Program-made: the position numbers and the translations under genes | Part shown: positions 1 through 64,000 of the stretch, in pieces | How positions within the stretch are numbered: the stretch's first letter is position 1 | Layout: each line of letters begins with the position of its first letter | The notes under the pieces: generated by a model | The model's input: the letters and a program-made list of their open reading frames with translations, nothing else | Told to the model about the DNA's origin: nothing | Database searches by the model: none | Source: a bacterium | GTDB taxonomy: Bacteria; Elusimicrobiota; Elusimicrobia; Elusimicrobiales; UBA9959 | Direction of reading: 5' to 3' | Assembly: GCA_021789695.1 (NCBI GenBank) | Contig: JAJYJH010000001.1 | Coordinates: 62,001 to 126,000 of the forward strand | Length of the DNA stretch: 64,000 nt

Positions 1-2299
1 CCTCCCGTACCGGCTCCTCTTCCTGCTGCGGGGCGGCCGCTGGCTGGGCGTTGAGGTGGGACTCTATCTTGTCAAAGAATATCTCCCAGCGGTTGGAGCC
101 TTCCGGCTTGTGTATGAACCCGTTCATTTCAAGGATGCTCAAAATGTTGGTGGCACGCGCCGAAGACCCGAAATGGGCCTTCAGCAGGTCCTGCGAGACG
201 CGGCGGCGCTCGAGCACCAGGCGCAATGCGGCCAGCATCTCTTCGGAAGAGCTGCCTTTGCCAGTGCCCTGCGTTTCCTCGTCTTCCGTGAGCGGCTGGT
301 AATTGGGCCTGGCCTGCGCCTTTACGAAATCCGCCACCTTGCGGATCTCGTCCTCGCCGACGAAGGCGCCCTGTATGCGGGACGGCTTCTGCGCGTCTAT
401 CGCGAGGTAGAGCAAGTCGCCCTTGCCGATAAGCGCCTCGGCGCCGGGGCTGTCGAGGATGACGCGGGAGTCGGTCTTGGAGGTGACCTGCAGCGCCACG
501 CGCGAGGGGAGGTTCGCCTTGATGACGCCGGTGATAACGTCCACCGACGGGCGCTGCGTGGCGAGCACGAGGTGGATGCCGACCGCGCGCGCCATCTGCG
601 CGAGGCGCTGGATGGCGTCCTCGACGACGTTGCGCGTCTGCAGCATCAGGTCGGCCAGCTCGTCGATGACCACGACGATGTAGTACTCCTGCGGCTGGCC
701 GTTCTCTAGCGCCCACTTGTTGTAGGAGGCGATGTTTTTGACGCGCGCCTTCTCAAACTTCTTGTAGCGCTTCTCCATCACGCGCGTCATCGCGACGAGC
801 GACTTGGCCGCGTCCTTGGAGTCCGTAATAACCGAGACGCGGTCGGGTGTCTCCTTCGGGTCGTAGAGATAAGGGATGTCCTCGTAGAAGGTCAGCTCGA
901 GGCGCTTCGGGTCGATGAAGAGGAACTTGACCTCGTCGGGCTTGTTGCGGAACATCAGCGACAGAATCAACGACTGCATGAAGACGCTCTTGCCGCTGGC
1001 GGTGGCGCCTGCCACGAGCAGGTGGGGCATGGTCTCGAGGTTGGCGACGGCCACGGCGCCCTCGGCGTAGCGGCCCAGCGCGAAAGTGAGCGGAGAGCGC
1101 GCCTCGTTGAACTTGGAACTTTCCAGCAACTCGCGCAGGCAGACCTTGGCGCGGGTGTTGTTCGGGATCTCGAAGCCAATCGCTGACTTGCCGGGTATCG
1201 GGGCAATCACGCGTATTGCGCCGGCAGACTTCATCGCGAGCGCGACGTCGTTGGAGAGGGCGACGATGGAACTGATCTTGACTCCCGGGGCCGGAGTGAC
1301 CTCGTAGCGGGTGATGACGGGCCCGGGGTAGACGCCGGAGACGTGGACGTCCACGTTGAAACTCTTGAACGTGGTTTCCAGCTGGATGCGGGCGCCGTTT
1401 ATCTCGTCCTCTCCGGGCCCGTTGGCGGGCCCCTGGCCGGCTGGGAGGTCCAGCAGATCGGTGCCGGGGAGCTTGAAATTATTGAAATATGGATCGGCCA
1501 GCTTCTCTTTTGCCGGGGCGGCCTGATGAGCCCTGGCCGCCTGCTGCTTCGCTGATTTTACTGCGGCCAGCGGTTCCTCCACGGCGCGGACTATCCCGGG
1601 TTCCGGAGCGGGGGCCGGCTTCTCCGGCTCCTTCTCCTGCGCCCGGACTATCGGCGGCGGCTGGGGGATGGGCTTGGCGTCGTAGACCTGCTCCCCCGCC
1701 TTTTCCTTGTCGGCGATTATCCGGAGCTTCGTGCTGAGCTCCTTCTTGGCAGAAAGCCAGCTGCGGTAATCGTCGGCTGCTGCCGCCGCGGCTGTCTTTA
1801 CCACCTTGCGCCAGGAGATCTTGAAGAGCAGGTGGACTCCGGCCAGGAGTATGGCTGCGGCGAAGATGGCCGCGCCGGCCCCGCCGAACATGTTGCGCAG
1901 CGACTGCTCTAGAAAATAACCCAGCCAGCCGCCGGCCGAAGCCCACGGGCCGAAGCGCGCGCTCAGCAGCTCCAGCATGGCCGAGACGGAGCCAAGTATC
2001 ATCAATATCCCGGCGCTGAGGGTAAGAACTCCCTTGTGCGGCTTGTTGACCTTTACCAGTATGGCCACCAGCCCGTAAAGAAGGATGAAAGGGAAGAAAT
2101 AGGCCGTGCGGCCCAGAAAGGCCGTAAGCGCGCCGGCCACGCTGTCTCCGATAAGTCCGCGCGAGGCGGATGAAGTCAGCAGTACCCACGCCAGCCAGAA
2201 GTCGAACGCGAAGGCGCCGAGCCAGTAGAATGCGTACGAAAAGGCTGGCTTGTTCTTCTTTCCCTGTGAGGAGGCTCTGTTTCTTGCCGGTCTTTGCAT
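1..2299 (-). CDS. ftsK: DNA translocase FtsK/SpoIIIE family (3' end outside window)
   Basis: This is a septal, ATP-driven double-stranded DNA pump that clears chromosome ends from the closing division site. Translation from the ATG at 2299 gives about 766 residues before the window edge with no stop. The N-terminus starts MQRPARNRASSQGKKNKPAF and carries several hydrophobic segments, as expected for the membrane anchor. A Pro/Ala/Glu-rich linker follows. The motor domain has the Walker A motif GATASGKS near residue 431 and the FtsK-type stretches LFIDPKRLEL and VVVIDELADLM. The C-terminal part includes a winged-helix gamma-like region (VSQDLLKAHFGSSARATNIL). The shorter minus-strand reading frames in this stretch are not coding. 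It is the last gene of the rpsO-pnp-accB run. The family assignment is firm; only the extreme C-terminus is unseen. Confidence 0.95.
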   Translation of the reverse strand, partial: MQRPARNRASSQGKKNKPAFSYAFYWLGAFAFDFWLAWVLLTSSASRGLIGDSVAGALTAFLGRTAYFFPFILLYGLVAILVKVNKPHKGVLTLSAGILMILGSVSAMLELLSARFGPWASAGGWLGYFLEQSLRNMFGGAGAAIFAAAILLAGVHLLFKISWRKVVKTAAAAAADDYRSWLSAKKELSTKLRIIADKEKAGEQVYDAKPIPQPPPIVRAQEKEPEKPAPAPEPGIVRAVEEPLAAVKSAKQQAARAHQAAPAKEKLADPYFNNFKLPGTDLLDLPAGQGPANGPGEDEINGARIQLETTFKSFNVDVHVSGVYPGPVITRYEVTPAPGVKISSIVALSNDVALAMKSAGAIRVIAPIPGKSAIGFEIPNNTRAKVCLRELLESSKFNEARSPLTFALGRYAEGAVAVANLETMPHLLVAGATASGKSVFMQSLILSLMFRNKPDEVKFLFIDPKRLELTFYEDIPYLYDPKETPDRVSVITDSKDAAKSLVAMTRVMEKRYKKFEKARVKNIASYNKWALENGQPQEYYIVVVIDELADLMLQTRNVVEDAIQRLAQMARAVGIHLVLATQRPSVDVITGVIKANLPSRVALQVTSKTDSRVILDSPGAEALIGKGDLLYLAIDAQKPSRIQGAFVGEDEIRKVADFVKAQARPNYQPLTEDEETQGTGKGSSSEEMLAALRLVLERRRVSQDLLKAHFGSSARATNILSILEMNGFIHKPEGSNRWEIFFDKIESHLNAQPAAAPQQEEEPVRE

Positions 2300-2358
2300 G
2301 ATGTGATGAATGGGGACAGGGAGCCCCGTAGAAGCGGAAGTCCCGGGTTGGGCCGGAC

Positions 2359-2586
2359 TTAGCCGCGCTCCGTCATGACCACCCTGAAGTTAAGTTCTTT
2401 CGGGTACAGTGAGATCTTCCCCTGAGCGGCCAGCCAGCCCAGCGCCAGGTAGAGCGCCGAACTGGACAGGTGCAGTTTGAGTTTGAGGTCCCAGGAAGAG
2501 GCGTCTCCGCCAAAAGCCTTCAGGGCCTCCAGCAGGTTGCCGGCCGTCTGCGCCACCGTGTCGGAGAACTTGGCGGTCTCTTCCAT
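2359..2586 (-). CDS. Small winged-helix protein (DUF2582-like)
   Basis: A 75-residue protein with a predicted winged-helix fold; its middle (LKLHLSSSALYLALGWLAAQ) resembles the short DUF2582 winged helix-turn-helix family. That family is normally a single domain of this size. Whether it binds DNA or a protein partner is not established. It begins one base after the accB stop and is followed by a 59-base gap before ftsK, so it is probably co-transcribed with accB. There is no signal peptide or membrane segment. The domain match is from memory, so the function is left open. Confidence 0.75.
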   Translation of the reverse strand: MEETAKFSDTVAQTAGNLLEALKAFGGDASSWDLKLKLHLSSSALYLALGWLAAQGKISLYPKELNFRVVMTERG

Positions 2587-2587
2587 A

Positions 2588-3061
2588 TTATTTCTTCTTT
2601 ACCAGGAACAGGTCGCCGTTCGGCTCCACTGGCTTGCCGTTCTCGTGTATAACCTTCTCTACGATACAGTCAAACTCCGCCTTGATTTCGTTGAAGACCT
2701 TCATGGCCTCGATTATGCAGATGACCTGGCCTTCCTTGATGGAATCGCCTTCCCGTACGTACGGAGGGCTGGACGGGGTGGGCGCGCGGTAGAAGATGCC
2801 GGACATGGGGGCTTTTATGGTCTCTCCGCCGGGTACGGGCTGGGGCTGGGACTTGTCCGCGGCAGGCTTGGCCGCGGCATGGGCGGCCGCCGGCGCGAAA
2901 ACCGGGATCTGGTGCACGGCGTTGTTGTGCTTGCGCACCAGCTTTATATAGGTGCTGTCCTTGGAGAACTCGATGACTTCCAACTTGTTGGAGTTCATGA
3001 ACTGGTAGAACTTCTGCACCTGGTCGAACGCTGTTTCCTGGGTCTTGACTGTCTTTTTCAT
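2588..3061 (-). CDS. accB: Biotin carboxyl carrier protein of acetyl-CoA carboxylase
   Basis: AccB carries the biotin that shuttles carboxylate from biotin carboxylase to the carboxyltransferase in the first step of fatty acid synthesis. The 157-residue length is normal. An N-terminal dimer-like region (residues 1-50) is followed by an Ala/Pro-rich hinge (about 52-78) and the biotinyl domain (about 80-157). The biotin site is the lysine of EAMKV, Lys121. An accC gene, usually adjacent, is not present here; a winged-helix gene and ftsK follow instead. A perfect 13-bp GC hairpin lies in the 63-base gap after pnp and may modulate readthrough. The leader contains the purine-rich stretch CAGGAGAT before the ATG. 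Confidence 0.95.
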   Translation of the reverse strand: MKKTVKTQETAFDQVQKFYQFMNSNKLEVIEFSKDSTYIKLVRKHNNAVHQIPVFAPAAAHAAAKPAADKSQPQPVPGGETIKAPMSGIFYRAPTPSSPPYVREGDSIKEGQVICIIEAMKVFNEIKAEFDCIVEKVIHENGKPVEPNGDLFLVKKK

Positions 3062-3084
3062 TGGCTGATCTCCTGAGGGTGTGT

Positions 3085-3115
3085 CCCCGCCCCCGCGCGT
3101 TCCGCGGGGGCGGGG
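3085..3115 (-). other. Perfect GC hairpin between pnp and accB
   Basis: Positions 3085-3097 and 3103-3115 are perfectly complementary over 13 bp, all G and C, with a 5-base loop. There is no U-run after the stem on either strand, so it is not a standard intrinsic terminator. It could be an RNA-processing site, an mRNA-stabilising stem for pnp, or a rho-type or attenuating structure. The structure is read directly; its role is inference. Confidence 0.6.
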
Positions 3116-3124
3116 TATAGACGG

Positions 3125-5242
3125 CTACTTCTTGCCCTGCAGAAGGACGCGGCGGGAGAGCCGGAACTTTCCAGAATTCTCCATGTCCACGACCTTCACT
3201 TCCACCTCCTGTCCCATCTTCAGTACGTCGTCGACGCGGTTGATGCGGTGCGTATCGACCTCGGAGATGTGCAGCAGGCCTTCCTTACCGGGCAGCACTT
3301 CCACGAAGGCGCCGAAGTCCACTATGGACACCACGCGCCCCTTGTAGACCTTGCCCACTTCCACTTCCATCGTATAGTACTCCACCATCTGCTTGGCGGC
3401 CTCGAGGCTGGCCTTGTCGACGCTGGAGACGAACACGCTGCCGTCGTCCTCCACCTCGATGTTGGCGCCGGTCTTCTCGATGATGCCGCGGATGTTCTTG
3501 CCGCCGGGGCCTATGAACGCTCCGATCTTGTCCTTCGGCAGCTGCAATTTGACGATGCGCGGCGCCCACTCGGAGATGTCCTGGCGGGGCTGCGGCAGCG
3601 CCTTCTCCATCAGGTCGAGGATGTGCAGGCGGCTGCGGGTGGCCTGCTCGATAGCCTCCTTCATGATGTTCATCGGGATGCCGCTGGCCAGCTTCACGTC
3701 CATCTGGAACGCCGTCACGCCCTTGCGGGTGCCGGTGATCTTGAAGTCCATGTCGCCGTAATGGTCTTCGAGTCCTGCGATGTCGGAGAGGACCGCGTGC
3801 CTGGAACCATCGGTGACGAGGCCCATCGCGATGCCGGAGCAGGCGGCTTTCAGCGGCACGCCGGCGTCGAACATCGCCAAGGACCCGCCGCAGACGGTCG
3901 CCATGGACGAGGAGCCGTTGGACTCCAGGATGTCGCTGACGATGCGGATGGTGTACGGGAACTGCTCCTCACCGGGCAGCAGCGGCAGCAGCGCGCGCTT
4001 GGCGAGGTGGCCGTGGCCTATCTCGCGGCGGCCCGGGCCGCGGTCCGGCTTCACTTCTCCGGTACTCCAACTCGGGAAGTTGTAGTGCAGCATAAAGCGG
4101 TCGAAGGTCTTGCCCTCGAGCGCGTCCAGCATCTGCCTGTCCTCGGAAGTGCCGAGCGTGACGGTCACCAGCGCCTGCGTCTGGCCGCGGGTGAACACGG
4201 CGGAGCCGTGCGTGCGGGGCAGGAAGCCGGGCTCGATGGTTATCTGGCGCACCTCGTCGGTCTTGCGGCCGTCGGTGCGGACCATCGTGTCCAGCGTGAT
4301 GCCGCGCCAGACGGTGTAAAGGATGTCCTCAAAGACGGTCTTGACCTGGTAGGAGGCGGTGGCGTCCTCCTTGAACTTCTCGACCATCGCGGCGACGGCC
4401 TTCGCCTTGACCTCGTCCAGGGCCTTCTCCATCGCGTGCTTCTCCGGCCTGGAGCGCAGGATGCGGTCTATCTCGGAGCGGACCATCCCGTCTACTTCGG
4501 TCTTGAGCTCCGGCTTTATCGTCGGGGTGGCGACCGGGGTCTTAGACTTGCCTACCTGCTCCTTCATTTTGATCTGCATATCGCAGAGTTTGCCGAGCTC
4601 CGGCATCGCGGCCTCGAGAGCGGCGACCAGATCGGAGTTGGGGATCTCCTTGGCGCCGCCCTCCACCATCAGTATGTTCTTTGCGGTACCGGCGATCACG
4701 AGTTCCATCTCGGCGTTCTCACGCTGCTCGTTGGTCGGGTTCATCACGAACTTGCCGTCCACCTTGCCGAGGCGCACGGCCGCGACCGGGCCGTTCCACG
4801 GTATGTCGGAGATCATCAGCGCCGCGGAGGCGGAGTTGATCGCCACCACGTCGGCATCGTTGTCGCCGTCGAACGAGATCACCGTGTTGGTGACCTGTGT
4901 CTCGGTGTTGAAGTAGTCGGGGAACAGCGGGCGTACGGTTCGGTCAGTCAGGCGGCTGGCGAGTATCTCCTTCTCGCGGGCCTTGCCCTCGCGCTTGAAG
5001 AAGCCCCCGGGTATCTTGCCGGCGGCGTAGGTGCGCTCCTTGTAGTCGCAGCTGAGCGGCACGAAGGCGGGCGGTGTGTCCTTTGGCTTGGAAGCCTGGA
5101 CGGCGGTCGACAGCACCATGGTGTCGCCGATGCGCACCGTTACGGCGCCGCCGGCCTGCTTGGCCAGCCAGCCGGTCTCGAACGAAATGGACTTATCCCC
5201 CACCTGGACGTCCAGATGGAGCGGTTTGTTGTTATGTTCCAT
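3125..5242 (-). CDS. pnp: Polyribonucleotide nucleotidyltransferase (PNPase)
   Basis: PNPase is the phosphorolytic 3'-5' exoribonuclease that acts in mRNA decay, usually as a trimer in the degradosome. The 705-residue product has the full family layout: a first RNase PH-like domain from the N-terminus (DRTVRPLFPDYF near residue 105), an alpha-helical linker, a second RNase PH-like domain (RTHGSAVFTRGQTQALVTVT), a KH domain (IGPGGKNIRGIIEKTGANIE) and a C-terminal S1 domain (GKVYKGRVVSIVDFGAFVEV). It follows rpsO by two bases, the classic rpsO-pnp operon, so it likely shares the promoter upstream of rpsO. A large open frame on the opposite strand is an artefact of GC-rich codon use. Confidence 0.98.
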   Translation of the reverse strand: MEHNNKPLHLDVQVGDKSISFETGWLAKQAGGAVTVRIGDTMVLSTAVQASKPKDTPPAFVPLSCDYKERTYAAGKIPGGFFKREGKAREKEILASRLTDRTVRPLFPDYFNTETQVTNTVISFDGDNDADVVAINSASAALMISDIPWNGPVAAVRLGKVDGKFVMNPTNEQRENAEMELVIAGTAKNILMVEGGAKEIPNSDLVAALEAAMPELGKLCDMQIKMKEQVGKSKTPVATPTIKPELKTEVDGMVRSEIDRILRSRPEKHAMEKALDEVKAKAVAAMVEKFKEDATASYQVKTVFEDILYTVWRGITLDTMVRTDGRKTDEVRQITIEPGFLPRTHGSAVFTRGQTQALVTVTLGTSEDRQMLDALEGKTFDRFMLHYNFPSWSTGEVKPDRGPGRREIGHGHLAKRALLPLLPGEEQFPYTIRIVSDILESNGSSSMATVCGGSLAMFDAGVPLKAACSGIAMGLVTDGSRHAVLSDIAGLEDHYGDMDFKITGTRKGVTAFQMDVKLASGIPMNIMKEAIEQATRSRLHILDLMEKALPQPRQDISEWAPRIVKLQLPKDKIGAFIGPGGKNIRGIIEKTGANIEVEDDGSVFVSSVDKASLEAAKQMVEYYTMEVEVGKVYKGRVVSIVDFGAFVEVLPGKEGLLHISEVDTHRINRVDDVLKMGQEVEVKVVDMENSGKFRLSRRVLLQGKK

Positions 5243-5244
5243 GT

Positions 5245-5514
5245 TTATTTCCTCAGTCCTAATGCCTTGATCACCTTCTTGTACTCCTCGCGGTCGTTCT
5301 TCTCGAGGTAGGACAGGAGGCGCTTGCGCTGGGCGACAAGCTTGGACAGCCCGCGTTGGGAGGCGTGGTCCTTGGGGCTGGCGGTGAGATGCTTGGCTAG
5401 GTACTGTATCCTCTCGGTTATCAGGGCGACCTGCACCGAGGTGGAGCCCGTGTCGTTGGGCTTTGCGGAGAACTTCTCCGTTATCTCTCTGGTTTTATTA
5501 GTGGTTAGTGCCAT
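5245..5514 (-). CDS. rpsO: 30S ribosomal protein S15
   Basis: S15 binds the central domain of 16S rRNA and helps form the subunit bridge. The 89-residue length is standard, and the signature stretches HLTASPKDHASQRGLSKLVA and RKRLLSYLEKND are present. The ATG is preceded by an A/G-rich leader. It is first in the rpsO-pnp operon, with a strong promoter about 40-70 bases upstream. In other bacteria S15 represses its own translation through a leader structure; I see no clear equivalent here. Confidence 0.97.
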   Translation of the reverse strand: MALTTNKTREITEKFSAKPNDTGSTSVQVALITERIQYLAKHLTASPKDHASQRGLSKLVAQRKRLLSYLEKNDREEYKKVIKALGLRK

Positions 5515-5553
5515 TTTTTTCTCTCTTTATACTTGGATTTTTTCCTTTGCCAT

Positions 5554-5583
5554 ATTATATTAATTGGCCGTCCCGGTAGTCAA
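5554..5583 (-). promoter_or_regulatory. Probable sigma-70 type promoter for rpsO-pnp
   Basis: On the minus strand TTGACT (5578-5583) and TATAAT (5554-5559) are separated by 18 bp, a near-consensus housekeeping promoter. Transcription would start about 30 bases before the rpsO ATG. This comes from direct reading of the sequence. Confidence 0.65.
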
Positions 5584-5697
5584 CGCTCGCTTGGGGCGCG
5601 CCGGACTCTGGAGCGGCGCGGGGCGGCTTTTTGCGCGTTGTCAAATTTGTTATGATTTTCTGCCGGCTTTCCGCCGGGACCGCTCTGGAGGCGCTAT

Positions 5698-7188
5698 ATG
5701 CAGAAGAACGTGATACATGCCAACAGGATTGCTGCCTTTCTTAACAAGGCGCCGCGGGATTTTGATCGCGCCGACTTGGTCAGGTATATAAAGGCCAACG
5801 GGGTGCGGATGGTCAATTTCCGCTATGCGGCCGGCGACGGCCGTCTTAAGACCCTTAATTTTATCATCAACGACGAAAAGTATTTAGAGCGCATCCTGGC
5901 GGCCGGAGAGCGCGTTGACGGCTCCAGCCTTTTCGGGACTATCGACGCCGGGTCCAGCGACCTCTACGTGGTCCCCCGCTACAGCACAGCCTTCGTCAAT
6001 CCCTTCTCGCAGATCCCTGCCGTGGACATCCTCTGCCATTTCTACACCCCGGACGGCAAGCCGTTCGACAGCTCTCCCGCCGGCATACTGCGCCGCGCCG
6101 AGGAGGAGTTCCGCAAGGTCTCCGGCTACGAGTTATACGCGTTGGGCGAACTGGAATACTATGTAATTTCCCCGAGGAACGCTCTCTATCCGACCGTGAC
6201 GCAGAAGGGCTACCATGAGGCCTACCCTTTCTCGAAGTGGGAGGGGCTGCGCGTCGAGGCCATGGCCGCCATCGCCGAGGCCGGCGGGCGGATAAAATAC
6301 GGGCATTCTGAAGTGGGCTTCATCCGTACCGAGGACTCCGAGATGGCCCAGCAGGAGATAGAGTTCCTGCCGGTACCCGCCTCCGAGGCTGCCGATCAGC
6401 TCTCAGTGGCGAAATGGATACTGTCCGGCATCGGCAATAAGTACGGAGTGGTCATCTCCTTCGCGCCGAAAATCTCCATCGGCCACGCCGGCTCCGGGCT
6501 GCACGTGCACACCTGTCTTATGAAGAACGGCAGGAACGCGATGCTGGATAAGGGCGGACTTTCGGCCCAGGCGCGTAGGCTGATAGCCGGCTTCCTCGAA
6601 CTGGCTGCGCCGATAACCGCTTTTGGCAACACAGTCCCAACGTCGTATTTCCGCTTGGTCCCGCATCAGGAGGCGCCAATCAATGTCTGCTGGGCCTACC
6701 GCAACCGCTCGGCGCTGATCCGCATCCCGCTGGGCTGGATGAACGCCGGCGGCATGGTGCGCGACGCCAATCCGGGGTCAGCCCCCGCGGAAGTCGGGTC
6801 CAACCAGACCGTGGAAATACGCTCCGCCGACGGCTCGGCGAACCTGCACCTGCTGCTGGCCTCGCTCTGCGTGGCTGCGCGCCGCGGGTTCGAGCGCAGG
6901 GACGCGCTCTCCTTCGCCGACAGGCACTTCGTGGACAAGAACATCTACGACAAGGCTAACGCCGCCCTGCAGCAGAAATTCCCAAGGCTGCCTTCGTCCT
7001 GCTGGGAATCAGCGGAAGCCCTCCAGAAGAACAGAGGCGCTTTCGAGGCCCGCGGGGTCTTCACGCCGCAGGTGATAGACGGTAGCGTCAAAAGGCTGAA
7101 GTCTTACGACGATCGTAATCTCAGCGAACGGCTGTTCGGCAAGGAAGAGGAGATAAAACGCCTCGTCGAGGAATACCTTTACTGCTAG
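5698..7188 (+). CDS. Glutamine synthetase family protein (GSI type)
   Basis: A 496-residue member of the glutamine synthetase fold, which ligates ammonia to glutamate with ATP. The catalytic-domain landmarks are visible: the metal-ligand strand GELEYYVIS, the QQEIEFLP segment, the ATP/metal motif GSGLHVHTCL, the glutamate-binding segment AYRNRSALIRIPL, and the arginine motif EIRSADGSANLHLL. The ATG at 5698 has a Shine-Dalgarno GGAGG just upstream. A possible -10 TATGAT lies at 5651-5656 with no good -35. The gene stands alone between divergent and convergent neighbours, with no glnB or amt nearby. Some GS-like proteins instead act on gamma-glutamyl amines, so the substrate is not proven. Lengths of 440-480 are usual; this one is slightly longer. 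Confidence 0.9.
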   Translation: MQKNVIHANRIAAFLNKAPRDFDRADLVRYIKANGVRMVNFRYAAGDGRLKTLNFIINDEKYLERILAAGERVDGSSLFGTIDAGSSDLYVVPRYSTAFVNPFSQIPAVDILCHFYTPDGKPFDSSPAGILRRAEEEFRKVSGYELYALGELEYYVISPRNALYPTVTQKGYHEAYPFSKWEGLRVEAMAAIAEAGGRIKYGHSEVGFIRTEDSEMAQQEIEFLPVPASEAADQLSVAKWILSGIGNKYGVVISFAPKISIGHAGSGLHVHTCLMKNGRNAMLDKGGLSAQARRLIAGFLELAAPITAFGNTVPTSYFRLVPHQEAPINVCWAYRNRSALIRIPLGWMNAGGMVRDANPGSAPAEVGSNQTVEIRSADGSANLHLLLASLCVAARRGFERRDALSFADRHFVDKNIYDKANAALQQKFPRLPSSCWESAEALQKNRGAFEARGVFTPQVIDGSVKRLKSYDDRNLSERLFGKEEEIKRLVEEYLYC

Positions 7189-7224
7189 GGCGGAGGCTCC
7201 AGCCAGCGGAGAGCACGGGGGCAG

Positions 7225-8334
7225 TTACCTGAAAAGTCCGGTGAGCATCGGGATTATCTCTATGGCTATCAGCACGATGACGATGATTTCGAGCCACTGG
7301 CTGCGGCGGGTGTTGACCTCGCCGTGGAGCATCTGGCTTATCTGCGCCAGCGTCTCCATCTTGCGCGAGATGCTCTTCTTCCAGTCGTCGAAGTGAAATT
7401 CCACGGCGGAGGCTCTGAAAACCACGGCCAGATAGGGGTCGCCCACGGTCTTCAGTGAGTTCTCCACCCTTCCCAGGAATTCGGAAAATTCCATATACTT
7501 GCGGCTGGAGTCCTCGGCAATGTCGGCGTAGAGGTTCTTGAAGATGTTGGCGACGCTCTCCCGCTTCTGGTCCATCGTGTCGTAGAGCTCGTCGAGTTTG
7601 CGGCCCAGCATCTCGTCGTAGTAGCGGAACTCCAGCAGGTGCGTCAACGAGAACTCTATAACGTCCGCCACGTCGCGCTCCCCGTCCGGCTCTATCAGCA
7701 GCGCCGAGTTCCAATCTATTATCGCCATGTCGGAGCTGGAATACTGCAGGGCGCTCTCAAGTATGAAGTTCCGGGATTCCTCCCCGAGTCTCTCCTCGTC
7801 CTCGGCCAGTATCAGCGCCGCCACGTCGGCGTTCCGGATGAACGACTTCGGGTCCCCGGAGCCGTCGGCCTTCTCGATGAGGTAGGTTATATAATCCTCG
7901 TAGATTTCCCACTCTGCGGGGTTCTGCAGGGCGGGGGCTATCAACTTTTTTAAGGCGTCTTTGCGGGAGACGGCGAACAGTTCCACCTCGTTCGAGGTTT
8001 CCAGCCCGGCCGCGATTTTTACCAGGCTGTCCCAGTCTGTCCCGGGCGGGATGGGAAGCTCCAGCGTGACCGAGATAACGCCGTAGTTCCAGATGCGGGC
8101 GAAGATGCGGGCGGCAAGCCTGCCCGAGGAGAAGTCCAGCGTCTCCTCTCCGAGGTCCACCTTGAGCGGGGATTCCTTTATTATCACGGCCTTGCGCGTG
8201 TCGGTCGCGAACTTGAGGCGGGTGCCCTTCGTGCCGGCGCTAAGCAGTTGCTCGGCGCGCTGCATGGAGATCTCCCCCGCCACATCGAAAACGCGGTGAA
8301 CGAGTATCGTGCCCTTATGTACGGTCGGCGGCAT
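7225..8334 (-). CDS. RMD1/YagE family protein (DUF155)
   Basis: A 369-residue protein resembling the RMD1/YagE (DUF155) family, whose eukaryotic members sit in mitochondrial membranes and whose bacterial role is unknown. Family-like features are the long C-terminal helical part with DAL/ENSLKTVGDPYLAVVFR-type sequence and a single C-terminal transmembrane segment (about residues 345-365, WLEIIVIVLIAIEIIPMLTG), which makes it a likely tail-anchored inner-membrane protein. It lies in a minus-strand run with the lipoprotein and cinA genes but is separated by small gaps. No catalytic motif is recognisable. Confidence 0.8.
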   Translation of the reverse strand: MPPTVHKGTILVHRVFDVAGEISMQRAEQLLSAGTKGTRLKFATDTRKAVIIKESPLKVDLGEETLDFSSGRLAARIFARIWNYGVISVTLELPIPPGTDWDSLVKIAAGLETSNEVELFAVSRKDALKKLIAPALQNPAEWEIYEDYITYLIEKADGSGDPKSFIRNADVAALILAEDEERLGEESRNFILESALQYSSSDMAIIDWNSALLIEPDGERDVADVIEFSLTHLLEFRYYDEMLGRKLDELYDTMDQKRESVANIFKNLYADIAEDSSRKYMEFSEFLGRVENSLKTVGDPYLAVVFRASAVEFHFDDWKKSISRKMETLAQISQMLHGEVNTRRSQWLEIIVIVLIAIEIIPMLTGLFR

Positions 8335-8354
8335 TTTTACCCCCTGTGTCGGAG

Positions 8355-8903
8355 TCAGGACCGCTTTTTGCCCGCGAGCAGGTTCTCCACTCCGCTTATG
8401 ATGGATTGGTCGGCCGCCGGGTCGTAGCCTTCCCAGACGTCGTATACGTCGTGGTTCTTGTCCAGCAGGAAGATGTACGGTACGCCGCGGGTGCGGTAGA
8501 GCGCCGAGGTGCTGGCGCCGCCGTAGGCCAACGGGAAGGTGACCCCGGTCGCCTTAGCGAAGCCCAGCGCCGCCTCGGCGCTGTCCTCGACGCAGATCCC
8601 GACGACGTTGAGCCCTTTCGGTCCGTACTTGGAGTATACCTTCTCCACGAACGGGCCGGCTTCGCGGCAGTACGGGCAGGTTTTAGAGAAGAAGAAAACC
8701 ATCACCGGCTTCCCGGCGTAGGAAGCCAAGTCCACTTTCCCGCCTGAGGCTCCGGGCAGGCTGAAATAGGTCCTGCTGTTCTCGGCGCCGCCGGCGGCGG
8801 CCTGCTGCTGCGCGGGAGCGGCGGCAGGGGCCGGTGAGCTCTCCTTCTTACCGCAGGCGGCCAGCAGCAGCGAAGCGGAAAGGGTTAAAAATATGATTCT
8901 CAT
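8355..8903 (-). CDS. Thioredoxin-fold lipoprotein (TlpA/ResA-like)
   Basis: A 182-residue exported protein. The N-terminus has a lipoprotein signal with lipobox LLAAC (Cys17), followed by an Ala/Pro/Gln-rich tether and a thioredoxin-like domain from about residue 44. The redox pair lies in KTCPYC (Cys76, Cys79), and the cis-proline region RGVPYIF is present. Members of this family reduce or reoxidise periplasmic disulphides, for example in cytochrome c maturation, but no cytochrome genes are nearby, so the partner is unknown. CPYC is more typical of glutaredoxin-type active sites than of TlpA. Confidence 0.88.
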   Translation of the reverse strand: MRIIFLTLSASLLLAACGKKESSPAPAAAPAQQQAAAGGAENSRTYFSLPGASGGKVDLASYAGKPVMVFFFSKTCPYCREAGPFVEKVYSKYGPKGLNVVGICVEDSAEAALGFAKATGVTFPLAYGGASTSALYRTRGVPYIFLLDKNHDVYDVWEGYDPAADQSIISGVENLLAGKKRS

Positions 8904-8935
8904 GAGTATTGGTTCCTTTAAAAACAGATTTGGCT

Positions 8936-10162
8936 TTATTTTACGATTTTTCTAAGCGCGTCCAAAATAAAGCCGGCCGCGCGCTCGCGCACGTCTGACC
9001 GGCCGCCGCGGAAGCGCCGCCTGAAGACGCGCGTCCCCGCCTGCGAGGCCAGTCCGAAGTAGATCAGCCCCACCGGCTTGCGGGGCGTTCCGCCGCCGGG
9101 GCCGGCTATGCCGGTCACGGAAAAGGCGTAGTCGCTGCCGAAGACCCTGCGCGCCCCTTCCGCCATCTCGCGCGCGCAGGCGGCGGAAACGGCGCCGTGC
9201 TCCTTCAGCGTGAGCGGATTTACTCCCAGCAGTCCCGTCTTTGCGCCGTTGGAATAAGCGGTTACGCCACCCAGGAACCAGTCAGAGCTGCCCGGTACGT
9301 CGGTAAGCAGTTTGGACGCCAGGCCGCCAGTGCATGACTCGGCGCAGGCTGCCGTGCGGCCGGCTGTCTTCAGCGCTTTCCCTGCCGCGGACGACAGAGT
9401 TTCTTCGCCTGATCCGTAGAGACTGCCGCGCAGGGCCATGCGGCAGGCAGCCTCGGCCCTGGCCAACGCGCCCTTTCCGTCGTCCCCGTAAATTATGAAA
9501 TCCACGGTCCCAGCCCCTGCCAGGATGGTGAAGGAGAGGCCGGGGAAGGTCCGCATGACCGGCTTCAGCAGTGCTTGCGCCTCCGTCTCACCCAGCCCTG
9601 CGGTCCGGAGCTTCACCTGGCGCAAAGGAGGTAGGCGGAAGAAGGAGCGTATCTCCTCTTCCAGGAACCCTGCGAACATGGGTTCCCATTCGGAGCGCGG
9701 GCCCGGCAGCAGCGCCAGCATCCTGCGCCCGCGGGTCAGCACCTCCCCGAAAGCCGTCCCGTTGGCGTTCTCGAGCGCTTTGGCGCCTTCCACCAGCAGG
9801 CACTGGTTCCGGAAGTCTGGCGACAGCTTCCTGAGGCCGTAATTAAAGGAGAGGATCCGTTCGCAGGCCTTGGAATGGAACAGCCCGCGGCCCAGGGCGG
9901 CGGCTGTGGCCTGGCGGGTAAGGTCGTCGAACGTGGGGCCGAGCCCGCCGCAGACCAGCACCAGGTCGGACCTGCGGAGGGCCCCCGCGACGCAGTCGCG
10001 TATCTCCTCCAGGCTGTCCCCGGCGGATTGTTCTCTCCTTATCGCGAAGCCGAGCTGGGACAGGCGCTCGTGGAAAAGCGGTACATAAAGGTTGAGCTTG
10101 CCGCCCAGCAGCTCAGATCCGGTGCAGATTATCTCAGCTCTTCCTTGTCCCAGCCGTTCCAT
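8936..10162 (-). CDS. cinA: CinA family nicotinamide-nucleotide amidohydrolase / competence-damage protein
   Basis: A 408-residue two-domain protein. The N-terminal MoCF-like domain has GSELLGGKLN and CGGLGPTFDDLTRQ, and the C-terminal CinA domain has AESCTGGLASKLLT, GGVTAYSNGAKTGLLGV and VTGIAGPGGGT. Related proteins deamidate NMN and may hydrolyse ADP-ribose as part of NAD salvage. I place the start at the ATG at 10162 because a strong Shine-Dalgarno (GGAGGGGAGA) precedes it. The open frame extends much further upstream, but only as a shadow of the neighbouring plus-strand genes. It is transcribed divergently from the DUF4404 gene. Confidence 0.93.
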   Translation of the reverse strand: MERLGQGRAEIICTGSELLGGKLNLYVPLFHERLSQLGFAIRREQSAGDSLEEIRDCVAGALRRSDLVLVCGGLGPTFDDLTRQATAAALGRGLFHSKACERILSFNYGLRKLSPDFRNQCLLVEGAKALENANGTAFGEVLTRGRRMLALLPGPRSEWEPMFAGFLEEEIRSFFRLPPLRQVKLRTAGLGETEAQALLKPVMRTFPGLSFTILAGAGTVDFIIYGDDGKGALARAEAACRMALRGSLYGSGEETLSSAAGKALKTAGRTAACAESCTGGLASKLLTDVPGSSDWFLGGVTAYSNGAKTGLLGVNPLTLKEHGAVSAACAREMAEGARRVFGSDYAFSVTGIAGPGGGTPRKPVGLIYFGLASQAGTRVFRRRFRGGRSDVRERAAGFILDALRKIVK

Positions 10163-10267
10163 TCTCCCCTCCGCGCACGCCGGCCCCAATAGGGTAGCAA
10201 AAACGGCTTCGGATTGACAGGAGAGGACGTATATGATAACTTTGACTTCGCCTGACAGGGAGGGAAC

Positions 10268-10600
10268 GTGATCAAGGACACTCTCGCGAAAATCGAATCC
10301 GCCATAGCAAAGGTGCAGGCGGGGAACTCCTCGGAAAAGACCGAGCTGGTCTCCCTGCTGGAGAAGCTCAAGAAGGAGCTGTCCGAACTGCCGCCTTCGA
10401 TGGCGGAAGAGGCCAGCAGCATAGGCTATTTTACCGAGACCGCCGCCCACGAAGTGACGCGCAGCAATTCCAGCGTTCAGCTGCGGAATCTTTCCATTTC
10501 CGGCATCTCCTACGCCGTCAAAGGCTTCGAGGTCTCCCATCCGGAGATGGTTTCCGTGGTCAACGAGATCTGCATGATACTCGCCAGGATGGGGATATAG
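10268..10600 (+). CDS. DUF4404-like protein
   Basis: A 110-residue, largely alpha-helical protein with an N-terminal coiled-coil-like half (KTELVSLLEKLKKELSEL) and a C-terminal segment (FEVSHPEMVSVVNEICMILA) resembling the DUF4404 family. No function is known for that family. The GTG start is supported by an AGGGAGG ribosome binding site. It has no signal peptide or membrane segment. Confidence 0.7.
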   Translation: MIKDTLAKIESAIAKVQAGNSSEKTELVSLLEKLKKELSELPPSMAEEASSIGYFTETAAHEVTRSNSSVQLRNLSISGISYAVKGFEVSHPEMVSVVNEICMILARMGI

Positions 10601-10657
10601 CGCACCTCTATCCAGGGCTGCGGCGTTGAGACCGGCTGCGGCCCGCAAACATGAGCC

Positions 10658-10852
10658 ATGAAGCTTTCTGACGTCAAAAGGCGCAACCGCCTGATAGGCA
10701 TAATCGGCGCGGCCCTGCTCTTCGAGCGCGCGGGCCTGGACCCGTTCCTGCGCCGCATAGGCGGCGTTCTCTTCTCGTTCTGCGTCCTGCTCCTCCTGTT
10801 TTTTCTGGTCCCCCTCCTGCTGGAACATATAGAGCGCAGATTCGTCAGGTAG
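10658..10852 (+). CDS. Hypothetical small single-pass membrane protein
   Basis: A 64-residue ORF with a basic N-terminus (MKLSDVKRRNRLIG), a short amphipathic region, one strong hydrophobic segment around residues 37-56 (VLFSFCVLLLLFFLVPLLLE) and a basic tail. This is the pattern of a small membrane protein with positive charges on both sides. No family is recognised. The ribosome binding site is weak, so it may not be translated. It sits between the DUF4404 gene and the ppdK promoter region. Confidence 0.45.
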   Translation: MKLSDVKRRNRLIGIIGAALLFERAGLDPFLRRIGGVLFSFCVLLLLFFLVPLLLEHIERRFVR

Positions 10853-10879
10853 TCGGACTGCCGGCCCGTGCTTTTCCCA

Positions 10880-10909
10880 TTGCTCCCCCCCGCCGCCATT
10901 TAGTATCAT
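10880..10909 (+). promoter_or_regulatory. Possible promoter of ppdK
   Basis: TTGCTC (10880-10885) and TATCAT (10904-10909) are 18 bp apart, about 70 bases before the ppdK ATG. The match is moderate. A C-run fills most of the spacer. Confidence 0.4.
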
Positions 10910-10979
10910 TAAGGAAAGCCTCCCCAAGGGGCCCAACGCCCGCACCCGCGGGCCAGACAGTTGAGAGACAACAGGAGCC

Positions 10980-13772
10980 ATGCATATGCCCAAGACGGCT
11001 GTTAAATCCAAAGCGAAGTCATCCACCCAGGTAAAAATTTCCAAGAAGATGACGTACTTCTTCGGCGGCGGCCGCGCCGACGGCAAGGAATCCATGAAGA
11101 ACCTGCTCGGCGGCAAGGGCGCCAACCTCGCCGAGATGGCCGGCCATCCCGACCTGCGCCTACCTGTTCCTCCGGGTTTTACGCTGACCACAGAGATCTG
11201 CACTTATTACTGGGCCAACAAACGCTCCTACCCGAAGGGTCTCACGCAGGACGTAGAGAAGAACCTCCGCCGCGTGGAAGAGCTGACCAGCAAGAAGTTC
11301 GGCGACCCGGAGAACCCGCTGCTCGTCTCCGTGCGCTCCGGCGCCCGCAAATCCATGCCGGGCATGATGGAAACCATTCTGAACGTCGGCCTGACCGAGG
11401 CCACCATTCCCGGCCTGATAAAGCTCACCAATAACCCGCGTTTCGTATACGACGCCTACCGCCGCCTGATTATGATGTACTCCGACGTAGTGATGGAGAA
11501 GGCGGCCGGCATAGAGCCCAAGGACGACATGGGCATCCGCAAGCAGCTTGACCGCATGATGGAGGAGGTCAAGGAGCACAGGGGGTATAAGTCCGATACC
11601 GAGATTTCCGCCGAGGAACTCAAGGAACTCGCCGGCCGCTTCAAGTCCAAGGTCAAGGAAGTGCTCGGCAAAGAATTCCCGGACGACCCGATGGACCAGT
11701 TGTGGGGCTCGATTGGCGCCGTTTTCGCCTCCTGGATGGGCAAGCGCGCCGTGTCCTACCGCCGCATAGAGGGCATACCCGAGGAGTGGGGTACGGCCGT
11801 TAACGTGCAGAGCATGGTGTTCGGGAACATGGGCGAGGACTCCGCTACCGGAGTGGGCTTCACCCGCAACCCCGCCACCGGCGACAACCAGTTTTACGGC
11901 GAGTTCCTCGTGAACGCGCAGGGAGAGGACGTTGTGGCAGGCATCCGCACCCCCAACCCGATCAACAATGAGAGCCGCACCGACCAGTCCAGGAATCTGA
12001 AGTCGCTGGAGGAGCTGATGCCCTCCACTTATAAGGAGCTGGCCGTCATCCGCAGGAAGCTCGAGAAGCATTACCACGACATGCTCGACATAGAGTTCAC
12101 CATAGAGAAGGGCCGCCTGTACATGCTGCAGTGCCGCGTCGGTAAGCGCAACGGCCCCGCCGCCGTACGCATGGCCATCGATATGTACAAGGAGAAGCTC
12201 GCGCCTAGGGAAGAGGTCGTGATGCGCGTCACTCCCTCCCAGCTGGACGAGCTGCTGCACCCGGTCATAGACCCCAAGGCCGAGGCTAAGGCCAAGGTCC
12301 TCGGCAAGGGCTTGCCCGCCGGTCCCGGCGGCGCCGTGGGACAGGTCGTCTTCACCGCGGCCGACGCTGTCAAATGGAAGAAGGAAGGTAGGCCTGTCAT
12401 TCTCGTGCGCGAGGAGACAAACCCCGAGGATGTAGAGGGCATGAGGGCCGCCGAGGCCATCCTGACCGCCCGCGGCGGCATGACCTCTCATGCGGCCCTC
12501 GTGGCCCGTGGCTGGGGCAAGTGCTGTGTGGTCGGCTGCTCCGCCGTGGAGATAGATCTGTCTTCCAAGACTCTCAGCATCGGCGGCGAGAACCTGAAGG
12601 AGGGCGATTGGCTCTCCCTGAACGGTTCGAAGGGCCTCGTCTACAACGGCAAGCTTGAAATGCTCGACGCCAGCGAATCCAACGAGCTGCTGAACGAGTT
12701 CCTGAAGCTCTGTAATCCCGTGCGCGCTCTCAAGGTCTGGACCAACGCCGACACCCCCGCCGACGCCGCCACGGCCCGTAAGTTCGGCGCGGAAGGTATA
12801 GGCCTGTTCCGCATCGAGCATATGTTCTACGGCAAGGGCTCCGACGAGGCGCTGTTCAAGCTGCGCAAGATGATCATGTCGAAGACGCTCGAGGAGCGCC
12901 AGGCAGCTCTCGGCGAACTGTTCCCGCACATGAAGAGTGACATTAAGAACACGCTGAAGGTGATGGAAGGCCTGCACGTGACCATTCGCCTGATGGACCC
13001 GCCGCTGCACGAATTCGTGCCACATCAGAAGGAAAAACTCGAGGAGTTGGGTAAGTCCCTCGGCATCTCGTTCGACGAACTCGAGGCGCGCGCCACCGCG
13101 CTGCGCGAGAGCAATCCGATGATGGGACACCGCGGCGTGCGCCTAGGAGTGACCTATCCCGAGATCACCGAGATGCAGGCTCGCGCCATCTTCGAGGCGG
13201 CCGCCGACCTCTATAAGGAAGGGGTGAAGGTTTACCCGGATATCATGATCCCGGTCGTCTCGCTGGAGACCGAGGTTCAGCACCAGACCGAGATCATCCA
13301 CCGCGCCTACGCCGAGGTCTCAAAGGCGCGCGGCGTAAAGTTCCAGTACATGATCGGCACGATGATCGAGATCCCCCGCGCCTGCCTCATCGCCGGCAGG
13401 CTGTCCGAAACGATGCAGTTCTTCTCGTTCGGCACGAACGACCTGACCCAGATGACCTTCGGCTATTCCCGCGACGACTCCGGCTACTTCCTTAAGGAGT
13501 ACACAGAGAAGGGGCTGCTGCCCGTGGACCCATTCCAGAGCATAGACCAGACCGGAGTGGGCGAGCTGATCAAGATCACGGTTGAGCGCGGCCGCAAGGT
13601 CCGCAAGGACCTGAAGATCGGCATCTGCGGCGAGCAGGGCGGCGAGCCGGCCTCAGTAGAATTCTGCCACAAGGCGGGTCTTAACTACGTGAGCTGCTCT
13701 CCGTTCCGTGTGCCGATAGCGATACTAGCCGCGGCCCAGTCTCAGATCAGGGCCCCGCGCAAGAGCAAGTAA
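10980..13772 (+). CDS. ppdK: Pyruvate, phosphate dikinase
   Basis: PPDK interconverts pyruvate, ATP and phosphate with PEP, AMP and pyrophosphate. In anaerobes or fermenters it can work in the glycolytic direction as a PPi-linked pyruvate kinase or supply PEP for gluconeogenesis. The 930-residue length is typical. The N-terminal nucleotide-binding domain holds LLGGKGANLAEMAG and VRSGARKSMPGMM. The swivelling domain has the phosphorylated histidine in RGGMTSHAALVARGWGKCC. The C-terminal PEP/pyruvate barrel has MGHRGVRLGVTYPEI and FGTNDLTQMTFGYSRDD. The start has a second in-frame ATG two codons later; both follow ACAGGAG. A long open frame on the opposite strand is spurious. gmk follows six bases after the stop. 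Confidence 0.98.
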   Translation: MHMPKTAVKSKAKSSTQVKISKKMTYFFGGGRADGKESMKNLLGGKGANLAEMAGHPDLRLPVPPGFTLTTEICTYYWANKRSYPKGLTQDVEKNLRRVEELTSKKFGDPENPLLVSVRSGARKSMPGMMETILNVGLTEATIPGLIKLTNNPRFVYDAYRRLIMMYSDVVMEKAAGIEPKDDMGIRKQLDRMMEEVKEHRGYKSDTEISAEELKELAGRFKSKVKEVLGKEFPDDPMDQLWGSIGAVFASWMGKRAVSYRRIEGIPEEWGTAVNVQSMVFGNMGEDSATGVGFTRNPATGDNQFYGEFLVNAQGEDVVAGIRTPNPINNESRTDQSRNLKSLEELMPSTYKELAVIRRKLEKHYHDMLDIEFTIEKGRLYMLQCRVGKRNGPAAVRMAIDMYKEKLAPREEVVMRVTPSQLDELLHPVIDPKAEAKAKVLGKGLPAGPGGAVGQVVFTAADAVKWKKEGRPVILVREETNPEDVEGMRAAEAILTARGGMTSHAALVARGWGKCCVVGCSAVEIDLSSKTLSIGGENLKEGDWLSLNGSKGLVYNGKLEMLDASESNELLNEFLKLCNPVRALKVWTNADTPADAATARKFGAEGIGLFRIEHMFYGKGSDEALFKLRKMIMSKTLEERQAALGELFPHMKSDIKNTLKVMEGLHVTIRLMDPPLHEFVPHQKEKLEELGKSLGISFDELEARATALRESNPMMGHRGVRLGVTYPEITEMQARAIFEAAADLYKEGVKVYPDIMIPVVSLETEVQHQTEIIHRAYAEVSKARGVKFQYMIGTMIEIPRACLIAGRLSETMQFFSFGTNDLTQMTFGYSRDDSGYFLKEYTEKGLLPVDPFQSIDQTGVGELIKITVERGRKVRKDLKIGICGEQGGEPASVEFCHKAGLNYVSCSPFRVPIAILAAAQSQIRAPRKSK

Positions 13773-13778
13773 GTTCTG

Positions 13779-14405
13779 GTGCGAGGCGTCTGCAAGTGCT
13801 TCCCGATGGTTCTTTCCGCCCCTTCAGGGGGCGGAAAGACCGTCGTACGTTCCGCGTTGCTGAAACTGGACGGGAAGTTCGCCTTCAGCGTGACTTGCAC
13901 CACCCGGCCGCGCCGGCCAGAAGAAGCGGACGGCAGGGACTACTATTTCGTAACGGAGCCGCAGTTCATGAAGCTGCGCCGCGAGGGCAAGCTGCTTGAG
14001 TGGGCGAAGGTCCACGGTAATTACTACGGCACGCCGGTCAGGTCGGTGACGGAGGTTCTCAGGGAAGGCCGCATCCCGGTGATGACGATAGACGTGAAAG
14101 GGGCCCGCTCCGTGCGGCGTCTTTTCCCGGACGCGGTGACCGTGTTTTTGCTGCCGCCGGACCTGAAGACGCTCGTGCGGCGCCTACGCGCCCGCGGAGA
14201 GCCGCCTGAGAACGTTGCCGTACGCCTGAACACGGCCAAGGCGGAGTTGAAGGCCGCCCCAGCCTTCGACTATCTGGTGATAAACGACAGGCTGCCGGAG
14301 ACGGTGCGCGAGGTGGCGGCCATAGCGGAGCTGGAAACGCTCCGCACGCGGCGAAACCTGGACAAGGTGCGCGCTTTCGGCGCCGAACTGTCCGGGAAGG
14401 ATTAA
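13779..14405 (+). CDS. gmk: Guanylate kinase
   Basis: Guanylate kinase phosphorylates GMP to GDP. The 208-residue product shows the P-loop SAPSGGGKT, the GMP-binding stretch TCTTRPRRPEEADGRDYYFV and the lid region with RLRARGE. The start is a GTG at 13779, six bases after ppdK; a downstream ATG (residue 10, directly before the P-loop strand) would leave almost no N-terminus, so the GTG is preferred. The order gmk-rpoZ is conserved in many bacteria and supports both calls. It is probably translated from the ppdK transcript or a local promoter. Confidence 0.95.
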   Translation: MRGVCKCFPMVLSAPSGGGKTVVRSALLKLDGKFAFSVTCTTRPRRPEEADGRDYYFVTEPQFMKLRREGKLLEWAKVHGNYYGTPVRSVTEVLREGRIPVMTIDVKGARSVRRLFPDAVTVFLLPPDLKTLVRRLRARGEPPENVAVRLNTAKAELKAAPAFDYLVINDRLPETVREVAAIAELETLRTRRNLDKVRAFGAELSGKD

Positions 14406-14430
14406 GACAGGTTCTAGACGGAGGTTAGAC

Positions 14431-14751
14431 ATGACGACGCAAGCCAAAACCAAGGAGCATGAGGCCGACCTGGAGCAGCTGATCTCGGATTACGGCCCAT
14501 CCAAGTACAACGACATCGTGCGCGCCATGCAGTGGGCACGCCACCTGCGCCGCCAGGAGGAGTCGCGCGGCCTGACGATGGCGGAACTCATCGACCGCGC
14601 CCTGCTGGACGTGGTGGGCAAGACGGTCACGGTCGAGGACATCGAAACGGCCATTAAGTCCGATATGGAGCTCGAAGAGAAACTCTCCGCGCGCCGCGGG
14701 GAGGAACCTAAGAAGCTCCGCAAAGAGGCCAAGGAAGAGAAGCCGGGCTGA
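14431..14751 (+). CDS. rpoZ: RNA polymerase omega subunit
   Basis: Omega helps assemble and stabilise the beta-prime subunit of RNA polymerase. The 106-residue protein has a central omega/Rpb6-like segment (KYNDIVRAMQWARHLRR, followed by LTMAELIDRALLDVVGK) and a charged, lysine-rich C-terminal tail. Position directly after gmk, by 25 bases with a GGAGG ribosome binding site, is the usual genomic context. The sequence is divergent from the enterobacterial form, so the call rests on length, pattern and context together. Confidence 0.85.
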   Translation: MTTQAKTKEHEADLEQLISDYGPSKYNDIVRAMQWARHLRRQEESRGLTMAELIDRALLDVVGKTVTVEDIETAIKSDMELEEKLSARRGEEPKKLRKEAKEEKPG

Positions 14752-14753
14752 GC

Positions 14754-15500
14754 GTGGCGATGAAGCGCGAGCTCGCCGCCGCGGCCAGGGACCTGGCCTC
14801 CTATATGCGGTCCATTGACGAGGACCTCGCCGAGGCTCCCCCGCGCCCGGCCGCGGCCGCGCCGGCCTGCGGCGAACGCCGGCCTGACGGCATGTCCGCG
14901 CTGGCCGGGCAGGTGCGGTCCTGCCGCAAATGCGGCCTGGGTTACGCCAGATTGAACGCGGTCTTCGGGGTAGGCAGCTACGAGGCGCGCATAGTCTTTG
15001 TCGGCGAGGGGCCTGGCTTCCAGGAGGACCACCAGGGCGAGCCTTTCGTTGGTCGTTCTGGCCAGCTGCTGGACAAGATAATGGACACGGTCCTGGGCCT
15101 TAAGCGCTCCGAAGTCTACATAGCCAATATAGTCAAGTGCCACCCGATGAAGAACCCGGAGACCCCGGAGGCGCACGGCAACGACCGGCCGCCCAGTCAG
15201 GAAGAGATCTCCGCCTGCCGCCCTTACCTCGACGAACAGTTGCGCTTCATAAGACCGGCCTGCATAGTGACCCTCGGGTCCGTCCCCACGAAAGTACTGC
15301 TGAACGCCGAAAAGGGAATTTCCCTGATGCGCGGGCGCTGGTACGATTATCCGGTGGACCTGTTCGGCCCGGGCCATCCGATAAAGGTAATGCCTACCTA
15401 TCACCCTGCCGCGCTGCTGCGAAACCCCAACCTAAAACGCGACACTTGGGAAGACATGAAGATGGTCAGGGCTTTCCTCGAAACTGGTAGAATGAGCTGA
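14754..15500 (+). CDS. Uracil-DNA glycosylase, family 4 (Fe-S)
   Basis: This enzyme removes uracil from DNA to begin base excision repair. The 248-residue protein has an Ala/Pro-rich N-terminal extension, then the family-4 motifs: the first iron-sulphur cysteines in CRKCGLGY, the motif GEGPGFQEDHQGEPFVG with SGQLLDKIM, a further cysteine pair (VKCHP and SACRPYL), and the catalytic-loop TYHPAALLRNP. The family carries a [4Fe-4S] cluster on four cysteines, all present here. It begins with GTG two bases after rpoZ and probably belongs to the same transcript. It ends 26 bases before priA. Confidence 0.93.
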   Translation: MAMKRELAAAARDLASYMRSIDEDLAEAPPRPAAAAPACGERRPDGMSALAGQVRSCRKCGLGYARLNAVFGVGSYEARIVFVGEGPGFQEDHQGEPFVGRSGQLLDKIMDTVLGLKRSEVYIANIVKCHPMKNPETPEAHGNDRPPSQEEISACRPYLDEQLRFIRPACIVTLGSVPTKVLLNAEKGISLMRGRWYDYPVDLFGPGHPIKVMPTYHPAALLRNPNLKRDTWEDMKMVRAFLETGRMS

Positions 15501-15526
15501 GCGCCGCGCCCTGGCGCGGCCGTTCC

Positions 15527-17512
15527 ATGCTGGCAGAGATATCTTTCCCTATACCGCTGCGGCGGACTTTCTATTACCTGCTTCCCGAGGAGCTGGAGCT
15601 CAGGGCCGCGCCCGGCCTGCGGGTCGTCGCCCCGCTTGGCAGGAGGACCGAAGCCATCGGCATGATGCTCCGGGTCCTGCCGGAGAAGGACGCGGACCTG
15701 ACGCGCTTCAAGGAGCTTAAGTCCGTCGCACGCCTGCTGGACGAGGATCCGCTTTTCCCGGAGGACGCTCCGGCGCTGGCCTCCTGGATGTCGGGGCGCT
15801 GGGGGTCTCCGGAAGGGCTGTGCCTCGGGGTCTTCTACTCCCACGGGCCGCGCGAACGTCCCCCCCAGCCGGCCGCTTCCGTTACGCTTCCCCCGCTCCC
15901 TCCCCCTTCGGAACTTCCCGAGCTCTCCCGTTTCTGCGGCGAGCTCCAGGGCCCCGGCGGCGGCGCTTATCTGCTGCGCCTGGCCCCGCTGGAACGCCGT
16001 GAGGCCGTCTATCCGCTGCTTTTTTCCTGCGCCCTGCGGCAGGAGGGCTCGCAGGGGCTGCTGCTGGTCCCGGACCTTAATTTTATACCTGCTCTTAAGA
16101 CGGCCCTCGAGCGCGTCTTTCCGGGCAGGGTGGGAGGCTGGCATTCCCGGCTGACTCCGGCGAAAAGAGCGGACGTCTGGGCCGGCGCTGTCTCCGGCAG
16201 GTTCAAGGTGATAATCGCCACGCGCACCGGCGTCTTTCTGCCTTTCCGCGAACTGCGCCTCGCCGTCATGGACGGAGAGCACGAGGAGGTGTATCGCCAG
16301 GCGGAGGCCGAGCCATTCTACCACGCCAGGGAGGTGCTGCTCAGGCGGGTCCGGGCGCTTGGGGCCAGGGCCGTGCTGGCCAGCCCCTGCCCCTCAATCG
16401 AATCCTGGGGAGCCGCCGCCTCGGGGGACCTGAAGCGCGTGGACGCGGTGCCGCAGGCCAGGCTGGCGGGGCCGGGCCCCGACGTGCGCGTGCTGGACAT
16501 GGAGAACTACCCAGGAGAGATACTGGCCAGGCCTCTTGCCGAAGCGCTGCGCCGCGCCGTGGAGAGCGGAGGGCAGGCCCTCGTGATAGCCGCCCGCAAG
16601 GGCTACGCCTCGCGCCTTTTCTGCGCGAACTGCGGCTGGATGCCGCGCTGCGGGAAATGCGGCCCAGGTTACGCCCTGCTGAAATCCCCCCAGTCGGCCC
16701 CGGTGCTGCTCTGCCGGCGCTGCGGCAGGAAAGAACCTTTGCCCATGGTCTGTCCCTCCTGCGGCGGAAAGGTGTTCCGCGACTACGGGACCGGGACGCA
16801 GAAGGCGCAGGAGGCCGTCCGGAAGCTGCTGCCGCCCGGCGTCAGGGTGGCGCGTTTCGACGGCGACGTCCTGCGCGGCTCGTTGAAAGCCATGCGCTCG
16901 GAACTGGATTCCTTCTCACGCGGCGAGGCGGACGTGCTGGTGGGGACGCGCATCGCGCTGCGCGACCTCGGGGCGCCGCGCCTTTCGCTGGCCGCCTTCA
17001 CAGACGCCGACGCCGACCTGTCCGGGGCTGATTTCAGGGCCTCGGAAAAGGCTTACCGCTCCTTTTACGGAGCCTGGCGCTTGTTGGGCGCCGGTGGAGA
17101 GCTCTTTATCCAGACCCGGGAGGCCGGGCATTACGTCTTCTCGCGCCTGACCGAGATGGATTACCCCTCCTTTGCCGACGGCGAACTCGCCGCGCGCAGG
17201 GATTTCTTCTACCCCCCTTTCTCTAACCTGATAAAGGCGAGGTTCGCCTCTTTCGACCGCGGCGCGCTGGATGCGGCCGCCTCGGACCTGCTGAAAGCGC
17301 TCTCTTTTCTCGGCGGCGGCGGCGCGGCCGGGGAGATACTGGGGCCCGTGACGCCGCAGGGACAGGAGAGGCGCAAGTTTCACAGCGAGTATTACCTGGT
17401 TAAAGCCGCCACCGAAGCCGACGCCGCGCTCTGCCTTAAGAAGGCGCTCTCGCTGCCTCCCCGCCCCGGAGTTAAATACTTCATAGAGGCGGACCCCTAC
17501 GGTTTCCAGTAG
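15527..17512 (+). CDS. priA: PriA-like replication restart protein with degraded helicase motifs
   Basis: PriA loads the replicative helicase at stalled forks. The 661-residue protein aligns by eye with the family: N-terminal DNA-binding domain (PLRRTFYYLLPEEL), helicase lobes, the zinc module with all eight cysteines (Cys366, 369, 375, 378, 396, 399, 409, 412), the GTGTQK motif and a C-terminal domain. The catalytic helicase motifs are missing. Where GVTGSGKTEVY is expected, residues 148-161 read YLLRLAPLERREAV. Motif II is DGEH (249-252) instead of DEEH, and motif VI (QVAGRAGR) is replaced by FYGAWRLLGAG. The frame is intact and codon use matches its neighbours, so it is probably a maintained non-ATPase protein rather than a pseudogene. 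Actinobacterial PriA proteins have also lost helicase motifs. Confidence 0.9.
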   Translation: MLAEISFPIPLRRTFYYLLPEELELRAAPGLRVVAPLGRRTEAIGMMLRVLPEKDADLTRFKELKSVARLLDEDPLFPEDAPALASWMSGRWGSPEGLCLGVFYSHGPRERPPQPAASVTLPPLPPPSELPELSRFCGELQGPGGGAYLLRLAPLERREAVYPLLFSCALRQEGSQGLLLVPDLNFIPALKTALERVFPGRVGGWHSRLTPAKRADVWAGAVSGRFKVIIATRTGVFLPFRELRLAVMDGEHEEVYRQAEAEPFYHAREVLLRRVRALGARAVLASPCPSIESWGAAASGDLKRVDAVPQARLAGPGPDVRVLDMENYPGEILARPLAEALRRAVESGGQALVIAARKGYASRLFCANCGWMPRCGKCGPGYALLKSPQSAPVLLCRRCGRKEPLPMVCPSCGGKVFRDYGTGTQKAQEAVRKLLPPGVRVARFDGDVLRGSLKAMRSELDSFSRGEADVLVGTRIALRDLGAPRLSLAAFTDADADLSGADFRASEKAYRSFYGAWRLLGAGGELFIQTREAGHYVFSRLTEMDYPSFADGELAARRDFFYPPFSNLIKARFASFDRGALDAAASDLLKALSFLGGGGAAGEILGPVTPQGQERRKFHSEYYLVKAATEADAALCLKKALSLPPRPGVKYFIEADPYGFQ

Positions 17513-17558
17513 CCTGGCCCCGAATGACAGCGAAGAACAAAAATAATACAATTTCACT

Positions 17559-18731
17559 ATGAATACCGATGAGCTCCTCAAGGACATAACACGCGGCGCG
17601 GTGGATGTCGTGAGCCGGGAGGAGCTGGTCAAAAAATTCTCCTCCGGCAAGAGGCTCCGCGTGAAGCTCGGAGTGGATCCCACCAGCCGTGACTTGCACC
17701 TGGGCCACAGCGTCGTGCTGGACAAGCTGCGCAGGTTCCAGGACCTCGGCCATACCGCCGTCCTGATTATCGGCGACTTCACCGCGCAGGTCGGGGACCC
17801 CTCCGGCCGAGACGCCACCCGCCCGGTGCTGGACCACGACTCCGTGGCGGCCAACGCCAAGACCTATACGGAGCAGGCCTACAAGGTGCTGGACAGGGCT
17901 AAGACGGAGATACGCTTCAACAGCGAATGGCTCAAACCATTTTTCGCCAGCCCGTCCGCCGGCATCTCTGATTTCATCAGCTCGGCCAAGAGCATAACCG
18001 TCTCGCGCCTGCTGGAGCGCGAGGACTTCCGCGCCAGGCTGAAGGCCGGTACGCCGATAAGCCTGCTGGAGATCTTTTATCCAGTGCTGCAGGGCTACGA
18101 TTCCGTGGCGGTCAGGGCCGACGTGGAACTGGGCGGCCAGGACCAGATCTTCAACGTGCTGATGGGCCGGGACGTGCAGAAGCTCTACGGCCAGGAGCCG
18201 CAGGTGGTGATGACGATGCCGCTCTTGGTCGGCATGGACGGCGAGAAGAAGATGTCCAAGTCCTACGGCAACTACGTGGCCTTCAACGACCCGCCAAACG
18301 AGATGTTCGGCAAGCTGATGTCGCTCTCCGATTCCCTGATGTACGACTATTACACGCTGCTCACCTCCGAGGACATGGCCGTAGTTAAGGCGGAGCATCC
18401 GATGGAGGCCAAGAAAAAGCTGGCCGGTTTCATCACCGGGCGCTACCACGGCGCCCAGCAGGCCCAGGCCGCGCTGGCCCATTTCGAGCAGGTCTTCTCG
18501 CGCAAGGAGCTGCCGGAGGAGATGGGGACCTATCGCGCGGAGAAGCCGGGGAAGCTCTCCTACCTGATAGTCGCCGCGGGGCTTGCCAAGGGTATGAACG
18601 AAGCCCGCCGCCTGATAGCCCAGGGCGCAGTGCGCCTGGACGGCGAGAAAGTAGGAGAGGACATAATGTTCGAGCCAAGGAACTGCGTTCTGCAGGTCGG
18701 CCGTCGGCAGTTCCGGCGGATAGAAAGATAA
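17559..18731 (+). CDS. tyrS: Tyrosyl-tRNA synthetase
   Basis: TyrS charges tRNA-Tyr. The 390-residue class I synthetase has the HIGH-type motif HLGHS following PTSRDLH, and the KMSKS motif in KKMSKSYGNYVAF. Its C-terminal S4-like RNA-binding domain (residues about 330-390) includes LIVAAGLAKGMNEARRLIAQ. The intervening LGGQDQIFNVLMGRDVQ supports TyrS over TrpS. The length fits the bacterial short TyrS group that has the KMSKS motif and an S4 domain. It has its own 46-base upstream gap after priA, which is A-rich. Confidence 0.97.
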   Translation: MNTDELLKDITRGAVDVVSREELVKKFSSGKRLRVKLGVDPTSRDLHLGHSVVLDKLRRFQDLGHTAVLIIGDFTAQVGDPSGRDATRPVLDHDSVAANAKTYTEQAYKVLDRAKTEIRFNSEWLKPFFASPSAGISDFISSAKSITVSRLLEREDFRARLKAGTPISLLEIFYPVLQGYDSVAVRADVELGGQDQIFNVLMGRDVQKLYGQEPQVVMTMPLLVGMDGEKKMSKSYGNYVAFNDPPNEMFGKLMSLSDSLMYDYYTLLTSEDMAVVKAEHPMEAKKKLAGFITGRYHGAQQAQAALAHFEQVFSRKELPEEMGTYRAEKPGKLSYLIVAAGLAKGMNEARRLIAQGAVRLDGEKVGEDIMFEPRNCVLQVGRRQFRRIER

Positions 18732-18743
18732 CGGGGGGCCTGC

Positions 18744-19661
18744 ATGAAGATGGATCTTAAAATGCTGCTCGCTTTACTTCTGCTCTGCGCGCCCGCCGCG
18801 GCCCAGCAGGCGACAGAGGCGGACTATAAAATGATGCAGCAGATGATGAAGTCCGGGAACGATTATTCCCAGGGCCAGCCTCAGGCCTGGGACGCCCGTC
18901 TTAAGGTCGTTTCCGGCGATGTCGAAGTGAAGGCGGCCGATTCGTCCGACTGGCACAGGATAAAGGGCGAGCTGCCGCTGGAGCAAGGCGACGTGATAAA
19001 GACATCCGGAGACAGCGTCTCGGAGATGTATCTCGACGATAAGGGCGCGTTCTCCCTGGGCAGGAATACCGAACTGGGGCTCTCTTCGCTGGACCAGGAG
19101 AACTCCTCGATTTCACTCCGCCTGGGAACTATCGTCGCGAAAATAAAGCATTTCCTCGACGAGAAGCAGAGGTTCGAGGTGCGGACGCCCTCCGCGGTAT
19201 GCGCGGTACGAGGCACCGAGTTCGCCGTCGAATATTCCCAGCTGGACAAGGTGTCCTCGGTGGGGGTCTTCGACGAAGGCAGTGTCGCTGTCACCCCGCG
19301 GCTGGATTCGGGAAAGACCGGGGACGAGGTGACGCTGGACAAGAACAACGAGATCACGATAAACCCTGCGGAAAGGCGTTTTCACCAGGAACCGCTGTTC
19401 CGCATGGGCAGATTCCGCGGCACCATACTCCAGATGCGCAGGCGCCTGCTGGCGCTGAGGCGCTGGCGTCCGCGCTCGGCGGCCAAGAGAGCGCAGCTCC
19501 GCGAAGCCGCGCTGAAGCGTCTGGTCCGCGGACAGCTGCGCAAGCGTTCCTCGTCAAGGGTTTCCGGCGGCGGGACAAGGCGCAAGGCAAGGAGCCTGCG
19601 GCCTCGTTCCAGGCGGCGCCGGCCCGTCGCCGGCAAACGGCGGCGGCGGGAGGAGCGGTAA
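18744..19661 (+). CDS. FecR-domain secreted protein with polybasic tail
   Basis: The 305-residue product starts with a signal peptide (MKMDLKMLLALLLLCAPAAA), then a FecR-like domain (residues about 50-190) recognised by LEQGDVIKTSGDSVSEMYLD, a central LRLGTIVAKIKHFLDE and TPSAVCAVRGTEFAVEY. FecR domains of this exported type are common in surface or stress proteins without a sigma factor. The last 86 residues contain 36 Arg or Lys, with runs such as RRRRPVAGKRRRREER. This tail is likely to bind an anionic polymer such as peptidoglycan, teichoic-like material, LPS or nucleic acid, but that is inference. It starts 12 bases after tyrS. Confidence 0.8.
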   Translation: MKMDLKMLLALLLLCAPAAAQQATEADYKMMQQMMKSGNDYSQGQPQAWDARLKVVSGDVEVKAADSSDWHRIKGELPLEQGDVIKTSGDSVSEMYLDDKGAFSLGRNTELGLSSLDQENSSISLRLGTIVAKIKHFLDEKQRFEVRTPSAVCAVRGTEFAVEYSQLDKVSSVGVFDEGSVAVTPRLDSGKTGDEVTLDKNNEITINPAERRFHQEPLFRMGRFRGTILQMRRRLLALRRWRPRSAAKRAQLREAALKRLVRGQLRKRSSSRVSGGGTRRKARSLRPRSRRRRPVAGKRRRREER

Positions 19662-19662
19662 C

Positions 19663-20220
19663 TTGAGACTTTTCATCGCTTCCGGCTTTGAACGCCCTTT
19701 CACGGAGTCCGTCGCTGCCGTGGCCGAGTACGCGCGCTCCAACGCCGAGCGCGGGGCCGTGAAATGGGTGCAGCCCGGGAACTTTCACATCACCTACGCG
19801 TTCCTCGGCGAGCTGGGCCCGGCCGCGGCGGCCTCGGCGGATAAGGCCGTGGCCGACGCGCTGGTCGGAGTCCGGGCGTTCGATATCACGATGGGCGGTT
19901 TCGGCGTCTTCCCTTCCGCGCGCAGGCCTTCGGTATTGTGGGTCGGTATAGGGGAGGGCGCCCAGGAGCTCATGGGCCTGGCTGCGAAACTTTCGCAGTC
20001 GCTCGCCGCCGCCGGATTTTTATTCGAGGACCGCTTCGAGTCTCATGTCACTATAGGCCGGGTGAAGGGCAGCCTTCCTGAAACCTTTATGCGGCGCATG
20101 GCGGGATACGTCCCGCAGAAGCGGGCCGTAAGCAGGCTGGCGTCGGTGGATCTGATGCAGAGCGAACTGACCTCCGACGGACCAGCCTACAGACGCGTAA
20201 GTTCGAGGCTCTTGTCATGA
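19663..20220 (+). CDS. thpR: RNA 2',3'-cyclic phosphodiesterase
   Basis: A 185-residue 2H phosphoesterase that opens 2',3'-cyclic phosphates on RNA ends. The two catalytic HxTx motifs are visible: HITYAFLGEL near residue 43 and HVTIGRVKG in the C-terminal half. The start is a TTG at 19663, one base after the FecR stop; the following residues RLFIASGFERPF match the usual family N-terminus. It overlaps mltG by four bases (ATGA), so the two are translationally coupled. Confidence 0.9.
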   Translation: MRLFIASGFERPFTESVAAVAEYARSNAERGAVKWVQPGNFHITYAFLGELGPAAAASADKAVADALVGVRAFDITMGGFGVFPSARRPSVLWVGIGEGAQELMGLAAKLSQSLAAAGFLFEDRFESHVTIGRVKGSLPETFMRRMAGYVPQKRAVSRLASVDLMQSELTSDGPAYRRVSSRLLS

Positions 20221-21200
20221 AAGGACCGCGCAAGACCGTAGTTATTCCCGTGCTGGCGCTGCTGCTGCTGTCGCTGCATTTCTTTCGGCCCGGCCGGCCG
20301 GAACGCCTCTCCGTCCCGGAAGGGGCCAGCGCCGCCCATGTGGCCTTCCTTCTGAAGCAGCACGGGGTCATACGGAGCACGCTCTGGTTCCGCGCGCTGG
20401 TCAAACTGACCGGCACCGGAAAGGAACTGATGCCCGGAGATTACACACTGCGTACCCATATGTCCTCGGAAGAGGTGCTCTGGAAGCTGATCCATTCCAC
20501 TTACATCTCGGATGTTAAGATAGTCATTCCAGAAGGATGGCGCATGGAACAGATCGCCGACCGCCTGCAGGCCAACGGAATAACGAAAGCCGCCGAGTTC
20601 CTTGCCTTGGCCAGGAACGAGAAAATGGAAGGATACCTCTTTCCTTCCACTTACCGCCTGAAAAAAAATACTCCCCCACAGGAAGTCATTAATTTGCTAA
20701 AATCTGAATTCGACAGGCAGGTGTTGCCTCTGTTCTCTAAAGATTTTCCAGAAGGTCTGGACGCGCGCAAGGTGCTGATAATAGCCTCCATAGTGGAACG
20801 CGAGGCGGCGGATCCAAGCGAGCGTTCGCTGATAGCCGCGGTCTACATAAACCGCTACCGCAAAGGGATGCCGCTCGAGGCCGATCCGACGACGCAGTAC
20901 GCGGTAGGGTACAACAAGGCTTACGGGTACTGGAAAAAGGCCCTTACCTACAAGGACCTCAAGATAAAATCGCCGTACAACACCTACGTGGTCGGTGGTC
21001 TTCCTCCGGGTCCTATATGCAGCCCCGGGTATGATTCCATAGCGGCCACTATGGCGCCGGCCGACATAGACGCGCTATATTTCGTGGCGGACGGAAAGGG
21101 AAGGCATATCTTCAACGACAGTTACAAGGAGCACCTCAAGGCCAAAAGGCGCGTTGAAGAGGCGGAGAAAGAAGAAAGGCAGCAGCAGAACAGCCATTGA
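20217..21200 (+). CDS. mltG: Endolytic peptidoglycan transglycosylase MltG
   Basis: MltG is an inner-membrane enzyme that cleaves nascent glycan strands and is thought to set their length. The 327-residue protein has one N-terminal transmembrane segment (residues about 7-22, [15 protein letters not shown]), a LysM-like region and the YceG domain. The catalytic glutamate is in [14 protein letters not shown], and the family motif [18 protein letters not shown] is present. The C-terminus ends with an Arg/Glu/Gln-rich tail. It overlaps thpR by four bases. A tRNA gene follows 29 bases later and may be read from the same transcript. Confidence 0.95.
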
Positions 21201-21229
21201 GCCTGCGGTCCAGCGCCGGGCTTTAGAAT

Positions 21230-21305
<76 letters not shown>

Positions 21306-21311
21306 GATTCC

Positions 21312-21335
21312 AAAACCCCCGAAAGGGGGTTTTTT
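21312..21335 (+). terminator. Intrinsic terminator after tRNA-Ala
   Basis: AAAACCCCC, a GAAA loop and GGGGGTTTTTT form a short, strong hairpin with a T-run. The group II intron remnant begins two bases after it, the location preferred by group IIC introns. Confidence 0.9.
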
Positions 21336-21442
21336 ATGTGCGCCCGGCATGAAACCAAACTTTGAGGTGAAAGTCCTCCGGGGAGACAGGTCGCAGGAAA
21401 CTCGGGCGAAGCGCAAGGCAGTGTGGCGCGAGGCACACGCTG

Positions 21443-21818
21443 AAAGAAGCGTGGCCGCGCGTTCGTGCGGTACGCCGAGGACGGGGATGTGTCCGTCCGG
21501 TCGGAGGCGGCTGCGCCGGGAGTGACGGAAACGTCGAAGCGCTTATGCGCCGGACTTCGATTGAAAATCAACGGGGGCAAGAGCGGGGTTAAACGTGCGC
21601 GGGACAGTCGGTACCTCGGCTACGGTTTTTGGGCGGCCAGGGGAATTGTCAGGCACTGCGTGAGCCTGGAAGCCCTGAAGGTGATGAAGGAGCGTGTGAG
21701 GCGGATAACGTCGCGCAACGGCGGACGAAGTCTGGAAGAGATGGCGAAGGAGCTGGATGCGTATCTGAGCGGCTGGGAGGAATACTTCCGGCCGGCGGAG
21801 GTTAAAGCCGCTTTCTGA
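21443..21818 (+). pseudogene. Truncated group II intron reverse transcriptase/maturase
   Basis: This retains only the C-terminal part of an intron-encoded protein. The active-site region reads [14 protein letters not shown] where FVRYADD is expected, so the first catalytic aspartate is Glu. It continues through [16 protein letters not shown] and [11 protein letters not shown] into a maturase-like X domain (ALKVMKERVRRITSRNGGRS, YLSGWEEYFRP) and stops at 21816-21818, one base before domain V. The fingers and most of the palm are missing, as is the DNA-binding/endonuclease part. There is no credible start. The left boundary is where similarity becomes visible. Confidence 0.85.
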
Positions 21819-21850
21819 ACCGCCGGATGCGTACCCGCACGTCCGGCGGT
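21819..21850 (+). ncRNA. Group II intron domain V
   Basis: ACCGCCGGA (21819-21827) pairs perfectly with TCCGGCGGT (21842-21850). TGCG pairs with CGCA across a TACC tetraloop, leaving a 2-base bulge (CG at 21840-21841) on the 3' side. This is the compact domain V architecture, and its stem is fully preserved although the rest of the intron is eroded. Confidence 0.85.
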
Positions 21851-21991
21851 GCGGGAGGGGGCCGGCGGCACATTCGCCTCCGCCCCTATCCCTATAACGG
21901 GGTTTAAGGCCGGCCGCATGCGGGGCGCCCGCCGGAGCGAAATAATTTGTAAAATCTAAAGATATCCCCGGAATCCCGGACAGGAGACTTT

Positions 21992-22519
21992 ATGGCAGAA
22001 TATTTCCCTCTCAAGGAAAAGACCCGCTACGAATACAAGTTCACCAGTACCGAATTCGACGGGACAGCCCGCGTCCTCATAGACATCCTCGCCGTCAGGA
22101 AGAAGGGGGATAAGACCGTGGCCGAGGCCCGCATGATCTTCGAGTTGCGCGACTCCCACACCACCAACTATCTCATCACCCGCGACGCCAAGTGGCTGAC
22201 CACGGCCGACGGGGTCATCATAGGCGGCCGCCGCGAGTTCCCCCTTCCGGCCGAGGAAGGCTCCAGGTGGAGCGAACCGCCTGATTCCAGCGAGGTCGTG
22301 TCGCTTTCGGATAAGGTCTCCATCAAGGCCGGGAAGTTCGCTAATTGCATGAAGATCGTGACGAAGCTGGGCGGCGGCGACGCCGGCAAATCTGTGCGTT
22401 ATTATGCCCCGGGGGTGGGTTATATCCTCGAAGAGTACAACGGGGAAGATAAGACCTGCGAACTGGAACTGCTCTCTGTCTCCGCTACGCCGGAGGAAAA
22501 GAAGAAAGGAAAAAAATAG
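21992..22519 (+). CDS. Conserved hypothetical protein (TapB/DUF3108-like beta protein)
   Basis: A 175-residue protein that looks mostly beta-stranded, with alternating polar and hydrophobic segments (YFPLKEKTRYEYKFTSTEFD, VSIKAGKFANCMKIVTKL, YYAPGVGYILEEYNG) and a lysine-rich end (EEKKKGKK). The YYAPGVGYILEE stretch resembles proteins of the TapB/DUF3108-like group, which are usually exported, but no signal peptide is visible here. An ACAGGAGA ribosome binding site supports the ATG. It is separated from asnS by 15 bases and is probably co-transcribed with it. The function is unknown. Confidence 0.75.
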   Translation: MAEYFPLKEKTRYEYKFTSTEFDGTARVLIDILAVRKKGDKTVAEARMIFELRDSHTTNYLITRDAKWLTTADGVIIGGRREFPLPAEEGSRWSEPPDSSEVVSLSDKVSIKAGKFANCMKIVTKLGGGDAGKSVRYYAPGVGYILEEYNGEDKTCELELLSVSATPEEKKKGKK

Positions 22520-22534
22520 GAGCGCAGACACGCC

Positions 22535-23935
22535 ATGCCCTCGCTGACGATAAAAGAACTGCTGACTTCCGGGACCCCGGGGACCTCCGTAACGGCCCGC
22601 GGCTGGATAAAGACGCGCCGCGACTCCAAGGCGCTTTCGTTCGCCGAACTCAACGACGGCTCCTGCCGCCAGAGCCTGCAGGCCGTGTTCTCCGCTGAGA
22701 ATGGCGACTTTTCGGCGGTGCTGCCGCAGCTCGTCACCGGAGCCGCGGTGGCCGTGCAGGGCGACCTGGTGGCCTCCCCCGCCGCCGGCCAGAAGTACGA
22801 GCTTAAGGCGAAGGCCGTAACCGTGTACGGCGGCTGCGACCCAGAGAAATACCCTATCCAGAAAAAGAAGACCTCCGATGAGTTCCTGCGCACTGTGGCG
22901 CATCTGCGGCCGCGCACCAATAAGTACGCGGCCATGCTGCGCGTGCGTTCGGAGCTGGCCTTCGCGGTGCACAGCTATTTCCGCCGCAACGGCTTTACCT
23001 ACGTGCACACGCCCATCTTCACCGCCTCGGACTGCGAGGGCGCCGGGCAGATGTTCACCGCCACCGCCTTCGACCTGACGAAGCTGAAGGACGTCCCGAA
23101 GACCGAGGCCGGCGAGATAGATTTCTCGAAGGACCTCTTCGGCAAAAAGGTCGGCCTGACCGTCTCCGGGCAGATGGAGGGCGAGGCGCTGGCGCTGGCC
23201 CTCGGCAAGATCTACACGTTCGGCCCGACGTTCCGCGCCGAGAACTCCAACACCTACCGCCACTGCGCCGAGTTCTGGCAGATAGAGCCGGAGATGGCCT
23301 TCTACGAGCTATCAGACGATATGGACCTCGCCGAAGATTTCACGAAGTCCCTCGTCGGGGACATCCTCGAGAAATGCCCCTCGGACCTCGAGCTCTTCGC
23401 GAAGTTCGTCGAGCCCGCGCTGATGGACAACCTCAGGAACATCACCGACAACACCTTCGAGCGCCTGGCCTACACCGACGCCGTAAAGATCCTGGAGCCT
23501 GAGAACGCCCGCTTCGAGCTGAAGGTGACGTGGGGTGCCGACCTCGCGAGCGAGCACGAGCGCTTTCTCGTGGAACAGTATTTCAAGAAGCCGGTGATGA
23601 TGCACCACAAACCCAAGGAAGTGGCCTCGTTCTACATGAGGCTCGAGGACGACGGGCGCACCGTGCGCGGCATGGACGTGCTGGTGCCCCGCATAGGCGA
23701 GCTTATAGGCGCCAGCGAGCGCGAGAACAGGCTGGACGTGCTGGAAGCCCGTATGCGCGAACTGAAGATGAAGGTGGACGACTACCAGTGGTTCCTCGAC
23801 CTGCGCCGCTTCGGCTCCGTCCCCCATTCCGGCTTCGGCATGGGCTTTGAGCGCATGATGATGCTGGTTACCGGCATCTCCAACATCCGCGACGTGACCG
23901 CCTTCCCTCGCGTACCCGGTTACGCGGAGTTTTGA
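22535..23935 (+). CDS. asnS: Asparaginyl-tRNA synthetase
   Basis: AsnS charges tRNA-Asn. The 466-residue class II synthetase has an N-terminal OB-fold anticodon domain (ARGWIKTRRDSKALSFAELN), then the catalytic core with motif 2 (YTFGPTFRAENSNTYRHCAE FWQIEPE region) and motif 3 (GFGMGFERMMMLVTGISNIR). The NTYRH sequence within motif 2 marks asparagine specificity within the AspRS/AsnRS group. With this gene present the organism can make Asn-tRNA directly, though a parallel GatCAB route cannot be judged from the window. A separate aspS is at 30617-32407. An HD-domain gene follows eight bases later. Confidence 0.96.
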   Translation: MPSLTIKELLTSGTPGTSVTARGWIKTRRDSKALSFAELNDGSCRQSLQAVFSAENGDFSAVLPQLVTGAAVAVQGDLVASPAAGQKYELKAKAVTVYGGCDPEKYPIQKKKTSDEFLRTVAHLRPRTNKYAAMLRVRSELAFAVHSYFRRNGFTYVHTPIFTASDCEGAGQMFTATAFDLTKLKDVPKTEAGEIDFSKDLFGKKVGLTVSGQMEGEALALALGKIYTFGPTFRAENSNTYRHCAEFWQIEPEMAFYELSDDMDLAEDFTKSLVGDILEKCPSDLELFAKFVEPALMDNLRNITDNTFERLAYTDAVKILEPENARFELKVTWGADLASEHERFLVEQYFKKPVMMHHKPKEVASFYMRLEDDGRTVRGMDVLVPRIGELIGASERENRLDVLEARMRELKMKVDDYQWFLDLRRFGSVPHSGFGMGFERMMMLVTGISNIRDVTAFPRVPGYAEF

Positions 23936-23943
23936 GGCCCGCC

Positions 23944-24501
23944 ATGGAACGCGAACAGGCGCTGGAACTGCTCGGGCGCCACGTGAAGGGCCCGAATATG
24001 ATAAAGCACTGCCTCGCTTCCGAGGCGGTCATGCGGGCGCTGGCCGCAAGGCTCGGCGGCGACGCGGACCTGTGGGGGCTTGCCGGTCTCCTTCACGACT
24101 TGGACGCGGAACTCACCGCCGGCGATATTTCCCGCCATACGCACGAGGCGGCGCGCATCCTCAGAGAGCGCGGCCTGCCGGAGGAGCTTATCGAGGCGGT
24201 AAAGATGCACAATGAGGCGGCTCACGGCGGCCGGAAGCGGTCCGTCCCCTTCCATAAGGCTCTGGCCGCGGCGGAGACCGTGACCGGGCTCATAACCGCC
24301 GCCGCCCTCGTCTACCCGGACAGGAAACTGACCAGCGTGAAAGGCTCCTCCGTGCTAAAACGCATGAAGGACAAGCGCTTCGCCGCCTCCGTGGACAGGA
24401 GCATCATCATGGAATGCGCGGACCTGGGGTTGGGGCTGGAGGAATTCGTGGACCTGGCGCTCTTGGCCATGCGCGGCATAGCTCCTGAACTCGGGCTATA
24501 A
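23944..24501 (+). CDS. HD-domain phosphohydrolase-like protein
   Basis: A 185-residue HD-superfamily protein. The metal-binding histidines and aspartates are seen in MIKHCLASEAVM, GLLHDLDAELT (the HD pair), SRHTHEAARILRE and AVKMHNEAAHGG. Small proteins of this kind are often phosphohydrolases of nucleotides or have unknown substrates. I choose the ATG at 23944 (MEREQALELL) over an upstream TTG because it leaves an 8-base gap after asnS and fits the domain start. It overlaps the convergent receiver gene by six bases. Confidence 0.88.
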   Translation: MEREQALELLGRHVKGPNMIKHCLASEAVMRALAARLGGDADLWGLAGLLHDLDAELTAGDISRHTHEAARILRERGLPEELIEAVKMHNEAAHGGRKRSVPFHKALAAAETVTGLITAAALVYPDRKLTSVKGSSVLKRMKDKRFAASVDRSIIMECADLGLGLEEFVDLALLAMRGIAPELGL

Positions 24502-24870
24502 GATCCTGTTTTTGGTTATTCTTTCTATTTCTTCCAGCAGTTCTTCGGCTTCGTAAGGCTTAGGGACCATCCCGGCCAGTTCGCCGGATAACTTCCTGCG
24601 TTCTATATCCTTCCGGTCCAGCGCGGTGAAGGCCACTATGGGCGTCTTGGCCGCGCCGGGCGCGGCCCGGATGGCGCGGATGGCTTTTTCCGGGCCCATG
24701 TCCGGCAGCATGAAATCCAGCAGTATCAGGTCAGGCTTCTGACTGGCCGCGGCCTCCGCCCCCTCCCTGCCGCTGCGCGCGGCCGCGACCTCGAAGCCTT
24801 TGGATTCGAGCCGTATCCTGACCAGCGCTATGTGCTGTTCCTCGTCCTCGATAAGGAGTATCTTTGTCAT
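24496..24870 (-). CDS. Single-domain response regulator (receiver only)
   Basis: A 124-residue stand-alone receiver domain. The acidic pocket is in LLIEDEE, the phosphoacceptor is Asp52 in LILLDFMLPD, and the conserved Thr and Lys lie in VAFTALD and MVPKPYE. There is no output domain, so it must act by phosphotransfer or protein binding, like CheY or Spo0F. The ATG at 24870 overlaps the kinase stop (ATGA). Upstream in-frame sequence lies inside the kinase gene and is not coding in this frame. The kinase encoded just upstream is its obvious partner. Confidence 0.93.
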   Translation of the reverse strand: MTKILLIEDEEQHIALVRIRLESKGFEVAAARSGREGAEAAASQKPDLILLDFMLPDMGPEKAIRAIRAAPGAAKTPIVAFTALDRKDIERRKLSGELAGMVPKPYEAEELLEEIERITKNRIL

Positions 24871-26669
24871 TGCTCCCCCTGCCCGCAGTAACGCAGTTTC
24901 TCGGCCAGAGAGTCTTCGTCGGCGAAATCCGCGGGATAGACCAGAGCGTTTATCTTCCATTCGTACTCGGAGGAAGGGCCGTAAAGGGCGCGCAGCTCGG
25001 CCTGCAGCAGAGCTGTGGCCTTCCCGCATTCCTTCAGCCCGCAATCAGCCAGCAGCACTATGAATTCCCCCGGCCCCCGCTTGAGCATGGCGTGATAGCT
25101 GCGCAGCCGACTCCTGACGAAGGCCCCTATCCTGCCGTCCAGATCGACGGCGCCCTGGCCGCTGTTCCTGACCGCGGGCGGCGCCGTCAGGGTAAGCGCC
25201 GAGAATTCGCGCTTGCCTTTGGTTCCCTCTATCTCCTGGCGGGCCGCGAGCCGGACCGCGGAGCAGAAGTCCAGCCGCGGCAGGGTTACGCAGAAGCGCG
25301 CGGAGCTTCCCTTCTCGCTTTCCGCCCAGATGCGCCCGAGATGCAGCTCGACTATGCCTTTGGAGATGGCCAGGCCGAGTCCGGTGCCTTCGGCGCTGGC
25401 GCCCGCAGGGGCCTTCACGCGCGAGAACTTCCTGAAGAGCTTGGGGATGTCCTCCGGGTCCAGACCTTCGCCGGAGTTCTGCACGCAGATCCTGGCCTCT
25501 TCCCCGGAGACCTGCAGCGCAACCCTTATGTCCCCGCCGCGCGGCGTGAACTTGAGCGCGTTGGAGACCAGGTTGATCAGCACCTCGGATATTTTCTCCC
25601 GGTCGCAGAAGGTGCGCGCCGGAACTTCTCCCAGCTCGGCCGTGAGTTTTATCCCTCTTTCGGAGGCGAGGTAAAGGTAGTCGGAGACCGTGGCGGCGCA
25701 AAGCTCGCGGAGATCCGAGTCCTCCATGTTCACCGGCATCACCCCGGCCTCTATCTTGGTGATGTCCATCAGCGCGTCTATCATGCGGTTCAGGCGCGAG
25801 CAGTTGTCCAGCCCCATCCGCACTATCTCCCGCTGTTTCTCGGAGGGTTCCCCCACGGTGCCGTCGTATATCATCTGCAGCGATTCCCTGACCACCGTCA
25901 GCGGCGAGCGCAGCTCGTGGGCGACGTGGGAGATGAATTCCTCCCGGATCCGCTCCAACATCCTGGCGGCGCTGATGTCCCGCAGCATCACGAGGCGGCA
26001 GGTTTCCCCGCCCCAGTATATCTCTACGGCGCGGACTTCCGCCGGGACCGTCCTGCCGTCGGGCCTGTGGAAATCTGTCTCCACCGGACCTTCCAGAGAG
26101 CACTTGAGGTCCAACTTCTTGGACAGGAGGTCTTCGCGCCTGCGGGCCAGCAGCCGTTCCGCTCCCCTGTTGGCGAAGAGCACGCTGCGGTCGGGGCGCA
26201 CCACCAGGAAGCCCTCCGGGATTTTCTCGAACATCTCCTTGAGGCGGGCCTCCCTTTCCCTGGCCTTCTGGTCTATCCTGGCCCGTTCAATAGCGTAACT
26301 GATGGAGTAGCCCATCCATTCGCCGGTGATTTTCCCCTTCACCATGTAGTCCTGCGCGCCTTTCTTGATGAGCAGCAGGCCGAGCTTTTCCTCGTGCATG
26401 CCCGTCATGACGATGATAGGCCTGTCCTTGAACAGGACCTTCGCCCGCAACAGCGTGTCGGCGCCGTAGGAATCCGGCAGGTTCAGGTCCAGCAGCACCA
26501 CGTCGGCGCGTTCCAGCTTGTCTAAATCCTTGGCGGCGCTGAGAGAACCGGCCGCGCGCAGACGGAACGGGCCGCCTTTCAGCCCGTGGAAAAGCGCGCT
26601 GATCGCCTCGGCGTCGTATGGGTTGTCCTCTACCAGCAGGACCTGGACCACTTTTTCCGATAACGGCAT
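24867..26669 (-). CDS. Hybrid sensor histidine kinase (REC-PAS-HisKA-HATPase) with degenerate GGDEF-like tail
   Basis: The 600-residue kinase has no transmembrane segment, so it is probably cytoplasmic. Domains in order are an N-terminal receiver (Asp61 in VVLLDLNLPD), a PAS-like region (about 140-230), HisKA with phosphoacceptor His251 in SHVAHELRSPLTV, and an HATPase with NLVSNALKFTP and GTGLGLAISKGIVELH. After about residue 465, a segment resembles a GGDEF domain: REFSALTLT, then FVRSRLRSYHAMLKRGPGEF, IVLLAD and VYPADFADEDSLAEKL. The signature is GPGEF and the metal-ligand aspartate is missing, so cyclase activity is unlikely. It is coupled to the receiver gene downstream. An N-terminal receiver suggests control by another kinase. 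Confidence 0.93.
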   Translation of the reverse strand: MPLSEKVVQVLLVEDNPYDAEAISALFHGLKGGPFRLRAAGSLSAAKDLDKLERADVVLLDLNLPDSYGADTLLRAKVLFKDRPIIVMTGMHEEKLGLLLIKKGAQDYMVKGKITGEWMGYSISYAIERARIDQKAREREARLKEMFEKIPEGFLVVRPDRSVLFANRGAERLLARRREDLLSKKLDLKCSLEGPVETDFHRPDGRTVPAEVRAVEIYWGGETCRLVMLRDISAARMLERIREEFISHVAHELRSPLTVVRESLQMIYDGTVGEPSEKQREIVRMGLDNCSRLNRMIDALMDITKIEAGVMPVNMEDSDLRELCAATVSDYLYLASERGIKLTAELGEVPARTFCDREKISEVLINLVSNALKFTPRGGDIRVALQVSGEEARICVQNSGEGLDPEDIPKLFRKFSRVKAPAGASAEGTGLGLAISKGIVELHLGRIWAESEKGSSARFCVTLPRLDFCSAVRLAARQEIEGTKGKREFSALTLTAPPAVRNSGQGAVDLDGRIGAFVRSRLRSYHAMLKRGPGEFIVLLADCGLKECGKATALLQAELRALYGPSSEYEWKINALVYPADFADEDSLAEKLRYCGQGEQ

Positions 26670-26807
26670 TCTCCCTCCCGAACACGCGGCTTCTGGAAGG
26701 CTGCGGCGGCCTGTCCGGGCGCCGGCGTCCTAGGAACGATAATTTCTTCTCCCCCAACTCAAGGATAATATATAAGCGGTTCGGGCGCAATAGCCTTTTG
26801 AGTACAT

Positions 26808-26838
26808 AAAAAAGACCGCCGGCTTGCGGCCGGCGGTC
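26808..26838 (-). terminator. Intrinsic terminator of the secreted-protein gene
   Basis: On the minus strand the stem GACCGCCGGC/GCCGGCGGTC is followed by a run of six T, located 24 bases beyond the stop of the gene at 26862-27725. It is a textbook hairpin. Confidence 0.9.
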
Positions 26839-26861
26839 CTGGCTGTAACCTCTCTGTGTCC

Positions 26862-27725
26862 TTACTGGAAGAAGTAGACGTTTACGGCGTAGTTCAGCGT
26901 GCCGTCCCCGCCCAAATCTACCGGCTGGTCGAGCTTGAAGGTGCGGGAGGCGATGAAGACCTTCTGATTGTCTGAGAGGAATTTCCGGTAGTCGGCCAGC
27001 TTGGCGGCTATGCCGGCCTCGTCCTTGGAGAGCAAGGTCTTGAAGCCAACGAGCCTGCCGATGTAGACCATCGAGAAGGAGGAGTCATTCTTGACCAGCG
27101 TGACGGAGTTGGCCAGCAGATCGAAGTCTATGTCGTCCCCGTTCTTGAGCTGGCGCAGCTGGACCTCGTGGTCCATGTTCTCTTCGGGTTTCGTCAGGTA
27201 ATATACGGCTACGGTGGGGCGGATATAGTCGTTCTTCGTTATCCTCAGCGCCGCCACGGGGGTCAGGCCGGAGTTGTCCAGCGCCGAGACCAGATCCCCC
27301 TGCAGCTTGGCCATCGTGGAGGAACTGAGGGCGTCGTAGTTCATCTTATCCGCAGTAAAGCCGCGTATCACGCGGCCGTCAGGAGACTCGTACGTAAGTA
27401 TCCCGAACTGGTCCTTGTATTCGGTGCCGGTCACCTTCATGCCGTACTTGGCCAGTATAGGGGTCCACATGCCGGTAAAGGCCTTGAAGTCGGACTCGGT
27501 TTCGGCGTAGGTGGAGAGCAGGCTCTTGGAGGCCTGCGGCAGCAGGGCCAGGTCGCTTATTTCGGCGGTGGCCGGCGCCTGGACCGCCCGGAGCACCGGC
27601 GCGGGGGCTTTAAGAGCGGAAAGCGAAAACTTGCTTATGTCGGAAGCGGAAACGCCGTTAAGCTCGGCCGCGTAAACTGCCGAGGCACTGAGCATGGCTG
27701 CCATGGCTACGGTTATTTTTTTCAT
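26862..27725 (-). CDS. Hypothetical secreted protein
   Basis: A 287-residue protein with a clear Sec signal peptide (MKKITVAMAAMLSASAVYAA) and a mature part without recognised domains. The mature sequence has many Asp/Lys-rich strands such as GTEYKDQFGILTYESPDGRV and ends in DGTLNYAVNVYFFQ, an aromatic C-terminus of the kind seen in some exported proteins. The ATG at 27725 has an AGGAGG ribosome binding site; a longer upstream reading would place the signal peptide inside the protein. It is a single-gene unit with its own terminator. Codon use matches its neighbours. Confidence 0.8.
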   Translation of the reverse strand: MKKITVAMAAMLSASAVYAAELNGVSASDISKFSLSALKAPAPVLRAVQAPATAEISDLALLPQASKSLLSTYAETESDFKAFTGMWTPILAKYGMKVTGTEYKDQFGILTYESPDGRVIRGFTADKMNYDALSSSTMAKLQGDLVSALDNSGLTPVAALRITKNDYIRPTVAVYYLTKPEENMDHEVQLRQLKNGDDIDFDLLANSVTLVKNDSSFSMVYIGRLVGFKTLLSKDEAGIAAKLADYRKFLSDNQKVFIASRTFKLDQPVDLGGDGTLNYAVNVYFFQ

Positions 27726-27818
27726 CAAGACTCCTCCTGCTGTCTGCGCGTATATTTTATTACTTAACGCCACCGGACGGAAGGGCTGAACGGCCGCATT
27801 CCGTATAGGACATTCGGC

Positions 27819-29033
27819 CTATTGATATCGGTCAAGCCCGGCTCCGCCTAGGCGGCTCTGGGCCCGCCATTTTCCGAAGGCCTTGCCGCGGGATTCCAGT
27901 TTTTCTATGAAGGCCCTCATGCGGCGGCTGATGCGCCCCCCGGGGGTTTTTGCAAGAGGCGTGCCCGGCAGCGGCATGAAAGCGTGGGTGTGTATGATGG
28001 CCCCGGCAGAGACGAGGAACTGTATCATCTCCATGGCGGCGTCCTCGTCCTCGCGCGTCTCCCCTGGCAGACCGAAGATGAAGTCGAAGTAAGGCGTGAG
28101 GCGGTGTTCCCGGCAGAGCCGCGCCGCCTCCAGGATCTCCCCGGGCCCGTGGCCGCGCCGGATGGCCCGCAGCAGGCCGGGGCTGGCGGCCTGCGCGCCT
28201 ATGACCAGCCTGCGGTTGGAGGCGTATTTCCTCACCAGTTCCAGCGCCTCGTGGGTGACGTGGTCGGGGCGTACCTCCGAAGGGAAGGAACCGGCGAAGA
28301 TGCGGCCGCCCCTGGCCGAAGCCAGCTTGCCGGCGCTTTCCAGCAGTTCCCGCAGGGCGGCGGAGTTCATGGCTCTGCCGTCAGGGGAGCCGTAGGAGAA
28401 GGCGTCGGGCGTAATAAACCGCACGTCCTTCAGGCCTCTGGCGAACATGGTCTCCATCGCCCGCAATATCCCGTCTACCGGGCGATGGCGGGGTTTCGCA
28501 CCGAAGAGGAAGGAGGTCTGGCAGTAGGCGCAGGAGTAAGGGCAGCCCCTGGTAATCTCTATAGCGCCGAAAAGGCCCCACTTGGCGGAGAACGGCGGGT
28601 ACTCCGAAAGAACGGCCGGCGTCCCCCTCAGGACGCCGCGCGGCGGCGGCTTTCCTGCGGCCAGGTCCGAGAGCAGGCGCGGGAAAACTCTTTCCCCCTC
28701 GCCGGCCACGACGTAGTCGAATCCCAGGTCCAGTGTCTCGCCTGGGACCGCGCTGGGGTGAGGACCTCCGGCGATGAGGACGGCGGCCGGGGCGGACTTT
28801 TTCAGTCTCTTAACTAGGGAGGCCGCGCCCGCTTTCTGGCAGGTGAAGAACGAGAGCGCGGCGGCCGCGCCGGCGCCGCCGTCCCGGGAGAGCTCTGCCA
28901 GCGTCTCCGCCGCCGTGGCCGGGAAGACGGCCCGCAGTCCCGGCGGGCCGTACGTTTCCAGCGCCCCGGCCAGCGCGTTCACGCTGTAGCGGTTCTCCCG
29001 GCTATAGTGGAAAATCAGCTTGTTAAGGGTCAC
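27819..29033 (-). CDS. B12-binding domain radical SAM protein
   Basis: The 404-residue protein combines an N-terminal cobalamin-binding-like domain (VLIAGGPHPSAVPGETLDL and DYVVAGEGERVF) with a radical SAM core whose cluster motif is CPYSCAYC in EITRGCPYSCAYCQTS. HTHAFMPLPGTPLAKTP near the end is typical of this group. The arrangement resembles B12-dependent methyltransferases and related archaeal-type proteins, but the substrate cannot be read. It starts with GTG overlapping the previous stop (GTGA) and is the last gene of the crp-hisS-aspS-lipA run. No other cofactor genes are nearby. Confidence 0.9.
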   Translation of the reverse strand: MTLNKLIFHYSRENRYSVNALAGALETYGPPGLRAVFPATAAETLAELSRDGGAGAAAALSFFTCQKAGAASLVKRLKKSAPAAVLIAGGPHPSAVPGETLDLGFDYVVAGEGERVFPRLLSDLAAGKPPPRGVLRGTPAVLSEYPPFSAKWGLFGAIEITRGCPYSCAYCQTSFLFGAKPRHRPVDGILRAMETMFARGLKDVRFITPDAFSYGSPDGRAMNSAALRELLESAGKLASARGGRIFAGSFPSEVRPDHVTHEALELVRKYASNRRLVIGAQAASPGLLRAIRRGHGPGEILEAARLCREHRLTPYFDFIFGLPGETREDEDAAMEMIQFLVSAGAIIHTHAFMPLPGTPLAKTPGGRISRRMRAFIEKLESRGKAFGKWRAQSRLGGAGLDRYQ

Positions 29034-29749
29034 CAGAATGTGAGTCGCCCGCTCTTGCCGGCCTCAGGTCCGGACAGGGCCAGCAGGAACGAATAGGCCC
29101 TGGCCAGCGCCAGGCTTAGCCAAGGAAGGAAGACGAAAGTTTTGAGGGAGGCCGCGGCTATGGTCCAGGGCTTGAGGTCCAGGACGGCAGCCGGGGCTTT
29201 CATGCTGCCGGTGACGACGTAGATGTCCGGCACGGACATGGTTATGGCCAGCGTCAGCATGACCAGCGGGAAAAGCCGGATCTTCCAGCCGTTGGTGATG
29301 GCGGCGCTGAGGGCGAAGGACTCCTTTACGCCGGTCTTCCTGTCCACGACGGCGTATTCGCTGAACATGAAGGCCAGGTAGATGATTGCGCCGGGGATTA
29401 TGAGCAGGAAAAGGCCGCCCAGGGAAGCCAGCCCCAGCAGCAGGCTGACGGCTATGGCCCTGTGATAGACCGGGAAGGCGCTGAAAAGGTCCTTGAAGGA
29501 CGCGCCGGCGCCGCGGGCTATCTTTATGTACACTAGGTTCGCCCCTATGGTGAACGGGGTCAGGACGAAAAGCATGTACGGTACCGAAGGCAGCATGGAA
29601 TGCGTGCGGCTCATCAGCAGGAACGAGCCGGCGGAGACCGCGGCCAGCACCAGGTTCACCGAGAGCACAAGCGGCAGATGCGAGACGTAATCGTCCCAGG
29701 AGCGGGTGAACCAGGAGAAGGCCGCTCTGTCCATTTCAAAGGGCTGCAT
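29030..29749 (-). CDS. Polytopic inner-membrane protein of unknown function
   Basis: A 239-residue protein with about six hydrophobic segments, for example LVLSVNLVLAAVSAGSFLLM, MLFVLTPFTIGANLVYI, LGLASLGGLFLLIIPGAIIY and LFPLVMLTLAITMSV. The GxFLLIIPGxIIYLAFMF-type stretch is seen in DUF975/glycerophosphodiester phosphodiesterase membrane-domain-like proteins, which makes that the best guess. The start at 29749 is supported by a GAGGAGG ribosome binding site inside the end of lipA, so the two genes overlap by 14 bases. It overlaps the radical SAM gene by four. Confidence 0.75.
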   Translation of the reverse strand: MQPFEMDRAAFSWFTRSWDDYVSHLPLVLSVNLVLAAVSAGSFLLMSRTHSMLPSVPYMLFVLTPFTIGANLVYIKIARGAGASFKDLFSAFPVYHRAIAVSLLLGLASLGGLFLLIIPGAIIYLAFMFSEYAVVDRKTGVKESFALSAAITNGWKIRLFPLVMLTLAITMSVPDIYVVTGSMKAPAAVLDLKPWTIAAASLKTFVFLPWLSLALARAYSFLLALSGPEAGKSGRLTFW

Positions 29750-30617
29750 ATGCCTCCTCGTAAAGAACCCGGGCCCGGAAAGAACTCCTGACCAGCGGTC
29801 CGGAAAGCACGGCTTTTATGCCGGTCGCCCTGGCCTTCTCCTCCCACAGCCTGAACTCCTCCTCCGTGTAGTATTTCTCTACCGGCCTGTGCCCCTTCGA
29901 GGGGGCGAGGTACTGCCCCAAGGTCAGCAGGTCGCAGCCGGCTTCGGCCAGGTCGCCGATGGCCGCCCGCAGCTCCTCCGGCCTCTCCCCCAGGCCCAGC
30001 ATGATGCCGGACTTCGTCAGTATGTCGGGGCGAAGTTTCTTGGAACTGGAGATGACTGAGAGCGAACGCCTGTAATCCGCGCCGGCGCGGGCCCCGGAGT
30101 AAAGGCCGGAGACCATCTCCAGGTTGTGGGCGAGCACGTCCGGCCCGGAGGCGAGCACGGTTTCCAGCGCTTTTAGGTCGCCCCTGAAGTCCGGGATAAG
30201 CGGCTCGGTGCGGATGCCCGGGGAAAGTTCCTTGATCAGGCGGTTGGTTTCGGCGTAATGAGCCGCGCCGCCGTCCGGCAGATCGTCACGGGTGGGCGAG
30301 GTGAAGACCACGTATCTGAGTCCCCACTCGCGGCAGAGCTCCGCCGCACGGCGAGGCTCGCCCGGGTCCGGCGGAAGCGGCAGGCCTTTCCCGACGGCGC
30401 AAAAACCGCAGTTGCGGGTGCAGACGTCGCCCAGGATAAGGAACGTCGCCTCGCCCTCCGAGAAACACCTGCCCTTGTTGGGGCAGCGGGCTTCGTCGCA
30501 GACAGTGTGCAGGCGCATGGCCGCGAGGCGCGCGGCGGTGCCGGCTGCGGCCGTGCCGCGCAGGTCCGTCTTGTTCCGGCGGGCCTCCTTGAGTATCCAA
30601 TCGGGCAGCGCGGGCAT
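29736..30617 (-). CDS. lipA: Lipoyl synthase
   Basis: LipA inserts two sulphur atoms into octanoyl groups on lipoyl-dependent enzymes, using radical SAM chemistry. The 293-residue protein shows both cluster motifs: the auxiliary CDEARCPNKGRC and the radical SAM CTRNCGFCAVGKG. Further family sequences are TSPTRDDLPDGGA and LTLGQYLAPSKGHRPVEKYY. The ATG overlaps the aspS stop (ATGA). A lipB or lplA is not in the window. The membrane gene that follows overlaps its 3' end. Confidence 0.97.
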   Translation of the reverse strand: MPALPDWILKEARRNKTDLRGTAAAGTAARLAAMRLHTVCDEARCPNKGRCFSEGEATFLILGDVCTRNCGFCAVGKGLPLPPDPGEPRRAAELCREWGLRYVVFTSPTRDDLPDGGAAHYAETNRLIKELSPGIRTEPLIPDFRGDLKALETVLASGPDVLAHNLEMVSGLYSGARAGADYRRSLSVISSSKKLRPDILTKSGIMLGLGERPEELRAAIGDLAEAGCDLLTLGQYLAPSKGHRPVEKYYTEEEFRLWEEKARATGIKAVLSGPLVRSSFRARVLYEEAYAAL

Positions 30618-32407
30618 CAGTCTGCGACCTTCAGGTGCAGTTCCTTGAGCTGCTTGTCGTCTATCGGGGACGGGGCCTCGCTCATCGGGCAGGCGCCGCT
30701 GGTGGTCTTGGGGAAGGCTATCACGTCTCGTATAGAGTCGGTCCCGCAGATGAGGCCCACCAGCCGGTCGAAGCCTATGCCTATGCCGCCGTGGGGCGGC
30801 GCGCCGTAGTCCAGCGCGTTAACTATCATGCCGAAGCGGCGCTGCACGGCCTCTTTATCGTAGCCCATCAGGCCGAAGATCTTCTCCTGCATGGCGCGGC
30901 TGTGATTGCGCACCGAGCCGGAGCCGAGCTCCACGCCGTTCAGCACCAAGTCGTACTGGCACGAGCGGACGTTGCCCGGGTCGGTGTCCAGTTTATGCGT
31001 CTCCTCCGGCAGCGGCGCGGTGAACGGGTTGTGCGTAAAGGTCCAGCCGCCGGTCTCGGCGTCCTTTTCGAGCAGCGGGAAGTGGCGGACCCACAGGAAG
31101 GCCCAGTTCTTGAGTTTGGCAGGCTTCAGGCGGGCTATCAGCTCGCTCCTGAGCGCGCCCAGGCACGGGGCGGCCACGGCGGCCCTGTCGGCCGCTATGA
31201 AGACGGCGTCGCCGTCCTTGACTTCGAGGCGTTCTTTCAGCGCGGCCTGCTCTGCTTCGGAGAGGAACTTGAGCGACGGCGAGTCCCATTTGGCGTCCTT
31301 GAAGCGCAGCCAGACCAAGCCTTTGGCGCCGAGCTTCTTGACGAGTTCGGTGAGCTTGTCCATGTCCCCGCGGCTGAACGCGGCGGCCCCCTCGCCCTTC
31401 AGCGCGCGCACGACGCCGCCGCTCTCCAGCGCGCCGGAGAGTACCTTAAAGGCGGAGCGCGTGAAAATGTCGGAGCAGTCTTTTATCTCCAGGGTGTAGC
31501 GCAGGTCCGGCTTGTCGGAACCGTACTTCAGCATCGCGTCAGAGAATTCCAGCTCCGGGAAAGGCGCGGCGATTTCCTCTCCAACGGACGCGAAGACGGC
31601 CTTCATCATCCCCTCGACCACACGGGCTATGTCCTGTTCGTCCACGAAGGACATCTCCAGGTCTATCTGTGTATGCTCCGGCTGGCGGTCCGCCCTGAGC
31701 TCCTCGTCACGGAAGTTGCGGGCAAGCTGAAAGTAGCGGTCCATGCCGCTCATCATCAGGACCTGCTTGAACTGCTGCGGGCTCTGCGGCAGCGCGTAGA
31801 ATTCGCCCGGGTTGTTCCTTGACGGGACTACGAAGTCGCGCGCACCCTCCGGAGTGGAACGGGTCAGCATCGGGGTCTCTATCTCGTTGAAGTCGAGCGC
31901 GTAGAGGTAGTCGCGCACCACCCGGGACAGGCGGCTGCGCAGTACCAGGTTTTTAGCCATCTTGGGCCGGCGAAGGTCTAGAAACCGGTACTTGAGGCGC
32001 GTCTCCTCGCTGACTCCGGCGTGCTCTCCGAGGTCGAATGGCAGCGGCTGGGAGACGTTGAGGACGGCGATCTCGGAGGCCTCCAGCTCTATCTCGCCCG
32101 TGGGCATATTCTTGTTGGCGTTCGAGCCCGGGCGCGGGCGCACCTTGCCGGTGACGCGCAGGGCATATTCGCTCTTGGCCTCCTCGGCGGTGCCGAAGAC
32201 AGGGCTGTCAGGGGCTACGACGACCTGCGTGACGCCGTAGAGGTCGCGCAGGTTGATGAAGAGCACGCCGCCGTGGTTGCGCTTGGAGTCGTTCCAGCCG
32301 CACAGCGTGACGGTCTGCCCGGCGTCGGAGGCGGTGAGCTCTCCGCAGGTGTGTGTGCGGAGGGCGGTGGCTTTGGATGAGTAGTTGTTGGTCATGGTCT
32401 GGTCCAT
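30617..32407 (-). CDS. aspS: Aspartyl-tRNA synthetase
   Basis: AspS charges tRNA-Asp, possibly also tRNA-Asn in non-discriminating forms. The 596-residue length marks the bacterial type with the GAD insertion domain. The OB-fold (VTLCGWNDSKRNHGGVLFIN), motif 2 (ARNFRDEELRADRQPEHTQI) and motif 3 (GIGIGFDRLVGLICGTDSIR) are clear, and the tail includes AFPKTTSGACPMSEAPSPID. Because a separate asnS exists, it may well be discriminating, but that is inference. The first ATG (32407) and one four codons later are both possible; neither has a strong ribosome binding site. It lies 63 bases after hisS. Confidence 0.97.
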   Translation of the reverse strand: MDQTMTNNYSSKATALRTHTCGELTASDAGQTVTLCGWNDSKRNHGGVLFINLRDLYGVTQVVVAPDSPVFGTAEEAKSEYALRVTGKVRPRPGSNANKNMPTGEIELEASEIAVLNVSQPLPFDLGEHAGVSEETRLKYRFLDLRRPKMAKNLVLRSRLSRVVRDYLYALDFNEIETPMLTRSTPEGARDFVVPSRNNPGEFYALPQSPQQFKQVLMMSGMDRYFQLARNFRDEELRADRQPEHTQIDLEMSFVDEQDIARVVEGMMKAVFASVGEEIAAPFPELEFSDAMLKYGSDKPDLRYTLEIKDCSDIFTRSAFKVLSGALESGGVVRALKGEGAAAFSRGDMDKLTELVKKLGAKGLVWLRFKDAKWDSPSLKFLSEAEQAALKERLEVKDGDAVFIAADRAAVAAPCLGALRSELIARLKPAKLKNWAFLWVRHFPLLEKDAETGGWTFTHNPFTAPLPEETHKLDTDPGNVRSCQYDLVLNGVELGSGSVRNHSRAMQEKIFGLMGYDKEAVQRRFGMIVNALDYGAPPHGGIGIGFDRLVGLICGTDSIRDVIAFPKTTSGACPMSEAPSPIDDKQLKELHLKVAD

Positions 32408-32470
32408 AAGATTTCAGTCCCGCGAACTGCGCTGTCAGGCCCCTTCCGCCTTTTTAGGGAGCAATCCCGC

Positions 32471-33727
32471 TTATTTAACTTTTTTTAGAAGTTCTTTAAG
32501 GATTGGGGCCATGCCGTAAAAAGCTAGGCTCATTTGTTCCCCTTTCTCCTTCAACGGCTTAACCGTCACGGTGCCGTCCTTCAGTTCGGCATCGCCTATC
32601 AGCAGGGCGAAAGCGGCGCCGCTCTTGTCCGCCGAGCGCATCTGCGACTTTAGGCTCAGCCCGAAATCCGAAAAATCCGCGCTGACGCCGCCGGCGCGGA
32701 GGGCGCCGAGGAGCTCGAACGACTTGTTCCCGGCCTCCTTGGCCGCGGCTATTACGAAGACCGCGGGGGCCCCGCCCGGGGCGGACTTGTCCTTGAGGAG
32801 CATGGCGAGGCGGTCCACGCCTAGGGCCCAGCCGATGGCCGGGGCCGCGGGGCCGCCCATGGACTTCACGAGGTCGTCGTAGCGGCCGCCGCCGCAGACG
32901 GCGTCCTGGCTGCCCAGCGAGCCGCTGCGCACCTCGAAGACGGTGCGGGTGTAGTAGTCGAGGCCGCGCACGAGGCCAGGGTTGACGCGGAAATCCGCTC
33001 CCGAGAGCCTCAGCAACTCCTGTACGCGGGCGAAATGGGCGGAGCAGTCCGGGCAGAGCCGGAGTTTCGGGGCCTCTTGGGCCAGCCGGGGACCGTCTAT
33101 TTTGCAGTCCAGCGCGCGCAGCGGGTTGCGCTCTATACGGATGCGGCACGGCTCGCAGAGCTTCTCCGAGCAGCCGCGCAGGTAGGCCAGCAGCGTCTGG
33201 CGGTAGTTCCCGCGGCACTCGGCGCAGCCCAGCGAGTTGAGGTCCACGGTGCAGTCCGGCAGTCCGGCCCTCTCAAGCAGCTTCAGCAGCATCGTTATGG
33301 TCTCGGCGTCCGCGAAAGGCGAGGCGTTGCCTATGTGTTCGGCGCCTATCTGTTCGAACTCGCGGAAGCGGCCCGCCTGCGGGCGCTCGGCGCGGAACAT
33401 GTTGCCTATATAGTAGAACTTGGCGTTGCGGCCGCTCTGGGAGAGGTTCTGCTCTATGTAGGCCCGCACTACGCCCGGAGTGCCCTCCGGGCGCACGGCC
33501 ACCTCTCGGCCTCCGCCGTCGGTGAAGGCGTACATCTCCTTCTCCACTATGTCGGTGGTCTCTCCGGTGGACTTGACGAAGAGCTCCTTCATCTCTATCG
33601 TCGGAATGCGCAGTTCGCGGTAGCCGTAAAACGAGAAGACCTCCCGGGCAGTAGCCTCTATGGAAGCGAAGCGCTCGGAATCCGGCGGGAGCAGGTCCCT
33701 GAATCCTCGCAGGGAATGCACTGTCAT
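32471..33727 (-). CDS. hisS: Histidyl-tRNA synthetase
   Basis: HisS charges tRNA-His. The 418-residue class II enzyme shows motif 2 in MFRAERPQAGRFREFEQIG, the HisA motif in LVRGLDYYTRTVFEV and CGGGRYDDLVKSMGG, and motif 3 in GWALGVDRLAMLL. The C-terminal anticodon-binding domain (residues about 325-418) ends in TVTVKPLKEKGEQMSL. A pair of Cys-x2-Cys sequences (CAECRG, CEPCRI, CPDCSAHF) inside the catalytic insertion resembles a metal-binding knuckle seen in some bacterial HisS. Its ATG overlaps the crp-like stop (ATGA). The hisS-aspS order is conserved in many bacteria. Confidence 0.97.
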   Translation of the reverse strand: MTVHSLRGFRDLLPPDSERFASIEATAREVFSFYGYRELRIPTIEMKELFVKSTGETTDIVEKEMYAFTDGGGREVAVRPEGTPGVVRAYIEQNLSQSGRNAKFYYIGNMFRAERPQAGRFREFEQIGAEHIGNASPFADAETITMLLKLLERAGLPDCTVDLNSLGCAECRGNYRQTLLAYLRGCSEKLCEPCRIRIERNPLRALDCKIDGPRLAQEAPKLRLCPDCSAHFARVQELLRLSGADFRVNPGLVRGLDYYTRTVFEVRSGSLGSQDAVCGGGRYDDLVKSMGGPAAPAIGWALGVDRLAMLLKDKSAPGGAPAVFVIAAAKEAGNKSFELLGALRAGGVSADFSDFGLSLKSQMRSADKSGAAFALLIGDAELKDGTVTVKPLKEKGEQMSLAFYGMAPILKELLKKVK

Positions 33728-34395
33728 CAGACCTCCCCGGCCATGGACTTGAGCCTTGCCTGGTCCAGTATCGTCAGTTCGCCGCGGCGGTAGTCTACGA
33801 TGCCGCTGCGCTTGAGCGTGTTGATCGCGCGGCAGACCGGCACGCGCGTGGTGCCAAGATACTGCGCCAACTCGTTCTGGTCCATGGCCATCTTCACCGG
33901 CCGAGTCCTGGTATCCCGGGAAAGGTCAAGGATGGCCTCGGCTAGGCGGCCGAGGATGTTGTGGAACAACATGGATTCCACGTCCTTGTTGGCCTTGGAA
34001 AGGCGTTCGGCCAGGGTCTGGAGGAGCTTCAGCGAGAACTCCGGGTTCTCTACGATAAGCCTGCGGAAGTTCTTCTTGGAGATGACGTAGAGCTCGCTTT
34101 CGGAGACGGCCTGGGCCGAGGCGGAGCGGACCTTGCCGCCTAGCAGCGACATCTCCCCAAAGAACTCCCTTTTCTTCAGGAAGGCAAAAATCTTTTTTTT
34201 GCCGGCCCCTACCGTGGTGAAGATTTTGATGCGGCCGGACTTTACGATGAAGAAGTTGTTCCCCAGGTCCTGCTTGGCGAAGACCATCTGCCCGGCCGAG
34301 TATCTCTTTACCCCGGCTATCGAAAGTATCCTGTTCAAGTCCGCGGCGCCCAGTCCGCTGAAGAAGGAGACCTGCTTGAGTACGGAAGTTACCAT
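33727..34395 (-). CDS. Crp/Fnr family transcription regulator
   Basis: A 222-residue regulator with an N-terminal cyclic-nucleotide-binding-like domain (FAKQDLGNNFFIVKSGRIKI, FFGEMSLLGGKVRSASAQA) and a C-terminal winged helix (MDQNELAQYLGTTRVPVCRA). No cluster-binding cysteines of the Fnr type are visible, so an iron-sulphur oxygen sensor is unlikely. The ATG at 34395 is chosen because GAGGTG lies about six bases upstream; a GTG 21 bases earlier would put the ribosome binding site inside the gene. A -10-like TATAAT on the minus strand (34463-34468) lacks a good -35. It heads the operon hisS-aspS-lipA-membrane-radical SAM, an unusual linkage. Confidence 0.88.
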   Translation of the reverse strand: MVTSVLKQVSFFSGLGAADLNRILSIAGVKRYSAGQMVFAKQDLGNNFFIVKSGRIKIFTTVGAGKKKIFAFLKKREFFGEMSLLGGKVRSASAQAVSESELYVISKKNFRRLIVENPEFSLKLLQTLAERLSKANKDVESMLFHNILGRLAEAILDLSRDTRTRPVKMAMDQNELAQYLGTTRVPVCRAINTLKRSGIVDYRRGELTILDQARLKSMAGEV

Positions 34396-34523
34396 CTTTT
34401 TCACCTCGTTAAGCACGCCGCGTCGCGGGACAATCGCCTCCCGGAACGGCCGGGTCGCATAAATTATATAAATTTACCGGTAGGTCTTGCCCCTGCGCCC
34501 GGGCCGTCGGGCCAGTCCGCAGC

Positions 34524-35018
34524 TCACTTCTTGCGTACGAGCTGCATCCCGCACTTGGGGCATTTGCCGGGCTTAGAGCTGCTGTAATGCCCCATAGGGC
34601 AGACGTACAGCGCAGTTCTCCCCGGTTTATCCGGCGCGGCCGTTTTTTTCCCCTTAGGTCCCGCCTTGACCGCGTATTTGCGCGGGTCAGCGTTGAAGGA
34701 ACGGACGCAGTCGCCGCAGCAGAAGTAATAGATATGCCCTTTGTAGGAGACCGACGGCGTATTTTTCGTCACCTTGAACTTCTCCCCGGTCACGGGGCAG
34801 ACGGCCTTCCTGCCTAGTTCGCTCTTGCCCGGACTGCGCTCCTTTACCGCCGCGTCCTCCCCCTGCGCGGTCTTCGCGGCTTTTCCCATACTGCCGCACA
34901 AGGCCGACTTATGCGGTTCTTCGCGCGTCGTTGTGGACTTCTGCGCGGCGCCGGCCGCGGCCGGGCCCGCCGCCAGCATCATGGCCAGCAGCGCTGTGAC
35001 AAGTTCGTTCGTTTTCAT
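34524..35018 (-). CDS. Secreted YHS plus heavy-metal-binding domain protein
   Basis: The 164-residue product has a signal peptide (residues 1-25, ending AAAGAAQ), a YHS/TRASH-like domain (about 71-116, with CPVTGEKFKV and YYFCCGDCVRSFNADPRKYA) and a C-terminal heavy-metal-binding domain (138-161) ending KPGKCPKCGMQLV. Its Cys pairs would bind soft metals such as Cu(I). It is the last gene of the operon led by the ECF sigma factor, 27 bases after cusA. It is probably a periplasmic metal carrier or buffer. The domain calls are by pattern and are fairly secure. Confidence 0.88.
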   Translation of the reverse strand: MKTNELVTALLAMMLAAGPAAAGAAQKSTTTREEPHKSALCGSMGKAAKTAQGEDAAVKERSPGKSELGRKAVCPVTGEKFKVTKNTPSVSYKGHIYYFCCGDCVRSFNADPRKYAVKAGPKGKKTAAPDKPGRTALYVCPMGHYSSSKPGKCPKCGMQLVRKK

Positions 35019-35045
35019 ACATTTACCTCCGTGGTGTTCTGAGCC

Positions 35046-38000
35046 TTAACGCGGTCCGGCGTTCTCCTGCCGCGCGCCGCGCTTCATCTCCCCGCGCCAT
35101 TTCCAGACGGTGTAGATGGCCGGGTAGATAAGCAGTTCCATTATGAAGGACGTGAAGATGCCGCCCACCATAGGCGCGGCTATGCGCTTCATCACGTCGG
35201 CGCCGGCCTCGTACGAAGGGGCCCACATGATGGGAAGCAGGCCCATGAACAGGCACATCACCGTCATCATCTTCGGCCGGATGCGCTTGACCGCGCCGTG
35301 CATGACGGCTTCCTCCAGGTCCTTCAGCGTGTTCAGGCGCCCTTCCCGCTTGCGCTGGTCGTAGGCCAGGTCCAGGTATAGCAGCATGACCACTCCGGTC
35401 TCCGCGTCCACGCCGGCCAGGGCTATCATACCCACCCAGACCGCCACGGACATGTTATAGCCAAGAAGGTATAGCAGCCACACCGCCCCGACCAGCGAGA
35501 ACGGAACGGCCAGGAAGACTATGCCGGTCTTTGCCAGCGAACCCGTGTTCACGTAAAGCAGCACGAAGATGATCAGCAGCGTCAGCGGCAGCACAATCAG
35601 CAGGCGCTGCCTGGCGCGCTGCATATACTCGAACTGCCCGCTCCAGGAAAGGTAGTAGCCCGGCGGCAGCTTTATCTCTTTGGCCAACAGCGCCTTCCCC
35701 TCTTTTACGTAACCGCCTATGTCCTGGTCCGGCGTAAGGTCTACGTAGACCCAGCCGGTCAGCATGCCGTTCTCGTCCTTGATGGACGGCGGACCCTTAA
35801 CCACGCGGATGTCCGCCAGCTCGCCCAGCGGCACCTGCGCCCCAGACGGCGTAGGGACCAGCACGCGTCCCAGTTTGTCCAGCGTGTCGCGTCTGCCGCG
35901 CTGATAGCGCACGTTCACGGGGTAGCGCTCGCGCCCCTCCACCGTGGTGGTCACGTCCATGCCGCCGATGGCCGTCTCTATCACGTCCTCCACGTCCCCG
36001 ACTGTGAGGCCGTAGCGCGCGGCGTCCCGGCGGCGCACGTCGAAGTCCACGAAGTGGCCGCCGGTCACGCGCTCGGCGTACACGCTGCGCGTGCCCTTCA
36101 CGCGCGGCAGCACGGCCTCTATTTGCTCGCCTATCTTCTGAATCTCGGAGAGGTCGGGGCCGTAAACCTTTATGCCCACCGGCGTGCGTATGCCCGTGGT
36201 CAGCATGTCCAGCCGCGTCTTTATCGGCATGGTCCAGGCGTTGGTAGTGCCAGGCAGTTTGACGGCGGCGTTCAGGGCCGCTATCAGTTCCTCCCACGTG
36301 CGCGGCTCCATCTCTGGCCAAAGCAGGCGCAGCGCTGGCTTGAGCCAGCCCGGCGCCCTGGAACTGTACCAGCGCGCGTGCGGCACCGGCGGCCAGTCCT
36401 TCTGCGGCTTCAATTTGACAACGGTCTCGGCCATCTCCAGCGGCGCCGGGTCCGTAGCGGTGTCGGCGCGTCCTATCTTGCCGAAGACGCGCTCCACCTC
36501 GGGAAAGCCGCGGATGATCCGGTCCTGTTCCTGCAGCCACAGCTTGGCCGGCTCTATGGCTATGCCCGGCAGCGTGGTGGGCATGTAGAGAATGTCGCCC
36601 TCGTTCAAGGCCGGCATAAACTCGGAACCGAGCTTATTGTAGACCGGAACCGCCGTCAGTATCAGCAGCGCTGCCAGCGCTATAGCGGTCTTGCGCCATT
36701 CCAGCACGAACGAGAGCAGCGGTTCGTATACGCGGAACAGGAAGCGGCTGACCGGGTGCTCCTCCTCGGAGTAGATCTTTCCCGCCCACAGGAAGTTGAC
36801 CGGCTTCGCCAGCCAGCGGGGCTTCAGTTTAAGCTCGCGCGCCGGCTTCAGGAAGAGCTGCATCAGCACCGGCACCAGCGTCACGGCGGCCAGCGCCGCG
36901 AAGAACATCGAGAAGGTCTTGGTGAAGGCCAGCGGCCGGAAGAGGCGTCCCTCCTGCGCCTGCAGCGTGAAGATGGGCAGGAAACTGACCGCTATCACCA
37001 GCAGCGAGAAAAAGACCGGCCTGCCCAATTCCTGCGCGGCGTGCAGTATCACGTCGAAGAGCGGGGCCTTCCTGCCGGAAAACTCCCATTCCTCCAGCCG
37101 CTTCTGCGCGTTCTCCACCATGATGACCGCCGCGTCCACCATGGCGCCTATGGCTATGGCTATGCCGCCCAGCGACATAATGTTGGCGGAGAGGCCCAGG
37201 TGGTACATCGGGATGAACGCCAGCAGCGCCGCCACCGGCAGCGTGACTATAGGCACCAGCGCGCTGCGGAAATGCCAGAGGAAGACGACTATGACCAGGC
37301 TGACTATCAGCAGTTCCTCCAGCAGCTTGCGCTTGAGCGTGTCTATGCTGCGCTCTATCAGGCCCGAACGGTCGTATGTGGCCACCAGCTTTACCCCGGG
37401 AGGGAAAGAGCCCTTTACCTCCTGCAACTTCTTTTTCACCCCTTCTATTACCTTCAGCGCGTTCTCGCCGGAGCGCATCACCACGATGCCGCCCACCGTC
37501 TCGCCCTCGCCGTCCAGTTCGGCGGCGCCATCTCGCATCTCCGGGCCGTAATGCACCTTGGCTATGTCCTTTATGAGCACAGGCGTGCCGCCGGCGCCGG
37601 TCCCCACCGGGACGTTCTCTATGTCGGCCAGACTCTTGATGTATCCGCGGCCGCGCACTACGTACTCCCTTTCACTCATCTCCAGCACGCGGCCGCCGAC
37701 GTCGGCGTTGGAGCGCTTGAGCGCCCGGATGACGTTCTTGAGGGGTATATGGTAGGCCAGCAGTGCGTCGGGGTCTATGTCCACCTGGTACTGCTTGACG
37801 TAGCCTCCGACCGAGGCGACCTCGGCCACGCCTGGCACCGATTCCAGCCAGTAGCGCAGGTACCAGTCCTGGAAAGAGCGCAGGTCGGCCAGGCTGTTCC
37901 TGCCCGACGTATCCTTGAGCGCGTACTCGAAGACCCAGCCCACGCCGGTGGCGTCGGGGCCCAGCACCGGGTGGACACCGGACGGCAGTGAGCCCTCTAT

Positions 38001-38348
38001 GGAGGAGAGGTATTCCAGCGTGCGGGAGCGGGCCCAGTATATGTCGGTCCCGTCCTGGTAGATGATGTAGACGAAAGAAAGCCCGAAGAAAGAATAGCCG
38101 CGCGCCACCTTTACCTTCGGCGCGGCCGTCATGGCCGAGACTATCGGGTAGGTGATCTGGTCCTCCACCAGGTCCGGAGAGCGGCCGGGCCAGCTGGTGA
38201 AGACTATCACCTGGGTGTCCGAGAGATCGGGAATGGCGTCCACAGGGATTTTCTTCAGCGCGTACCAGCCCCAGGCCACGGCGAAGACCGTGCCCAGAAA
38301 CACGAAGAAACGGTTCCGGGAACACCAGGAGATGAGTCGGTTTATCAT
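35046..38348 (-). CDS. Heavy-metal RND efflux pump, CusA-like
   Basis: The 1100-residue inner-membrane pump has RND architecture: an N-terminal transmembrane helix, large periplasmic loops and two sets of six helices. It resembles CusA more than CzcA: the sequence DTATDPAPLEMAETVVKLKP matches the CusA porter region, and MIALAGVDAETGVVMLLYL in the second membrane half fits the monovalent Cu(I)/Ag(I) subgroup. Also present are ARGYSFFGLSFVYIIYQDG and GAMVDAAVIMVENAQKRLEE (proton-relay helix 4). The pump works with the adaptor and TolC-like channel encoded just upstream. An insertion around residues 645-680 (after LKPQKDWPPV) is longer than in E. coli CusA. The metal is inferred from motif matches. 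Confidence 0.95.
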   Translation of the reverse strand: MINRLISWCSRNRFFVFLGTVFAVAWGWYALKKIPVDAIPDLSDTQVIVFTSWPGRSPDLVEDQITYPIVSAMTAAPKVKVARGYSFFGLSFVYIIYQDGTDIYWARSRTLEYLSSIEGSLPSGVHPVLGPDATGVGWVFEYALKDTSGRNSLADLRSFQDWYLRYWLESVPGVAEVASVGGYVKQYQVDIDPDALLAYHIPLKNVIRALKRSNADVGGRVLEMSEREYVVRGRGYIKSLADIENVPVGTGAGGTPVLIKDIAKVHYGPEMRDGAAELDGEGETVGGIVVMRSGENALKVIEGVKKKLQEVKGSFPPGVKLVATYDRSGLIERSIDTLKRKLLEELLIVSLVIVVFLWHFRSALVPIVTLPVAALLAFIPMYHLGLSANIMSLGGIAIAIGAMVDAAVIMVENAQKRLEEWEFSGRKAPLFDVILHAAQELGRPVFFSLLVIAVSFLPIFTLQAQEGRLFRPLAFTKTFSMFFAALAAVTLVPVLMQLFLKPARELKLKPRWLAKPVNFLWAGKIYSEEEHPVSRFLFRVYEPLLSFVLEWRKTAIALAALLILTAVPVYNKLGSEFMPALNEGDILYMPTTLPGIAIEPAKLWLQEQDRIIRGFPEVERVFGKIGRADTATDPAPLEMAETVVKLKPQKDWPPVPHARWYSSRAPGWLKPALRLLWPEMEPRTWEELIAALNAAVKLPGTTNAWTMPIKTRLDMLTTGIRTPVGIKVYGPDLSEIQKIGEQIEAVLPRVKGTRSVYAERVTGGHFVDFDVRRRDAARYGLTVGDVEDVIETAIGGMDVTTTVEGRERYPVNVRYQRGRRDTLDKLGRVLVPTPSGAQVPLGELADIRVVKGPPSIKDENGMLTGWVYVDLTPDQDIGGYVKEGKALLAKEIKLPPGYYLSWSGQFEYMQRARQRLLIVLPLTLLIIFVLLYVNTGSLAKTGIVFLAVPFSLVGAVWLLYLLGYNMSVAVWVGMIALAGVDAETGVVMLLYLDLAYDQRKREGRLNTLKDLEEAVMHGAVKRIRPKMMTVMCLFMGLLPIMWAPSYEAGADVMKRIAAPMVGGIFTSFIMELLIYPAIYTVWKWRGEMKRGARQENAGPR

Positions 38349-38360
38349 AAAGTTACCGCG

Positions 38361-39560
38361 CTATTTATCTCCGCCGAAGGCCGACAGGGCGGCGTTCAGC
38401 TGCGACTCGGAGTCTATAAGGAAGTTGCCGCTGGTGACCACTCTGTCGCCGGGCTCGAGGCCTTTGAGTATCTCCGTGTAGCCGCCGCCGCCCCGGCCGG
38501 CCGTCACGCCGCGCGCGGCCAGGTAACCTCCGCCCAGGTCCACGAAGACCACCTGCCTGGTCCCGGTGTCCACCACGGCCCCGGACGGCACCGTCAGGCG
38601 CCGGCCACTGTCGGCCAGCACCACGGCGTTCAGGTACATGCCGGGCTTCAGCAGCCCCTCCGGGTCAGATAACCGCGCCCTCAGGCGGGCCGAACGGGTG
38701 GCCGGGTCCAGCACCGGGTCTATGGAAACTATCCTGCCTTCGAAGGTCCTGCCGGGCAGCGAGATCGTCGTAGCGCGCACGGTCTGGCCCGGTTTCACCA
38801 GCGGCAGGTCCTGCTCGTAGACTCCGGCGTAGAGCCAGGGCGAGCCGTTGGACGAGGAGGGCAGCAGCAGGCTCTCGTCAGGTTTCCCGCCCGCCGCGAG
38901 CGCGGCTATCTGCGCGTCCGACATCCCGGCCAGGCGCAGCCGCAGACGGCTGGCCGCTTCCAGCTCCTTGGCCCTGTCCAACGTACCGGTCAGGGTGCTG
39001 GCCCTGGCCTGTTTCAGGGCGGCCGCCGCTGAAAGGTATTCCTGCTGCGTGCGGTACAGGTCCGGGTCGTAGGCCACCTTGCCTTCGGCACGGACCTCCA
39101 CCGCGAACGGGCGCTCCATCGCCATGCCGAGCTTGAGGCCTATCTCCTGCCTGCGCGCCGCGCTCACTTTGAAGGCGCCCGGCTCTGCCGGAGAAGCCTG
39201 CGCCTCGTCAGCGTACACCGGAACGAAATCCATGCCCATGCCGTCCTTGGCCGGGACCGGGGAGGTGACCTTCGGGTCCATCGGGCTACGGTAGTAAAGT
39301 ATCCTATGCGCGAGCTTCCCGGTTTTAGAACCCTGTCCGGCAGGCGCGGCCGCGTTCTCTATGGGCACCAGCGTCATGCCGCAGATAGGGCATTCGCCTG
39401 GCTTGTCGGAGATGTACGAGGGGTGCATGGGGCAGTGGTACTTGATCCCTTGAACCGCGGCGGCAGTCCCGGCCTCGCGGCAATGCCGGCGGACCACTAC
39501 GGCCGCGCCGGCGGCGAAGAGCAGCAGCAGCCCTGCTATTATCGAGATTCTCTTATTCAT
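38361..39560 (-). CDS. RND efflux adaptor, CusB-like, with heavy-metal-binding domain
   Basis: A 399-residue periplasmic membrane-fusion protein anchored by an N-terminal helix (residues about 7-24). It carries a heavy-metal-binding domain (41-68, YHCPMHPSYISDKPGECPIC then GMTLVP), a second cysteine-free copy (YYRSPMDPKVTSPVPAKDGM then GMDFVPVY) as in CusB, an alpha-hairpin, a lipoyl-like part and beta-barrel domains (VKPGQTVRATTISLPGRTFE). Adaptors of this type bridge CusA and the outer-membrane channel and may pass metal to the pump. It starts eight bases inside the end of the TolC-like gene. Its overlap with that gene implies coupled translation. Confidence 0.95.
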   Translation of the reverse strand: MNKRISIIAGLLLLFAAGAAVVVRRHCREAGTAAAVQGIKYHCPMHPSYISDKPGECPICGMTLVPIENAAAPAGQGSKTGKLAHRILYYRSPMDPKVTSPVPAKDGMGMDFVPVYADEAQASPAEPGAFKVSAARRQEIGLKLGMAMERPFAVEVRAEGKVAYDPDLYRTQQEYLSAAAALKQARASTLTGTLDRAKELEAASRLRLRLAGMSDAQIAALAAGGKPDESLLLPSSSNGSPWLYAGVYEQDLPLVKPGQTVRATTISLPGRTFEGRIVSIDPVLDPATRSARLRARLSDPEGLLKPGMYLNAVVLADSGRRLTVPSGAVVDTGTRQVVFVDLGGGYLAARGVTAGRGGGGYTEILKGLEPGDRVVTSGNFLIDSESQLNAALSAFGGDK

Positions 39561-40827
39561 ACTTCCTCCCGTCGGGCCCGGCGCCTGTCACCCGCCCCAG
39601 CTCCGCCATATACACCGCGAAATCCACCCTGTTCTTCTCCTGCTGCAGCTCGAAGGCCAGCAGCGAGCGCTCGCTGTCCAGCAGGTCCAGGAAACCCGCG
39701 GTGTCGGCCTGGTAGGCGGCCTGCACCGAGTCCAGCGCGGCCGAGGCCTGCGGGAGCACCGTGGTCCTGTAAAGCCCGAAGAGCCGCGCCGCGGTGTCGG
39801 CCTTTACCGAGAGGTCCTCCACCTGCCAGCGCGTGGCGTTCTCCATGTCGGCCAGGCTCGCGCGCGAGGCTTCCAGCGCGGCGGTTTTTTCCTTAACCGC
39901 GGCCTTGTTCCTGCCCCACCACAGCGGTACATTGAACCCCAGCATCGCCTCCTGGCCTTCGGTGCCGTGGAAGGACAGCGAAGAAGTCCCCGAGCCGACG
40001 GCGGAGTAGGTATAGCCAAGCATGAAGTCGGGATAGTACTGCCGCAGCGCCAGGCGGCGCTCCTCCCGTCTTTCCCCTTCCAGCGCCTTTATGGCCAGCA
40101 GCTCCGGGCGGTCGGCCAGGGCCGCGGCCGTAAGGCGCCGCGTATCCATAGTGAAGGCCGGGTCCCGGGGGGCCTCCGGGGAGCCCAGCGGGGCCTCCGG
40201 GGGACGGTTCAGCAGGACGTTGAGGGCTGCGCTGGCGCTGAGGCGTTCCTGGCGCGCCGTAAGCAGATCCTCGCCCAGCCTGGCCAGTTCCACCTGCGCC
40301 TTGAAAACCATGGCCTGCGGGGCCTTGCCCGCCGCGTATTTCTTGTCGGCCACGTCCGCCACTCCGGCCAGTATGTCGTCCTGTTCTTTCAGTATTCCAA
40401 CCGAGCGCTCGACGTAGTATAGCCCGTAGAAGGCCTGCGTGGTCCTGGCCGCTATCTCCAGCTCCTTGGCGCGCAGGGCCTGGCGCGCCACTTCCGTCCC
40501 GGCCGCCGCCGCCTTGCGCTTGAGGCCCCGCTTGCCCGGGAACGGCAGTTTCTGCGAGATTGAGAACTTGTCGGTGGGCGGCGTCCCCATCGCCTTGGAG
40601 GTATCGAACATATGGGAGAGAGTTATGTCTGGATCGTCCAGGGCGCCAGTCTGGGCAGGCAGCTCGGCCGCGGCCTCCCAGACGCGCCTGGCCCCGGCTA
40701 TCTGCGGGTTGTCCCGGAGCGCGACGGAGAGGACGTCTTCCAGCGCTATCGTGCCGGTGGAGATGTTCTGAGCCCGGAGCGTAGCGCCGGTCGTGGTCAT
40801 CAGTATAAAGAAAGTCAGCGCCCTCAT
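39553..40827 (-). CDS. TolC/CusC-like outer-membrane efflux protein
   Basis: A 424-residue exported protein with a short signal peptide (residues 1-19) and the repeated helical pattern of the outer membrane efflux protein family: ALRDNPQIAGARRVWEAA in the first half and a second repeat with ADRPELLAIKALEGERREER. It forms the trimeric outer-membrane channel that exports metal from the CusA-CusB complex. The gene lies 13 bases after the 84-residue membrane-protein gene and overlaps cusB by eight bases. No lipobox is seen, unlike E. coli CusC. Confidence 0.93.
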   Translation of the reverse strand: MRALTFFILMTTTGATLRAQNISTGTIALEDVLSVALRDNPQIAGARRVWEAAAELPAQTGALDDPDITLSHMFDTSKAMGTPPTDKFSISQKLPFPGKRGLKRKAAAAGTEVARQALRAKELEIAARTTQAFYGLYYVERSVGILKEQDDILAGVADVADKKYAAGKAPQAMVFKAQVELARLGEDLLTARQERLSASAALNVLLNRPPEAPLGSPEAPRDPAFTMDTRRLTAAALADRPELLAIKALEGERREERRLALRQYYPDFMLGYTYSAVGSGTSSLSFHGTEGQEAMLGFNVPLWWGRNKAAVKEKTAALEASRASLADMENATRWQVEDLSVKADTAARLFGLYRTTVLPQASAALDSVQAAYQADTAGFLDLLDSERSLLAFELQQEKNRVDFAVYMAELGRVTGAGPDGRKYE

Positions 40828-40840
40828 ATTCGGGTCCCCT

Positions 40841-41095
40841 TTATTTCACCAGTTTCGAAGCAGCGTCGTTTAGCGCCGGCAGGTGGCGCAGCAGCACGAC
40901 AGTTATCCAGAGCGCGTACAGCAGGCCGGCCGCCACCGCGGCCCGCGCCATGCGTTGCCCGGCCCGCGTGAGGTCCGGACTTTTGAGCGCCGCGACTCCG
41001 AAGAAGACGGCCAGCGCCGCCTTCTCCACCCCGAAGAGATGGACGAACGAGAGCAGCCCCATGGCCAGCGCCGCCGCGGCTAGTTTCGTGGACAT
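40841..41095 (-). CDS. Small hydrophobic membrane protein of the metal-efflux operon
   Basis: An 84-residue protein with two or three hydrophobic helices (AAAALAMGLLSFVHLFGVEK, AALAVFFGVAALKSP, AAVAAGLLYALWITVVLLRH). It is tucked between the anti-sigma factor and the TolC-like gene, one base after the former, so co-expression is near certain. I recognise no family. It could be a small accessory of the pump or a partner of the anti-sigma factor. It has no cysteine and a single histidine in the first half. Confidence 0.75.
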   Translation of the reverse strand: MSTKLAAAALAMGLLSFVHLFGVEKAALAVFFGVAALKSPDLTRAGQRMARAAVAAGLLYALWITVVLLRHLPALNDAASKLVK

Positions 41096-41096
41096 A

Positions 41097-41639
41097 TTAT
41101 TTTCCTTTCGTGTATTTCATCCCGCAGGCCGGGCATTCTTTGCCGGGCATCATATCGCATCGCTTTTTGCATTCGCACAGGTAAGTGGCGCATTTACCGC
41201 ATAGGCTGTCCAGCGCCACCGGATTTATAAGGCTGTCCGGGACCCGCATACCCGACACTACCTTCGTTAGCAGGCCGCTGCGCTGTCCCGGCTCCATGGC
41301 CCTGACGTTCAGGACGAAACTGAAAAGGCCGGCGGTCATGAGACCCAGCATCAGCGCCATCGCGGGCACAGGCAGGCTCAGGAAGCGGCGGTGCGCTCCC
41401 GCTTCCGGACGCTGCGCCTTGGCCGCGGCGACGGTGCGGGCCGTAAAGAATGGAGAAGGCTCCGTGCCGGTCAGGGCAGTCAGGTCCGCCTCGGCGGCGC
41501 GCATGGCGGCCAGCGCGGCCGAACAGGAGGCGCAGGCGGTCAGGTGGGCCTTGAGAGCTTGCGCCTCGCGCGCCGGCAGTTCCCCGTCCAGGTAGGCGGA
41601 AAGTTTGCGTTTGGAATCGCGGCAGGGGTCGAAAAGCAT
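41097..41639 (-). CDS. Zinc-finger anti-sigma factor with extracytoplasmic cysteine-rich tail
   Basis: A 180-residue membrane protein. The N-terminal cytoplasmic part has the zinc-binding anti-sigma pattern (Cys6, then HLTACASC: His32, Cys36, Cys39), expected to hold the ECF sigma factor inactive. One transmembrane segment spans about residues 86-110. The periplasmic C-terminus has seven cysteines (147, 150, 155, 157, 161, 169, 172) in LCGKCATYLCECKKRC and PGKECPACGMKYTKGK, the latter matching the heavy-metal-binding motif of the adaptor and the YHS protein. A metal-responsive release of sigma is inferred. The ATG at 41639 follows AAGAGGAACG; earlier in-frame sequence belongs to the sigma gene. 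Confidence 0.88.
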   Translation of the reverse strand: MLFDPCRDSKRKLSAYLDGELPAREAQALKAHLTACASCSAALAAMRAAEADLTALTGTEPSPFFTARTVAAAKAQRPEAGAHRRFLSLPVPAMALMLGLMTAGLFSFVLNVRAMEPGQRSGLLTKVVSGMRVPDSLINPVALDSLCGKCATYLCECKKRCDMMPGKECPACGMKYTKGK

Positions 41640-41691
41640 AGAATCGTTCCTCTTATGTCTTTTAACGTAAAGCGCTCGAAAAACTTGCGGG

Positions 41692-42267
41692 CTATTTATT
41701 AAGTTTTTTTGCCAGGGACTGCCTGGCGCGGAAGAGCAGGGATTCCACTGCGGACACGGAGGTCTCCATGACGGCGGCAATCTCGTCATAGGAGCGGTCC
41801 TCGTAGACCTTGAGCGTCAGTGCCAGGCGCTGGGCTGCCGGCAGCGAGAGAAAGGCCTCCTCGATCTTTTCCCTGGCGCGGGCCCGCTCGTACATGGCCT
41901 CGGGGCCGGAGCCGGCCGGGGCTGCCGGCTCCGCGCCAGCCGCGGCCGCGGCATCCAGACTCAGTTCCCCCCCGCGCGCCTTCTTCCTGCGGGAGAGGTC
42001 CACCGCCAGGTTGTAGGCTATCCTGTACAATATAGTGGAAAGCCTGGCGCCGGGCTTGAGGTCGGACGCGGACCTGTAGAGCCGCAGGAAGGCCTCCTGC
42101 GCCAGGTCTTCTGCGGCGGCGTGGTCGCGCGTATAGCGGAAGAGGAAGTTTATCAGTCGGGCGGAGTGTTCATCCACTATACGGCTGAAGGCTTCCCCGC
42201 TACCGGCGTTGAACTCCGCCAGCAGGGAAAAACCCTCGGGCAGTTCCGGTTTTTGTTTCTCCGACAC
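41692..42267 (-). CDS. ECF sigma factor heading the metal-efflux operon
   Basis: A 191-residue RpoE-like sigma factor. Region 2 (RIVDEHSARLINFLFRYTRD, then EDLAQEAFLRLYR) recognises the -10, and region 4 (LPAAQRLALTLKVYEDRSYD, then EIAAVMETSVSAVESLLFRA) the -35; a 30-residue Ala/Gly/Pro linker separates them. The start is a GTG at 42267 without a strong ribosome binding site. It is followed 52 bases later by the membrane anti-sigma factor, and then by the efflux genes, so the operon probably autoregulates. I cannot identify the -35/-10 used by this sigma factor with confidence. Confidence 0.93.
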   Translation of the reverse strand: MSEKQKPELPEGFSLLAEFNAGSGEAFSRIVDEHSARLINFLFRYTRDHAAAEDLAQEAFLRLYRSASDLKPGARLSTILYRIAYNLAVDLSRRKKARGGELSLDAAAAAGAEPAAPAGSGPEAMYERARAREKIEEAFLSLPAAQRLALTLKVYEDRSYDEIAAVMETSVSAVESLLFRARQSLAKKLNK

Positions 42268-42304
42268 CAGATTATTCTACTTAATTTCGTTTCACCTCTT
42301 TAGC

Positions 42305-42317
42305 GGACCTGAGGTCC
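42305..42317. promoter_or_regulatory. Palindrome between the sigma operon and a divergent promoter
   Basis: GGACCT-G-AGGTCC has 6-bp perfect arms around one central base. It is 38 bases upstream of the sigma factor GTG on the minus side and ends one base before the plus-strand -35 (42319). That position suits a repressor operator or an activator site. No matching regulator is in the window. Confidence 0.5.
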
Positions 42318-42318
42318 C

Positions 42319-42347
42319 TTGAAAAAATGCTTTCTGTGAGCTAGACT
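42319..42347 (+). promoter_or_regulatory. Sigma-70 type promoter of a short plus-strand transcript
   Basis: TTGAAA (42319-42324) and TAGACT (42342-42347) are separated by exactly 17 bp. Transcription would begin near 42354, immediately ahead of the GC-rich structured stretch. Confidence 0.6.
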
Positions 42348-42353
42348 ATAACA

Positions 42354-42440
42354 AGGGGGAGGGTCCCTCCCCGGACGTGGGAAGCAAGGTACAGAAGGGA
42401 CCCGTGCAGAGGGCGGACCAAGTGGTCCGCCCCGATTTTT
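42354..42440 (+). ncRNA. Candidate structured small RNA or riboswitch-like leader
   Basis: A promoter lies upstream and an intrinsic terminator ends this stretch of about 87 bases, which has no ORF. Positions 42361-42368 (GGGTCCCT) pair perfectly with 42396-42403 (AGGGACCC), enclosing a 27-base loop with CGGACGTGGGAAGCAAGG. An alternative local hairpin GGGGAGGG/TCCCTCCCC would compete with it. Such exclusive pairings are common in switches. It matches no family I know: the loop is not the SRP RNA tetraloop and no 6S, TPP, glycine, c-di-GMP, fluoride or guanidine consensus fits. It could be a free RNA or the attenuated leader of the cupin gene, which starts 46 bases after the terminator. Confidence 0.5.
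42411..42440 (+). terminator. Intrinsic terminator before the cupin gene
   Basis: Arms GGGCGGACC (42411-42419) and GGTCCGCCC (42424-42432) close a 4-base loop and are followed, after CGA, by five T. The three-base gap between the stem and the T-run is slightly unusual. Confidence 0.75.
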
Positions 42441-42485
42441 GATAGAATCTACCTGTCTGGATTCGGAGGGTTTACGGGAGGCAAG

Positions 42486-42866
42486 ATGGCCGTCTTCATA
42501 GAGAAGCCCATGCTGGTGCAGGCATCGGGCAACAAACCCAAGGTCATAGAGGAATACATAGGGCGCGCCAATTCCAAGACCACGACCATAAGCGTGGCCA
42601 GGATGGTCAGCCCCGGAGGCTGGGAAGAGCCTCCCCAGGAGCCGCGCTTCACCGAGTACACTCTGGTGCTCAGGGGTATGCTTCGCGTTGAGACTCAGAA
42701 CGGGTCTTTCGACGTCAGGGCGCGCCAGGCCATAATCATGGAGCCCGGAGAGCGCGTCCGTTATTCTACCCCGGAGCCCGAGGGCGCAGAGTATATAGCG
42801 GTCTGTCTGCCGGCCTTTTCCTTTGAGACGGTGCGCCGGGAGGGCGAGACGAATCGGCCGTATTGA
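42486..42866 (+). CDS. Cupin-domain protein
   Basis: A 126-residue single-cupin protein. The core reads FTEYTLVLRGMLRVETQNGS followed by FDVRARQAIIMEPGERVRYS and TPEPEGAEYIAVCLPAFS, typical of small RmlC-like cupins. Cupin metal ligands are normally His and Glu; the histidines are not conserved here, so enzyme activity is doubtful and a binding or regulatory role is possible. The ATG has an upstream GGGAGG. It follows the candidate RNA and terminator, and is in turn followed by its own terminator. It runs opposite to both neighbours. Confidence 0.85.
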   Translation: MAVFIEKPMLVQASGNKPKVIEEYIGRANSKTTTISVARMVSPGGWEEPPQEPRFTEYTLVLRGMLRVETQNGSFDVRARQAIIMEPGERVRYSTPEPEGAEYIAVCLPAFSFETVRREGETNRPY

Positions 42867-42881
42867 AAGGCTTTCTTGGGC

Positions 42882-42919
42882 GGCGGACCGGGCGGGCGCC
42901 GCAGCGTCCGCCCTTTTTT
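42882..42919 (+). terminator. Intrinsic terminator of the cupin gene
   Basis: GGCGGAC (42882-42888) pairs with GTCCGCC (42906-42912), followed by a T-run (42914-42919). The minus-strand flavin reductase-like gene ends seven bases away and may use the same stem in reverse, though without a T-run. Confidence 0.75.
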
Positions 42920-42925
42920 ACGCCC

Positions 42926-43459
42926 TCAGGCCATCTTGGACCGGATTCTCAGCGTCCTGCCCGCGGCCATGAACACCTCGCCGCCGCGGTGGTGCAGCGT
43001 CTTCGGGGCCTTGACCGCCGTGTCCACCCAGGCGCGTACCACCTCGAAGATCAGAAGGTCGTACTTCCCGGCCAGGCTCGCGTCGCGCAGCCTGCATTCC
43101 AGGCTGGCATAGCACTCTTTTATGAGCGGGGCTTTGACCAGGGAGGCCTTTTCCTGGGTCAGGCCGAACCTGGAGAACTTGTCCACGGTACGGCCTGAGA
43201 CATTGCCACAGGCCACGGTTTTCTCGGCCAGCTCCAGCGTGGGGATATTTATCGCGCATTCTTTAGACGTCTTTATCATCCCGGAAGTGAGGCTTTGTCC
43301 GCCTATCACGCAGCCCACCAGCGGCGGTTCGAAGTCTATCATTGTGTGCCAGGACATAGCCATGACGTTGTTGCGGCCTTCGCCGGCCGAGCTTACCAGC
43401 ACCACGGGGCCGGGCTCCAGCAGCGAGTACACTTTTGACAGCGGGTACTTTCTCTTCAT
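42926..43459 (-). CDS. Flavin reductase-like FMN-binding protein
   Basis: A 177-residue split-barrel flavoprotein. The N-terminal strand pattern VYSLLEPGPVVLVSSAGEG, then NNVMAMSWHTMIDFEPPLVG and GMIKTSKECAINIPTLELAE match the flavin reductase-like family, whose members reduce flavins with NAD(P)H or act as flavoredoxins. It overlaps the HEAT-repeat lipoprotein gene by four bases, so the two are coupled. There is no signal peptide, so it is cytoplasmic. The donor and acceptor are unknown. Confidence 0.87.
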   Translation of the reverse strand: MKRKYPLSKVYSLLEPGPVVLVSSAGEGRNNVMAMSWHTMIDFEPPLVGCVIGGQSLTSGMIKTSKECAINIPTLELAEKTVACGNVSGRTVDKFSRFGLTQEKASLVKAPLIKECYASLECRLRDASLAGKYDLLIFEVVRAWVDTAVKAPKTLHHRGGEVFMAAGRTLRIRSKMA

Positions 43460-44952
43460 AGTCCCTCCTTCGAAAGGCCGGCGGGGAGGGCGGGGCAGAT
43501 CCGGCGCATCTCCCGCGCTATCGCCGGCAGCCTGCGCAGCGCGGGCTTGACGGCCGCCAGCGCCCGCGCGGCGGCGGTACGCTGGGCGCAGTCCCTGGTA
43601 CTGAAGGCCCGCCAGAGCTGCCTCTCCGCCGCGGCCCCCCTCCTGCCTAAAGCCGCTATGGCGCCGGCGGCGGCTATCCGTACTTCGGCGTGCCTGCTGC
43701 GCAGGGCGGCTATCAGGGCGTAAAGAGCTTTTTTGTTGGAGGCGGCCAGGTGGCCGAGAGGCGGCGCGGCGAGTTCCCGTGTCTCACGGTCCCCGTCCCT
43801 GAGGGCGGCAGAGAGCAGAGCGGCCGCCTCCTTCGGAAAGCCCGCGGCGGCGGTCACCGGATAGCGGCCCAGGGCCCGGGCGGCGGCCCTGCGCACGCCG
43901 GTCACTGGGTCCTTAAGGGCGGCCAGCAGTGCGCCAGCGGCCTTGCGCGGCGGTGCGGGAAAGGCGGCCAGGGCCGCGGCGGCACGCTCCCGCGCAGCTC
44001 CGGAGGAAGAGGAGAGCTGACCAATCAGCCAGTCGGCCGAAGCCCTGCCGCTCTTTATGAGCGCGTCCGCGGCCAGCTCTCCTGACTTCCCGGCGGCGGC
44101 GGCGGCCTTCTGCAACGCCCCGGCCTGTTCCGCCGAAAGCCCGGCGAACGCCGCCGCGGGACAGGCGTCCAGAGCTTTGGCGCCGTTAAGGCGCACCGCG
44201 GCGTCCGGGTCGGAGAGCGCGGAGACGAGCGCTGGCATGGCCGTCTCGGGCGGCGGCTTCATGGCGGCCAGCACGCCGGAGGCCCCTTCCCTGTAGGATG
44301 GATTCCCGGAGGCCAGCAGTCCGGAGAGGAACCGTCCCGCCGGCGCGCCTATATCCCCGAGCGCGGTCAGCGCCAGCGTCTTTATATCGGGGTCCTCGCT
44401 GACGGCGGCCCGGACCAGCGCCGGCACCGCCTTGGAGGCCTTTTTCCCCATCCCGGCCAGCGTGGCTATGGACTCTATGGCCAGTTCCTTGTCCCCCTTC
44501 TTGAAATTGGCGGCCAGGGCCAGCGCCCCGTCGTCCCCCTGGGCCGAAAGGATACCTTCCAGCTTTTTACGCACGTCCGCAGGCGCGCAAAGCAGCTCCC
44601 CGGCCATGACCGGGGCGGCGGCCCGCAGCCTGGTCAGGGCGCGCCTCGCCGAATCAGCTACCGATATTTCCGGGTCGTTCAGCGCTTTTACAAGCTGCGG
44701 TGCCGCGGCCGCTGCCTGCGGACCTATGTCCTCCAGGGCCTCGGCCGCGTAGGCGCGGCGGTATGGGTCGGCAGAAGAAAGCTCTCTGGCCATTTCCCGG
44801 ACCAGTTTTCGCTTCTGGGCCTCTCCGGACCTGAGCGCGTCCTCCAGAGCCTGAGCCCGCTCGCGCGGGTCCTGCGCCAGAAGGCGGCCTTTCGCCGAGG
44901 AACAGCCGGTTATCAGCGCGGCGCAGAGCAACGGGAAGAACGCGCGCGGCAT
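43456..44952 (-). CDS. HEAT-repeat lipoprotein
   Basis: The 498-residue protein begins with a lipoprotein signal (MPRAFFPLLCAALITGCSS, lipid site Cys17). The rest is a series of HEAT/PBS-lyase-type helical repeats of about 30-40 residues, such as AYAAEALEDIGPQAAAAAPQ, ALPALVSALSDPDAAVRLNG and AAALKDPVTGVRRAAARALG, ending in LGRRGAAAERQLWRAFSTRD. Such repeats form a curved scaffold that binds other proteins at the envelope. It starts four bases after the membrane-protein gene. No catalytic residue pattern is visible. Confidence 0.88.
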   Translation of the reverse strand: MPRAFFPLLCAALITGCSSAKGRLLAQDPRERAQALEDALRSGEAQKRKLVREMARELSSADPYRRAYAAEALEDIGPQAAAAAPQLVKALNDPEISVADSARRALTRLRAAAPVMAGELLCAPADVRKKLEGILSAQGDDGALALAANFKKGDKELAIESIATLAGMGKKASKAVPALVRAAVSEDPDIKTLALTALGDIGAPAGRFLSGLLASGNPSYREGASGVLAAMKPPPETAMPALVSALSDPDAAVRLNGAKALDACPAAAFAGLSAEQAGALQKAAAAAGKSGELAADALIKSGRASADWLIGQLSSSSGAARERAAAALAAFPAPPRKAAGALLAALKDPVTGVRRAAARALGRYPVTAAAGFPKEAAALLSAALRDGDRETRELAAPPLGHLAASNKKALYALIAALRSRHAEVRIAAAGAIAALGRRGAAAERQLWRAFSTRDCAQRTAAARALAAVKPALRRLPAIAREMRRICPALPAGLSKEGL

Positions 44953-44956
44953 TGGT

Positions 44957-45916
44957 TCAGATCCAGCCCAGGAAGAGGCTTACGGTGCGCGCGTCCACCG
45001 CGCGCAAGGCAACGTAACAAACCATGGGGATGACTGCCGCGGCCGCCCATTCCAGGGCCGGATGCGGTTTGCTGCCGGGGACGGCCCAGGAGGTCTCCTC
45101 CCAGGTCCTGCCCCCGCGCAGCCAAGAGGCCAGACTGTACAGGGAATAGAGGGACAGCGCCAGGAAAGGGAAGGCTGCGTAGAGCAACCAGGGGGCCGGG
45201 GAGAGCCAGGCCGGCGCGTGGTAAACCCACTCGGCTCCGGCCGCCCTGTTCCACCAGTTCCAGAGGAGGCCGCAGAGCAGGCCCGAGAGGGCCAGCCTGA
45301 GAGTTTTGCCTGGCAGACCGCCGGAGATCTCGCGCAGCAGCGAAGGCAGGCCCAACCTGAGAAGCAGCGGCTCGGTCAGCAGGAAGGGGGCCGGCGCGGC
45401 CAGCGGCCAGCATAACGCCGGGAAGGCCAGCGCCAAGGCCAGCAGCAGGATGCCAGCGGCGGCCGACCACGCCGCCGCCGCGCAAGGAAGGCGGAAGGAC
45501 CTGGACCTGGCGCCGCGGAAGAGGCGCAGGGCCTCTAGCAGCTCTGACAACACGAAAACGGAGGGAAGGATGGCCGCCCAACTGAAGATACGGCCGGCCC
45601 AGCGCGTTGAGAGCGTGGAGCACATCCCGGTGTAGTCCCAGGCGCCGAACCGCAGATTTAGCAGTTCCGCCGCGGCGCCGAAGGCGGCGGACCAGGCGGC
45701 CAGGACGATGAACTCCGCAGCGCGGGAGACCAGCGGGGAACTGTCCTTGAAGCGCCAGGCCAGGTTGTCGGCCAGGAGTACGAAGCTCCAGGCGGCGAAA
45801 GGGAAGAACTGGTTGTTCACCGGCTCTACCGCGAAGTACCTGCCGGCGTAGCCGAACAGGGTAAGGAAGAACCCCAGATAAAGCGCGGACTTGGCTAGAG
45901 ATTCCTCTTCAAACAT
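44957..45916 (-). CDS. Multi-pass membrane protein, hypothetical
   Basis: A 319-residue protein with about eight hydrophobic segments, including ALYLGFFLTLFGYAGRYFAV, WSFVLLADNLAWRF, IFSWAAILPSVFVLSELLEA and YAAFPFLALSLYSLYSLASW. FGAWDYTGMC and NWWNRAAGAEWVYHAPAWL are distinctive aromatic loops. It resembles integral membrane proteins of unknown function from GC-rich diderm bacteria, but I cannot name a family. It ends four bases before the HEAT lipoprotein and is likely co-expressed with it. There is no signal peptide beyond the first helix. Confidence 0.75.
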   Translation of the reverse strand: MFEEESLAKSALYLGFFLTLFGYAGRYFAVEPVNNQFFPFAAWSFVLLADNLAWRFKDSSPLVSRAAEFIVLAAWSAAFGAAAELLNLRFGAWDYTGMCSTLSTRWAGRIFSWAAILPSVFVLSELLEALRLFRGARSRSFRLPCAAAAWSAAAGILLLALALAFPALCWPLAAPAPFLLTEPLLLRLGLPSLLREISGGLPGKTLRLALSGLLCGLLWNWWNRAAGAEWVYHAPAWLSPAPWLLYAAFPFLALSLYSLYSLASWLRGGRTWEETSWAVPGSKPHPALEWAAAAVIPMVCYVALRAVDARTVSLFLGWI

Positions 45917-45976
45917 AAGCCAATGATAGCAACCGCGGCGGCGGAAAGCAACGCCGGCCGCGGCCGGCGGGCGTGG

Positions 45977-47092
45977 TCAGAAGGCCGAGGCGTACCCGTC
46001 CAGGCCGAGCTCGTCGCGCATGGCGCGCATTTCCCGGAGGGTCTCCGTGTTCAGCGGCACGCCTCGGTCCTTTCTGTAGAGCAAGTTCAGGTATTCCTTC
46101 TCGCCGGCAGTATAGATGCGCTTGGCCCCGGGGGCTTTCTTGGATGCACGCAGGCGGCGCAGGATGTCCCCGACGGTCCTCTTGAAGGAACGCAGGCTGG
46201 TGAAGGCCTTCACGTCTATAGCTATGAAGAAGTGGCCTAGCGGGTACGGTATCTTGTCGCCATTTGCGTCGTAGCCCAGCAGCATCTTCATGTATGCGCC
46301 CTGCTGCAGCGCGGCCGAGAGTATCTCCACCACAGTGGTGTAGCCGTAGCCCTTGTAGCCGCCCATATCCTCTCCGGGACCGCCGAGCGGGACCAGCGCG
46401 GCCGTGCCGGCCACCAGGTCCCTCAGCACGGCGTCGGCGTCCGTCTTGGAGCGGCCCTCGGAATCTATTACCCAGCCTTTCGGGATTCTCCTGCCCAGCT
46501 TGGCGTATACCTCTATCTTGCCGCGCTGTGTTATAGGCGTGGCGCAGTCCAGCAGGAACGGAAACTTCTCGTCAGTGGGAATCGCGAAGGTCAGCGGGTT
46601 GGTCCCCATCATATTCTCGACGCCGAATGTCGGAGCCACCGACGGACGCGCGTTGGTGCCGGAAATGCCTATCATGCCGGCCTTCGAGGCCAGCATCGCG
46701 TGGTAGCCGGCTATGCCGTAATGCGTGGAGTTGCGCACGGCGGTCATGCCGAGGCCGTACCTCTTCGCCTTCTTTACGGCCAGTTCCATCGCGCGCTTGG
46801 CTATCACGTGGCCCATGCCGTTGTGCCCGTCTATGACCGCCGTCGTCGGACTCTGGCGGACTATCTCGAAGCGCGTCTTGGGGCTAAGAATGCCGTCCCT
46901 GATGCGGTCGTAGTAGATCGGCTTAAGGCGCGAGACTCCGTGCGAGTCTATGCCAAGTTTGTCGGCGGTGATCAGGACGTCGGCGCAGACGGCCGCGTCG
47001 GCGGCGGGAACGCCGACGCCCTCGAAGACGTCGCGGACGAATCGCTCCATCACCGGGAATTTCACCCACCGGGAGCCTTTCTCTATTTTCAT
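45977..47092 (-). CDS. Malate/L-lactate dehydrogenase family (Ldh2-like) oxidoreductase
   Basis: A 371-residue NAD(P)-dependent oxidoreductase of the malate/lactate/ureidoglycolate dehydrogenase fold. Recognisable segments are TADKLGIDSHGVSRLKPIYY, VRNSTHYGIAGYHAMLASKA (catalytic His), ENMMGTNPLTFAIPTDEKFP and GGYKGYGYTTVVEILSAAL. Family substrates range over malate, lactate, ureidoglycolate, 2,3-diketo-L-gulonate and sulpholactate. The ATG at 47092 overlaps the murG stop (ATGA), so it is the last gene of the cell-wall cluster. Longer frames into murG are spurious. A palindromic GC hairpin (45952-45969) lies just after the stop. Confidence 0.92.
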   Translation of the reverse strand: MKIEKGSRWVKFPVMERFVRDVFEGVGVPAADAAVCADVLITADKLGIDSHGVSRLKPIYYDRIRDGILSPKTRFEIVRQSPTTAVIDGHNGMGHVIAKRAMELAVKKAKRYGLGMTAVRNSTHYGIAGYHAMLASKAGMIGISGTNARPSVAPTFGVENMMGTNPLTFAIPTDEKFPFLLDCATPITQRGKIEVYAKLGRRIPKGWVIDSEGRSKTDADAVLRDLVAGTAALVPLGGPGEDMGGYKGYGYTTVVEILSAALQQGAYMKMLLGYDANGDKIPYPLGHFFIAIDVKAFTSLRSFKRTVGDILRRLRASKKAPGAKRIYTAGEKEYLNLLYRKDRGVPLNTETLREMRAMRDELGLDGYASAF

Positions 47093-48210
47093 GTTCCCTC
47101 CTTTTGCTCGGACCCGCTGATGAGGTCCGCTAAAGCGGCGGCCGCGCCCAAGCCCGGCGGTATTCCGGAAGAGGCGAAGGCTTCCGACATCGCGCGCACC
47201 CGCGCGGGGTCCCCGGCCAGGGCGCGCAGGACAGCCGTCATGGCGGCGTCGAAGTCGGGGCCTTCCTCCAGCAGGACGGCCGCGCCCTTTTGCGAGAGCG
47301 CCAAGGCGTTGTATTTCTGGTGCCCGCCGGCCGAGGTCGGCAGCGGCACTAGTATCGCAGGCTTGGCCAGCTGCGCCAGCTCCGCCACCGTGCTGGCGCC
47401 CGAGCGCGAGATCACCAGGTCGGCGGCGGCGTAAAGAACCGGCATATCCTCGCGGTAGTCGAAGACCTTGAAGTGCGGGTCCCCTTCCAGCCCCGCGGCG
47501 GCATAGGCGGCCTTCACCTCTTCGAAATTCCTGCGGCCGGTAATATGCGCGGCCTGCACGTCGGAGCGGAGCTCCTTGGCCGAGGCTATGAAGGCCGCGT
47601 TGAGGCGGCGGGCGCCCTGGCTGCCGCCGAACATCAGCACGGTGAAGGGCAGGCGCTCCAGGCCGAGCCGGGCCCGGGCCTCGTACTTGTCCGGCGGCGA
47701 GGCGAACGCCTCCCTTATCGGAGTGCCGGTGAGGAGCGCTCCGCCCCCGCGCCCGGCTCCGGCCAGCGGAAGACCCAGCGCGGCCTTGCGGCAGAACAGG
47801 CCGGCCAGACGGTTGCCTATGCCGAATTTGGCGTTGGATTCGTGTATATAGACCGGCACCCCGGCCAGGCGCGCGGCCAGCGCGGCCGGGAAGGCCACGT
47901 AACTGCCGGTGCCCAGAACGGCATCGGGCCGGAAGTCGGCGATCACCCGGCGGGCCAGGCGCAGGGACTTCATGAACTTCCACAGGAAGGCGGCGTGGCG
48001 TAAAGGGTTTAGAGAACGCGGCAGCGGGACCATGTCCAGCTCGACGTAGGGGAAGTCGGCCTCCTCCAGCGCCGGGCTGGAGAGGTCCTCCTTCTTGACC
48101 AGGAAGACGGCTTGCCAGCCGCGTCCGCGCAGCTCCGAGGCCAGCGCGAAGCCGGGATAGAAGTGCCCGCCGGTGCCGCCGGAGGCTACCAGGGCGCGCC
48201 TGGGGGTCAT
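47089..48210 (-). CDS. murG: UDP-GlcNAc:undecaprenyl-PP-MurNAc-pentapeptide transferase
   Basis: MurG adds GlcNAc to lipid I to form lipid II on the inner face of the inner membrane. The 373-residue glycosyltransferase has the N-terminal glycine loop SGGTGGHFYPGFALA, a central HESNAKFGIGNRLAGLF, the second glycine loop MFGGSQGARRLNAAF and the sugar-binding SRSGASTVAELAQLAKPAIL. It overlaps ftsW by four bases and the Ldh2-like gene by four, so translation is coupled throughout. Confidence 0.97.
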   Translation of the reverse strand: MTPRRALVASGGTGGHFYPGFALASELRGRGWQAVFLVKKEDLSSPALEEADFPYVELDMVPLPRSLNPLRHAAFLWKFMKSLRLARRVIADFRPDAVLGTGSYVAFPAALAARLAGVPVYIHESNAKFGIGNRLAGLFCRKAALGLPLAGAGRGGGALLTGTPIREAFASPPDKYEARARLGLERLPFTVLMFGGSQGARRLNAAFIASAKELRSDVQAAHITGRRNFEEVKAAYAAAGLEGDPHFKVFDYREDMPVLYAAADLVISRSGASTVAELAQLAKPAILVPLPTSAGGHQKYNALALSQKGAAVLLEEGPDFDAAMTAVLRALAGDPARVRAMSEAFASSGIPPGLGAAAALADLISGSEQKEGT

Positions 48211-49346
48211 CTGGCCACGCCCCTGTGGCGGGAAACGTTGAGTATCACCCCGACCATCAGCAGCGACCCCAGTATGGACGAGCCGCCGTAGGAGAAAAAC
48301 GGAAGCGGGATCCCCTTGGTCGGGATCAGTCCTATGGCCATCGACATATTGAAGAAGGCCTGCAGGCAGATGACCAGCGTCATGCCCAGCGCGGCCAACG
48401 CCGTGTAGAGGCTGGGGGCGTTGCGGGCGATGCGCGCGCCCTTTATCAGCAGCGCGGTGAAGAGGCCCAGTATCAGCAAACCCCCTATCAGGCCAAGCTC
48501 CTCGGCCACTACGGGGAAGATAAAGTCGGTCTGCGGTTCGGGGATGTAAAGCTTGAGTTTAGAGGCGCCCAGCCCCTTGCCGAACCAGCCGCCTGACCCC
48601 ACGGCCAGCAGCGACTGGGCCAGTTGGTAGCCGGTGCCGGAGGCGTCATGCCAGGGAGACAAAAAATTCTTAAGCCGGGCTATGCGGTACGGTTTGCGTA
48701 TGAGCTCCTCTATCACCACCGGCACCGCCATGGCCAGCGGCGCGGTGAGATAGCGGCCCCTCACGCCCGCGGCCAGGAAGATGAGAAAGGCCACTCCGAA
48801 GAGCAGTATCGGGGTGCCGAGGTCCGGCTCAGCCGCGATCAGCGCCAGCATGACCATCATCACTCCGAAGGGCCTGAGCAGCTCCTTCCAGTCGGCCTTG
48901 ACGCGGCTGGCGTTGCGGTCCAAGTAGTCGGCGAAATAGAGGATCAGCACTGGCTTTGCGAACTCGCTCATCTGCAGCTTCATGAAGCCGAGCGGAATCC
49001 AGCGGCGCACGTGCGCTACCGGGTGCATACCGAGCGTAATCCCCAGCAGCAGTATAGTTGCCACGGTGGCGGGCTTTATGTACGGGCGCAACTTCTCCAG
49101 GTCTATCCTGGCGGCGGCGGCCATCAGGGCCAGGCCCAGCAGCATATAGAGGGCCTGCTTCTTGGTGTAGAAGTAGAGCCCGAGGCCCTTGTTATCCGCG
49201 TAGATGGCGCTGGCGGAATAGAGACAGACCAGCCCCAGCATCAGCAAAGAGAGTACGATGAAGAGGACCTGGTAGTCCATGAACCGCAGATCGCGGCCGT
49301 GCAGGACGTTGTAGGCCGGTTTACGGCGGCTTGAGGCGTAGTCCAT
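48207..49346 (-). CDS. ftsW: Lipid II polymerase/flippase FtsW
   Basis: FtsW is the SEDS-family glycosyltransferase that polymerises septal peptidoglycan with a class B PBP. The 379-residue protein has about ten helices. SEDS signatures are SASAIYADNKG, QMSEFAKPVLILYFADYL, IAAEPDLGTPILL, the PEPQTDFIFPVVAEELGLIG loop and GLIPTKGIPLPFFSYGGSSI. Location between murD and murG favours FtsW over RodA. The cluster also encodes its likely partner PBP (55971-57659). Confidence 0.95.
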   Translation of the reverse strand: MDYASSRRKPAYNVLHGRDLRFMDYQVLFIVLSLLMLGLVCLYSASAIYADNKGLGLYFYTKKQALYMLLGLALMAAAARIDLEKLRPYIKPATVATILLLGITLGMHPVAHVRRWIPLGFMKLQMSEFAKPVLILYFADYLDRNASRVKADWKELLRPFGVMMVMLALIAAEPDLGTPILLFGVAFLIFLAAGVRGRYLTAPLAMAVPVVIEELIRKPYRIARLKNFLSPWHDASGTGYQLAQSLLAVGSGGWFGKGLGASKLKLYIPEPQTDFIFPVVAEELGLIGGLLILGLFTALLIKGARIARNAPSLYTALAALGMTLVICLQAFFNMSMAIGLIPTKGIPLPFFSYGGSSILGSLLMVGVILNVSRHRGVAR

Positions 49347-49347
49347 G

Positions 49348-50715
49348 TCAGCGAAGGCCCCTCACGAAAGACTTGAATCTGCGGCCCCTGTCCTCGAAAT
49401 CGCTGAACTGGTCGAAAGAGGCGCAGGCGGGCGAGAAAAGGACGATGTCCCCCTTTGCCCCCAGCTTTAGCGCGCTGCGGCAGGCGTTCTGCATCGTGAC
49501 GCAGGGTATGAGCGGGCACACCCCCTCCAGCTCCCGCTCTATCCGCGGGGCGTCATCGCCGATGGTGAGCACGGCCCTGGCGCTCTTCCTTATCAGAGGC
49601 GCAAGAGGCGCGTACGGCGTGCCCTTGCCGAGACCGCCGAGTATCAGCCAGATGTTGCGGCGCCCGCCCAGGGCCTTGAGCGCGACCAGGGTCGAGTCCA
49701 CGTTGGTAGCCTTGGAATCGTTCACAAAGGCCATGCCGCGCCTGGTCCCGGCCGGCTCCATGCGGTGCTCCACGCCCTTGAAGGAGGCGAAGACCCTGCG
49801 CAGGACAGCCGGCTCCGCGCCGCAATGAAGCGCCATGAGCCCGGCACACATCGCGTTCTCCAGGTTATGGGCCCCGGGCAGGGACGGCGGGCGGGCCGAA
49901 AAGACCGCTTTCCCCCGCCTGAAAAAAATCTTCCCGTTCCCGATCCAGGCGTGCAGGCTTCCGCGCCGCCTTTTAGACGAGAAGAACAGCGACCGCGACG
50001 GGCAGCGGCGGGCGAGCGCGCGGCAGTACTTGTCCTCGTAGTTGAAGACGCAGCAGTCCCGCGACTCCTGGTCCCTGAAGACCTTCGCCTTGGAGGCCAC
50101 GTAAGCGGCCATGCCGCCGTGATGGTCCAGGTGGTCCGGCGTTATGTTGAGCACACAGGCTGCATCCGGCCTTACGCCGGAGCTGTCCTCCAGCTGGTAG
50201 CTGGAGAGCTCCAGCACTACCGCGTCGGAGGGTCCGGCCTTGGGCGCGGCCTGGGCCGCCGGCACTCCGACGTTGCCGCAGACCAAGGCGCGGCCGCGGG
50301 GGGCCAGCGCCGCCTTCATCAGCTCGCCCAGCAGGGTGGTGGTGGTGGTCTTGCCGTTGGTGCCGGTGACGGCGAGCAGTTTTCCGGCGCGCGAGAACGC
50401 GAGCGCTACCTCCACCTCACTGAACAGCGGGACGCTTTTTTTCCTGAGCGCCTTTATCAGCGGGCTGGCGTGGGACAGGCCGGGGCTCTTCACGGCAAAG
50501 GCGCACGCAAAGACCGCTTTCGTATGGCCGCCGGTCTCGGCTTTCACGTGCGGCAAAAGGTCCTTCAGGCGCTCCTTCACTTCGGCGGTTTTCTTCTTCT
50601 CGGTGAGCAGCACGTCGAAGCCGCGCGCGGCCAGCAGGTTGGCGCAGGCGACGCCGGACTTCCCGGCGCCTATGACCAGCGCTCTTCCGTGCTTGAACTC
50701 TTCGGGCCTGAACAT
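49348..50715 (-). CDS. murD: UDP-MurNAc-L-Ala:D-Glu ligase
   Basis: MurD adds D-glutamate to UDP-MurNAc-L-alanine. The 455-residue ligase has an N-terminal Rossmann-like domain (VIGAGKSGVACANLLAARGF), the ATP-binding GTNGKTTTTTLLGELMKA, the central segment LNITPDHLDHHGGMAAYVAS, and a C-terminal domain with GLGKGTPYAP and SPACASFDQFSDFEDRGRRF. The C-terminal SPACASFDQF sequence is characteristic of MurD. It follows mraY by one base and precedes ftsW by one base, as in many dcw clusters. Confidence 0.97.
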   Translation of the reverse strand: MFRPEEFKHGRALVIGAGKSGVACANLLAARGFDVLLTEKKKTAEVKERLKDLLPHVKAETGGHTKAVFACAFAVKSPGLSHASPLIKALRKKSVPLFSEVEVALAFSRAGKLLAVTGTNGKTTTTTLLGELMKAALAPRGRALVCGNVGVPAAQAAPKAGPSDAVVLELSSYQLEDSSGVRPDAACVLNITPDHLDHHGGMAAYVASKAKVFRDQESRDCCVFNYEDKYCRALARRCPSRSLFFSSKRRRGSLHAWIGNGKIFFRRGKAVFSARPPSLPGAHNLENAMCAGLMALHCGAEPAVLRRVFASFKGVEHRMEPAGTRRGMAFVNDSKATNVDSTLVALKALGGRRNIWLILGGLGKGTPYAPLAPLIRKSARAVLTIGDDAPRIERELEGVCPLIPCVTMQNACRSALKLGAKGDIVLFSPACASFDQFSDFEDRGRRFKSFVRGLR

Positions 50716-50716
50716 A

Positions 50717-51802
50717 TCAGCGAATCTTCAACGAGGACAGGGCTATTAGCATCAACATTATGCCGAGTATCCAGAAGCGCACCGTGACCTTGGGCTCGGC
50801 TATGCCCTTGAGCTCGAAATGGTGGTGTATCGGCGCCATCAGGAATAGCCGCTTTTTCTTGCGCAGCTTAAAGGAGCCCATCTGCAGGATGACGGAGAGG
50901 GTTTCCAGCAGGAAGATCCCGCCGGCCACCGGCAGCAGCAGCTCCTGCTTGCTGGCTATGGCCGCCGTGCCTATAGCCCCGCCCAGGAACAGCGAACTAG
51001 TGTCGCCCATGAAGACCTCGGCCGGGTAGGCGTTGAACCACAGAAAGCCGAGGCAGGAGCCTATCATGGCGGCGAGGAATACCGACATCTCCCCGGCGCC
51101 TTCCACGTATATCATCTTGAGGTACGAGGCTATCTTGACGTTGCCGGCCGCGTAGGTCAGGATGACGAAGGTCAGGGCCGTGAAGACTATCGAGCCGGCG
51201 GCCAGTCCGTCCAGTCCGTCGGTCAGATTGACGGCGTTGGAGGCCCCGATGATGACGAACATGCCGAGCGCCGCGTACAGGAAGCCCAGGTTTATCCAGA
51301 CCTCCTTGGTGTAGGGGATGGCTATGGAGGTGGCGTACTGCGCGTTCGGCGGGTCCGAAGCCAGATAGCCGACCACCACTATCGCGGTCAGCATCTGCAG
51401 CGAGAACTTGAAGGCCGAGGAGGCGCCTTTCGGATTCTTCTTCACCAGCTTGGTGTAGTCATCCATCCAGCCGGCGAAGGCGAGGACTATCGTGGTGAAG
51501 AGCAGCAGCAAGATGAAACGGTTGTCGACGCGGGCCCAGAGGAGTGTGGCGGAGACCAGGGTAATCAGGATGAGCAGGCCGCCCATAGTGGTGGTCCCCT
51601 GCTTGGACAGGTGGCTCTTTGGCCCGTCGACGCGTTGAATCTGGCCTATCTTATAGCGGCGCAGCCTGGCTATCAGCCGGGGTCCTATCAGGAGGCTCAG
51701 CAGGAAAGAGGTTATGACAGCGCCGCCGGCGCGGAAAGAGATGTACTGAAAAACGTTCAGGGGACTGAAAAAATCTTTCAGTTGATAGACGTAATAAAGC
51801 AT
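50717..51802 (-). CDS. mraY: Phospho-MurNAc-pentapeptide transferase
   Basis: MraY makes lipid I by transferring phospho-MurNAc-pentapeptide to undecaprenyl phosphate. The 361-residue enzyme has about ten helices and the family motifs GQIQRVDGPKSHLSKQGTTT, AGWMDDYTKLVKKNPKG, NAVNLTDGLDGLAAG and MAPIHHHFELKGIAEPKV. The ATG at 51802 is selected because TAAGGAG sits five bases before it; earlier in-frame sequence lies in the non-coding gap. A 298-base gap separates it from the ROK gene, so it may have its own promoter or be reached by readthrough. Confidence 0.97.
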   Translation of the reverse strand: MLYYVYQLKDFFSPLNVFQYISFRAGGAVITSFLLSLLIGPRLIARLRRYKIGQIQRVDGPKSHLSKQGTTTMGGLLILITLVSATLLWARVDNRFILLLLFTTIVLAFAGWMDDYTKLVKKNPKGASSAFKFSLQMLTAIVVVGYLASDPPNAQYATSIAIPYTKEVWINLGFLYAALGMFVIIGASNAVNLTDGLDGLAAGSIVFTALTFVILTYAAGNVKIASYLKMIYVEGAGEMSVFLAAMIGSCLGFLWFNAYPAEVFMGDTSSLFLGGAIGTAAIASKQELLLPVAGGIFLLETLSVILQMGSFKLRKKKRLFLMAPIHHHFELKGIAEPKVTVRFWILGIMLMLIALSSLKIR

Positions 51803-52100
51803 AGTCTCCTTAAAGGCGTCTCTAAACCGTGCACAACCTGTTATTTTATTAATTTTAGAGCCCCTTTGGGCTCCCATGCGTTCGCAACTTTGATGTTGGC
51901 GAAAATTCGATTAGGTCATGATTCACTAAACAGAAGACGCATGAACGATGCATTCAAGGCGCTGCCGTACCCGAGCCGGCTTAAGCCACTCCGGCTGCCA
52001 TCGTTAACTTGGGCAGCGGGACGTTAATCTCCCACCGGAAGCCGACGGCTCGATATTTGCAGGATAGCGGCGCGTTGTTTACCGCGCCGGAACTGGCGGG
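51803..52100. other. Intergenic segment without a gene, A+T-richer than surroundings
   Basis: No reading frame here is credible on either strand. On the mraY side it is clearly A+T-richer than the flanking genes. It contains a short hairpin GAGCCC/GGGCTC followed by A/T-rich sequence (51861-51876 area) and, nearer the ROK gene, a GGCGCG/CGCGCC stem. Neither is a convincing terminator. The dcw genes on both sides are otherwise nearly gapless, so this is a break in the cluster. Confidence 0.5.
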
Positions 52101-53069
52101 TCAGAGGCCGAGGGCCAGGGCGGCGGCGCCTGCGGCCACGGCGTGGTCGCCCAGTTCGGCTTCGACGATTCGCAGGGCCGAGAGAACGCCGGGCATGGCG
52201 TGGGCGCGCACGGCCCGTCGGACCTCGCGGGCGAAGAAACCCGGCATAGCCTCCGTCATTCCGCCGCCGAGAACTATCAGTTCGGGGTTCAGGATGTTGG
52301 CCACGTTCCCGACGGCTATGGCCAGCGCCGCCGCCTTTGCCTCAAGGAGTTTGCGGACCGCAGCGTCCTCTCCGGCCGCCTTGGCCAGCGCTCCGCTCTT
52401 TATCTTGGCGATGTCCGTGCCGCACTTCTTCAGCAGATGGGGCGCCTGCCTGCGCGCCGCCAGCACGGCGGCCTCGGCTGCAATAGCGGGCCGGCCACAA
52501 ATCGCCTCTACGCAGCCGCGGTTGCCGCAGCCGCACAGCGGCCCGAAAGGGGCCACGAACTGGTGGCCGAACTCACCAGCCGCGCCAGTGGCGCCGCGAT
52601 AGAGCCTGCCGTCGAGAATCAACGCTCCGCCTATGCCGGTGCCCAGGAAGAAGCCTGCCGCGTGGAGGATGCCTCGCGCCGCGCCGAAGCGGAACTCCCC
52701 GTACAGGCCGGCGTTGACGTCGTTCTCCACTGCTGCGGGGCGGCCAGTTCTGCGGGAGAGGGCCTTGGCCAGAGGGAATTGGCGCAGGAAAGGGATGTTG
52801 ACGGAGGAGAGCACCTCGCCGCGCGCGGCGTTTATGAGCCCGGGACAGCCGACGCCGACCCCGGCGGCCTGCTTAAGCGTGAGCCCGGCCATTCCCAGGG
52901 ACTCTTTTATAACCTCGGTTAGTGAATCGAGGAAGGCTCCCGGCCCCGAAAGGTCGGTGGGTATCTTGGCCTTGCCCAGCACCTTGCCTTTGCGGTCGAA
53001 GACCGCGGCCAGGACCTTGGTGCCGCCCACGTCCACGCCTACCGCTATTCCTCCGGATCTGCGCGCCAT
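52101..53069 (-). CDS. ROK family sugar kinase
   Basis: A 322-residue ROK kinase. The N-terminal phosphate loop is GVDVGGTKVLAAVFD, the catalytic segment is ENDVNAGLYGEFRFGAARG, and LGTGIGGALILDGRLYRG precedes the zinc motif CGCGNRGCVEAICGRPA. ROK enzymes phosphorylate glucose, GlcNAc, ManNAc, fructose and others, so the sugar is open. It sits inside the cell-wall cluster, 10 bases after murF. A role in amino-sugar recycling is attractive but is only inference from context. It has no N-terminal DNA-binding domain, so it is not a repressor. Confidence 0.93.
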   Translation of the reverse strand: MARRSGGIAVGVDVGGTKVLAAVFDRKGKVLGKAKIPTDLSGPGAFLDSLTEVIKESLGMAGLTLKQAAGVGVGCPGLINAARGEVLSSVNIPFLRQFPLAKALSRRTGRPAAVENDVNAGLYGEFRFGAARGILHAAGFFLGTGIGGALILDGRLYRGATGAAGEFGHQFVAPFGPLCGCGNRGCVEAICGRPAIAAEAAVLAARRQAPHLLKKCGTDIAKIKSGALAKAAGEDAAVRKLLEAKAAALAIAVGNVANILNPELIVLGGGMTEAMPGFFAREVRRAVRAHAMPGVLSALRIVEAELGDHAVAAGAAALALGL

Positions 53070-53079
53070 CTCTCCTCCG

Positions 53080-54426
53080 TTATTTCAGCCCTTCCACTAT
53101 CCTTTCGAACTTCATCGAGCGGGAGGCCTTTATCAGGAAAGTCCCTTCGCCGGAAACTATCAGCTCCCGCGCCTTCGGCAGCCAGGCGTCCAGCTCCTCG
53201 GCGTAGACCAGCCCCTTGCCGCCGGCCTTCGCGAACGAGTCGGCCGCGGCCTTCATCTCCGGCCCGGCCAGGAAGACTTTTTTGGCCGAGGAGTGGGCCA
53301 GCGCGATCCCCAGTTCCTCGTGGTATTTCCGGGAGTGCTCGCCCAGCTCTTTCATATCGCCCATCATGACGTAGAAAGGCTTCGGCAGTTCGGCCACGTG
53401 TTTCAGGGCCGAGGCGGCCGAGTGCGGGTTGGAGTTGTAGGCGTCCAGTATGACCAGCGCATCCTTTATGCGCAGCTGCTGCAGGCGCATCGGCGGCGGC
53501 GTGTAGCTCTCCAGGCCCTTGCGGATGACGGAGAAGTCGAGGCCGCAGGCCAGCGCGGCCGCGGCTGCCGCCGCCGCGTTGTAGAAGTTGTGGCCGCCCG
53601 CGTGCGGCAGGCGTACGTCGAAGATGTCCCCGGAGTACTCGAGCCTCAGGTGCGCGCTCTCTAGTATCCTCACGTCGGCGCCCGGATCGCGCCCGAAGGT
53701 GAGCTTCCTGATGTCCCGTCCGTTGAGGCGCGAGAGGTACTGGTCGTCATAGTTGTAGACCAGCGTGCCGCCCTCCGCCAGGCAGGGGACCAGCTCGGTT
53801 TTGGTTTCGAAGACCGTCTCAAGGTCCCCGAAGAACTGCAGGTGGGCGGGGCCTATGTTGGTTATAACGCCGCAGTCGGGGGCTGCCAGGCTGGCTATTT
53901 CCTTGATATCGCCCCTGTGCGAGGCGCCCAGTTCGAATACTGCGAACTCGTGCTCCGGCCCCAGCTCCAGCAGCGAGAGTGGCAGACCGTACTGGTTGTT
54001 GAGATTGCCGGAGTTGGAGCAGGCCGCGCCGGCCAGGGAGAAGATGCTCTTTATCATCTCCTTCGTCGTGCTCTTGCCGTTGGAGCCGGTGACGGCGGCC
54101 AGCTTGAGCGGGAAGCGGCGCCTGTGCCAGGCGGCCAGGTCCTGCAGGGCCTTCAGCGTATCCCTGACCCCGACGGCGGCGGCCGGCAGCTCGGGCAGCC
54201 GCGCCAGTTGCTCCTCCCTGGCCAGGAAGCCGCTCGCGCAGGAAGCCGCGTCGCGCAGGAAGTCGTGCGCGTCGTGGGCGGCTCCTTTGAGCGCCCAGAA
54301 GAACTCCCCGGGCTTCAGCTTCCTCGTGTCGGTGACGAATGAGGAGAAAGCGGCCCGAGGCGAGCCTTTCATCAGCCTGCCCCCCACCGCCCGAGCCAGC
54401 GTTCCCAGGTCCGTTCGCAAGTTCAT
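53080..54426 (-). CDS. murF: UDP-MurNAc-tripeptide:D-Ala-D-Ala ligase
   Basis: MurF adds D-Ala-D-Ala to UDP-MurNAc-tripeptide. The 448-residue ligase contains an N-terminal UDP-binding domain with FSSFVTDTRKLKPGEFFWAL, the ATP-binding TGSNGKSTTKEMIKSIFSLA, ELGASHRGDIKEIASLAAPD, ITNIGPAHLQFFGDL, and the C-terminal LDAYNSNPHSAASALKHVAE. It overlaps murE by four bases and precedes the ROK kinase by 10. Confidence 0.97.
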   Translation of the reverse strand: MNLRTDLGTLARAVGGRLMKGSPRAAFSSFVTDTRKLKPGEFFWALKGAAHDAHDFLRDAASCASGFLAREEQLARLPELPAAAVGVRDTLKALQDLAAWHRRRFPLKLAAVTGSNGKSTTKEMIKSIFSLAGAACSNSGNLNNQYGLPLSLLELGPEHEFAVFELGASHRGDIKEIASLAAPDCGVITNIGPAHLQFFGDLETVFETKTELVPCLAEGGTLVYNYDDQYLSRLNGRDIRKLTFGRDPGADVRILESAHLRLEYSGDIFDVRLPHAGGHNFYNAAAAAAAALACGLDFSVIRKGLESYTPPPMRLQQLRIKDALVILDAYNSNPHSAASALKHVAELPKPFYVMMGDMKELGEHSRKYHEELGIALAHSSAKKVFLAGPEMKAAADSFAKAGGKGLVYAEELDAWLPKARELIVSGEGTFLIKASRSMKFERIVEGLK

Positions 54427-55931
54427 TTTTCCCCCTCGACCGCGGCGAGCTTCCTCTTTATCGCTTCGGCCGCGGCCTCGCCGTCGCTGAAATGTACGGC
54501 GCTGTCCTTGAGTATCTGGTAAGTCTCGTGGCCCTTGCCGGCTATCAGCACGATGTCCCCCGTCCGGGCCTGCTGCATGGCCTTCTCGATGGCGCGGCCC
54601 CGATCGGGAATCACCTCGTAGTTGGAGTACTTGTCCGTGACGCCCTTCTCTATATCGTCGATGATGGCCAGCGGGTCTTCGCCGCGCGGGTTGTCGCTGG
54701 TGATGATGGCCAGGTCGCTGAGCGAACAGGCTACCTCCCCCATTGGGGCCCTCTTGGTCCGATCGCGGTCGCCGCCGCAGCCGAACACCGTGATGATGCG
54801 CCCGTGCGGCATCAGCCCCAGGTTGGAGAGGACGCTCTCCAGGGCGGCGTCGGTGTGGGCGTAGTCGACAAAGACGGTGAAATCCTGACCCGCCTCCACC
54901 CGCTCCAAACGGCCGGGGACGTTCGTCAGGGCCTCAAGCCCGGCGGCCGCGGCCCGCGGGTCCAGGCCGCCGGCCAGCGCCGCGGCGGCCGCGGCGAGCG
55001 CGTTGTAGACGTTATGGCGGCCCAGCAGGTTCAGCCTTACCGGGACCTCCCCCAAGGGCGTCTTCAGCGTGAAGACGGTCCTGTCGTGGAGTATCTGCAT
55101 TCCCTCCGCGTACACGTCCGCCTTTTCCTCCAGGGCGAAGGTGAGCGTCCTGAGCTTGCCCTTGAGGCGCCTGAGCAGCCAAGCCGAGCGCTCGTCGTCC
55201 GCGTTGATGACGGCGGCTTTGTCCCCTTTCTGGGAGCGCTCCAGCAGGTCAAAGAGGCGGGCCTTGGCCAGAAAATATTTTTCCCTGTCCTTGTGGAAGT
55301 CCAGGTGGTCCCGCTGCAGGTTGGTGAATACGGCGCAGTCGAAGTCCACATCCTCGACGCGCCCCAGCGCCAGCGCGTGAGAAGAGACTTCCAGCACGGC
55401 CGAGAGCGCGTCGGCGGAGACCATCCGGGAAAGCATCTCCTGCAGCGTGTGCGGCAGCGGCGTGGTGTTTGCGGCCGGGGCCAGTACGCGGCCGTCAACG
55501 CGGTAGTTTATCGTGCCGATGACACCTGGCCTGCGCCCGGCCAGTTTCAGCGCGCTCTCCAGCAGGTAGGCGGTGGTGGTCTTGCCCTTGGTGCCGGTGA
55601 TCCCGTATATCTTCAGCCTGGCCGAAGGGCGGGAATAAAAATTGGAGGCCGCCCTGGAGAGGGCGTCGAAAGGGGTTTCGGCCCTGAGCAGGATCGCCGA
55701 TGGGAAGGCGGCCCTGAGCTCCGTTGGCGGCTCTGCCGCGCAGACGGCGGCCGCCGCGCCCTTCTCCAGCGCCTGGCGAAGAAAGTTGGCGCCGTCGGTC
55801 CTGGCTCCGGGGAGCGCGAAGAACAGCGCCCCCGGGGAAACCTGGCGGGAGTCGTTGACCAGAGCGGTTATGTCCGGGTCGGGGCCTGTGCGCCTTAGGC
55901 CGGAGCCTTCCAGCACCTTGGAGAGCTTCAT
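54423..55931 (-). CDS. murE: UDP-MurNAc-L-Ala-D-Glu:meso-DAP ligase
   Basis: MurE adds the third residue of the peptide stem. The 502-residue ligase has the N-terminal pattern ALVNDSRQVSPGALFFALPG, the ATP-binding GITGTKGKTTTAYLLESALK, FTNLQRDHLDFHKDREKYFL, and TSDNPRGEDPLAIIDDIEKG. DNPR is the motif that selects meso-diaminopimelate, so the peptidoglycan should be the DAP type. It lies 39 bases after the PBP gene and overlaps murF by four bases. Confidence 0.97.
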   Translation of the reverse strand: MKLSKVLEGSGLRRTGPDPDITALVNDSRQVSPGALFFALPGARTDGANFLRQALEKGAAAAVCAAEPPTELRAAFPSAILLRAETPFDALSRAASNFYSRPSARLKIYGITGTKGKTTTAYLLESALKLAGRRPGVIGTINYRVDGRVLAPAANTTPLPHTLQEMLSRMVSADALSAVLEVSSHALALGRVEDVDFDCAVFTNLQRDHLDFHKDREKYFLAKARLFDLLERSQKGDKAAVINADDERSAWLLRRLKGKLRTLTFALEEKADVYAEGMQILHDRTVFTLKTPLGEVPVRLNLLGRHNVYNALAAAAAALAGGLDPRAAAAGLEALTNVPGRLERVEAGQDFTVFVDYAHTDAALESVLSNLGLMPHGRIITVFGCGGDRDRTKRAPMGEVACSLSDLAIITSDNPRGEDPLAIIDDIEKGVTDKYSNYEVIPDRGRAIEKAMQQARTGDIVLIAGKGHETYQILKDSAVHFSDGEAAAEAIKRKLAAVEGEK

Positions 55932-55970
55932 GGCTAAAATGATAGAAAATTTGGAGCGCGGTTTGCAGGC

Positions 55971-57659
55971 TCAATCGGAAATCTTGACCTTGCGGCCGGC
56001 GCGCTTGGGCAGGATCGGAAGGTCGGGTTTTATTCCCTTGAGCGTTATGATCTTGGAGGCTATCTCGCGGAACGCCGGCGCGGCCGTCTCTCCGCCGTAT
56101 ATCATGCCTTTGGGATTGTCCACTACTACCAGGATCGTGTACTGCGGGTGCTCCATGGGGAAGAAGCCGGCGAAGGAGGCCACGTTCCTGCCGGTCATAT
56201 ACTTGCCGGTCTTAGGATCTATCTTGTTGGCCGTGCCGGTCTTGCCGGAGATGGAGTAGCCGGGGATGTCCGCGTTGCGGCCGGTGCCGGACACCACCAC
56301 GTCGCGCAGTATCGCCCTTACGCGCCTGCTGGTCTCAGGCTTGATGGCCTGGCGGATTACGGTCGGCCCGTTGGCGAAGAGCACTTTGCCTTCGGCGTCG
56401 GTGATGCTGTTGACCAGGCGCGGCGCGTAGAGTTTGCCGCCGTTGGCTACCGCAGAGTAGGCGTCCAGCATCTGCAGCGGGGTGGCCGCTATGCCGTGGC
56501 CGTAAGCGGCCACGGCCAGTTCTATCGGCTTGAACTTATCCATCGGGCGCAGCAGGCCGGCGGATTCGCCCGCGAAACCGAGCCCGGATTTCTCGCCAAA
56601 CCCGAAGGCCTTGACATAAAGATAGAAGTTCTTGATCCCAAGCTTCAGCGCCACCTTGCCCATACCGATGTTGGAGGAATGCTCCATTATCTCCGGTATT
56701 GTAAGCGTCTTTTCCGGCTCGTGGTCGTGGATGGTTACCTTGTCGTTGAAGTGCCAGGCGCCGTTCTCGCAGAAGAAAGAGTCTTTCTCGCTGACCGTGC
56801 CTGTTTCCAGGGCGGCGGACAGCGTGACGGATTTGAAGGTGGAGCCTGGCTCGTAGACCCACTCCACCGGGTCGATCCTGTCCAGGTTGCGCGGCCAGGA
56901 GGACATCGCCAGGATCGCGCCGGAATCGGGGTCCTGCACCAGGGCCATGCCTAGGTCGGCGTGGTAGGCGTCCACCACCTTGCGTATGGCCTCCTGGGCG
57001 AAGTACTGGATGTTCTTGTCTATCGTCAGGTGCAGGTCCCTGGGCTGGGAGCCCTTCTCCTGCTGTCCCTGGAAGATGACGCGGCCGGCCGCGTCGCGCA
57101 CGATCTCGCGGTTGCTGACCCGGCCGCTGAGCACCTTGTCGTAAAGCAGTTCCACGCCGGTCAGGCCCTTGTCGGCGCGGGTGACCCCGATGATGCTGCG
57201 CGCTATGTCCCCGGACGGGTAATAGCGGCTCTGCATCGGCGTCATCGTGACGCCCTTCAGGCCGAGCGCCTTAACGGCCTCGTACTCGTTCCTGCCGATG
57301 TCCTTCTTGACGTAGAGGAAGTTCCTGGCCTGCCGGAACCTCGCCCGGAACGAGGACGGCAGCGAGAGGGCGCGGGAGAGGGCGGCGACGTCCCGGGCCG
57401 GGTCGTCGAGGTCCCTCTTCGAGAGGGAGACGTCCCAGGTCACTATGGACTGTGCCAGCAGGTCGCCGTTGTCGTCGTAGATACGGCCGCGCGGGCCTAT
57501 CTCGGAAACGGTGCGGTTGAATTCCCGCGAGGCGGTCTCAGAAAGTTTTTCGTGTCTGAAGGTCTGCAGCCAAAAAAGCCTGACGCCGATAGCCAGGGAT
57601 GGAAGGACGGCCAGCGCGGCGCAGAACTGTATTCTTGATCGTAAGGTCGGAGATATCAT
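55971..57659 (-). CDS. ftsI: Class B penicillin-binding protein (FtsI/PBP3-like)
   Basis: This septal transpeptidase crosslinks peptide stems. The 562-residue protein has one N-terminal transmembrane segment (QFCAALAVLPSLAIGVRLFW), a dimerisation-type domain (REFNRTVSEIGPRGRIYDDN) and the transpeptidase domain with the SxxK serine in YEPGSTFKSVTLSAALE, SxN in MEHSSNIGMGKVALKLG and KTG in YSISGKTGTANKIDP. There are no PASTA repeats, which fits FtsI more than Spo-type PBPs. The ATG at 57659 has only a weak ribosome binding site, and about 110 bases separate it from ftsL. Confidence 0.95.
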   Translation of the reverse strand: MISPTLRSRIQFCAALAVLPSLAIGVRLFWLQTFRHEKLSETASREFNRTVSEIGPRGRIYDDNGDLLAQSIVTWDVSLSKRDLDDPARDVAALSRALSLPSSFRARFRQARNFLYVKKDIGRNEYEAVKALGLKGVTMTPMQSRYYPSGDIARSIIGVTRADKGLTGVELLYDKVLSGRVSNREIVRDAAGRVIFQGQQEKGSQPRDLHLTIDKNIQYFAQEAIRKVVDAYHADLGMALVQDPDSGAILAMSSWPRNLDRIDPVEWVYEPGSTFKSVTLSAALETGTVSEKDSFFCENGAWHFNDKVTIHDHEPEKTLTIPEIMEHSSNIGMGKVALKLGIKNFYLYVKAFGFGEKSGLGFAGESAGLLRPMDKFKPIELAVAAYGHGIAATPLQMLDAYSAVANGGKLYAPRLVNSITDAEGKVLFANGPTVIRQAIKPETSRRVRAILRDVVVSGTGRNADIPGYSISGKTGTANKIDPKTGKYMTGRNVASFAGFFPMEHPQYTILVVVDNPKGMIYGGETAAPAFREIASKIITLKGIKPDLPILPKRAGRKVKISD

Positions 57660-57769
57660 GGAGGGCGGCGGCTCTGGCGAATCCGGAACAGCCGTGCACC
57701 GGGATTCTATCTAACAATGACCTGAAGTTCTTTATTTCCCCCATGGGACCTCCAGGCGGAGGCTGCGGC

Positions 57770-58105
57770 TCAGGAAGACCTGCGCAGGAAAAGTTTAGCC
57801 AGCCAGCCCCGCCCCGCCTTGTATGAAGCCGGCTTGCCGTCCATTATGACCACGGCGCCGGGCTGCGGATAGACCATACCGAGCTTCATGGCCTCGGTTT
57901 CCAGCTTTTCGGGAGAGAGGGAGACGTCTATCTCCTTCTTGAGGTAGGTGTTGGCGTTCTGCAGGTCCCTGATGTCTCTTCGCATACTCTCTATCCGGTA
58001 GCCAAGTTTCACCGCCTGCACGTTCTGCCACGCGAACATAAACGCCGCTGCGCATACCGCGCCCAGCGCGGCCAGCCTCAGGTTCCTGGTCTTTTTCCTC
58101 ATCAT
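57770..58105 (-). CDS. ftsL: FtsL-like division protein
   Basis: A 111-residue bitopic protein: a basic start (MMRKKTRNLR), one transmembrane segment (about residues 10-31, LAALGAVCAAAFMFAWQNVQ), then a coiled-coil-like stretch (YRIESMRRDIRDLQNANTYL, KKEIDVSLSPEKLETEAMKL) and a short C-terminal part. This is the FtsL/FtsB septum-initiator pattern. Position between rsmH and ftsI matches ftsL in dcw clusters. FtsL sequence is poorly conserved in general, so context carries much of the call. Confidence 0.88.
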   Translation of the reverse strand: MMRKKTRNLRLAALGAVCAAAFMFAWQNVQAVKLGYRIESMRRDIRDLQNANTYLKKEIDVSLSPEKLETEAMKLGMVYPQPGAVVIMDGKPASYKAGRGWLAKLFLRRSS

Positions 58106-58124
58106 ATCGCCTGTTCCCCTTGCG

Positions 58125-58295
58125 TTATTCCATGCTGAAAAGCTCTATCCTCTTCACCCCGTGCTTTTCCCACAGGTAGAATATCTTCGTCGGGCACGCG
58201 GACCCCTTGAGCCCGTTGAACTTGGCCTTATGCGGCCTGCCGTGCAGCAGTTTGCTGAACTTCGCTCCAGCTTTCAGTATGTTCTCCGGATACAT
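58125..58295 (-). CDS. 56-residue ORF in the division cluster, unannotated
   Basis: The frame from the ATG at 58295 to the TAA at 58125 encodes 56 residues beginning MYPENILKAGAKFSKLLHGR and ending KHGVKRIELFSME. It has a strong ribosome binding site, GGGAGGGTAT before the ATG. It is basic, rich in Lys/Gly, has one cysteine and no membrane segment or signal. It sits between rsmH and ftsL (51 and 19 bases away), where no gene is usual. I recognise no family. Its codon use (frequent CTG, AAG, GGC) resembles the coding neighbours. Confidence 0.6.
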   Translation of the reverse strand: MYPENILKAGAKFSKLLHGRPHKAKFNGLKGSACPTKIFYLWEKHGVKRIELFSME

Positions 58296-58346
58296 ATACC
58301 CTCCCGTCCTTTTTCGTTTTAAGCGGCCCCTTTGATGTCCAGATCC

Positions 58347-59237
58347 TTAAAGCTTCTCTATGACCCTCAGCTTGGCGCTGCGGGAGCGCTTGTTGGCCGC
58401 GATTTCGGCCTCGCTGGGAGCGACCGGCTTGCGGGTCACGAGTTCCCAGCCCCCCATTTTCGCCATAAGCCGGAAGGTCTCCTTGACAATCCGGTCCTCG
58501 AGCGAGTGGAAGGTTATGATGCCGAGCCTGGCGCCGGGCTTCAGCAGCGGCATTATCTTCTGAATGCCGCGGGTGAGATTGTCGAATTCGTAGTTGACCG
58601 CGACGCGCAGCGCGAGGAAGGTCTTCGTCGCGGGGTGGACCTTTTCCCCGCGGGCCGGCGCCACGCGGGAGATCAGCGCGGCCAGCTCGGCGGTGGTTTC
58701 GAGGGGCCTGGCCCTGCGGGCCTCTAGGACGGCCTTGGTTATGCGGCCCGAGCGGCGCTCGCCGCAGACGCGGATCAGATGCTCTATCTGCTCGTAGGGC
58801 CACTGGTTGATAATCGTGTAGGCGGTCAGCGGGTTGTCCGGGTTGATGCGCATATCGAGCGGCCCGTCGTGCTTGATGCTGAAGCCGCGCGAGGGTTTAT
58901 CGAAGTGCAGCGACGAGATCCCGAGGTCGAATAGCGCGCCCGACACAGAACGGATGCCCTCGCGGGCGGTTATCTCGTCAATGTTGGCAAAGTTGCCCTG
59001 CACCACCTTGACCCTGTCGCCGTACTTGCCAAGGTTGCGCGCGGCCACCCCAGCCATCTCCGGGTCCCAGTCTATGCCGAGCACGTTCGCCTCGGTGGGC
59101 AGCGCGTCGAGCAGCCGGGCGGTGTGGCCGCCCATGCCCAGAGTGGCGTCGACGTAGGTCCCCTTCTTCTCGGTGGCCAGCAGCCCGACCACTTCGTCGG
59201 CCAGTACGGGAACGTGCGTGTACGGCTGTTCCGTCAT
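58347..59237 (-). CDS. rsmH: 16S rRNA (cytosine1402-N4)-methyltransferase
   Basis: RsmH (MraW) methylates C1402 of 16S rRNA in the decoding centre. The 296-residue protein has HVPVLADEVVGLL, the SAM motif YVDATLGMGGHTARLLDALP, FDLGISSLHFDKPSRGFSIK and the C-terminal FHSLEDRIVKETFRLMAKMG. The ATG at 59237 (MTEQPYTHVPVL) overlaps the mraZ stop (ATGA); longer in-frame sequence lies in mraZ. As in most dcw clusters it is second, after mraZ. Confidence 0.97.
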   Translation of the reverse strand: MTEQPYTHVPVLADEVVGLLATEKKGTYVDATLGMGGHTARLLDALPTEANVLGIDWDPEMAGVAARNLGKYGDRVKVVQGNFANIDEITAREGIRSVSGALFDLGISSLHFDKPSRGFSIKHDGPLDMRINPDNPLTAYTIINQWPYEQIEHLIRVCGERRSGRITKAVLEARRARPLETTAELAALISRVAPARGEKVHPATKTFLALRVAVNYEFDNLTRGIQKIMPLLKPGARLGIITFHSLEDRIVKETFRLMAKMGGWELVTRKPVAPSEAEIAANKRSRSAKLRVIEKL

Positions 59238-59683
59238 ATGTCCAGTATCTTGCCGAACTTCCCGAGAGAAGGATCGATAACGTCTTTCCTGTATTTCGAC
59301 CAAGCCTGCGCATCCCATATTTCAGCCTTGTTGCCTACGCCGCGTATCAGGACGGCCTTCTTGAGACCGGCGTAAGTTTTCTGATTCTGCGGCACTAAAA
59401 TTCTCCCCTGCTCGTCGAGTTCCGCGTCGCACGCGTTGCCGAAGAAGAACCGCTTGAAGGCGCGCTCCTCCTCCTTGTTCTCGGACTTGAAGACCTGCAT
59501 ATTGCCGGCGAGTAGCTCTTCCCACTTCGACGGCAGGAAGGCGTAGAGACAGCCGTCGAGCCCGATGCTGAGCATAAAATAGTTCTTGTCTTCCTTGCGG
59601 AGCTCCTCGCGGAAGCGCGCCGGCACGAAGACGCGGCCTTTGGCGTCCATCGTGTAAGCGTATTCACCGTAGAGCGAGCTCAT
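59234..59683 (-). CDS. mraZ: Transcriptional regulator MraZ
   Basis: MraZ is a SpoVT/AbrB-fold DNA-binding protein that in E. coli represses the dcw operon. The 149-residue product has two AbrB-like halves, MDAKGRVFVPARFREELRK and DEQGRILVPQNQKTYAGLKK, as expected. It is the first gene of the cluster. The leader upstream contains a strong promoter and TGG-rich sequence with two 15-base direct repeats, plausible autoregulatory sites. The ATG is preceded by an A/T-rich, Shine-Dalgarno-poor leader. Confidence 0.97.
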   Translation of the reverse strand: MSSLYGEYAYTMDAKGRVFVPARFREELRKEDKNYFMLSIGLDGCLYAFLPSKWEELLAGNMQVFKSENKEEERAFKRFFFGNACDAELDEQGRILVPQNQKTYAGLKKAVLIRGVGNKAEIWDAQAWSKYRKDVIDPSLGKFGKILDI

Positions 59684-59717
59684 AAAATTATTTTAACTTC
59701 GCGCTTATCCAGTATAC

Positions 59718-59752
59718 AACATTATTAGCCACAAAAAAACATTATTAACCAC
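59718..59752. repeat. Direct repeats in the mraZ leader
   Basis: AACATTATTAGCCAC (59718-59732) and AACATTATTAACCAC (59738-59752) differ at one base and start 20 bp apart, two DNA turns. On the mraZ strand each reads GTGG(C/T)TAATAATGTT. They lie downstream of the predicted start of transcription, as expected for a repressor site. MraZ sites elsewhere are repeated TGG-containing boxes. Confidence 0.6.
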
Positions 59753-59772
59753 TTTCCACCACCCAGATTGTT

Positions 59773-59801
59773 AGTATATAGGATGCCTCCGGGCTTGTCA
59801 A
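59773..59801 (-). promoter_or_regulatory. Strong promoter of the mraZ/dcw cluster
   Basis: On the minus strand TTGACA (59796-59801) and TATACT (59773-59778) are exactly 17 bp apart. Transcription would start around 59766, giving a leader of about 80 bases before mraZ. Confidence 0.75.
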
Positions 59802-59868
59802 TACCCGGACGGGAATAAGCCTTGTTCCCCCGGCGTTTTTTCGCGGGGCTGGGCTCTTGGCGCGGCGC

Positions 59869-59898
59869 AAAAAAAGGGGTTGACCTATATCAACCCCT
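59869..59898 (-). terminator. Intrinsic terminator of the mnmG-rsmG operon
   Basis: On the minus strand AGGGGTTGA, a short loop and TCAACCCCT are followed by a run of seven T, about 30 bases after the metallopeptidase stop. It insulates this operon from the dcw promoter just beyond. Confidence 0.9.
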
Positions 59899-59929
59899 CG
59901 TATCTGAGGAATATAATTATATGGACAGG

Positions 59930-61093
59930 CTATTGGGTCGGGCCGGTTATCTTGCCTGTCTTCAAATCGTAGCGCCACGCGTACTCAAGGGCGGAGAGCT
60001 TGTTGTAGGGCATGCCATAGGCGCGGTACAGGGCCGCGTGGGTGGTCTTGCCATCCCGCAACTCCTTGCAGAAGATGTAGAAGGATTCGCCCGCGCGCAT
60101 CCGTATCAGGAAGCGCACCACGCTGTAGCATTCTGCGTACCAAAGCCGCACGTTGTCGTCGTCGGCGCCCTGCAGGTCCTCTATGCGCACCAGGTCGTGC
60201 AGCTTGAAGCCGCTGCCGCCCTGCAGCAGCTTCAGGTTCTGCTCCAGCCAGGCCGGCCTGGAGAGGCCGCGCTCGGCCTGTATGTAGGTGGCCATCCCCT
60301 CGCTGAGCCACAGCGGGTCTGGATGCGACGGAGTGAAGAAACTGTCGAAATAGATGTGCGTCAGTTCGTGCGCCAGTATGCCGATGGCCTCGTCGCTCTT
60401 GTAGACGAAAATCTTGCGTTCCGCCAGGGAAGCCGCGCCGCCGGACCATTCCGGGCGGCCTGTCAGGCGGTGATAGGTGGCGGGGTCACTGGCGTAATAG
60501 ATGTAGACTTTCTTCTCGCGGGTCCAGGGCGAAAAGGCCACCAGGTCCAGCATGATGTTGCCGTGCAGTGACTCCAGCGTGTCCGTCAGGCCCTTGGAAA
60601 CCTTGGGGCCTTCCTCGTAGACCACGAAGTGCCGGGTGACGGTCATCGAGAAACCTTCCGGAGGCTTCGGATAAGAGCCGCCCTCCTGCGTCCTGGCCAG
60701 GGCGGCCTCTCCGCGGTCCACCGGTTCCGGCATGGAGTCATGGGACGCGACGCCTTTTATGTCCGCCCCGCCGGTCACGAGAGAAAGGGAGGTCCCCTGC
60801 GCCGGGGGCTGCGGCGCGGCTGCGGGCCGGACGGAGGAGGCTGGCGGCTGAGCAGGGAGCGCCGGGGGCTGCTCGGCGGGGAACTGCTGGTCAGCCGGAA
60901 GTTGTTGCTCTTCCGGGAACTGCGCCGGGACGACTCCCGGTCGCTTCTCTTCTGACGACTCGAAGGGGTTCCTCGCTATTTTAAAACGCTTCAGCGTGGA
61001 CATGTCGTCGCTCATGTACTGGTACATGAAGAGGCTCCACAGGCCTATCACGAGACCCCAGAATATTATCCTGAGCTTGGCTAAGATGTCCAT
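59930..61093 (-). CDS. Membrane-anchored gluzincin metallopeptidase (peptidase MA-like)
   Basis: The 387-residue protein has one N-terminal transmembrane segment (IIFWGLVIGLWSLFMYQYMS), a Pro/Gln/Ala-rich linker (residues about 55-110), and a catalytic part with the zinc motif HELTH (near residue 240) in ILAHELTHIYFDSFF plus the downstream glutamate in PLWLSEGMATYIQAERG. This pattern matches the peptidase MA-like group. The active part should face the periplasm. It is fourth in the mnmG operon. Its substrate is unknown. Confidence 0.88.
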   Translation of the reverse strand: MDILAKLRIIFWGLVIGLWSLFMYQYMSDDMSTLKRFKIARNPFESSEEKRPGVVPAQFPEEQQLPADQQFPAEQPPALPAQPPASSVRPAAAPQPPAQGTSLSLVTGGADIKGVASHDSMPEPVDRGEAALARTQEGGSYPKPPEGFSMTVTRHFVVYEEGPKVSKGLTDTLESLHGNIMLDLVAFSPWTREKKVYIYYASDPATYHRLTGRPEWSGGAASLAERKIFVYKSDEAIGILAHELTHIYFDSFFTPSHPDPLWLSEGMATYIQAERGLSRPAWLEQNLKLLQGGSGFKLHDLVRIEDLQGADDDNVRLWYAECYSVVRFLIRMRAGESFYIFCKELRDGKTTHAALYRAYGMPYNKLSALEYAWRYDLKTGKITGPTQ

Positions 61094-61150
61094 TCAGCGG
61101 AGCGTCCGGGCGGGCAAAAACTAAAATGCGCCGTCCCTTTCCTTATCCTT

Positions 61151-61666
61151 TCAGCGGGCCGAGTCTCGCACCTTGACTATCATCTCGGCCATGGCGGCCG
61201 CGAACATCGAGAAGAAGATGATGAAGACGGCCTGCGTGGCGGCCATGGCCCAGAGCTGCGTCCCGAGCCCCCCCTCCCCGAAGTCCAGTCCGCGTACGTA
61301 GTAGAGGGCCAGCATCACCGCGCTGGAAAACAGCGCGGTCAGGAAAACCTGCCACTTCTTCATGTACATCGCGCTGGCTGCGGGAGCCGTCAGGAACAGC
61401 AGCCACATCGGCGCCCAATAGGCGGAGAGCAGATAGAAAAGAGTTGCGCTCACGGCCAGGTTCAGCCAGACCGTGACCGCGCGGATATGGCGGCTCCAGC
61501 GCAGGAAGCGGTAGGTGTTCTTGTTCAGCCAGTAGTTTATGGCAAAGGCTCCGGCCAGTATGCCGAAGGAGAGATAGGTCACGTTCTTGTCCGGCCCCGA
61601 AAACAGGATCGCAAAAAGTATCAGGATTACGGCGAACGGCGTGAAATAATAGTTGAGTATGTGCAT
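61151..61666 (-). CDS. Membrane protein, hypothetical
   Basis: A 171-residue protein with about five hydrophobic segments: YYFTPFAVILILFAILFSG, LSFGILAGAFAINYWL, VTVWLNLAVSATLFYLLSAY, WQVFLTALFSSAVMLALYYV and AATQAVFIIFFSMFAAAMAE. It resembles the membrane half of some sensor proteins, but no kinase follows. It lies 12 bases after rsmG and 57 before the metallopeptidase gene. I recognise no family. Confidence 0.75.
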   Translation of the reverse strand: MHILNYYFTPFAVILILFAILFSGPDKNVTYLSFGILAGAFAINYWLNKNTYRFLRWSRHIRAVTVWLNLAVSATLFYLLSAYWAPMWLLFLTAPAASAMYMKKWQVFLTALFSSAVMLALYYVRGLDFGEGGLGTQLWAMAATQAVFIIFFSMFAAAMAEMIVKVRDSAR

Positions 61667-61678
61667 AACGCTCCGTGC

Positions 61679-62338
61679 TCAGTGTTTTCTGCCGAAAACC
61701 GCTATGTGTCTGTTTTCCGCGTCCCCCGGCAGCCGGTACGAATGGACCTCGAGTAGCCCGCTTCCCCCCGCCGCCAGCGCGGCGTCGGCAGCGGGGCGGC
61801 TGGCCGAAAGCTGCGCGGAGCTCTGCCAGGCGAGGAAGCGTCCCCCGTCAGCCAGTATATTTAAGCATTGGGGCAGTATGTTTTCAAGTTGTCCCATAGC
61901 CCTTTCCAGCACGGCGTCGTAGCGCCCGCCGGCGGTGCGTCCCCCCTGTCCCAGCCTCCTTTGGAGCACGGAGACGTTGACGGACCTCATCCTGGCCGCC
62001 GACCAGTTCAGGAAGGCGCACCTTTTGCCGTTGGAGTCCAACAGCGTGAAGGAGTATTCCGGCAGCGCGGCGGAAAGTACCAGCCCGGGGAAGCCGGCCC
62101 CCGAGCCGGCGTCGGCGATCCTTGAGCCCGGCGGCAGCAGGCGCCGCAGAAGCGGCGCGGCGGCGAGGGCGTCCAGGATATGGCGCTCCCAGAGCCGCGG
62201 CAGGTCCGGCGCCGAGACCAGGTTCAGTAGGGAGTTCTTATCGGCCAGGCCGGAAGCGAAGAGCTGCAGCCTGGCTAGGCTTTCGTCGGAGAGGGACAGC
62301 CCCCAGGCGTGCAGGGCGGACCTTACGGCCTCATTCAT
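61679..62338 (-). CDS. rsmG: 16S rRNA (guanine527-N7)-methyltransferase
   Basis: RsmG (GidB) methylates G527 of 16S rRNA. The 219-residue protein has LVSAPDLPRLWERHILDALA, the SAM motif RIADAGSGAGFPGLVLSAAL and ERAMGQLENILPQCL. The ATG at 62338 overlaps mnmG by eight bases; longer in-frame sequence lies in mnmG. The mnmG-rsmG pair is conserved and often precedes parA-parB, which are absent here. Confidence 0.95.
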   Translation of the reverse strand: MNEAVRSALHAWGLSLSDESLARLQLFASGLADKNSLLNLVSAPDLPRLWERHILDALAAAPLLRRLLPPGSRIADAGSGAGFPGLVLSAALPEYSFTLLDSNGKRCAFLNWSAARMRSVNVSVLQRRLGQGGRTAGGRYDAVLERAMGQLENILPQCLNILADGGRFLAWQSSAQLSASRPAADAALAAGGSGLLEVHSYRLPGDAENRHIAVFGRKH

Positions 62339-64000
62339 TTTCCCCCTCCAGCCTGCGTCCTTTTTCCAGCAGCACCCACAGCAGTTCCACGTCGGCCGGG
62401 GTGACGCCTGGGATGCGGCCGGCCTGGCCCAGGGTCTGCGGGCGATGCTCTTGCAACTTGTGGCGCGCCTCGTTGGGAAGGGCTTTGGCCGCGGAGTAGT
62501 TGAAGGACGCGGGGATACGCAGACCTTCAAACTTCTTGAGGCGCTCGGCGTCGCGCCTGTTGCGCCTTACGTAGTAGTCGTAGGCCTTTTCTATCTCCGC
62601 CGTGCGCGCCGCCTTTTTGCGGGTCCAGGGACCCTCATCCGGCAGCCGCGGCGCCCTGGCTCCTGAAACCAGCGCCTTAACGGCCGCGCGGTAGACCTCG
62701 AAGTTCTCCTTCAGCCCGGCGGGCAGCAGGCCGAGCCTGAACCCCGCTGGAGCCAGGCGCAGGTCTGCGTTGTCCTGGCGCAGCAGCAGGCGGAACTCGG
62801 CGCGGGAGGTGAAGATGCGGTAAGGCTCGTCTATCCCCTTAGAGACAAGGTCGTCTATCATCACGCCTATATAGGCCTCGTCGCGGCGAACCACCAGCGG
62901 CTCCTCGCCGCGGACTTTCAGCGCGGCGTTGATGCCTGCCACCAGCCCCTGAGCTGCCGCCTCCTCGTAGCCGGTGGTGCCGTTCACCTGGCCGGCCGTG
63001 AAAAGGCCGGGCAACGCGCGCGTCTCCAGCGTATAGTCCAGCTGGCCGGGGTCGGAATAGTCGTACTCTATAGCGTAGCCGGCGCGCAATATCTCTGCTT
63101 TCTCAAGGCCGGGCACCGAGCGCACCAGTTCTATCTGCGTCCTTTCTGGCAGGCTGGTCGATAGGCCGTTGACGTAATATTCTTCCGTGCCGAAGCCCTC
63201 CGGCTCCAGGAACAGGTGGTGCGAGCCGTGGTGAGGGAATTTTACAATCTTGTCCTCAATGGACGGGCAATAGCGCGGGCCGGGGGACCTTATTTTGCCG
63301 CTGTAGAGCGGAGATTGCGGCAGGGCGGCCTTGATTATCTCCGCCGCGGCGGACCCGGTGCGCGTGATCCAGCAGGGCAGCTGCTGGTTGGCTATCTTAG
63401 TCGTGAAATGCGAGAAGGGCTCAGGCGGGTCGTCGGGATCCTGCTTTTCGCATTTCGAGAAGTCTATGGTCCTGCCGTTGAGACGCATGGGGGTGCCGGT
63501 CTTCAGCCTGCCCAGCCTGAATCCCAACTCATTCAGGCTCTCCGAAAGCCTGTCCGACGGCGGGTGATTGTAGCGCCCTCCGGGGAAGGAGTTCAGACCT
63601 ATGTGTATCACCCCGCGCAGGAAGGTGCCGGCCGTGAGCACCACGGCCCCCGCCGTATAGACGGTTCCGCGCGCCGTCTTCACGCCGGCCGCCCTGCCGC
63701 CTTTGGCGAGGATCTCCACGGCCTCGTCCTGCATCAGCCGCAGGCCCGGCTGCCGCTCCAGCGCGGCCTTCATCGAGAACTGGTACATCTTTTTATCGCA
63801 TTGCGCGCGCGGCGAGCGCACCGCCGCGCCCTTGGAGGTGTTGAGCATATGAGAACTCAGCATCGCGCGGTCGGCGTTCCTGCCCATCTCCCCTCCGAGC
63901 GCGTCTATCTCGCGGACCAGCTGCCCCTTGCCTATCCCGCCGATGGACGGGTTGCAGGACATCTGTGCTATGGTGTCCAGGTCCTGGGTCAGCAGCAGCG
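62331..64000 (-). CDS. mnmG: tRNA U34 modification enzyme MnmG (5' end outside window)
   Basis: MnmG (GidA), with MnmE, installs the carboxymethylaminomethyl group on wobble uridine of certain tRNAs using FAD and methylene-tetrahydrofolate. The visible 556 residues lack only the N-terminal FAD loop. They include LTQDLDTIAQMSCNPSIGGI, TAGTFLRGVIHIGLNSFPGG, RLKTGTPMRLNGRTIDFSK, PRYCPSIEDKIVKFPHHGSH and GQVNGTTGYEEAAAQGLVAG. The open frame runs through the right edge. The C-terminal IPGVTPADVELLWVLLEKGR is normal. An mnmE is not in the window. Confidence 0.97.
   Translation of the reverse strand, partial: LLLTQDLDTIAQMSCNPSIGGIGKGQLVREIDALGGEMGRNADRAMLSSHMLNTSKGAAVRSPRAQCDKKMYQFSMKAALERQPGLRLMQDEAVEILAKGGRAAGVKTARGTVYTAGAVVLTAGTFLRGVIHIGLNSFPGGRYNHPPSDRLSESLNELGFRLGRLKTGTPMRLNGRTIDFSKCEKQDPDDPPEPFSHFTTKIANQQLPCWITRTGSAAAEIIKAALPQSPLYSGKIRSPGPRYCPSIEDKIVKFPHHGSHHLFLEPEGFGTEEYYVNGLSTSLPERTQIELVRSVPGLEKAEILRAGYAIEYDYSDPGQLDYTLETRALPGLFTAGQVNGTTGYEEAAAQGLVAGINAALKVRGEEPLVVRRDEAYIGVMIDDLVSKGIDEPYRIFTSRAEFRLLLRQDNADLRLAPAGFRLGLLPAGLKENFEVYRAAVKALVSGARAPRLPDEGPWTRKKAARTAEIEKAYDYYVRRNRRDAERLKKFEGLRIPASFNYSAAKALPNEARHKLQEHRPQTLGQAGRIPGVTPADVELLWVLLEKGRRLEGENE

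What the first reader, a model, noticed from the sequence alone, without database searches (positions are those of the whole stretch)
15527..17512. PriA with loss of nearly all helicase motifs but intact zinc module
Walker A (residues 148-161), DEEH (now DGEH, 249-252) and the arginine-finger motif VI (about 511-523) are gone, while all eight zinc cysteines and the DNA-binding domain remain. A long intact frame with normal codon use suggests selection for a non-ATPase loader function. Actinobacterial PriA proteins are a precedent for such loss, so the same change may have occurred separately here.
Basis: partly seen in the sequence, partly recalled or inferred. Interest (0 to 1): 0.6.

Follow-up and report, generated by a model that had tools for sequence, protein, structure and literature searches.

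The report
PriA that lost its ATPase motor
In one order of the little-studied bacterial phylum Elusimicrobiota, the only PriA protein (which normally restarts broken-off DNA copying) has lost its ATP-driven motor but is still carefully preserved, so it very probably works only as a fork-recognising loading platform, as already shown for PriA of Deinococcus.

Summary
Window 15527-17512 (+) encodes a 661-aa PriA orthologue, the only one in its 95.7%-complete genome. The ATP-handling motifs are destroyed: Walker A GVTGSGKT to LAPLERRE, motif II DEEH to DGEH, motif VI GRxGR gone. DNA-contact motifs Ia and Ib, the aromatic-rich loop, all eight zinc cysteines, the 3'-DNA-binding domain and the C-terminal domain remain. 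It is not a decaying gene: omega is 0.12 against the nearest relative, and the frame is open in all 19 genus members examined. The loss is not private to this genome. Motif VI is absent from 54 of 54 PriAs of the order (families f1+f2), while all 15 PriAs from other families of the class keep motifs I, II and VI. Further losses occur elsewhere in Elusimicrobiota (f15; f17/18/19/23; two reduced f10 genomes): at least three, probably four, origins in one phylum. Intermediates keep Walker A and B but lack motif VI, suggesting motif VI went first. ATPase-dead PriA is already known in Deinococcus-Thermus, and actinobacterial PriA is divergent, so this is a new, repeatedly evolved member of a known kind. 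Function (DnaB reloading without unwinding) is inferred, not shown.

The parts
15527..17512 (+). priA, 661 aa, motor-less PriA
   Evidence: TIGR00595 286.6 bits over its 230.35 cut-off
15539..15829 (+). 3'-DNA-binding domain (residues 5-101)
   Evidence: Pfam PF17764 57.9 bits; dN/dS 0.08 in the closest pair
15968..16009 (+). former Walker A / motif I (residues 148-161), now YLLRLAPLERREAV, itself conserved in the genus
16220..16246 (+). motif Ib-like TRTGVFLPF (DNA contact), retained
   Evidence: alignment to E. coli PriA
16271..16282 (+). former motif II DEEH, now DGEH (residues 249-252)
   Evidence: DGEH or a close variant in the genus, one member has DEEH
16292..16333 (+). aromatic-rich loop YRQAEAEPFYHARE (residues 256-269), retained
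16622..16762 (+). cysteine-rich zinc module, all 8 Cys (residues 366-412)
16943..16978 (+). altered motif V, GTRIALRDLGAP (residues 473-484), near-invariant in genus
17057..17095 (+). position of motif VI (residues 511-523); QVAGRAGR replaced by RSFYGAWRLLGAG
17216..17497 (+). C-terminal domain (residues 564-657)
   Evidence: Pfam PF18074 E 0.002, below its cut-off; predicted fold and conservation
14754..15500 (+). family 4 uracil-DNA glycosylase, conserved upstream neighbour of priA
   Evidence: TIGR00758 186.9 bits; udg-priA adjacency

Best explanation
This is an ATPase-dead PriA (a pseudohelicase) that still acts as the replication-restart initiator. It recognises abandoned forks or D-loops with its 3'-DNA-binding domain, the DNA-contact faces of the two former motor lobes and the aromatic-rich loop, and uses the zinc module and lobe 2 as a platform to bring DnaB, probably with DciA, onto lagging-strand single-stranded DNA. 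It no longer unwinds the lagging strand, so either only forks with exposed single-stranded DNA are used or another helicase (RecG is encoded) prepares them. Shown here: motif loss, domain retention, purifying selection, order-wide distribution, a single gene, presence of DnaB and DciA. Inferred: absence of ATPase activity, fork binding, DnaB loading.
For: Motifs I, II (catalytic Glu) and VI absent. Only PriA in the genome. omega 0.12 overall in the closest pair; lobe 2 0.04, Zn 0.08, 3'BD 0.08, lobe 1 0.20. Zinc cysteines, aromatic-rich loop and DNA-contact motifs invariant or nearly so in 26 members. Lobe distances relative to the 3'BD are higher in every motor-less group than in every intact group (lobe1/3BD 1.04-1.71 against 0.67-1.00). 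Predicted lobes keep the RecA-like fold, with PriA structures as the best PDB matches. DnaB present, and DciA located by gyrB; no clear DnaC/DnaI-like loader seen. Precedents: D. radiodurans PriA lacks ATPase and unwinding yet binds forks and DnaB (PMC4504706); E. coli K230A PriA supports DnaB loading in vitro (PMC10175261).
Against: No biochemical or genetic data for any Elusimicrobiota PriA. PriB-type partners of E. coli were not looked for, so the hand-off to DnaB is unspecified. The aromatic-rich loop is described in E. coli as coupling DNA binding to ATP hydrolysis (title only seen), so its retention here needs another reason.
Confidence: 0.8

Rival explanations
1. The gene is decaying towards a pseudogene after restart became dispensable.
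For: ATP motifs erode in several lineages; the two f10 reduced genomes show omega 0.47, which looks like such decay.
Against: omega 0.12 in the window's own pair and about 0.10-0.29 across the genus pairs seen, no inside stops in any of the 31 genomes, all Zn cysteines and loop residues kept.
Confidence: 0.04
2. The protein still uses ATP through a rebuilt, non-canonical site in lobe 1 (the conserved LAPLERRE loop with D249/E251).
For: The replacement loop and D249/E251 are conserved within the genus.
Against: No glycine-rich loop, no P-loop lysine, no catalytic Glu, no motif VI arginines; K230R alone abolishes E. coli PriA ATPase (PMC4504706).
Confidence: 0.05
3. The protein has moved to another role, for example an architectural partner of the adjacent uracil-DNA glycosylase in repair, and no longer restarts replication.
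For: udg-priA adjacency is conserved widely in the phylum.
Against: The same adjacency is found with intact PriA, so it predates the loss; fork-binding and zinc modules are all retained; no other PriA exists in the genome.
Confidence: 0.08
4. The motor-less priA was acquired horizontally from a lineage with an already degenerate PriA (such as Actinobacteria).
For: Degenerate PriA exists elsewhere.
Against: PriA tree and RpoB tree both place the order beside families f7/f8 with strong support; gene neighbourhood is shared; PRK14873 models score far lower than ordinary PriA models.
Confidence: 0.02

Closest known systems
Deinococcus radiodurans PriA pseudohelicase (Lopper et al. 2015, PMC4504706)
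   Same: Walker A and B lost, other PriA domains retained, PriA kept in the genome
   Different: In Deinococcus-Thermus the P-loop lysine is changed to Arg in a still recognisable motif; here the whole P-loop and motif VI are gone, in an unrelated phylum
Actinobacterial PriA (PRK14873 type; 'smaller and very divergent', PMC1193525)
   Same: Divergent PriA; loss of helicase motifs there is from general knowledge, not tested here
   Different: Separate lineage; the window protein scores 115 bits or less against PRK14873 models and 318 against ordinary PriA models
Canonical E. coli / K. pneumoniae PriA (PDB 6dgd, 8fak)
   Same: Domain order, zinc module, 3'BD, aromatic-rich loop, fold
   Different: E. 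coli PriA has working motifs I-VI and ATP-driven 3'-5' unwinding

Membership tests
PriA (replication restart protein) | Sequence relationship to PriA above curated cut-off | tested here: met
   TIGR00595 286.6 bits vs 230.35
PriA (replication restart protein) | 3'-DNA-binding domain | tested here: met
   PF17764 57.9 bits vs 22.7
PriA (replication restart protein) | Eight-cysteine zinc module inserted in lobe 2 | tested here: met
PriA helicase (active enzyme) | SF2 helicase motifs I, II, VI intact | tested here: not met
PriA pseudohelicase (D. radiodurans type) | Loss of Walker A/B with retained PriA domains | tested here: met
PriA pseudohelicase (D. radiodurans type) | No ATPase, no unwinding, fork binding, DnaB binding in vitro | not testable with these tools
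   needs purified protein
Actinobacterial PriA (PRK14873) | Best match to PRK14873 models | tested here: not met
   115.5 bits or less, against 317.9 for PRK05580.1-4

The most novel reading that the evidence does not exclude
Within one phylum the PriA motor has been lost at least three times and step by step, motif VI (arginine fingers) first and then motifs II and I, while the former P-loop (LAPLERRE) and motif VI (FYGAWRLLG) regions became new conserved elements with a structural or partner-binding role. That would make Elusimicrobiota a natural series for how a helicase turns into a loading platform.
Probability: 0.4. Interest if true: 0.55.

Novelty: new member of a known kind. Interest (0 to 1): 0.42.

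Why it matters
PriA's helicase motifs are usually taken as broadly conserved, yet the motor was given up by a whole order, and repeatedly in its phylum, while the rest of the protein stayed under selection. This supports the view that recognising forks and loading DnaB is the indispensable job of PriA and that unwinding is optional. The graded series (Walker A/B kept with motif VI lost; Walker A kept with motif II altered; all lost) offers natural variants for testing which parts of the motor lobes serve loading rather than unwinding.

Tried and rejected
A hidden second PriA: not found. Pseudogene decay: rejected by dN/dS. Horizontal origin: rejected by trees and neighbourhood. The first motif VI pattern (Q..GR.GR) wrongly scored f11/f13 as lost because they have H for Q; the looser GRxGR count was used, so the count of 4 changes printed includes f11/f13 and is read here as 3. 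The motif II pattern is loose and accepts DE-containing variants such as DEGD, so only motifs I and VI are relied on for counts. In the PriA tree, f17 joins f1 through long branches and was flagged as unreliable; the RpoB tree puts f17 with f18/19/23. The structure model is weak in the 3'BD and linker (mean pLDDT 64.8; residues 1-119 below 50), so only the lobe folds are used. Literature on Elusimicrobia PriA: none found.

Full report
WHAT IS THERE. The frame 15527-17512 (+) encodes 661 aa. It passes the curated cut-off of the PriA family (TIGR00595, 286.6 bits against 230.35), has the 3'-DNA-binding domain (PF17764), and its sequence matches in the PDB are PriA chains only. Related contigs are named Elusimicrobia/Elusimicrobiota. 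Neighbours are guanylate kinase, a small frame in the position usual for rpoZ (no NCBIfam match), family 4 uracil-DNA glycosylase, priA and tyrS.

THE MOTIFS. Against E. coli PriA (alignment), motif I GVTGSGKTEVYL has become RLAPLERREAVYP; motif II DEEH has become DGEH (the catalytic Glu lost, D249 and E251 kept); motif III GSATP has become ASPCP; motif V is altered; motif VI QVAGRAGR is gone. Motif Ib (ATRTGVFLPF), the aromatic-rich loop (YRQAEAEPFYHARE) and the eight zinc cysteines are kept. So the ATP-handling part is lost and the DNA-handling part is kept.

ONE GENE, UNDER SELECTION. The genome (95.67% complete) holds one PriA; the weaker hits are Mfd, RecG and UvrB. All 31 genomes searched (the window's and 30 relatives) have a PriA without inside stops. 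Against the nearest relative (94% identical), dN is 0.032 and dS 0.262, omega 0.12; by domain 3'BD 0.08, lobe 1 0.20, Zn 0.08, lobe 2 0.04 and CTD 0.10 (Nei-Gojobori, small domains noisy). Two reduced f10 genomes with broken motifs show omega 0.47, which is how decay looks. In 26 genus members the loop, the cysteines and the replaced motif regions are largely invariant.

RELAXED LOBES. Protein distances with motif columns removed show lobe1/3BD of 1.04-1.71 in five motor-less groups and 0.67-1.00 in six intact groups; lobe2/3BD is 0.87-1.17 against 0.42-0.80. The groups are not all independent, so this is a consistent trend, not a formal test.

DISTRIBUTION. Of 55 PriAs of the order (families f1 and f2), none has motif VI (0 of 54 with that region); all 15 from other families of the class (f3-f9) have motifs I, II and VI. 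In the phylum, f15, f17, f18, f19, f23 and two f10 genomes are also motor-less, while f10 (others), f11-f14, f16 and f20-f22 are intact. On an RpoB tree the losses fall on three separate branches: f1+f2, f15, and f17/18/19/23 (read with the corrected motif VI pattern); the two f10 genomes add a fourth but lack RpoB in the data. The PriA tree agrees for the window's order: f1+f2 beside f7/f8 with SH-aLRT 98-99. The udg-priA adjacency is found with intact and motor-less PriA alike, so the loss happened in place in an inherited gene.

ORDER OF LOSS. f1 g8 (GPPKSGKTE, DEEQ, GRLSE), f2 g14 (GDAMTGKSE, DEEQ, GRLCG) and the f2 g3 members (GPAYTGKTE, DEGD-like) keep Walker A with no motif VI; g1 (the window) keeps neither. 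Motif VI was therefore probably lost first, in the ancestor of the order, and motif I eroded later and more than once. This is inference from the pattern.

PARTNERS. DnaB is present. A DciA-type protein passes its cut-off and lies between dnaN-like and gyrB-like frames (the two neighbours named by eye), and it occurs in 27 of 31 genomes. PF01695 hits are long frames, not obviously DnaC/DnaI (not examined further). RecG is present.

STRUCTURE. AlphaFold2 gives mean pLDDT 64.8; lobe 1 is mostly 75-92 and keeps strand 146-151, a short loop where the P-loop was, and helix 158-169. The nine best PDB matches are all PriA (E 3e-32 to 6e-24, TM 0.39-0.47), well above Mfd and UvrB. The 3'BD is not reliably modelled.

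MECHANISM. D. radiodurans PriA has no ATPase or unwinding but binds forks and DnaB (PMC4504706). An ATPase-dead E. coli PriA (K230A) supports DnaB loading in vitro, and fork binding moves the cysteine-rich region to expose a docking surface (PMC10175261). The window protein keeps the parts these steps need. The most likely reading is a fork-recognising loading platform without a motor.

NOVELTY. Motor-less PriA is known in Deinococcus-Thermus; actinobacterial PriA is noted as small and very divergent (PMC1193525). No paper linking PriA and Elusimicrobia was found in the library searched. What is new here is the order-wide and repeated loss in a further phylum and the graded intermediates.

Noticed in passing
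window 14754-15500 and many loci: A family 4 uracil-DNA glycosylase gene lies directly upstream of priA in most Elusimicrobiota loci examined, in both intact and motor-less lineages.
   Followed up: partly
L118, L119 (G148, G168; family f10): PriA of two very small genomes (0.4-0.5 Mb) has broken motifs I and VI and omega about 0.47, as if decaying.
   Followed up: partly
L084, L087 (f17) and L092 (f2 g13): PriA copies with only four of the eight zinc cysteines in the alignment, suggesting partial loss of the zinc module too.
   Followed up: no
window 18744-19661: A secreted-looking frame downstream of tyrS with weak similarity to LipL45-type lipoproteins and an arginine-rich C-terminal part.
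   Followed up: no
window 14431-14751: Small frame in the rpoZ position with no NCBIfam match.
   Followed up: no

What the first reader, a model, noticed from the sequence alone, without database searches (positions are those of the whole stretch)
42354..42440. Candidate undescribed structured RNA upstream of a cupin gene
A 17-bp-spaced promoter, about 60 bases with an 8-bp perfect stem (42361-42368 with 42396-42403) competing with a local GGGGAGGG/TCCCTCCCC hairpin, and an intrinsic terminator form a complete transcription unit without an ORF. I cannot match it to SRP, 6S or common riboswitch consensus sequences. Mutually exclusive pairings followed by a terminator and a gene suggest either a riboswitch or a small RNA, divergent from the metal operon.
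Basis: partly seen in the sequence, partly recalled or inferred. Interest (0 to 1): 0.6.

Follow-up and report, generated by a model that had tools for sequence, protein, structure and literature searches.

The report
Pseudoknotted small RNA family in Elusimicrobiota
The 87-base stretch is a conserved, apparently separately transcribed small RNA that folds into a pseudoknot and belongs to a previously undescribed group of related small RNAs in one bacterial lineage; what it binds or regulates is not yet known.

Summary
The promoter, 8-bp stem, local hairpin and terminator are all at the stated places. The "competing" pairings are better read as an H-type pseudoknot: P1 GGGG/CCCC plus P2 GGGTCCCT/AGGGACCC. 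It was found separately in 18 of 18 homologues from one Elusimicrobiota genus. P2 covaries strongly: 6 of 8 pairs have two-sided changes, and 0 of 500 shuffles reach the observed covariation. At least 26 of 32 genomes of the genus carry a member, and a sister genus carries three copies. There are paralogues, some in tandem, under one shared promoter element.

It is not a cupin riboswitch. Downstream genes differ and are often convergent, and the cupin has its own conserved promoter-like element. No Rfam match. Hfq was not detected in 32 genomes.

Longer family members carry purine-rich NRG triplets every 5-6 nt in the loop, resembling TRAP-protein sites, but TRAP was not found in 61 genomes. 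Best reading: a new family of independent small RNAs, probably protein-binding; the partner is unknown.

The parts
42319..42347 (+). Promoter of the RNA: TTGAAA, 17 nt, TAGACT, with the family's conserved flanks (CCCTTGAAA and GAGCTA)
   Evidence: same promoter at the relatives and at the paralogues
42354..42440 (+). Small RNA gene (type A member), about 87 nt, start and end inferred from promoter and terminator
42355..42359 (+). P1 5' strand (G tract; four of these pair with 42369-42372, register ambiguous by one base)
42361..42368 (+). P2 5' strand GGGTCCCT, pairs with 42396-42403
42369..42372 (+). P1 3' strand CCCC
42373..42395 (+). Loop L3, purine-rich, ends in the conserved GTACAG motif; much longer in type C relatives, where NRG triplets recur every 5-6 nt
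42396..42403 (+). P2 3' strand AGGGACCC
42411..42441 (+). Intrinsic terminator GGGCGGACC-AAGT-GGTCCGCCC plus T tract; sequence unusually conserved across the family
42437..42448 (+). TTTTGATAGAAT, conserved promoter-like element of the cupin gene; overlaps the T tract of the RNA's terminator
   Evidence: pattern present in 20 of 24 cupin upstream regions, 0 of 1096 other 70-nt windows of the same loci
42486..42866 (+). Cupin-domain protein, 126 aa; neighbour, not a demonstrated target
   Evidence: Cupin_2, 20.8 bits, below the curated cut-off of 27.2
41692..42267 (-). ECF-type sigma factor of the divergent metal-efflux cluster; neighbour only

Best explanation
The locus encodes an independent small noncoding RNA, one of a lineage-specific family. 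RNA polymerase starts at a strong promoter whose -35 region lies in an element largely confined to these RNAs, makes an RNA of about 87 nt that folds into an H-type pseudoknot (P1 inside, P2 closing a purine-rich loop), and stops at an intrinsic terminator whose hairpin also protects the 3' end. It acts in trans, not on the cupin. My committed mechanism is that it works as a protein-binding (sequestering or scaffold) RNA: P2 holds a single-stranded purine-rich loop bearing NRG triplets, most developed in the longer paralogues, and a protein reads those triplets. Shown by sequence comparison: the transcription-unit anatomy, the covarying P2, P1 in type A, the family with a shared promoter, and independence from the downstream gene. 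Inferred: transcription itself, the start site, folding in the cell, trans action and protein binding.
For: Homologues with promoter, core and terminator in the genus; pseudoknot found separately in 18 of 18, 17 of which beat all 60 of their shuffles; P2 with two-sided changes at 6 of 8 pairs and a whole-structure covariation score of 0.263 against 0.141 in shuffles, 0 of 500 reaching it. Paralogues with different cores but the same promoter and terminator; the upstream promoter element matches 28 places in 32 genomes and 24 of them are these RNA genes. Different, often convergent downstream genes. Cupin has its own promoter-like element. AG pairs in L3 recur at lags 5, 10 and 15 in types C and g12 (z 4.1, 4.7, 3.3) and at lag 5 in type A (z 4.9); one g12 copy has 14 NRG triplets at exact step 5, none of 400 shuffles as long. 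Hfq not detected in any of 32 genomes, which lowers a standard Hfq-dependent pairing mode.
Against: No transcript data. Partner unknown: the only ring protein known to me to read such triplets, TRAP, was found in 0 of 61 genomes. The triplet periodicity is not universal: with steps of 5 or 6 only 5 of 14 type C/g12 loops reach P of 0.02 or less, the statistic was chosen after looking, and related sequences inflate z. The window's own loop is short (23 nt), with few triplets. P1 was not found in 8 of 11 type C copies, so the pseudoknot is not a family-wide invariant; P2 is. The P1 swap control is weak (24 of 24 own against 320 of 408 swapped). The covariation alignment was fitted to a model that includes P2, and contains one type B row.
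Confidence: 0.5

Rival explanations
1. An independent trans-acting small RNA that works by base-pairing with mRNAs, for example through the C-rich TCCCTCCCC segment against Shine-Dalgarno sequences, without Hfq.
For: Transcription unit and multi-copy family as above. The segment CCTCCC is complementary to GGGAGG before the cupin start, and such C-rich seeds are common in Hfq-independent sRNAs (recalled).
Against: The C-rich stretch is inside P1/P2 and follows from the pairing. In type C copies that lack P1, for example G016:C45 and G023:C11, it is not kept, while P2 and the purine-rich loop are. No target test was possible.
Confidence: 0.3
2. A cis-acting riboswitch or attenuator controlling the cupin gene by terminator/antiterminator switching.
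For: In the window the order is promoter, RNA, terminator, cupin; pseudoknots are typical of small riboswitches such as preQ1 (start of the abstract of PMC11625349 seen).
Against: Cupin is the next same-strand gene at 6 of 24 type A loci only; elsewhere CstA, SDF symporter, pyruvate kinase, S9 peptidase or ChaN genes lie convergent. Cupin carries its own promoter-like element. No conserved antiterminator pairing was seen by eye.
Confidence: 0.05
3. [quoted passage not shown]
For: Pseudoknotted RNA with its own promoter and terminator, sometimes in tandem.
Against: No ToxN-like gene among the neighbours tested with Pfam; copies in tandem are separate transcription units of different type, not uniform repeats.
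Confidence: 0.02
4. Chance arrangement of G-rich/C-rich sequence with an ordinary terminator; no functional RNA.
For: The single-sequence fold z-score is only -2.10, and similar terminators exist elsewhere in these genomes (low-scoring hits inspected).
Against: Conservation of promoter, core and terminator in 24 type A loci and compensatory changes.
Confidence: 0.03

Closest known systems
TRAP (MtrB, TrpBP, PF02081) binding sites of the B. subtilis trp leader
   Same: Longer family members carry RG-type triplets separated by 2 or 3 nt; [quoted passage not shown]
   Different: Triplets here are CAG, CGG, UAG, AAG and GAG; the RNA is a stand-alone small RNA closed by P2; TRAP was found in 0 of 61 genomes tested (the g12 genomes G091 and G233 were not among them).
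CsrB/RsmZ-type protein-sequestering small RNAs
   Same: Stand-alone, multi-copy, co-regulated small RNAs with repeated short purine motifs (CsrB features recalled).
   Different: No repeated GGA-in-hairpin pattern seen; the motif is NRG at 5-6 nt steps in an open loop. CsrA was not searched for.
preQ1 and similar H-type pseudoknot riboswitches
   Same: Small H-type pseudoknot next to an intrinsic terminator.
   Different: Independent unit, no conserved downstream gene; no Rfam match.
ToxI RNA antitoxins (type III toxin-antitoxin)
   Same: Pseudoknotted noncoding RNA.
   Different: No toxin gene beside the tested copies and no uniform repeat array.

Membership tests
Any Rfam 15 family | Covariance-model match at gathering score | tested here: not met
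   0 hits on the RNA in the window; one non-significant CRISPR-repeat hit on the other strand outside the RNA at E up to 10; 0 hits in 20 relative loci
Cis-regulatory riboswitch of the cupin | Conserved linkage to and co-orientation with the downstream gene | tested here: not met
   cupin next and same-strand at 6 of 24 type A loci; convergent unrelated genes elsewhere
Cis-regulatory riboswitch of the cupin | Downstream gene depends on readthrough | tested here: inconclusive
   cupin has its own conserved promoter-like element, 20 of 24 by pattern; no expression data
H-type pseudoknot RNA | Two interleaved helices conserved in homologues | tested here: met
   18 of 18 type A sequences, P1 of at least 4 bp in 24 of 24, P2 covariation; P1 not found in 8 of 11 type C paralogues
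TRAP-binding RNA | About 11 GAG/UAG triplets with 2-3 nt spacers | tested here: not met
   the window's own loop is 23 nt and has few triplets; up to 14 NRG triplets at step 5 in a g12 copy and up to 8 at steps 5-6 in type C
TRAP-binding RNA | TRAP protein in the genome | tested here: not met
   0 of 61 genomes at E up to 0.1; control B. subtilis positive
Hfq-dependent small RNA | Hfq in the genome | tested here: not met
   0 of 32 genomes; 5 of 14 control genomes positive
Type III toxin-antitoxin RNA | Adjacent ToxN-like endoribonuclease gene | tested here: not met
   Pfam on 4 window proteins around the RNA and 10 neighbours in relatives: none
Bacterial SRP RNA | RF00169 match | tested here: not met
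   no match on this RNA

The most novel reading that the evidence does not exclude
A co-regulated family of RNA decoys in which a pseudoknot or long-range stem closes a loop of NRG triplets at 5-6 nt steps, so that the loop wraps a ring-shaped RNA-binding protein; since neither TRAP nor Hfq was detected, that protein would be a new ring-type RNA-binding regulator of Elusimicrobiota, and these RNAs its antagonists.
Probability: 0.13. Interest if true: 0.8.

Novelty: new variant of a known kind. Interest (0 to 1): 0.55.

Why it matters
Elusimicrobiota are a little-studied phylum and my searches found no paper on small RNAs there. A conserved, multi-copy, co-regulated RNA family in genomes without detectable Hfq gives a concrete entry to post-transcriptional regulation in this phylum, and its triplet-bearing loops give a testable bait for an unknown RNA-binding protein.

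Tried and rejected
Rejected: riboswitch of the cupin (context; cupin's own promoter-like element); known RNA family; SRP RNA; type III antitoxin RNA; Hfq-dependent RNA; TRAP as the partner by Pfam. The 'Actinomycetota' record L066 matched the DNA pattern but has no family promoter or core, so I dropped it. Low-scoring model hits were dropped after inspection as terminator-only: G018:C11, G005:C40, G029:C226, G009:C67, G027:C292, G019:C351, G022:C10, G171, G215, G270, G140, G221, G111, L190-L193 and L195 (L196 is the other strand of L193's place and was not printed). G030:C60 (L020) is a terminator-only DNA hit left out of the alignment. Many further hits between E 1e-4 and 0.1 were not inspected.

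Limits: first-look candidates are scored only in part in large searches (13 per genome, up to 55), so absence outside the genus is not proven. The link to named organisms rests on matching contig lengths between and the record titles. Two literature searches and the listings gave background only; of PMC3071783 I saw one passage, which was not used.

Full report
Observation. The window holds, at the stated coordinates, a promoter-like pair TTGAAA-17-TAGACT (42319-42347), the 8-bp stem 42361-42368/42396-42403, the hairpin 42356-42372 and a 9-bp terminator hairpin 42411-42432 followed by a T tract. No Rfam 15 family matches there at gathering score or at E up to 10 on the RNA. Alone, the sequence folds only moderately better than its shuffles (z -2.10), so the case rests on comparison.

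Homologues. A 106-base DNA query found related places in the same genus. After orientation, 18 sequences including the window's keep promoter, core and terminator. A covariance model, R1, built on them and run on the 32 genomes of the genus extended this: after inspection I count 24 genomes with a type A copy like the one in the window, and two more (G023, G030) with only type C copies, so 26 of 32 have a member. Four of the other six gave no hit and two gave terminators only. In a draw of 294 genomes of the phylum, with few candidates scored per genome, convincing hits outside the genus were only in genus g12 of the same family: two copies in G091 and one in G233, inspected. A search of 20 other-genus genomes of the family with a second model, R2, trained partly on those copies, added no further convincing one.

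Structure. Searching each of 18 sequences separately for an H-type pseudoknot gave the same architecture in all: P1 of 4-7 bp, L1 of 1-3 nt, no L2, P2 of 7-9 bp, L3 of 17-41 nt. In 17 of 18 no shuffle out of 60 did as well; in G003, 5 of 60 did. On an alignment of 35 model matches (one row is a type B copy, and the alignment was fitted to P2), 6 of 8 P2 pairs and 3 of 9 terminator pairs show changes on both sides. The covariation score is 0.263 against 0.141 in shuffles, 0 of 500 reaching it, and sliding the partner by one column drops pairing from 95.3% to 60.1% or less. P1 can form with at least 4 bp in 24 of 24 type A copies, including co-changed versions (GGAGA/TCTCC, GGAGGA/TCCTCC), but swapping strands among sequences also gives 4 bp in 320 of 408 cases, so P1 has weaker support. 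In the window sequence the P2 5' strand can also pair locally, so a kinetic switch is not excluded.

A family, not a single gene. Three types share the promoter and terminator. Type A is the one in the window. Type C has the same P2 (typically GGGTCTC/GAGACCC) around a loop that is usually longer and purine-rich; P1 was found in 3 of 11 type C copies and in both g12 copies run. Type B is a hairpin with the conserved loop CCCAAGTATAAGC(A/C)ACTCGG, 10 copies (the G016 copy divergent), one in the window's own genome (G000:C22:23106-23199). Types B and C stand in tandem in G005, G014, G013 and G020, and G016 has three units in a row. Each unit has its own promoter. The promoter element GSCCNNAVRGNCCTTGAWA, drawn from these genes, matches 28 places in the 32 genomes (the reversed control is far rarer), and 24 of the 28 are these RNA genes; the other four lie without the downstream -10 or core. 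The window's own type A copy deviates from this strict pattern. A looser promoter pattern shows that most of the other listed promoter-like sites of the genus read TTGACA...TCTGCTATAAT, so the RNA genes look separately regulated.

Not cis-acting. The cupin is the next same-strand gene at 6 of 24 type A loci (G000, G007, G024, G028, G012, G003). Pfam on ten next genes shows six type A loci with convergent genes of known kinds: CstA, SDF symporter, pyruvate kinase twice, S9 peptidase, ChaN. Upstream of the cupin in 20 of 24 genomes lies an element like TTTTGRTARAAT, absent from 1096 other windows of the same loci (pattern chosen after viewing). In the window it overlaps the T tract of the RNA terminator (42437-42448). 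So the cupin is probably transcribed on its own.

How it may work. Hfq (PF17209) was not detected in any of the 32 genomes, with 5 of 14 controls positive. In type C and g12 loops AG pairs recur at lags 5, 10 and 15 (z 4.1, 4.7, 3.3 against dinucleotide shuffles), and in type A at lag 5 (z 4.9) (sequences are related, so z is inflated). The g12 copy G091:C10 holds 14 NRG triplets at exact step 5, which none of 400 shuffles matched; allowing steps of 5 or 6, five of 14 loops have P of 0.02 or less and nine do not. This resembles TRAP sites, which are 11 GAG/UAG repeats with 2 or 3 spacers (passage in PMC3913778). TRAP itself was found in 0 of 61 relatives at E up to 0.1, with B. subtilis as positive control; G091 and G233 were not tested. 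I therefore favour a protein-binding small RNA with an unknown partner (about 0.5) over an mRNA-pairing one (about 0.3). The C-rich segment that would be the obvious seed is dictated by P1/P2 and is lost in type C copies without P1.

Literature. No paper in the held library has 'Elusimicrobia', 'small RNA' and 'pseudoknot' together; the 12 titles listed show none on small RNAs of this phylum. That covers open-licence PMC papers only.

Verdict. A real, undescribed, lineage-specific small RNA family; structure well supported, function inferred.

Noticed in passing
G000:C22:23106-23199 (L099): Second family member in the window's own genome, type B: hairpin with the highly conserved loop CCCAAGTATAAGCCACTCGGAG under the same promoter.
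   Followed up: partly
L163 / L104 (G016:C15, about 55960-56385): Three tandem RNA genes of different type, each with promoter and terminator.
   Followed up: partly
whole order, 61 genomes: No RF00169 (small bacterial SRP RNA) match in any of 61 genomes or in the own genome, while 11 of 14 controls ring.
   Followed up: no
L114 (G001:C30:25191-25326): The same promoter precedes a different, longer hairpin-rich stretch ending in AGAAGCCGGGACAACTGTCCCGGCTTCT; possibly another small RNA. No Rfam match.
   Followed up: partly
window 42437-42448 and loci L032-L055: Conserved promoter-like TTTTGRTARAAT about 33-50 nt before the cupin start; distinct from the genus's usual TTGACA/TATAAT promoters.
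   Followed up: partly
L179:3661-3733 (G233): 2dG-II purine riboswitch above its gathering score (67.7 against 60 bits), unrelated to this RNA.
   Followed up: no
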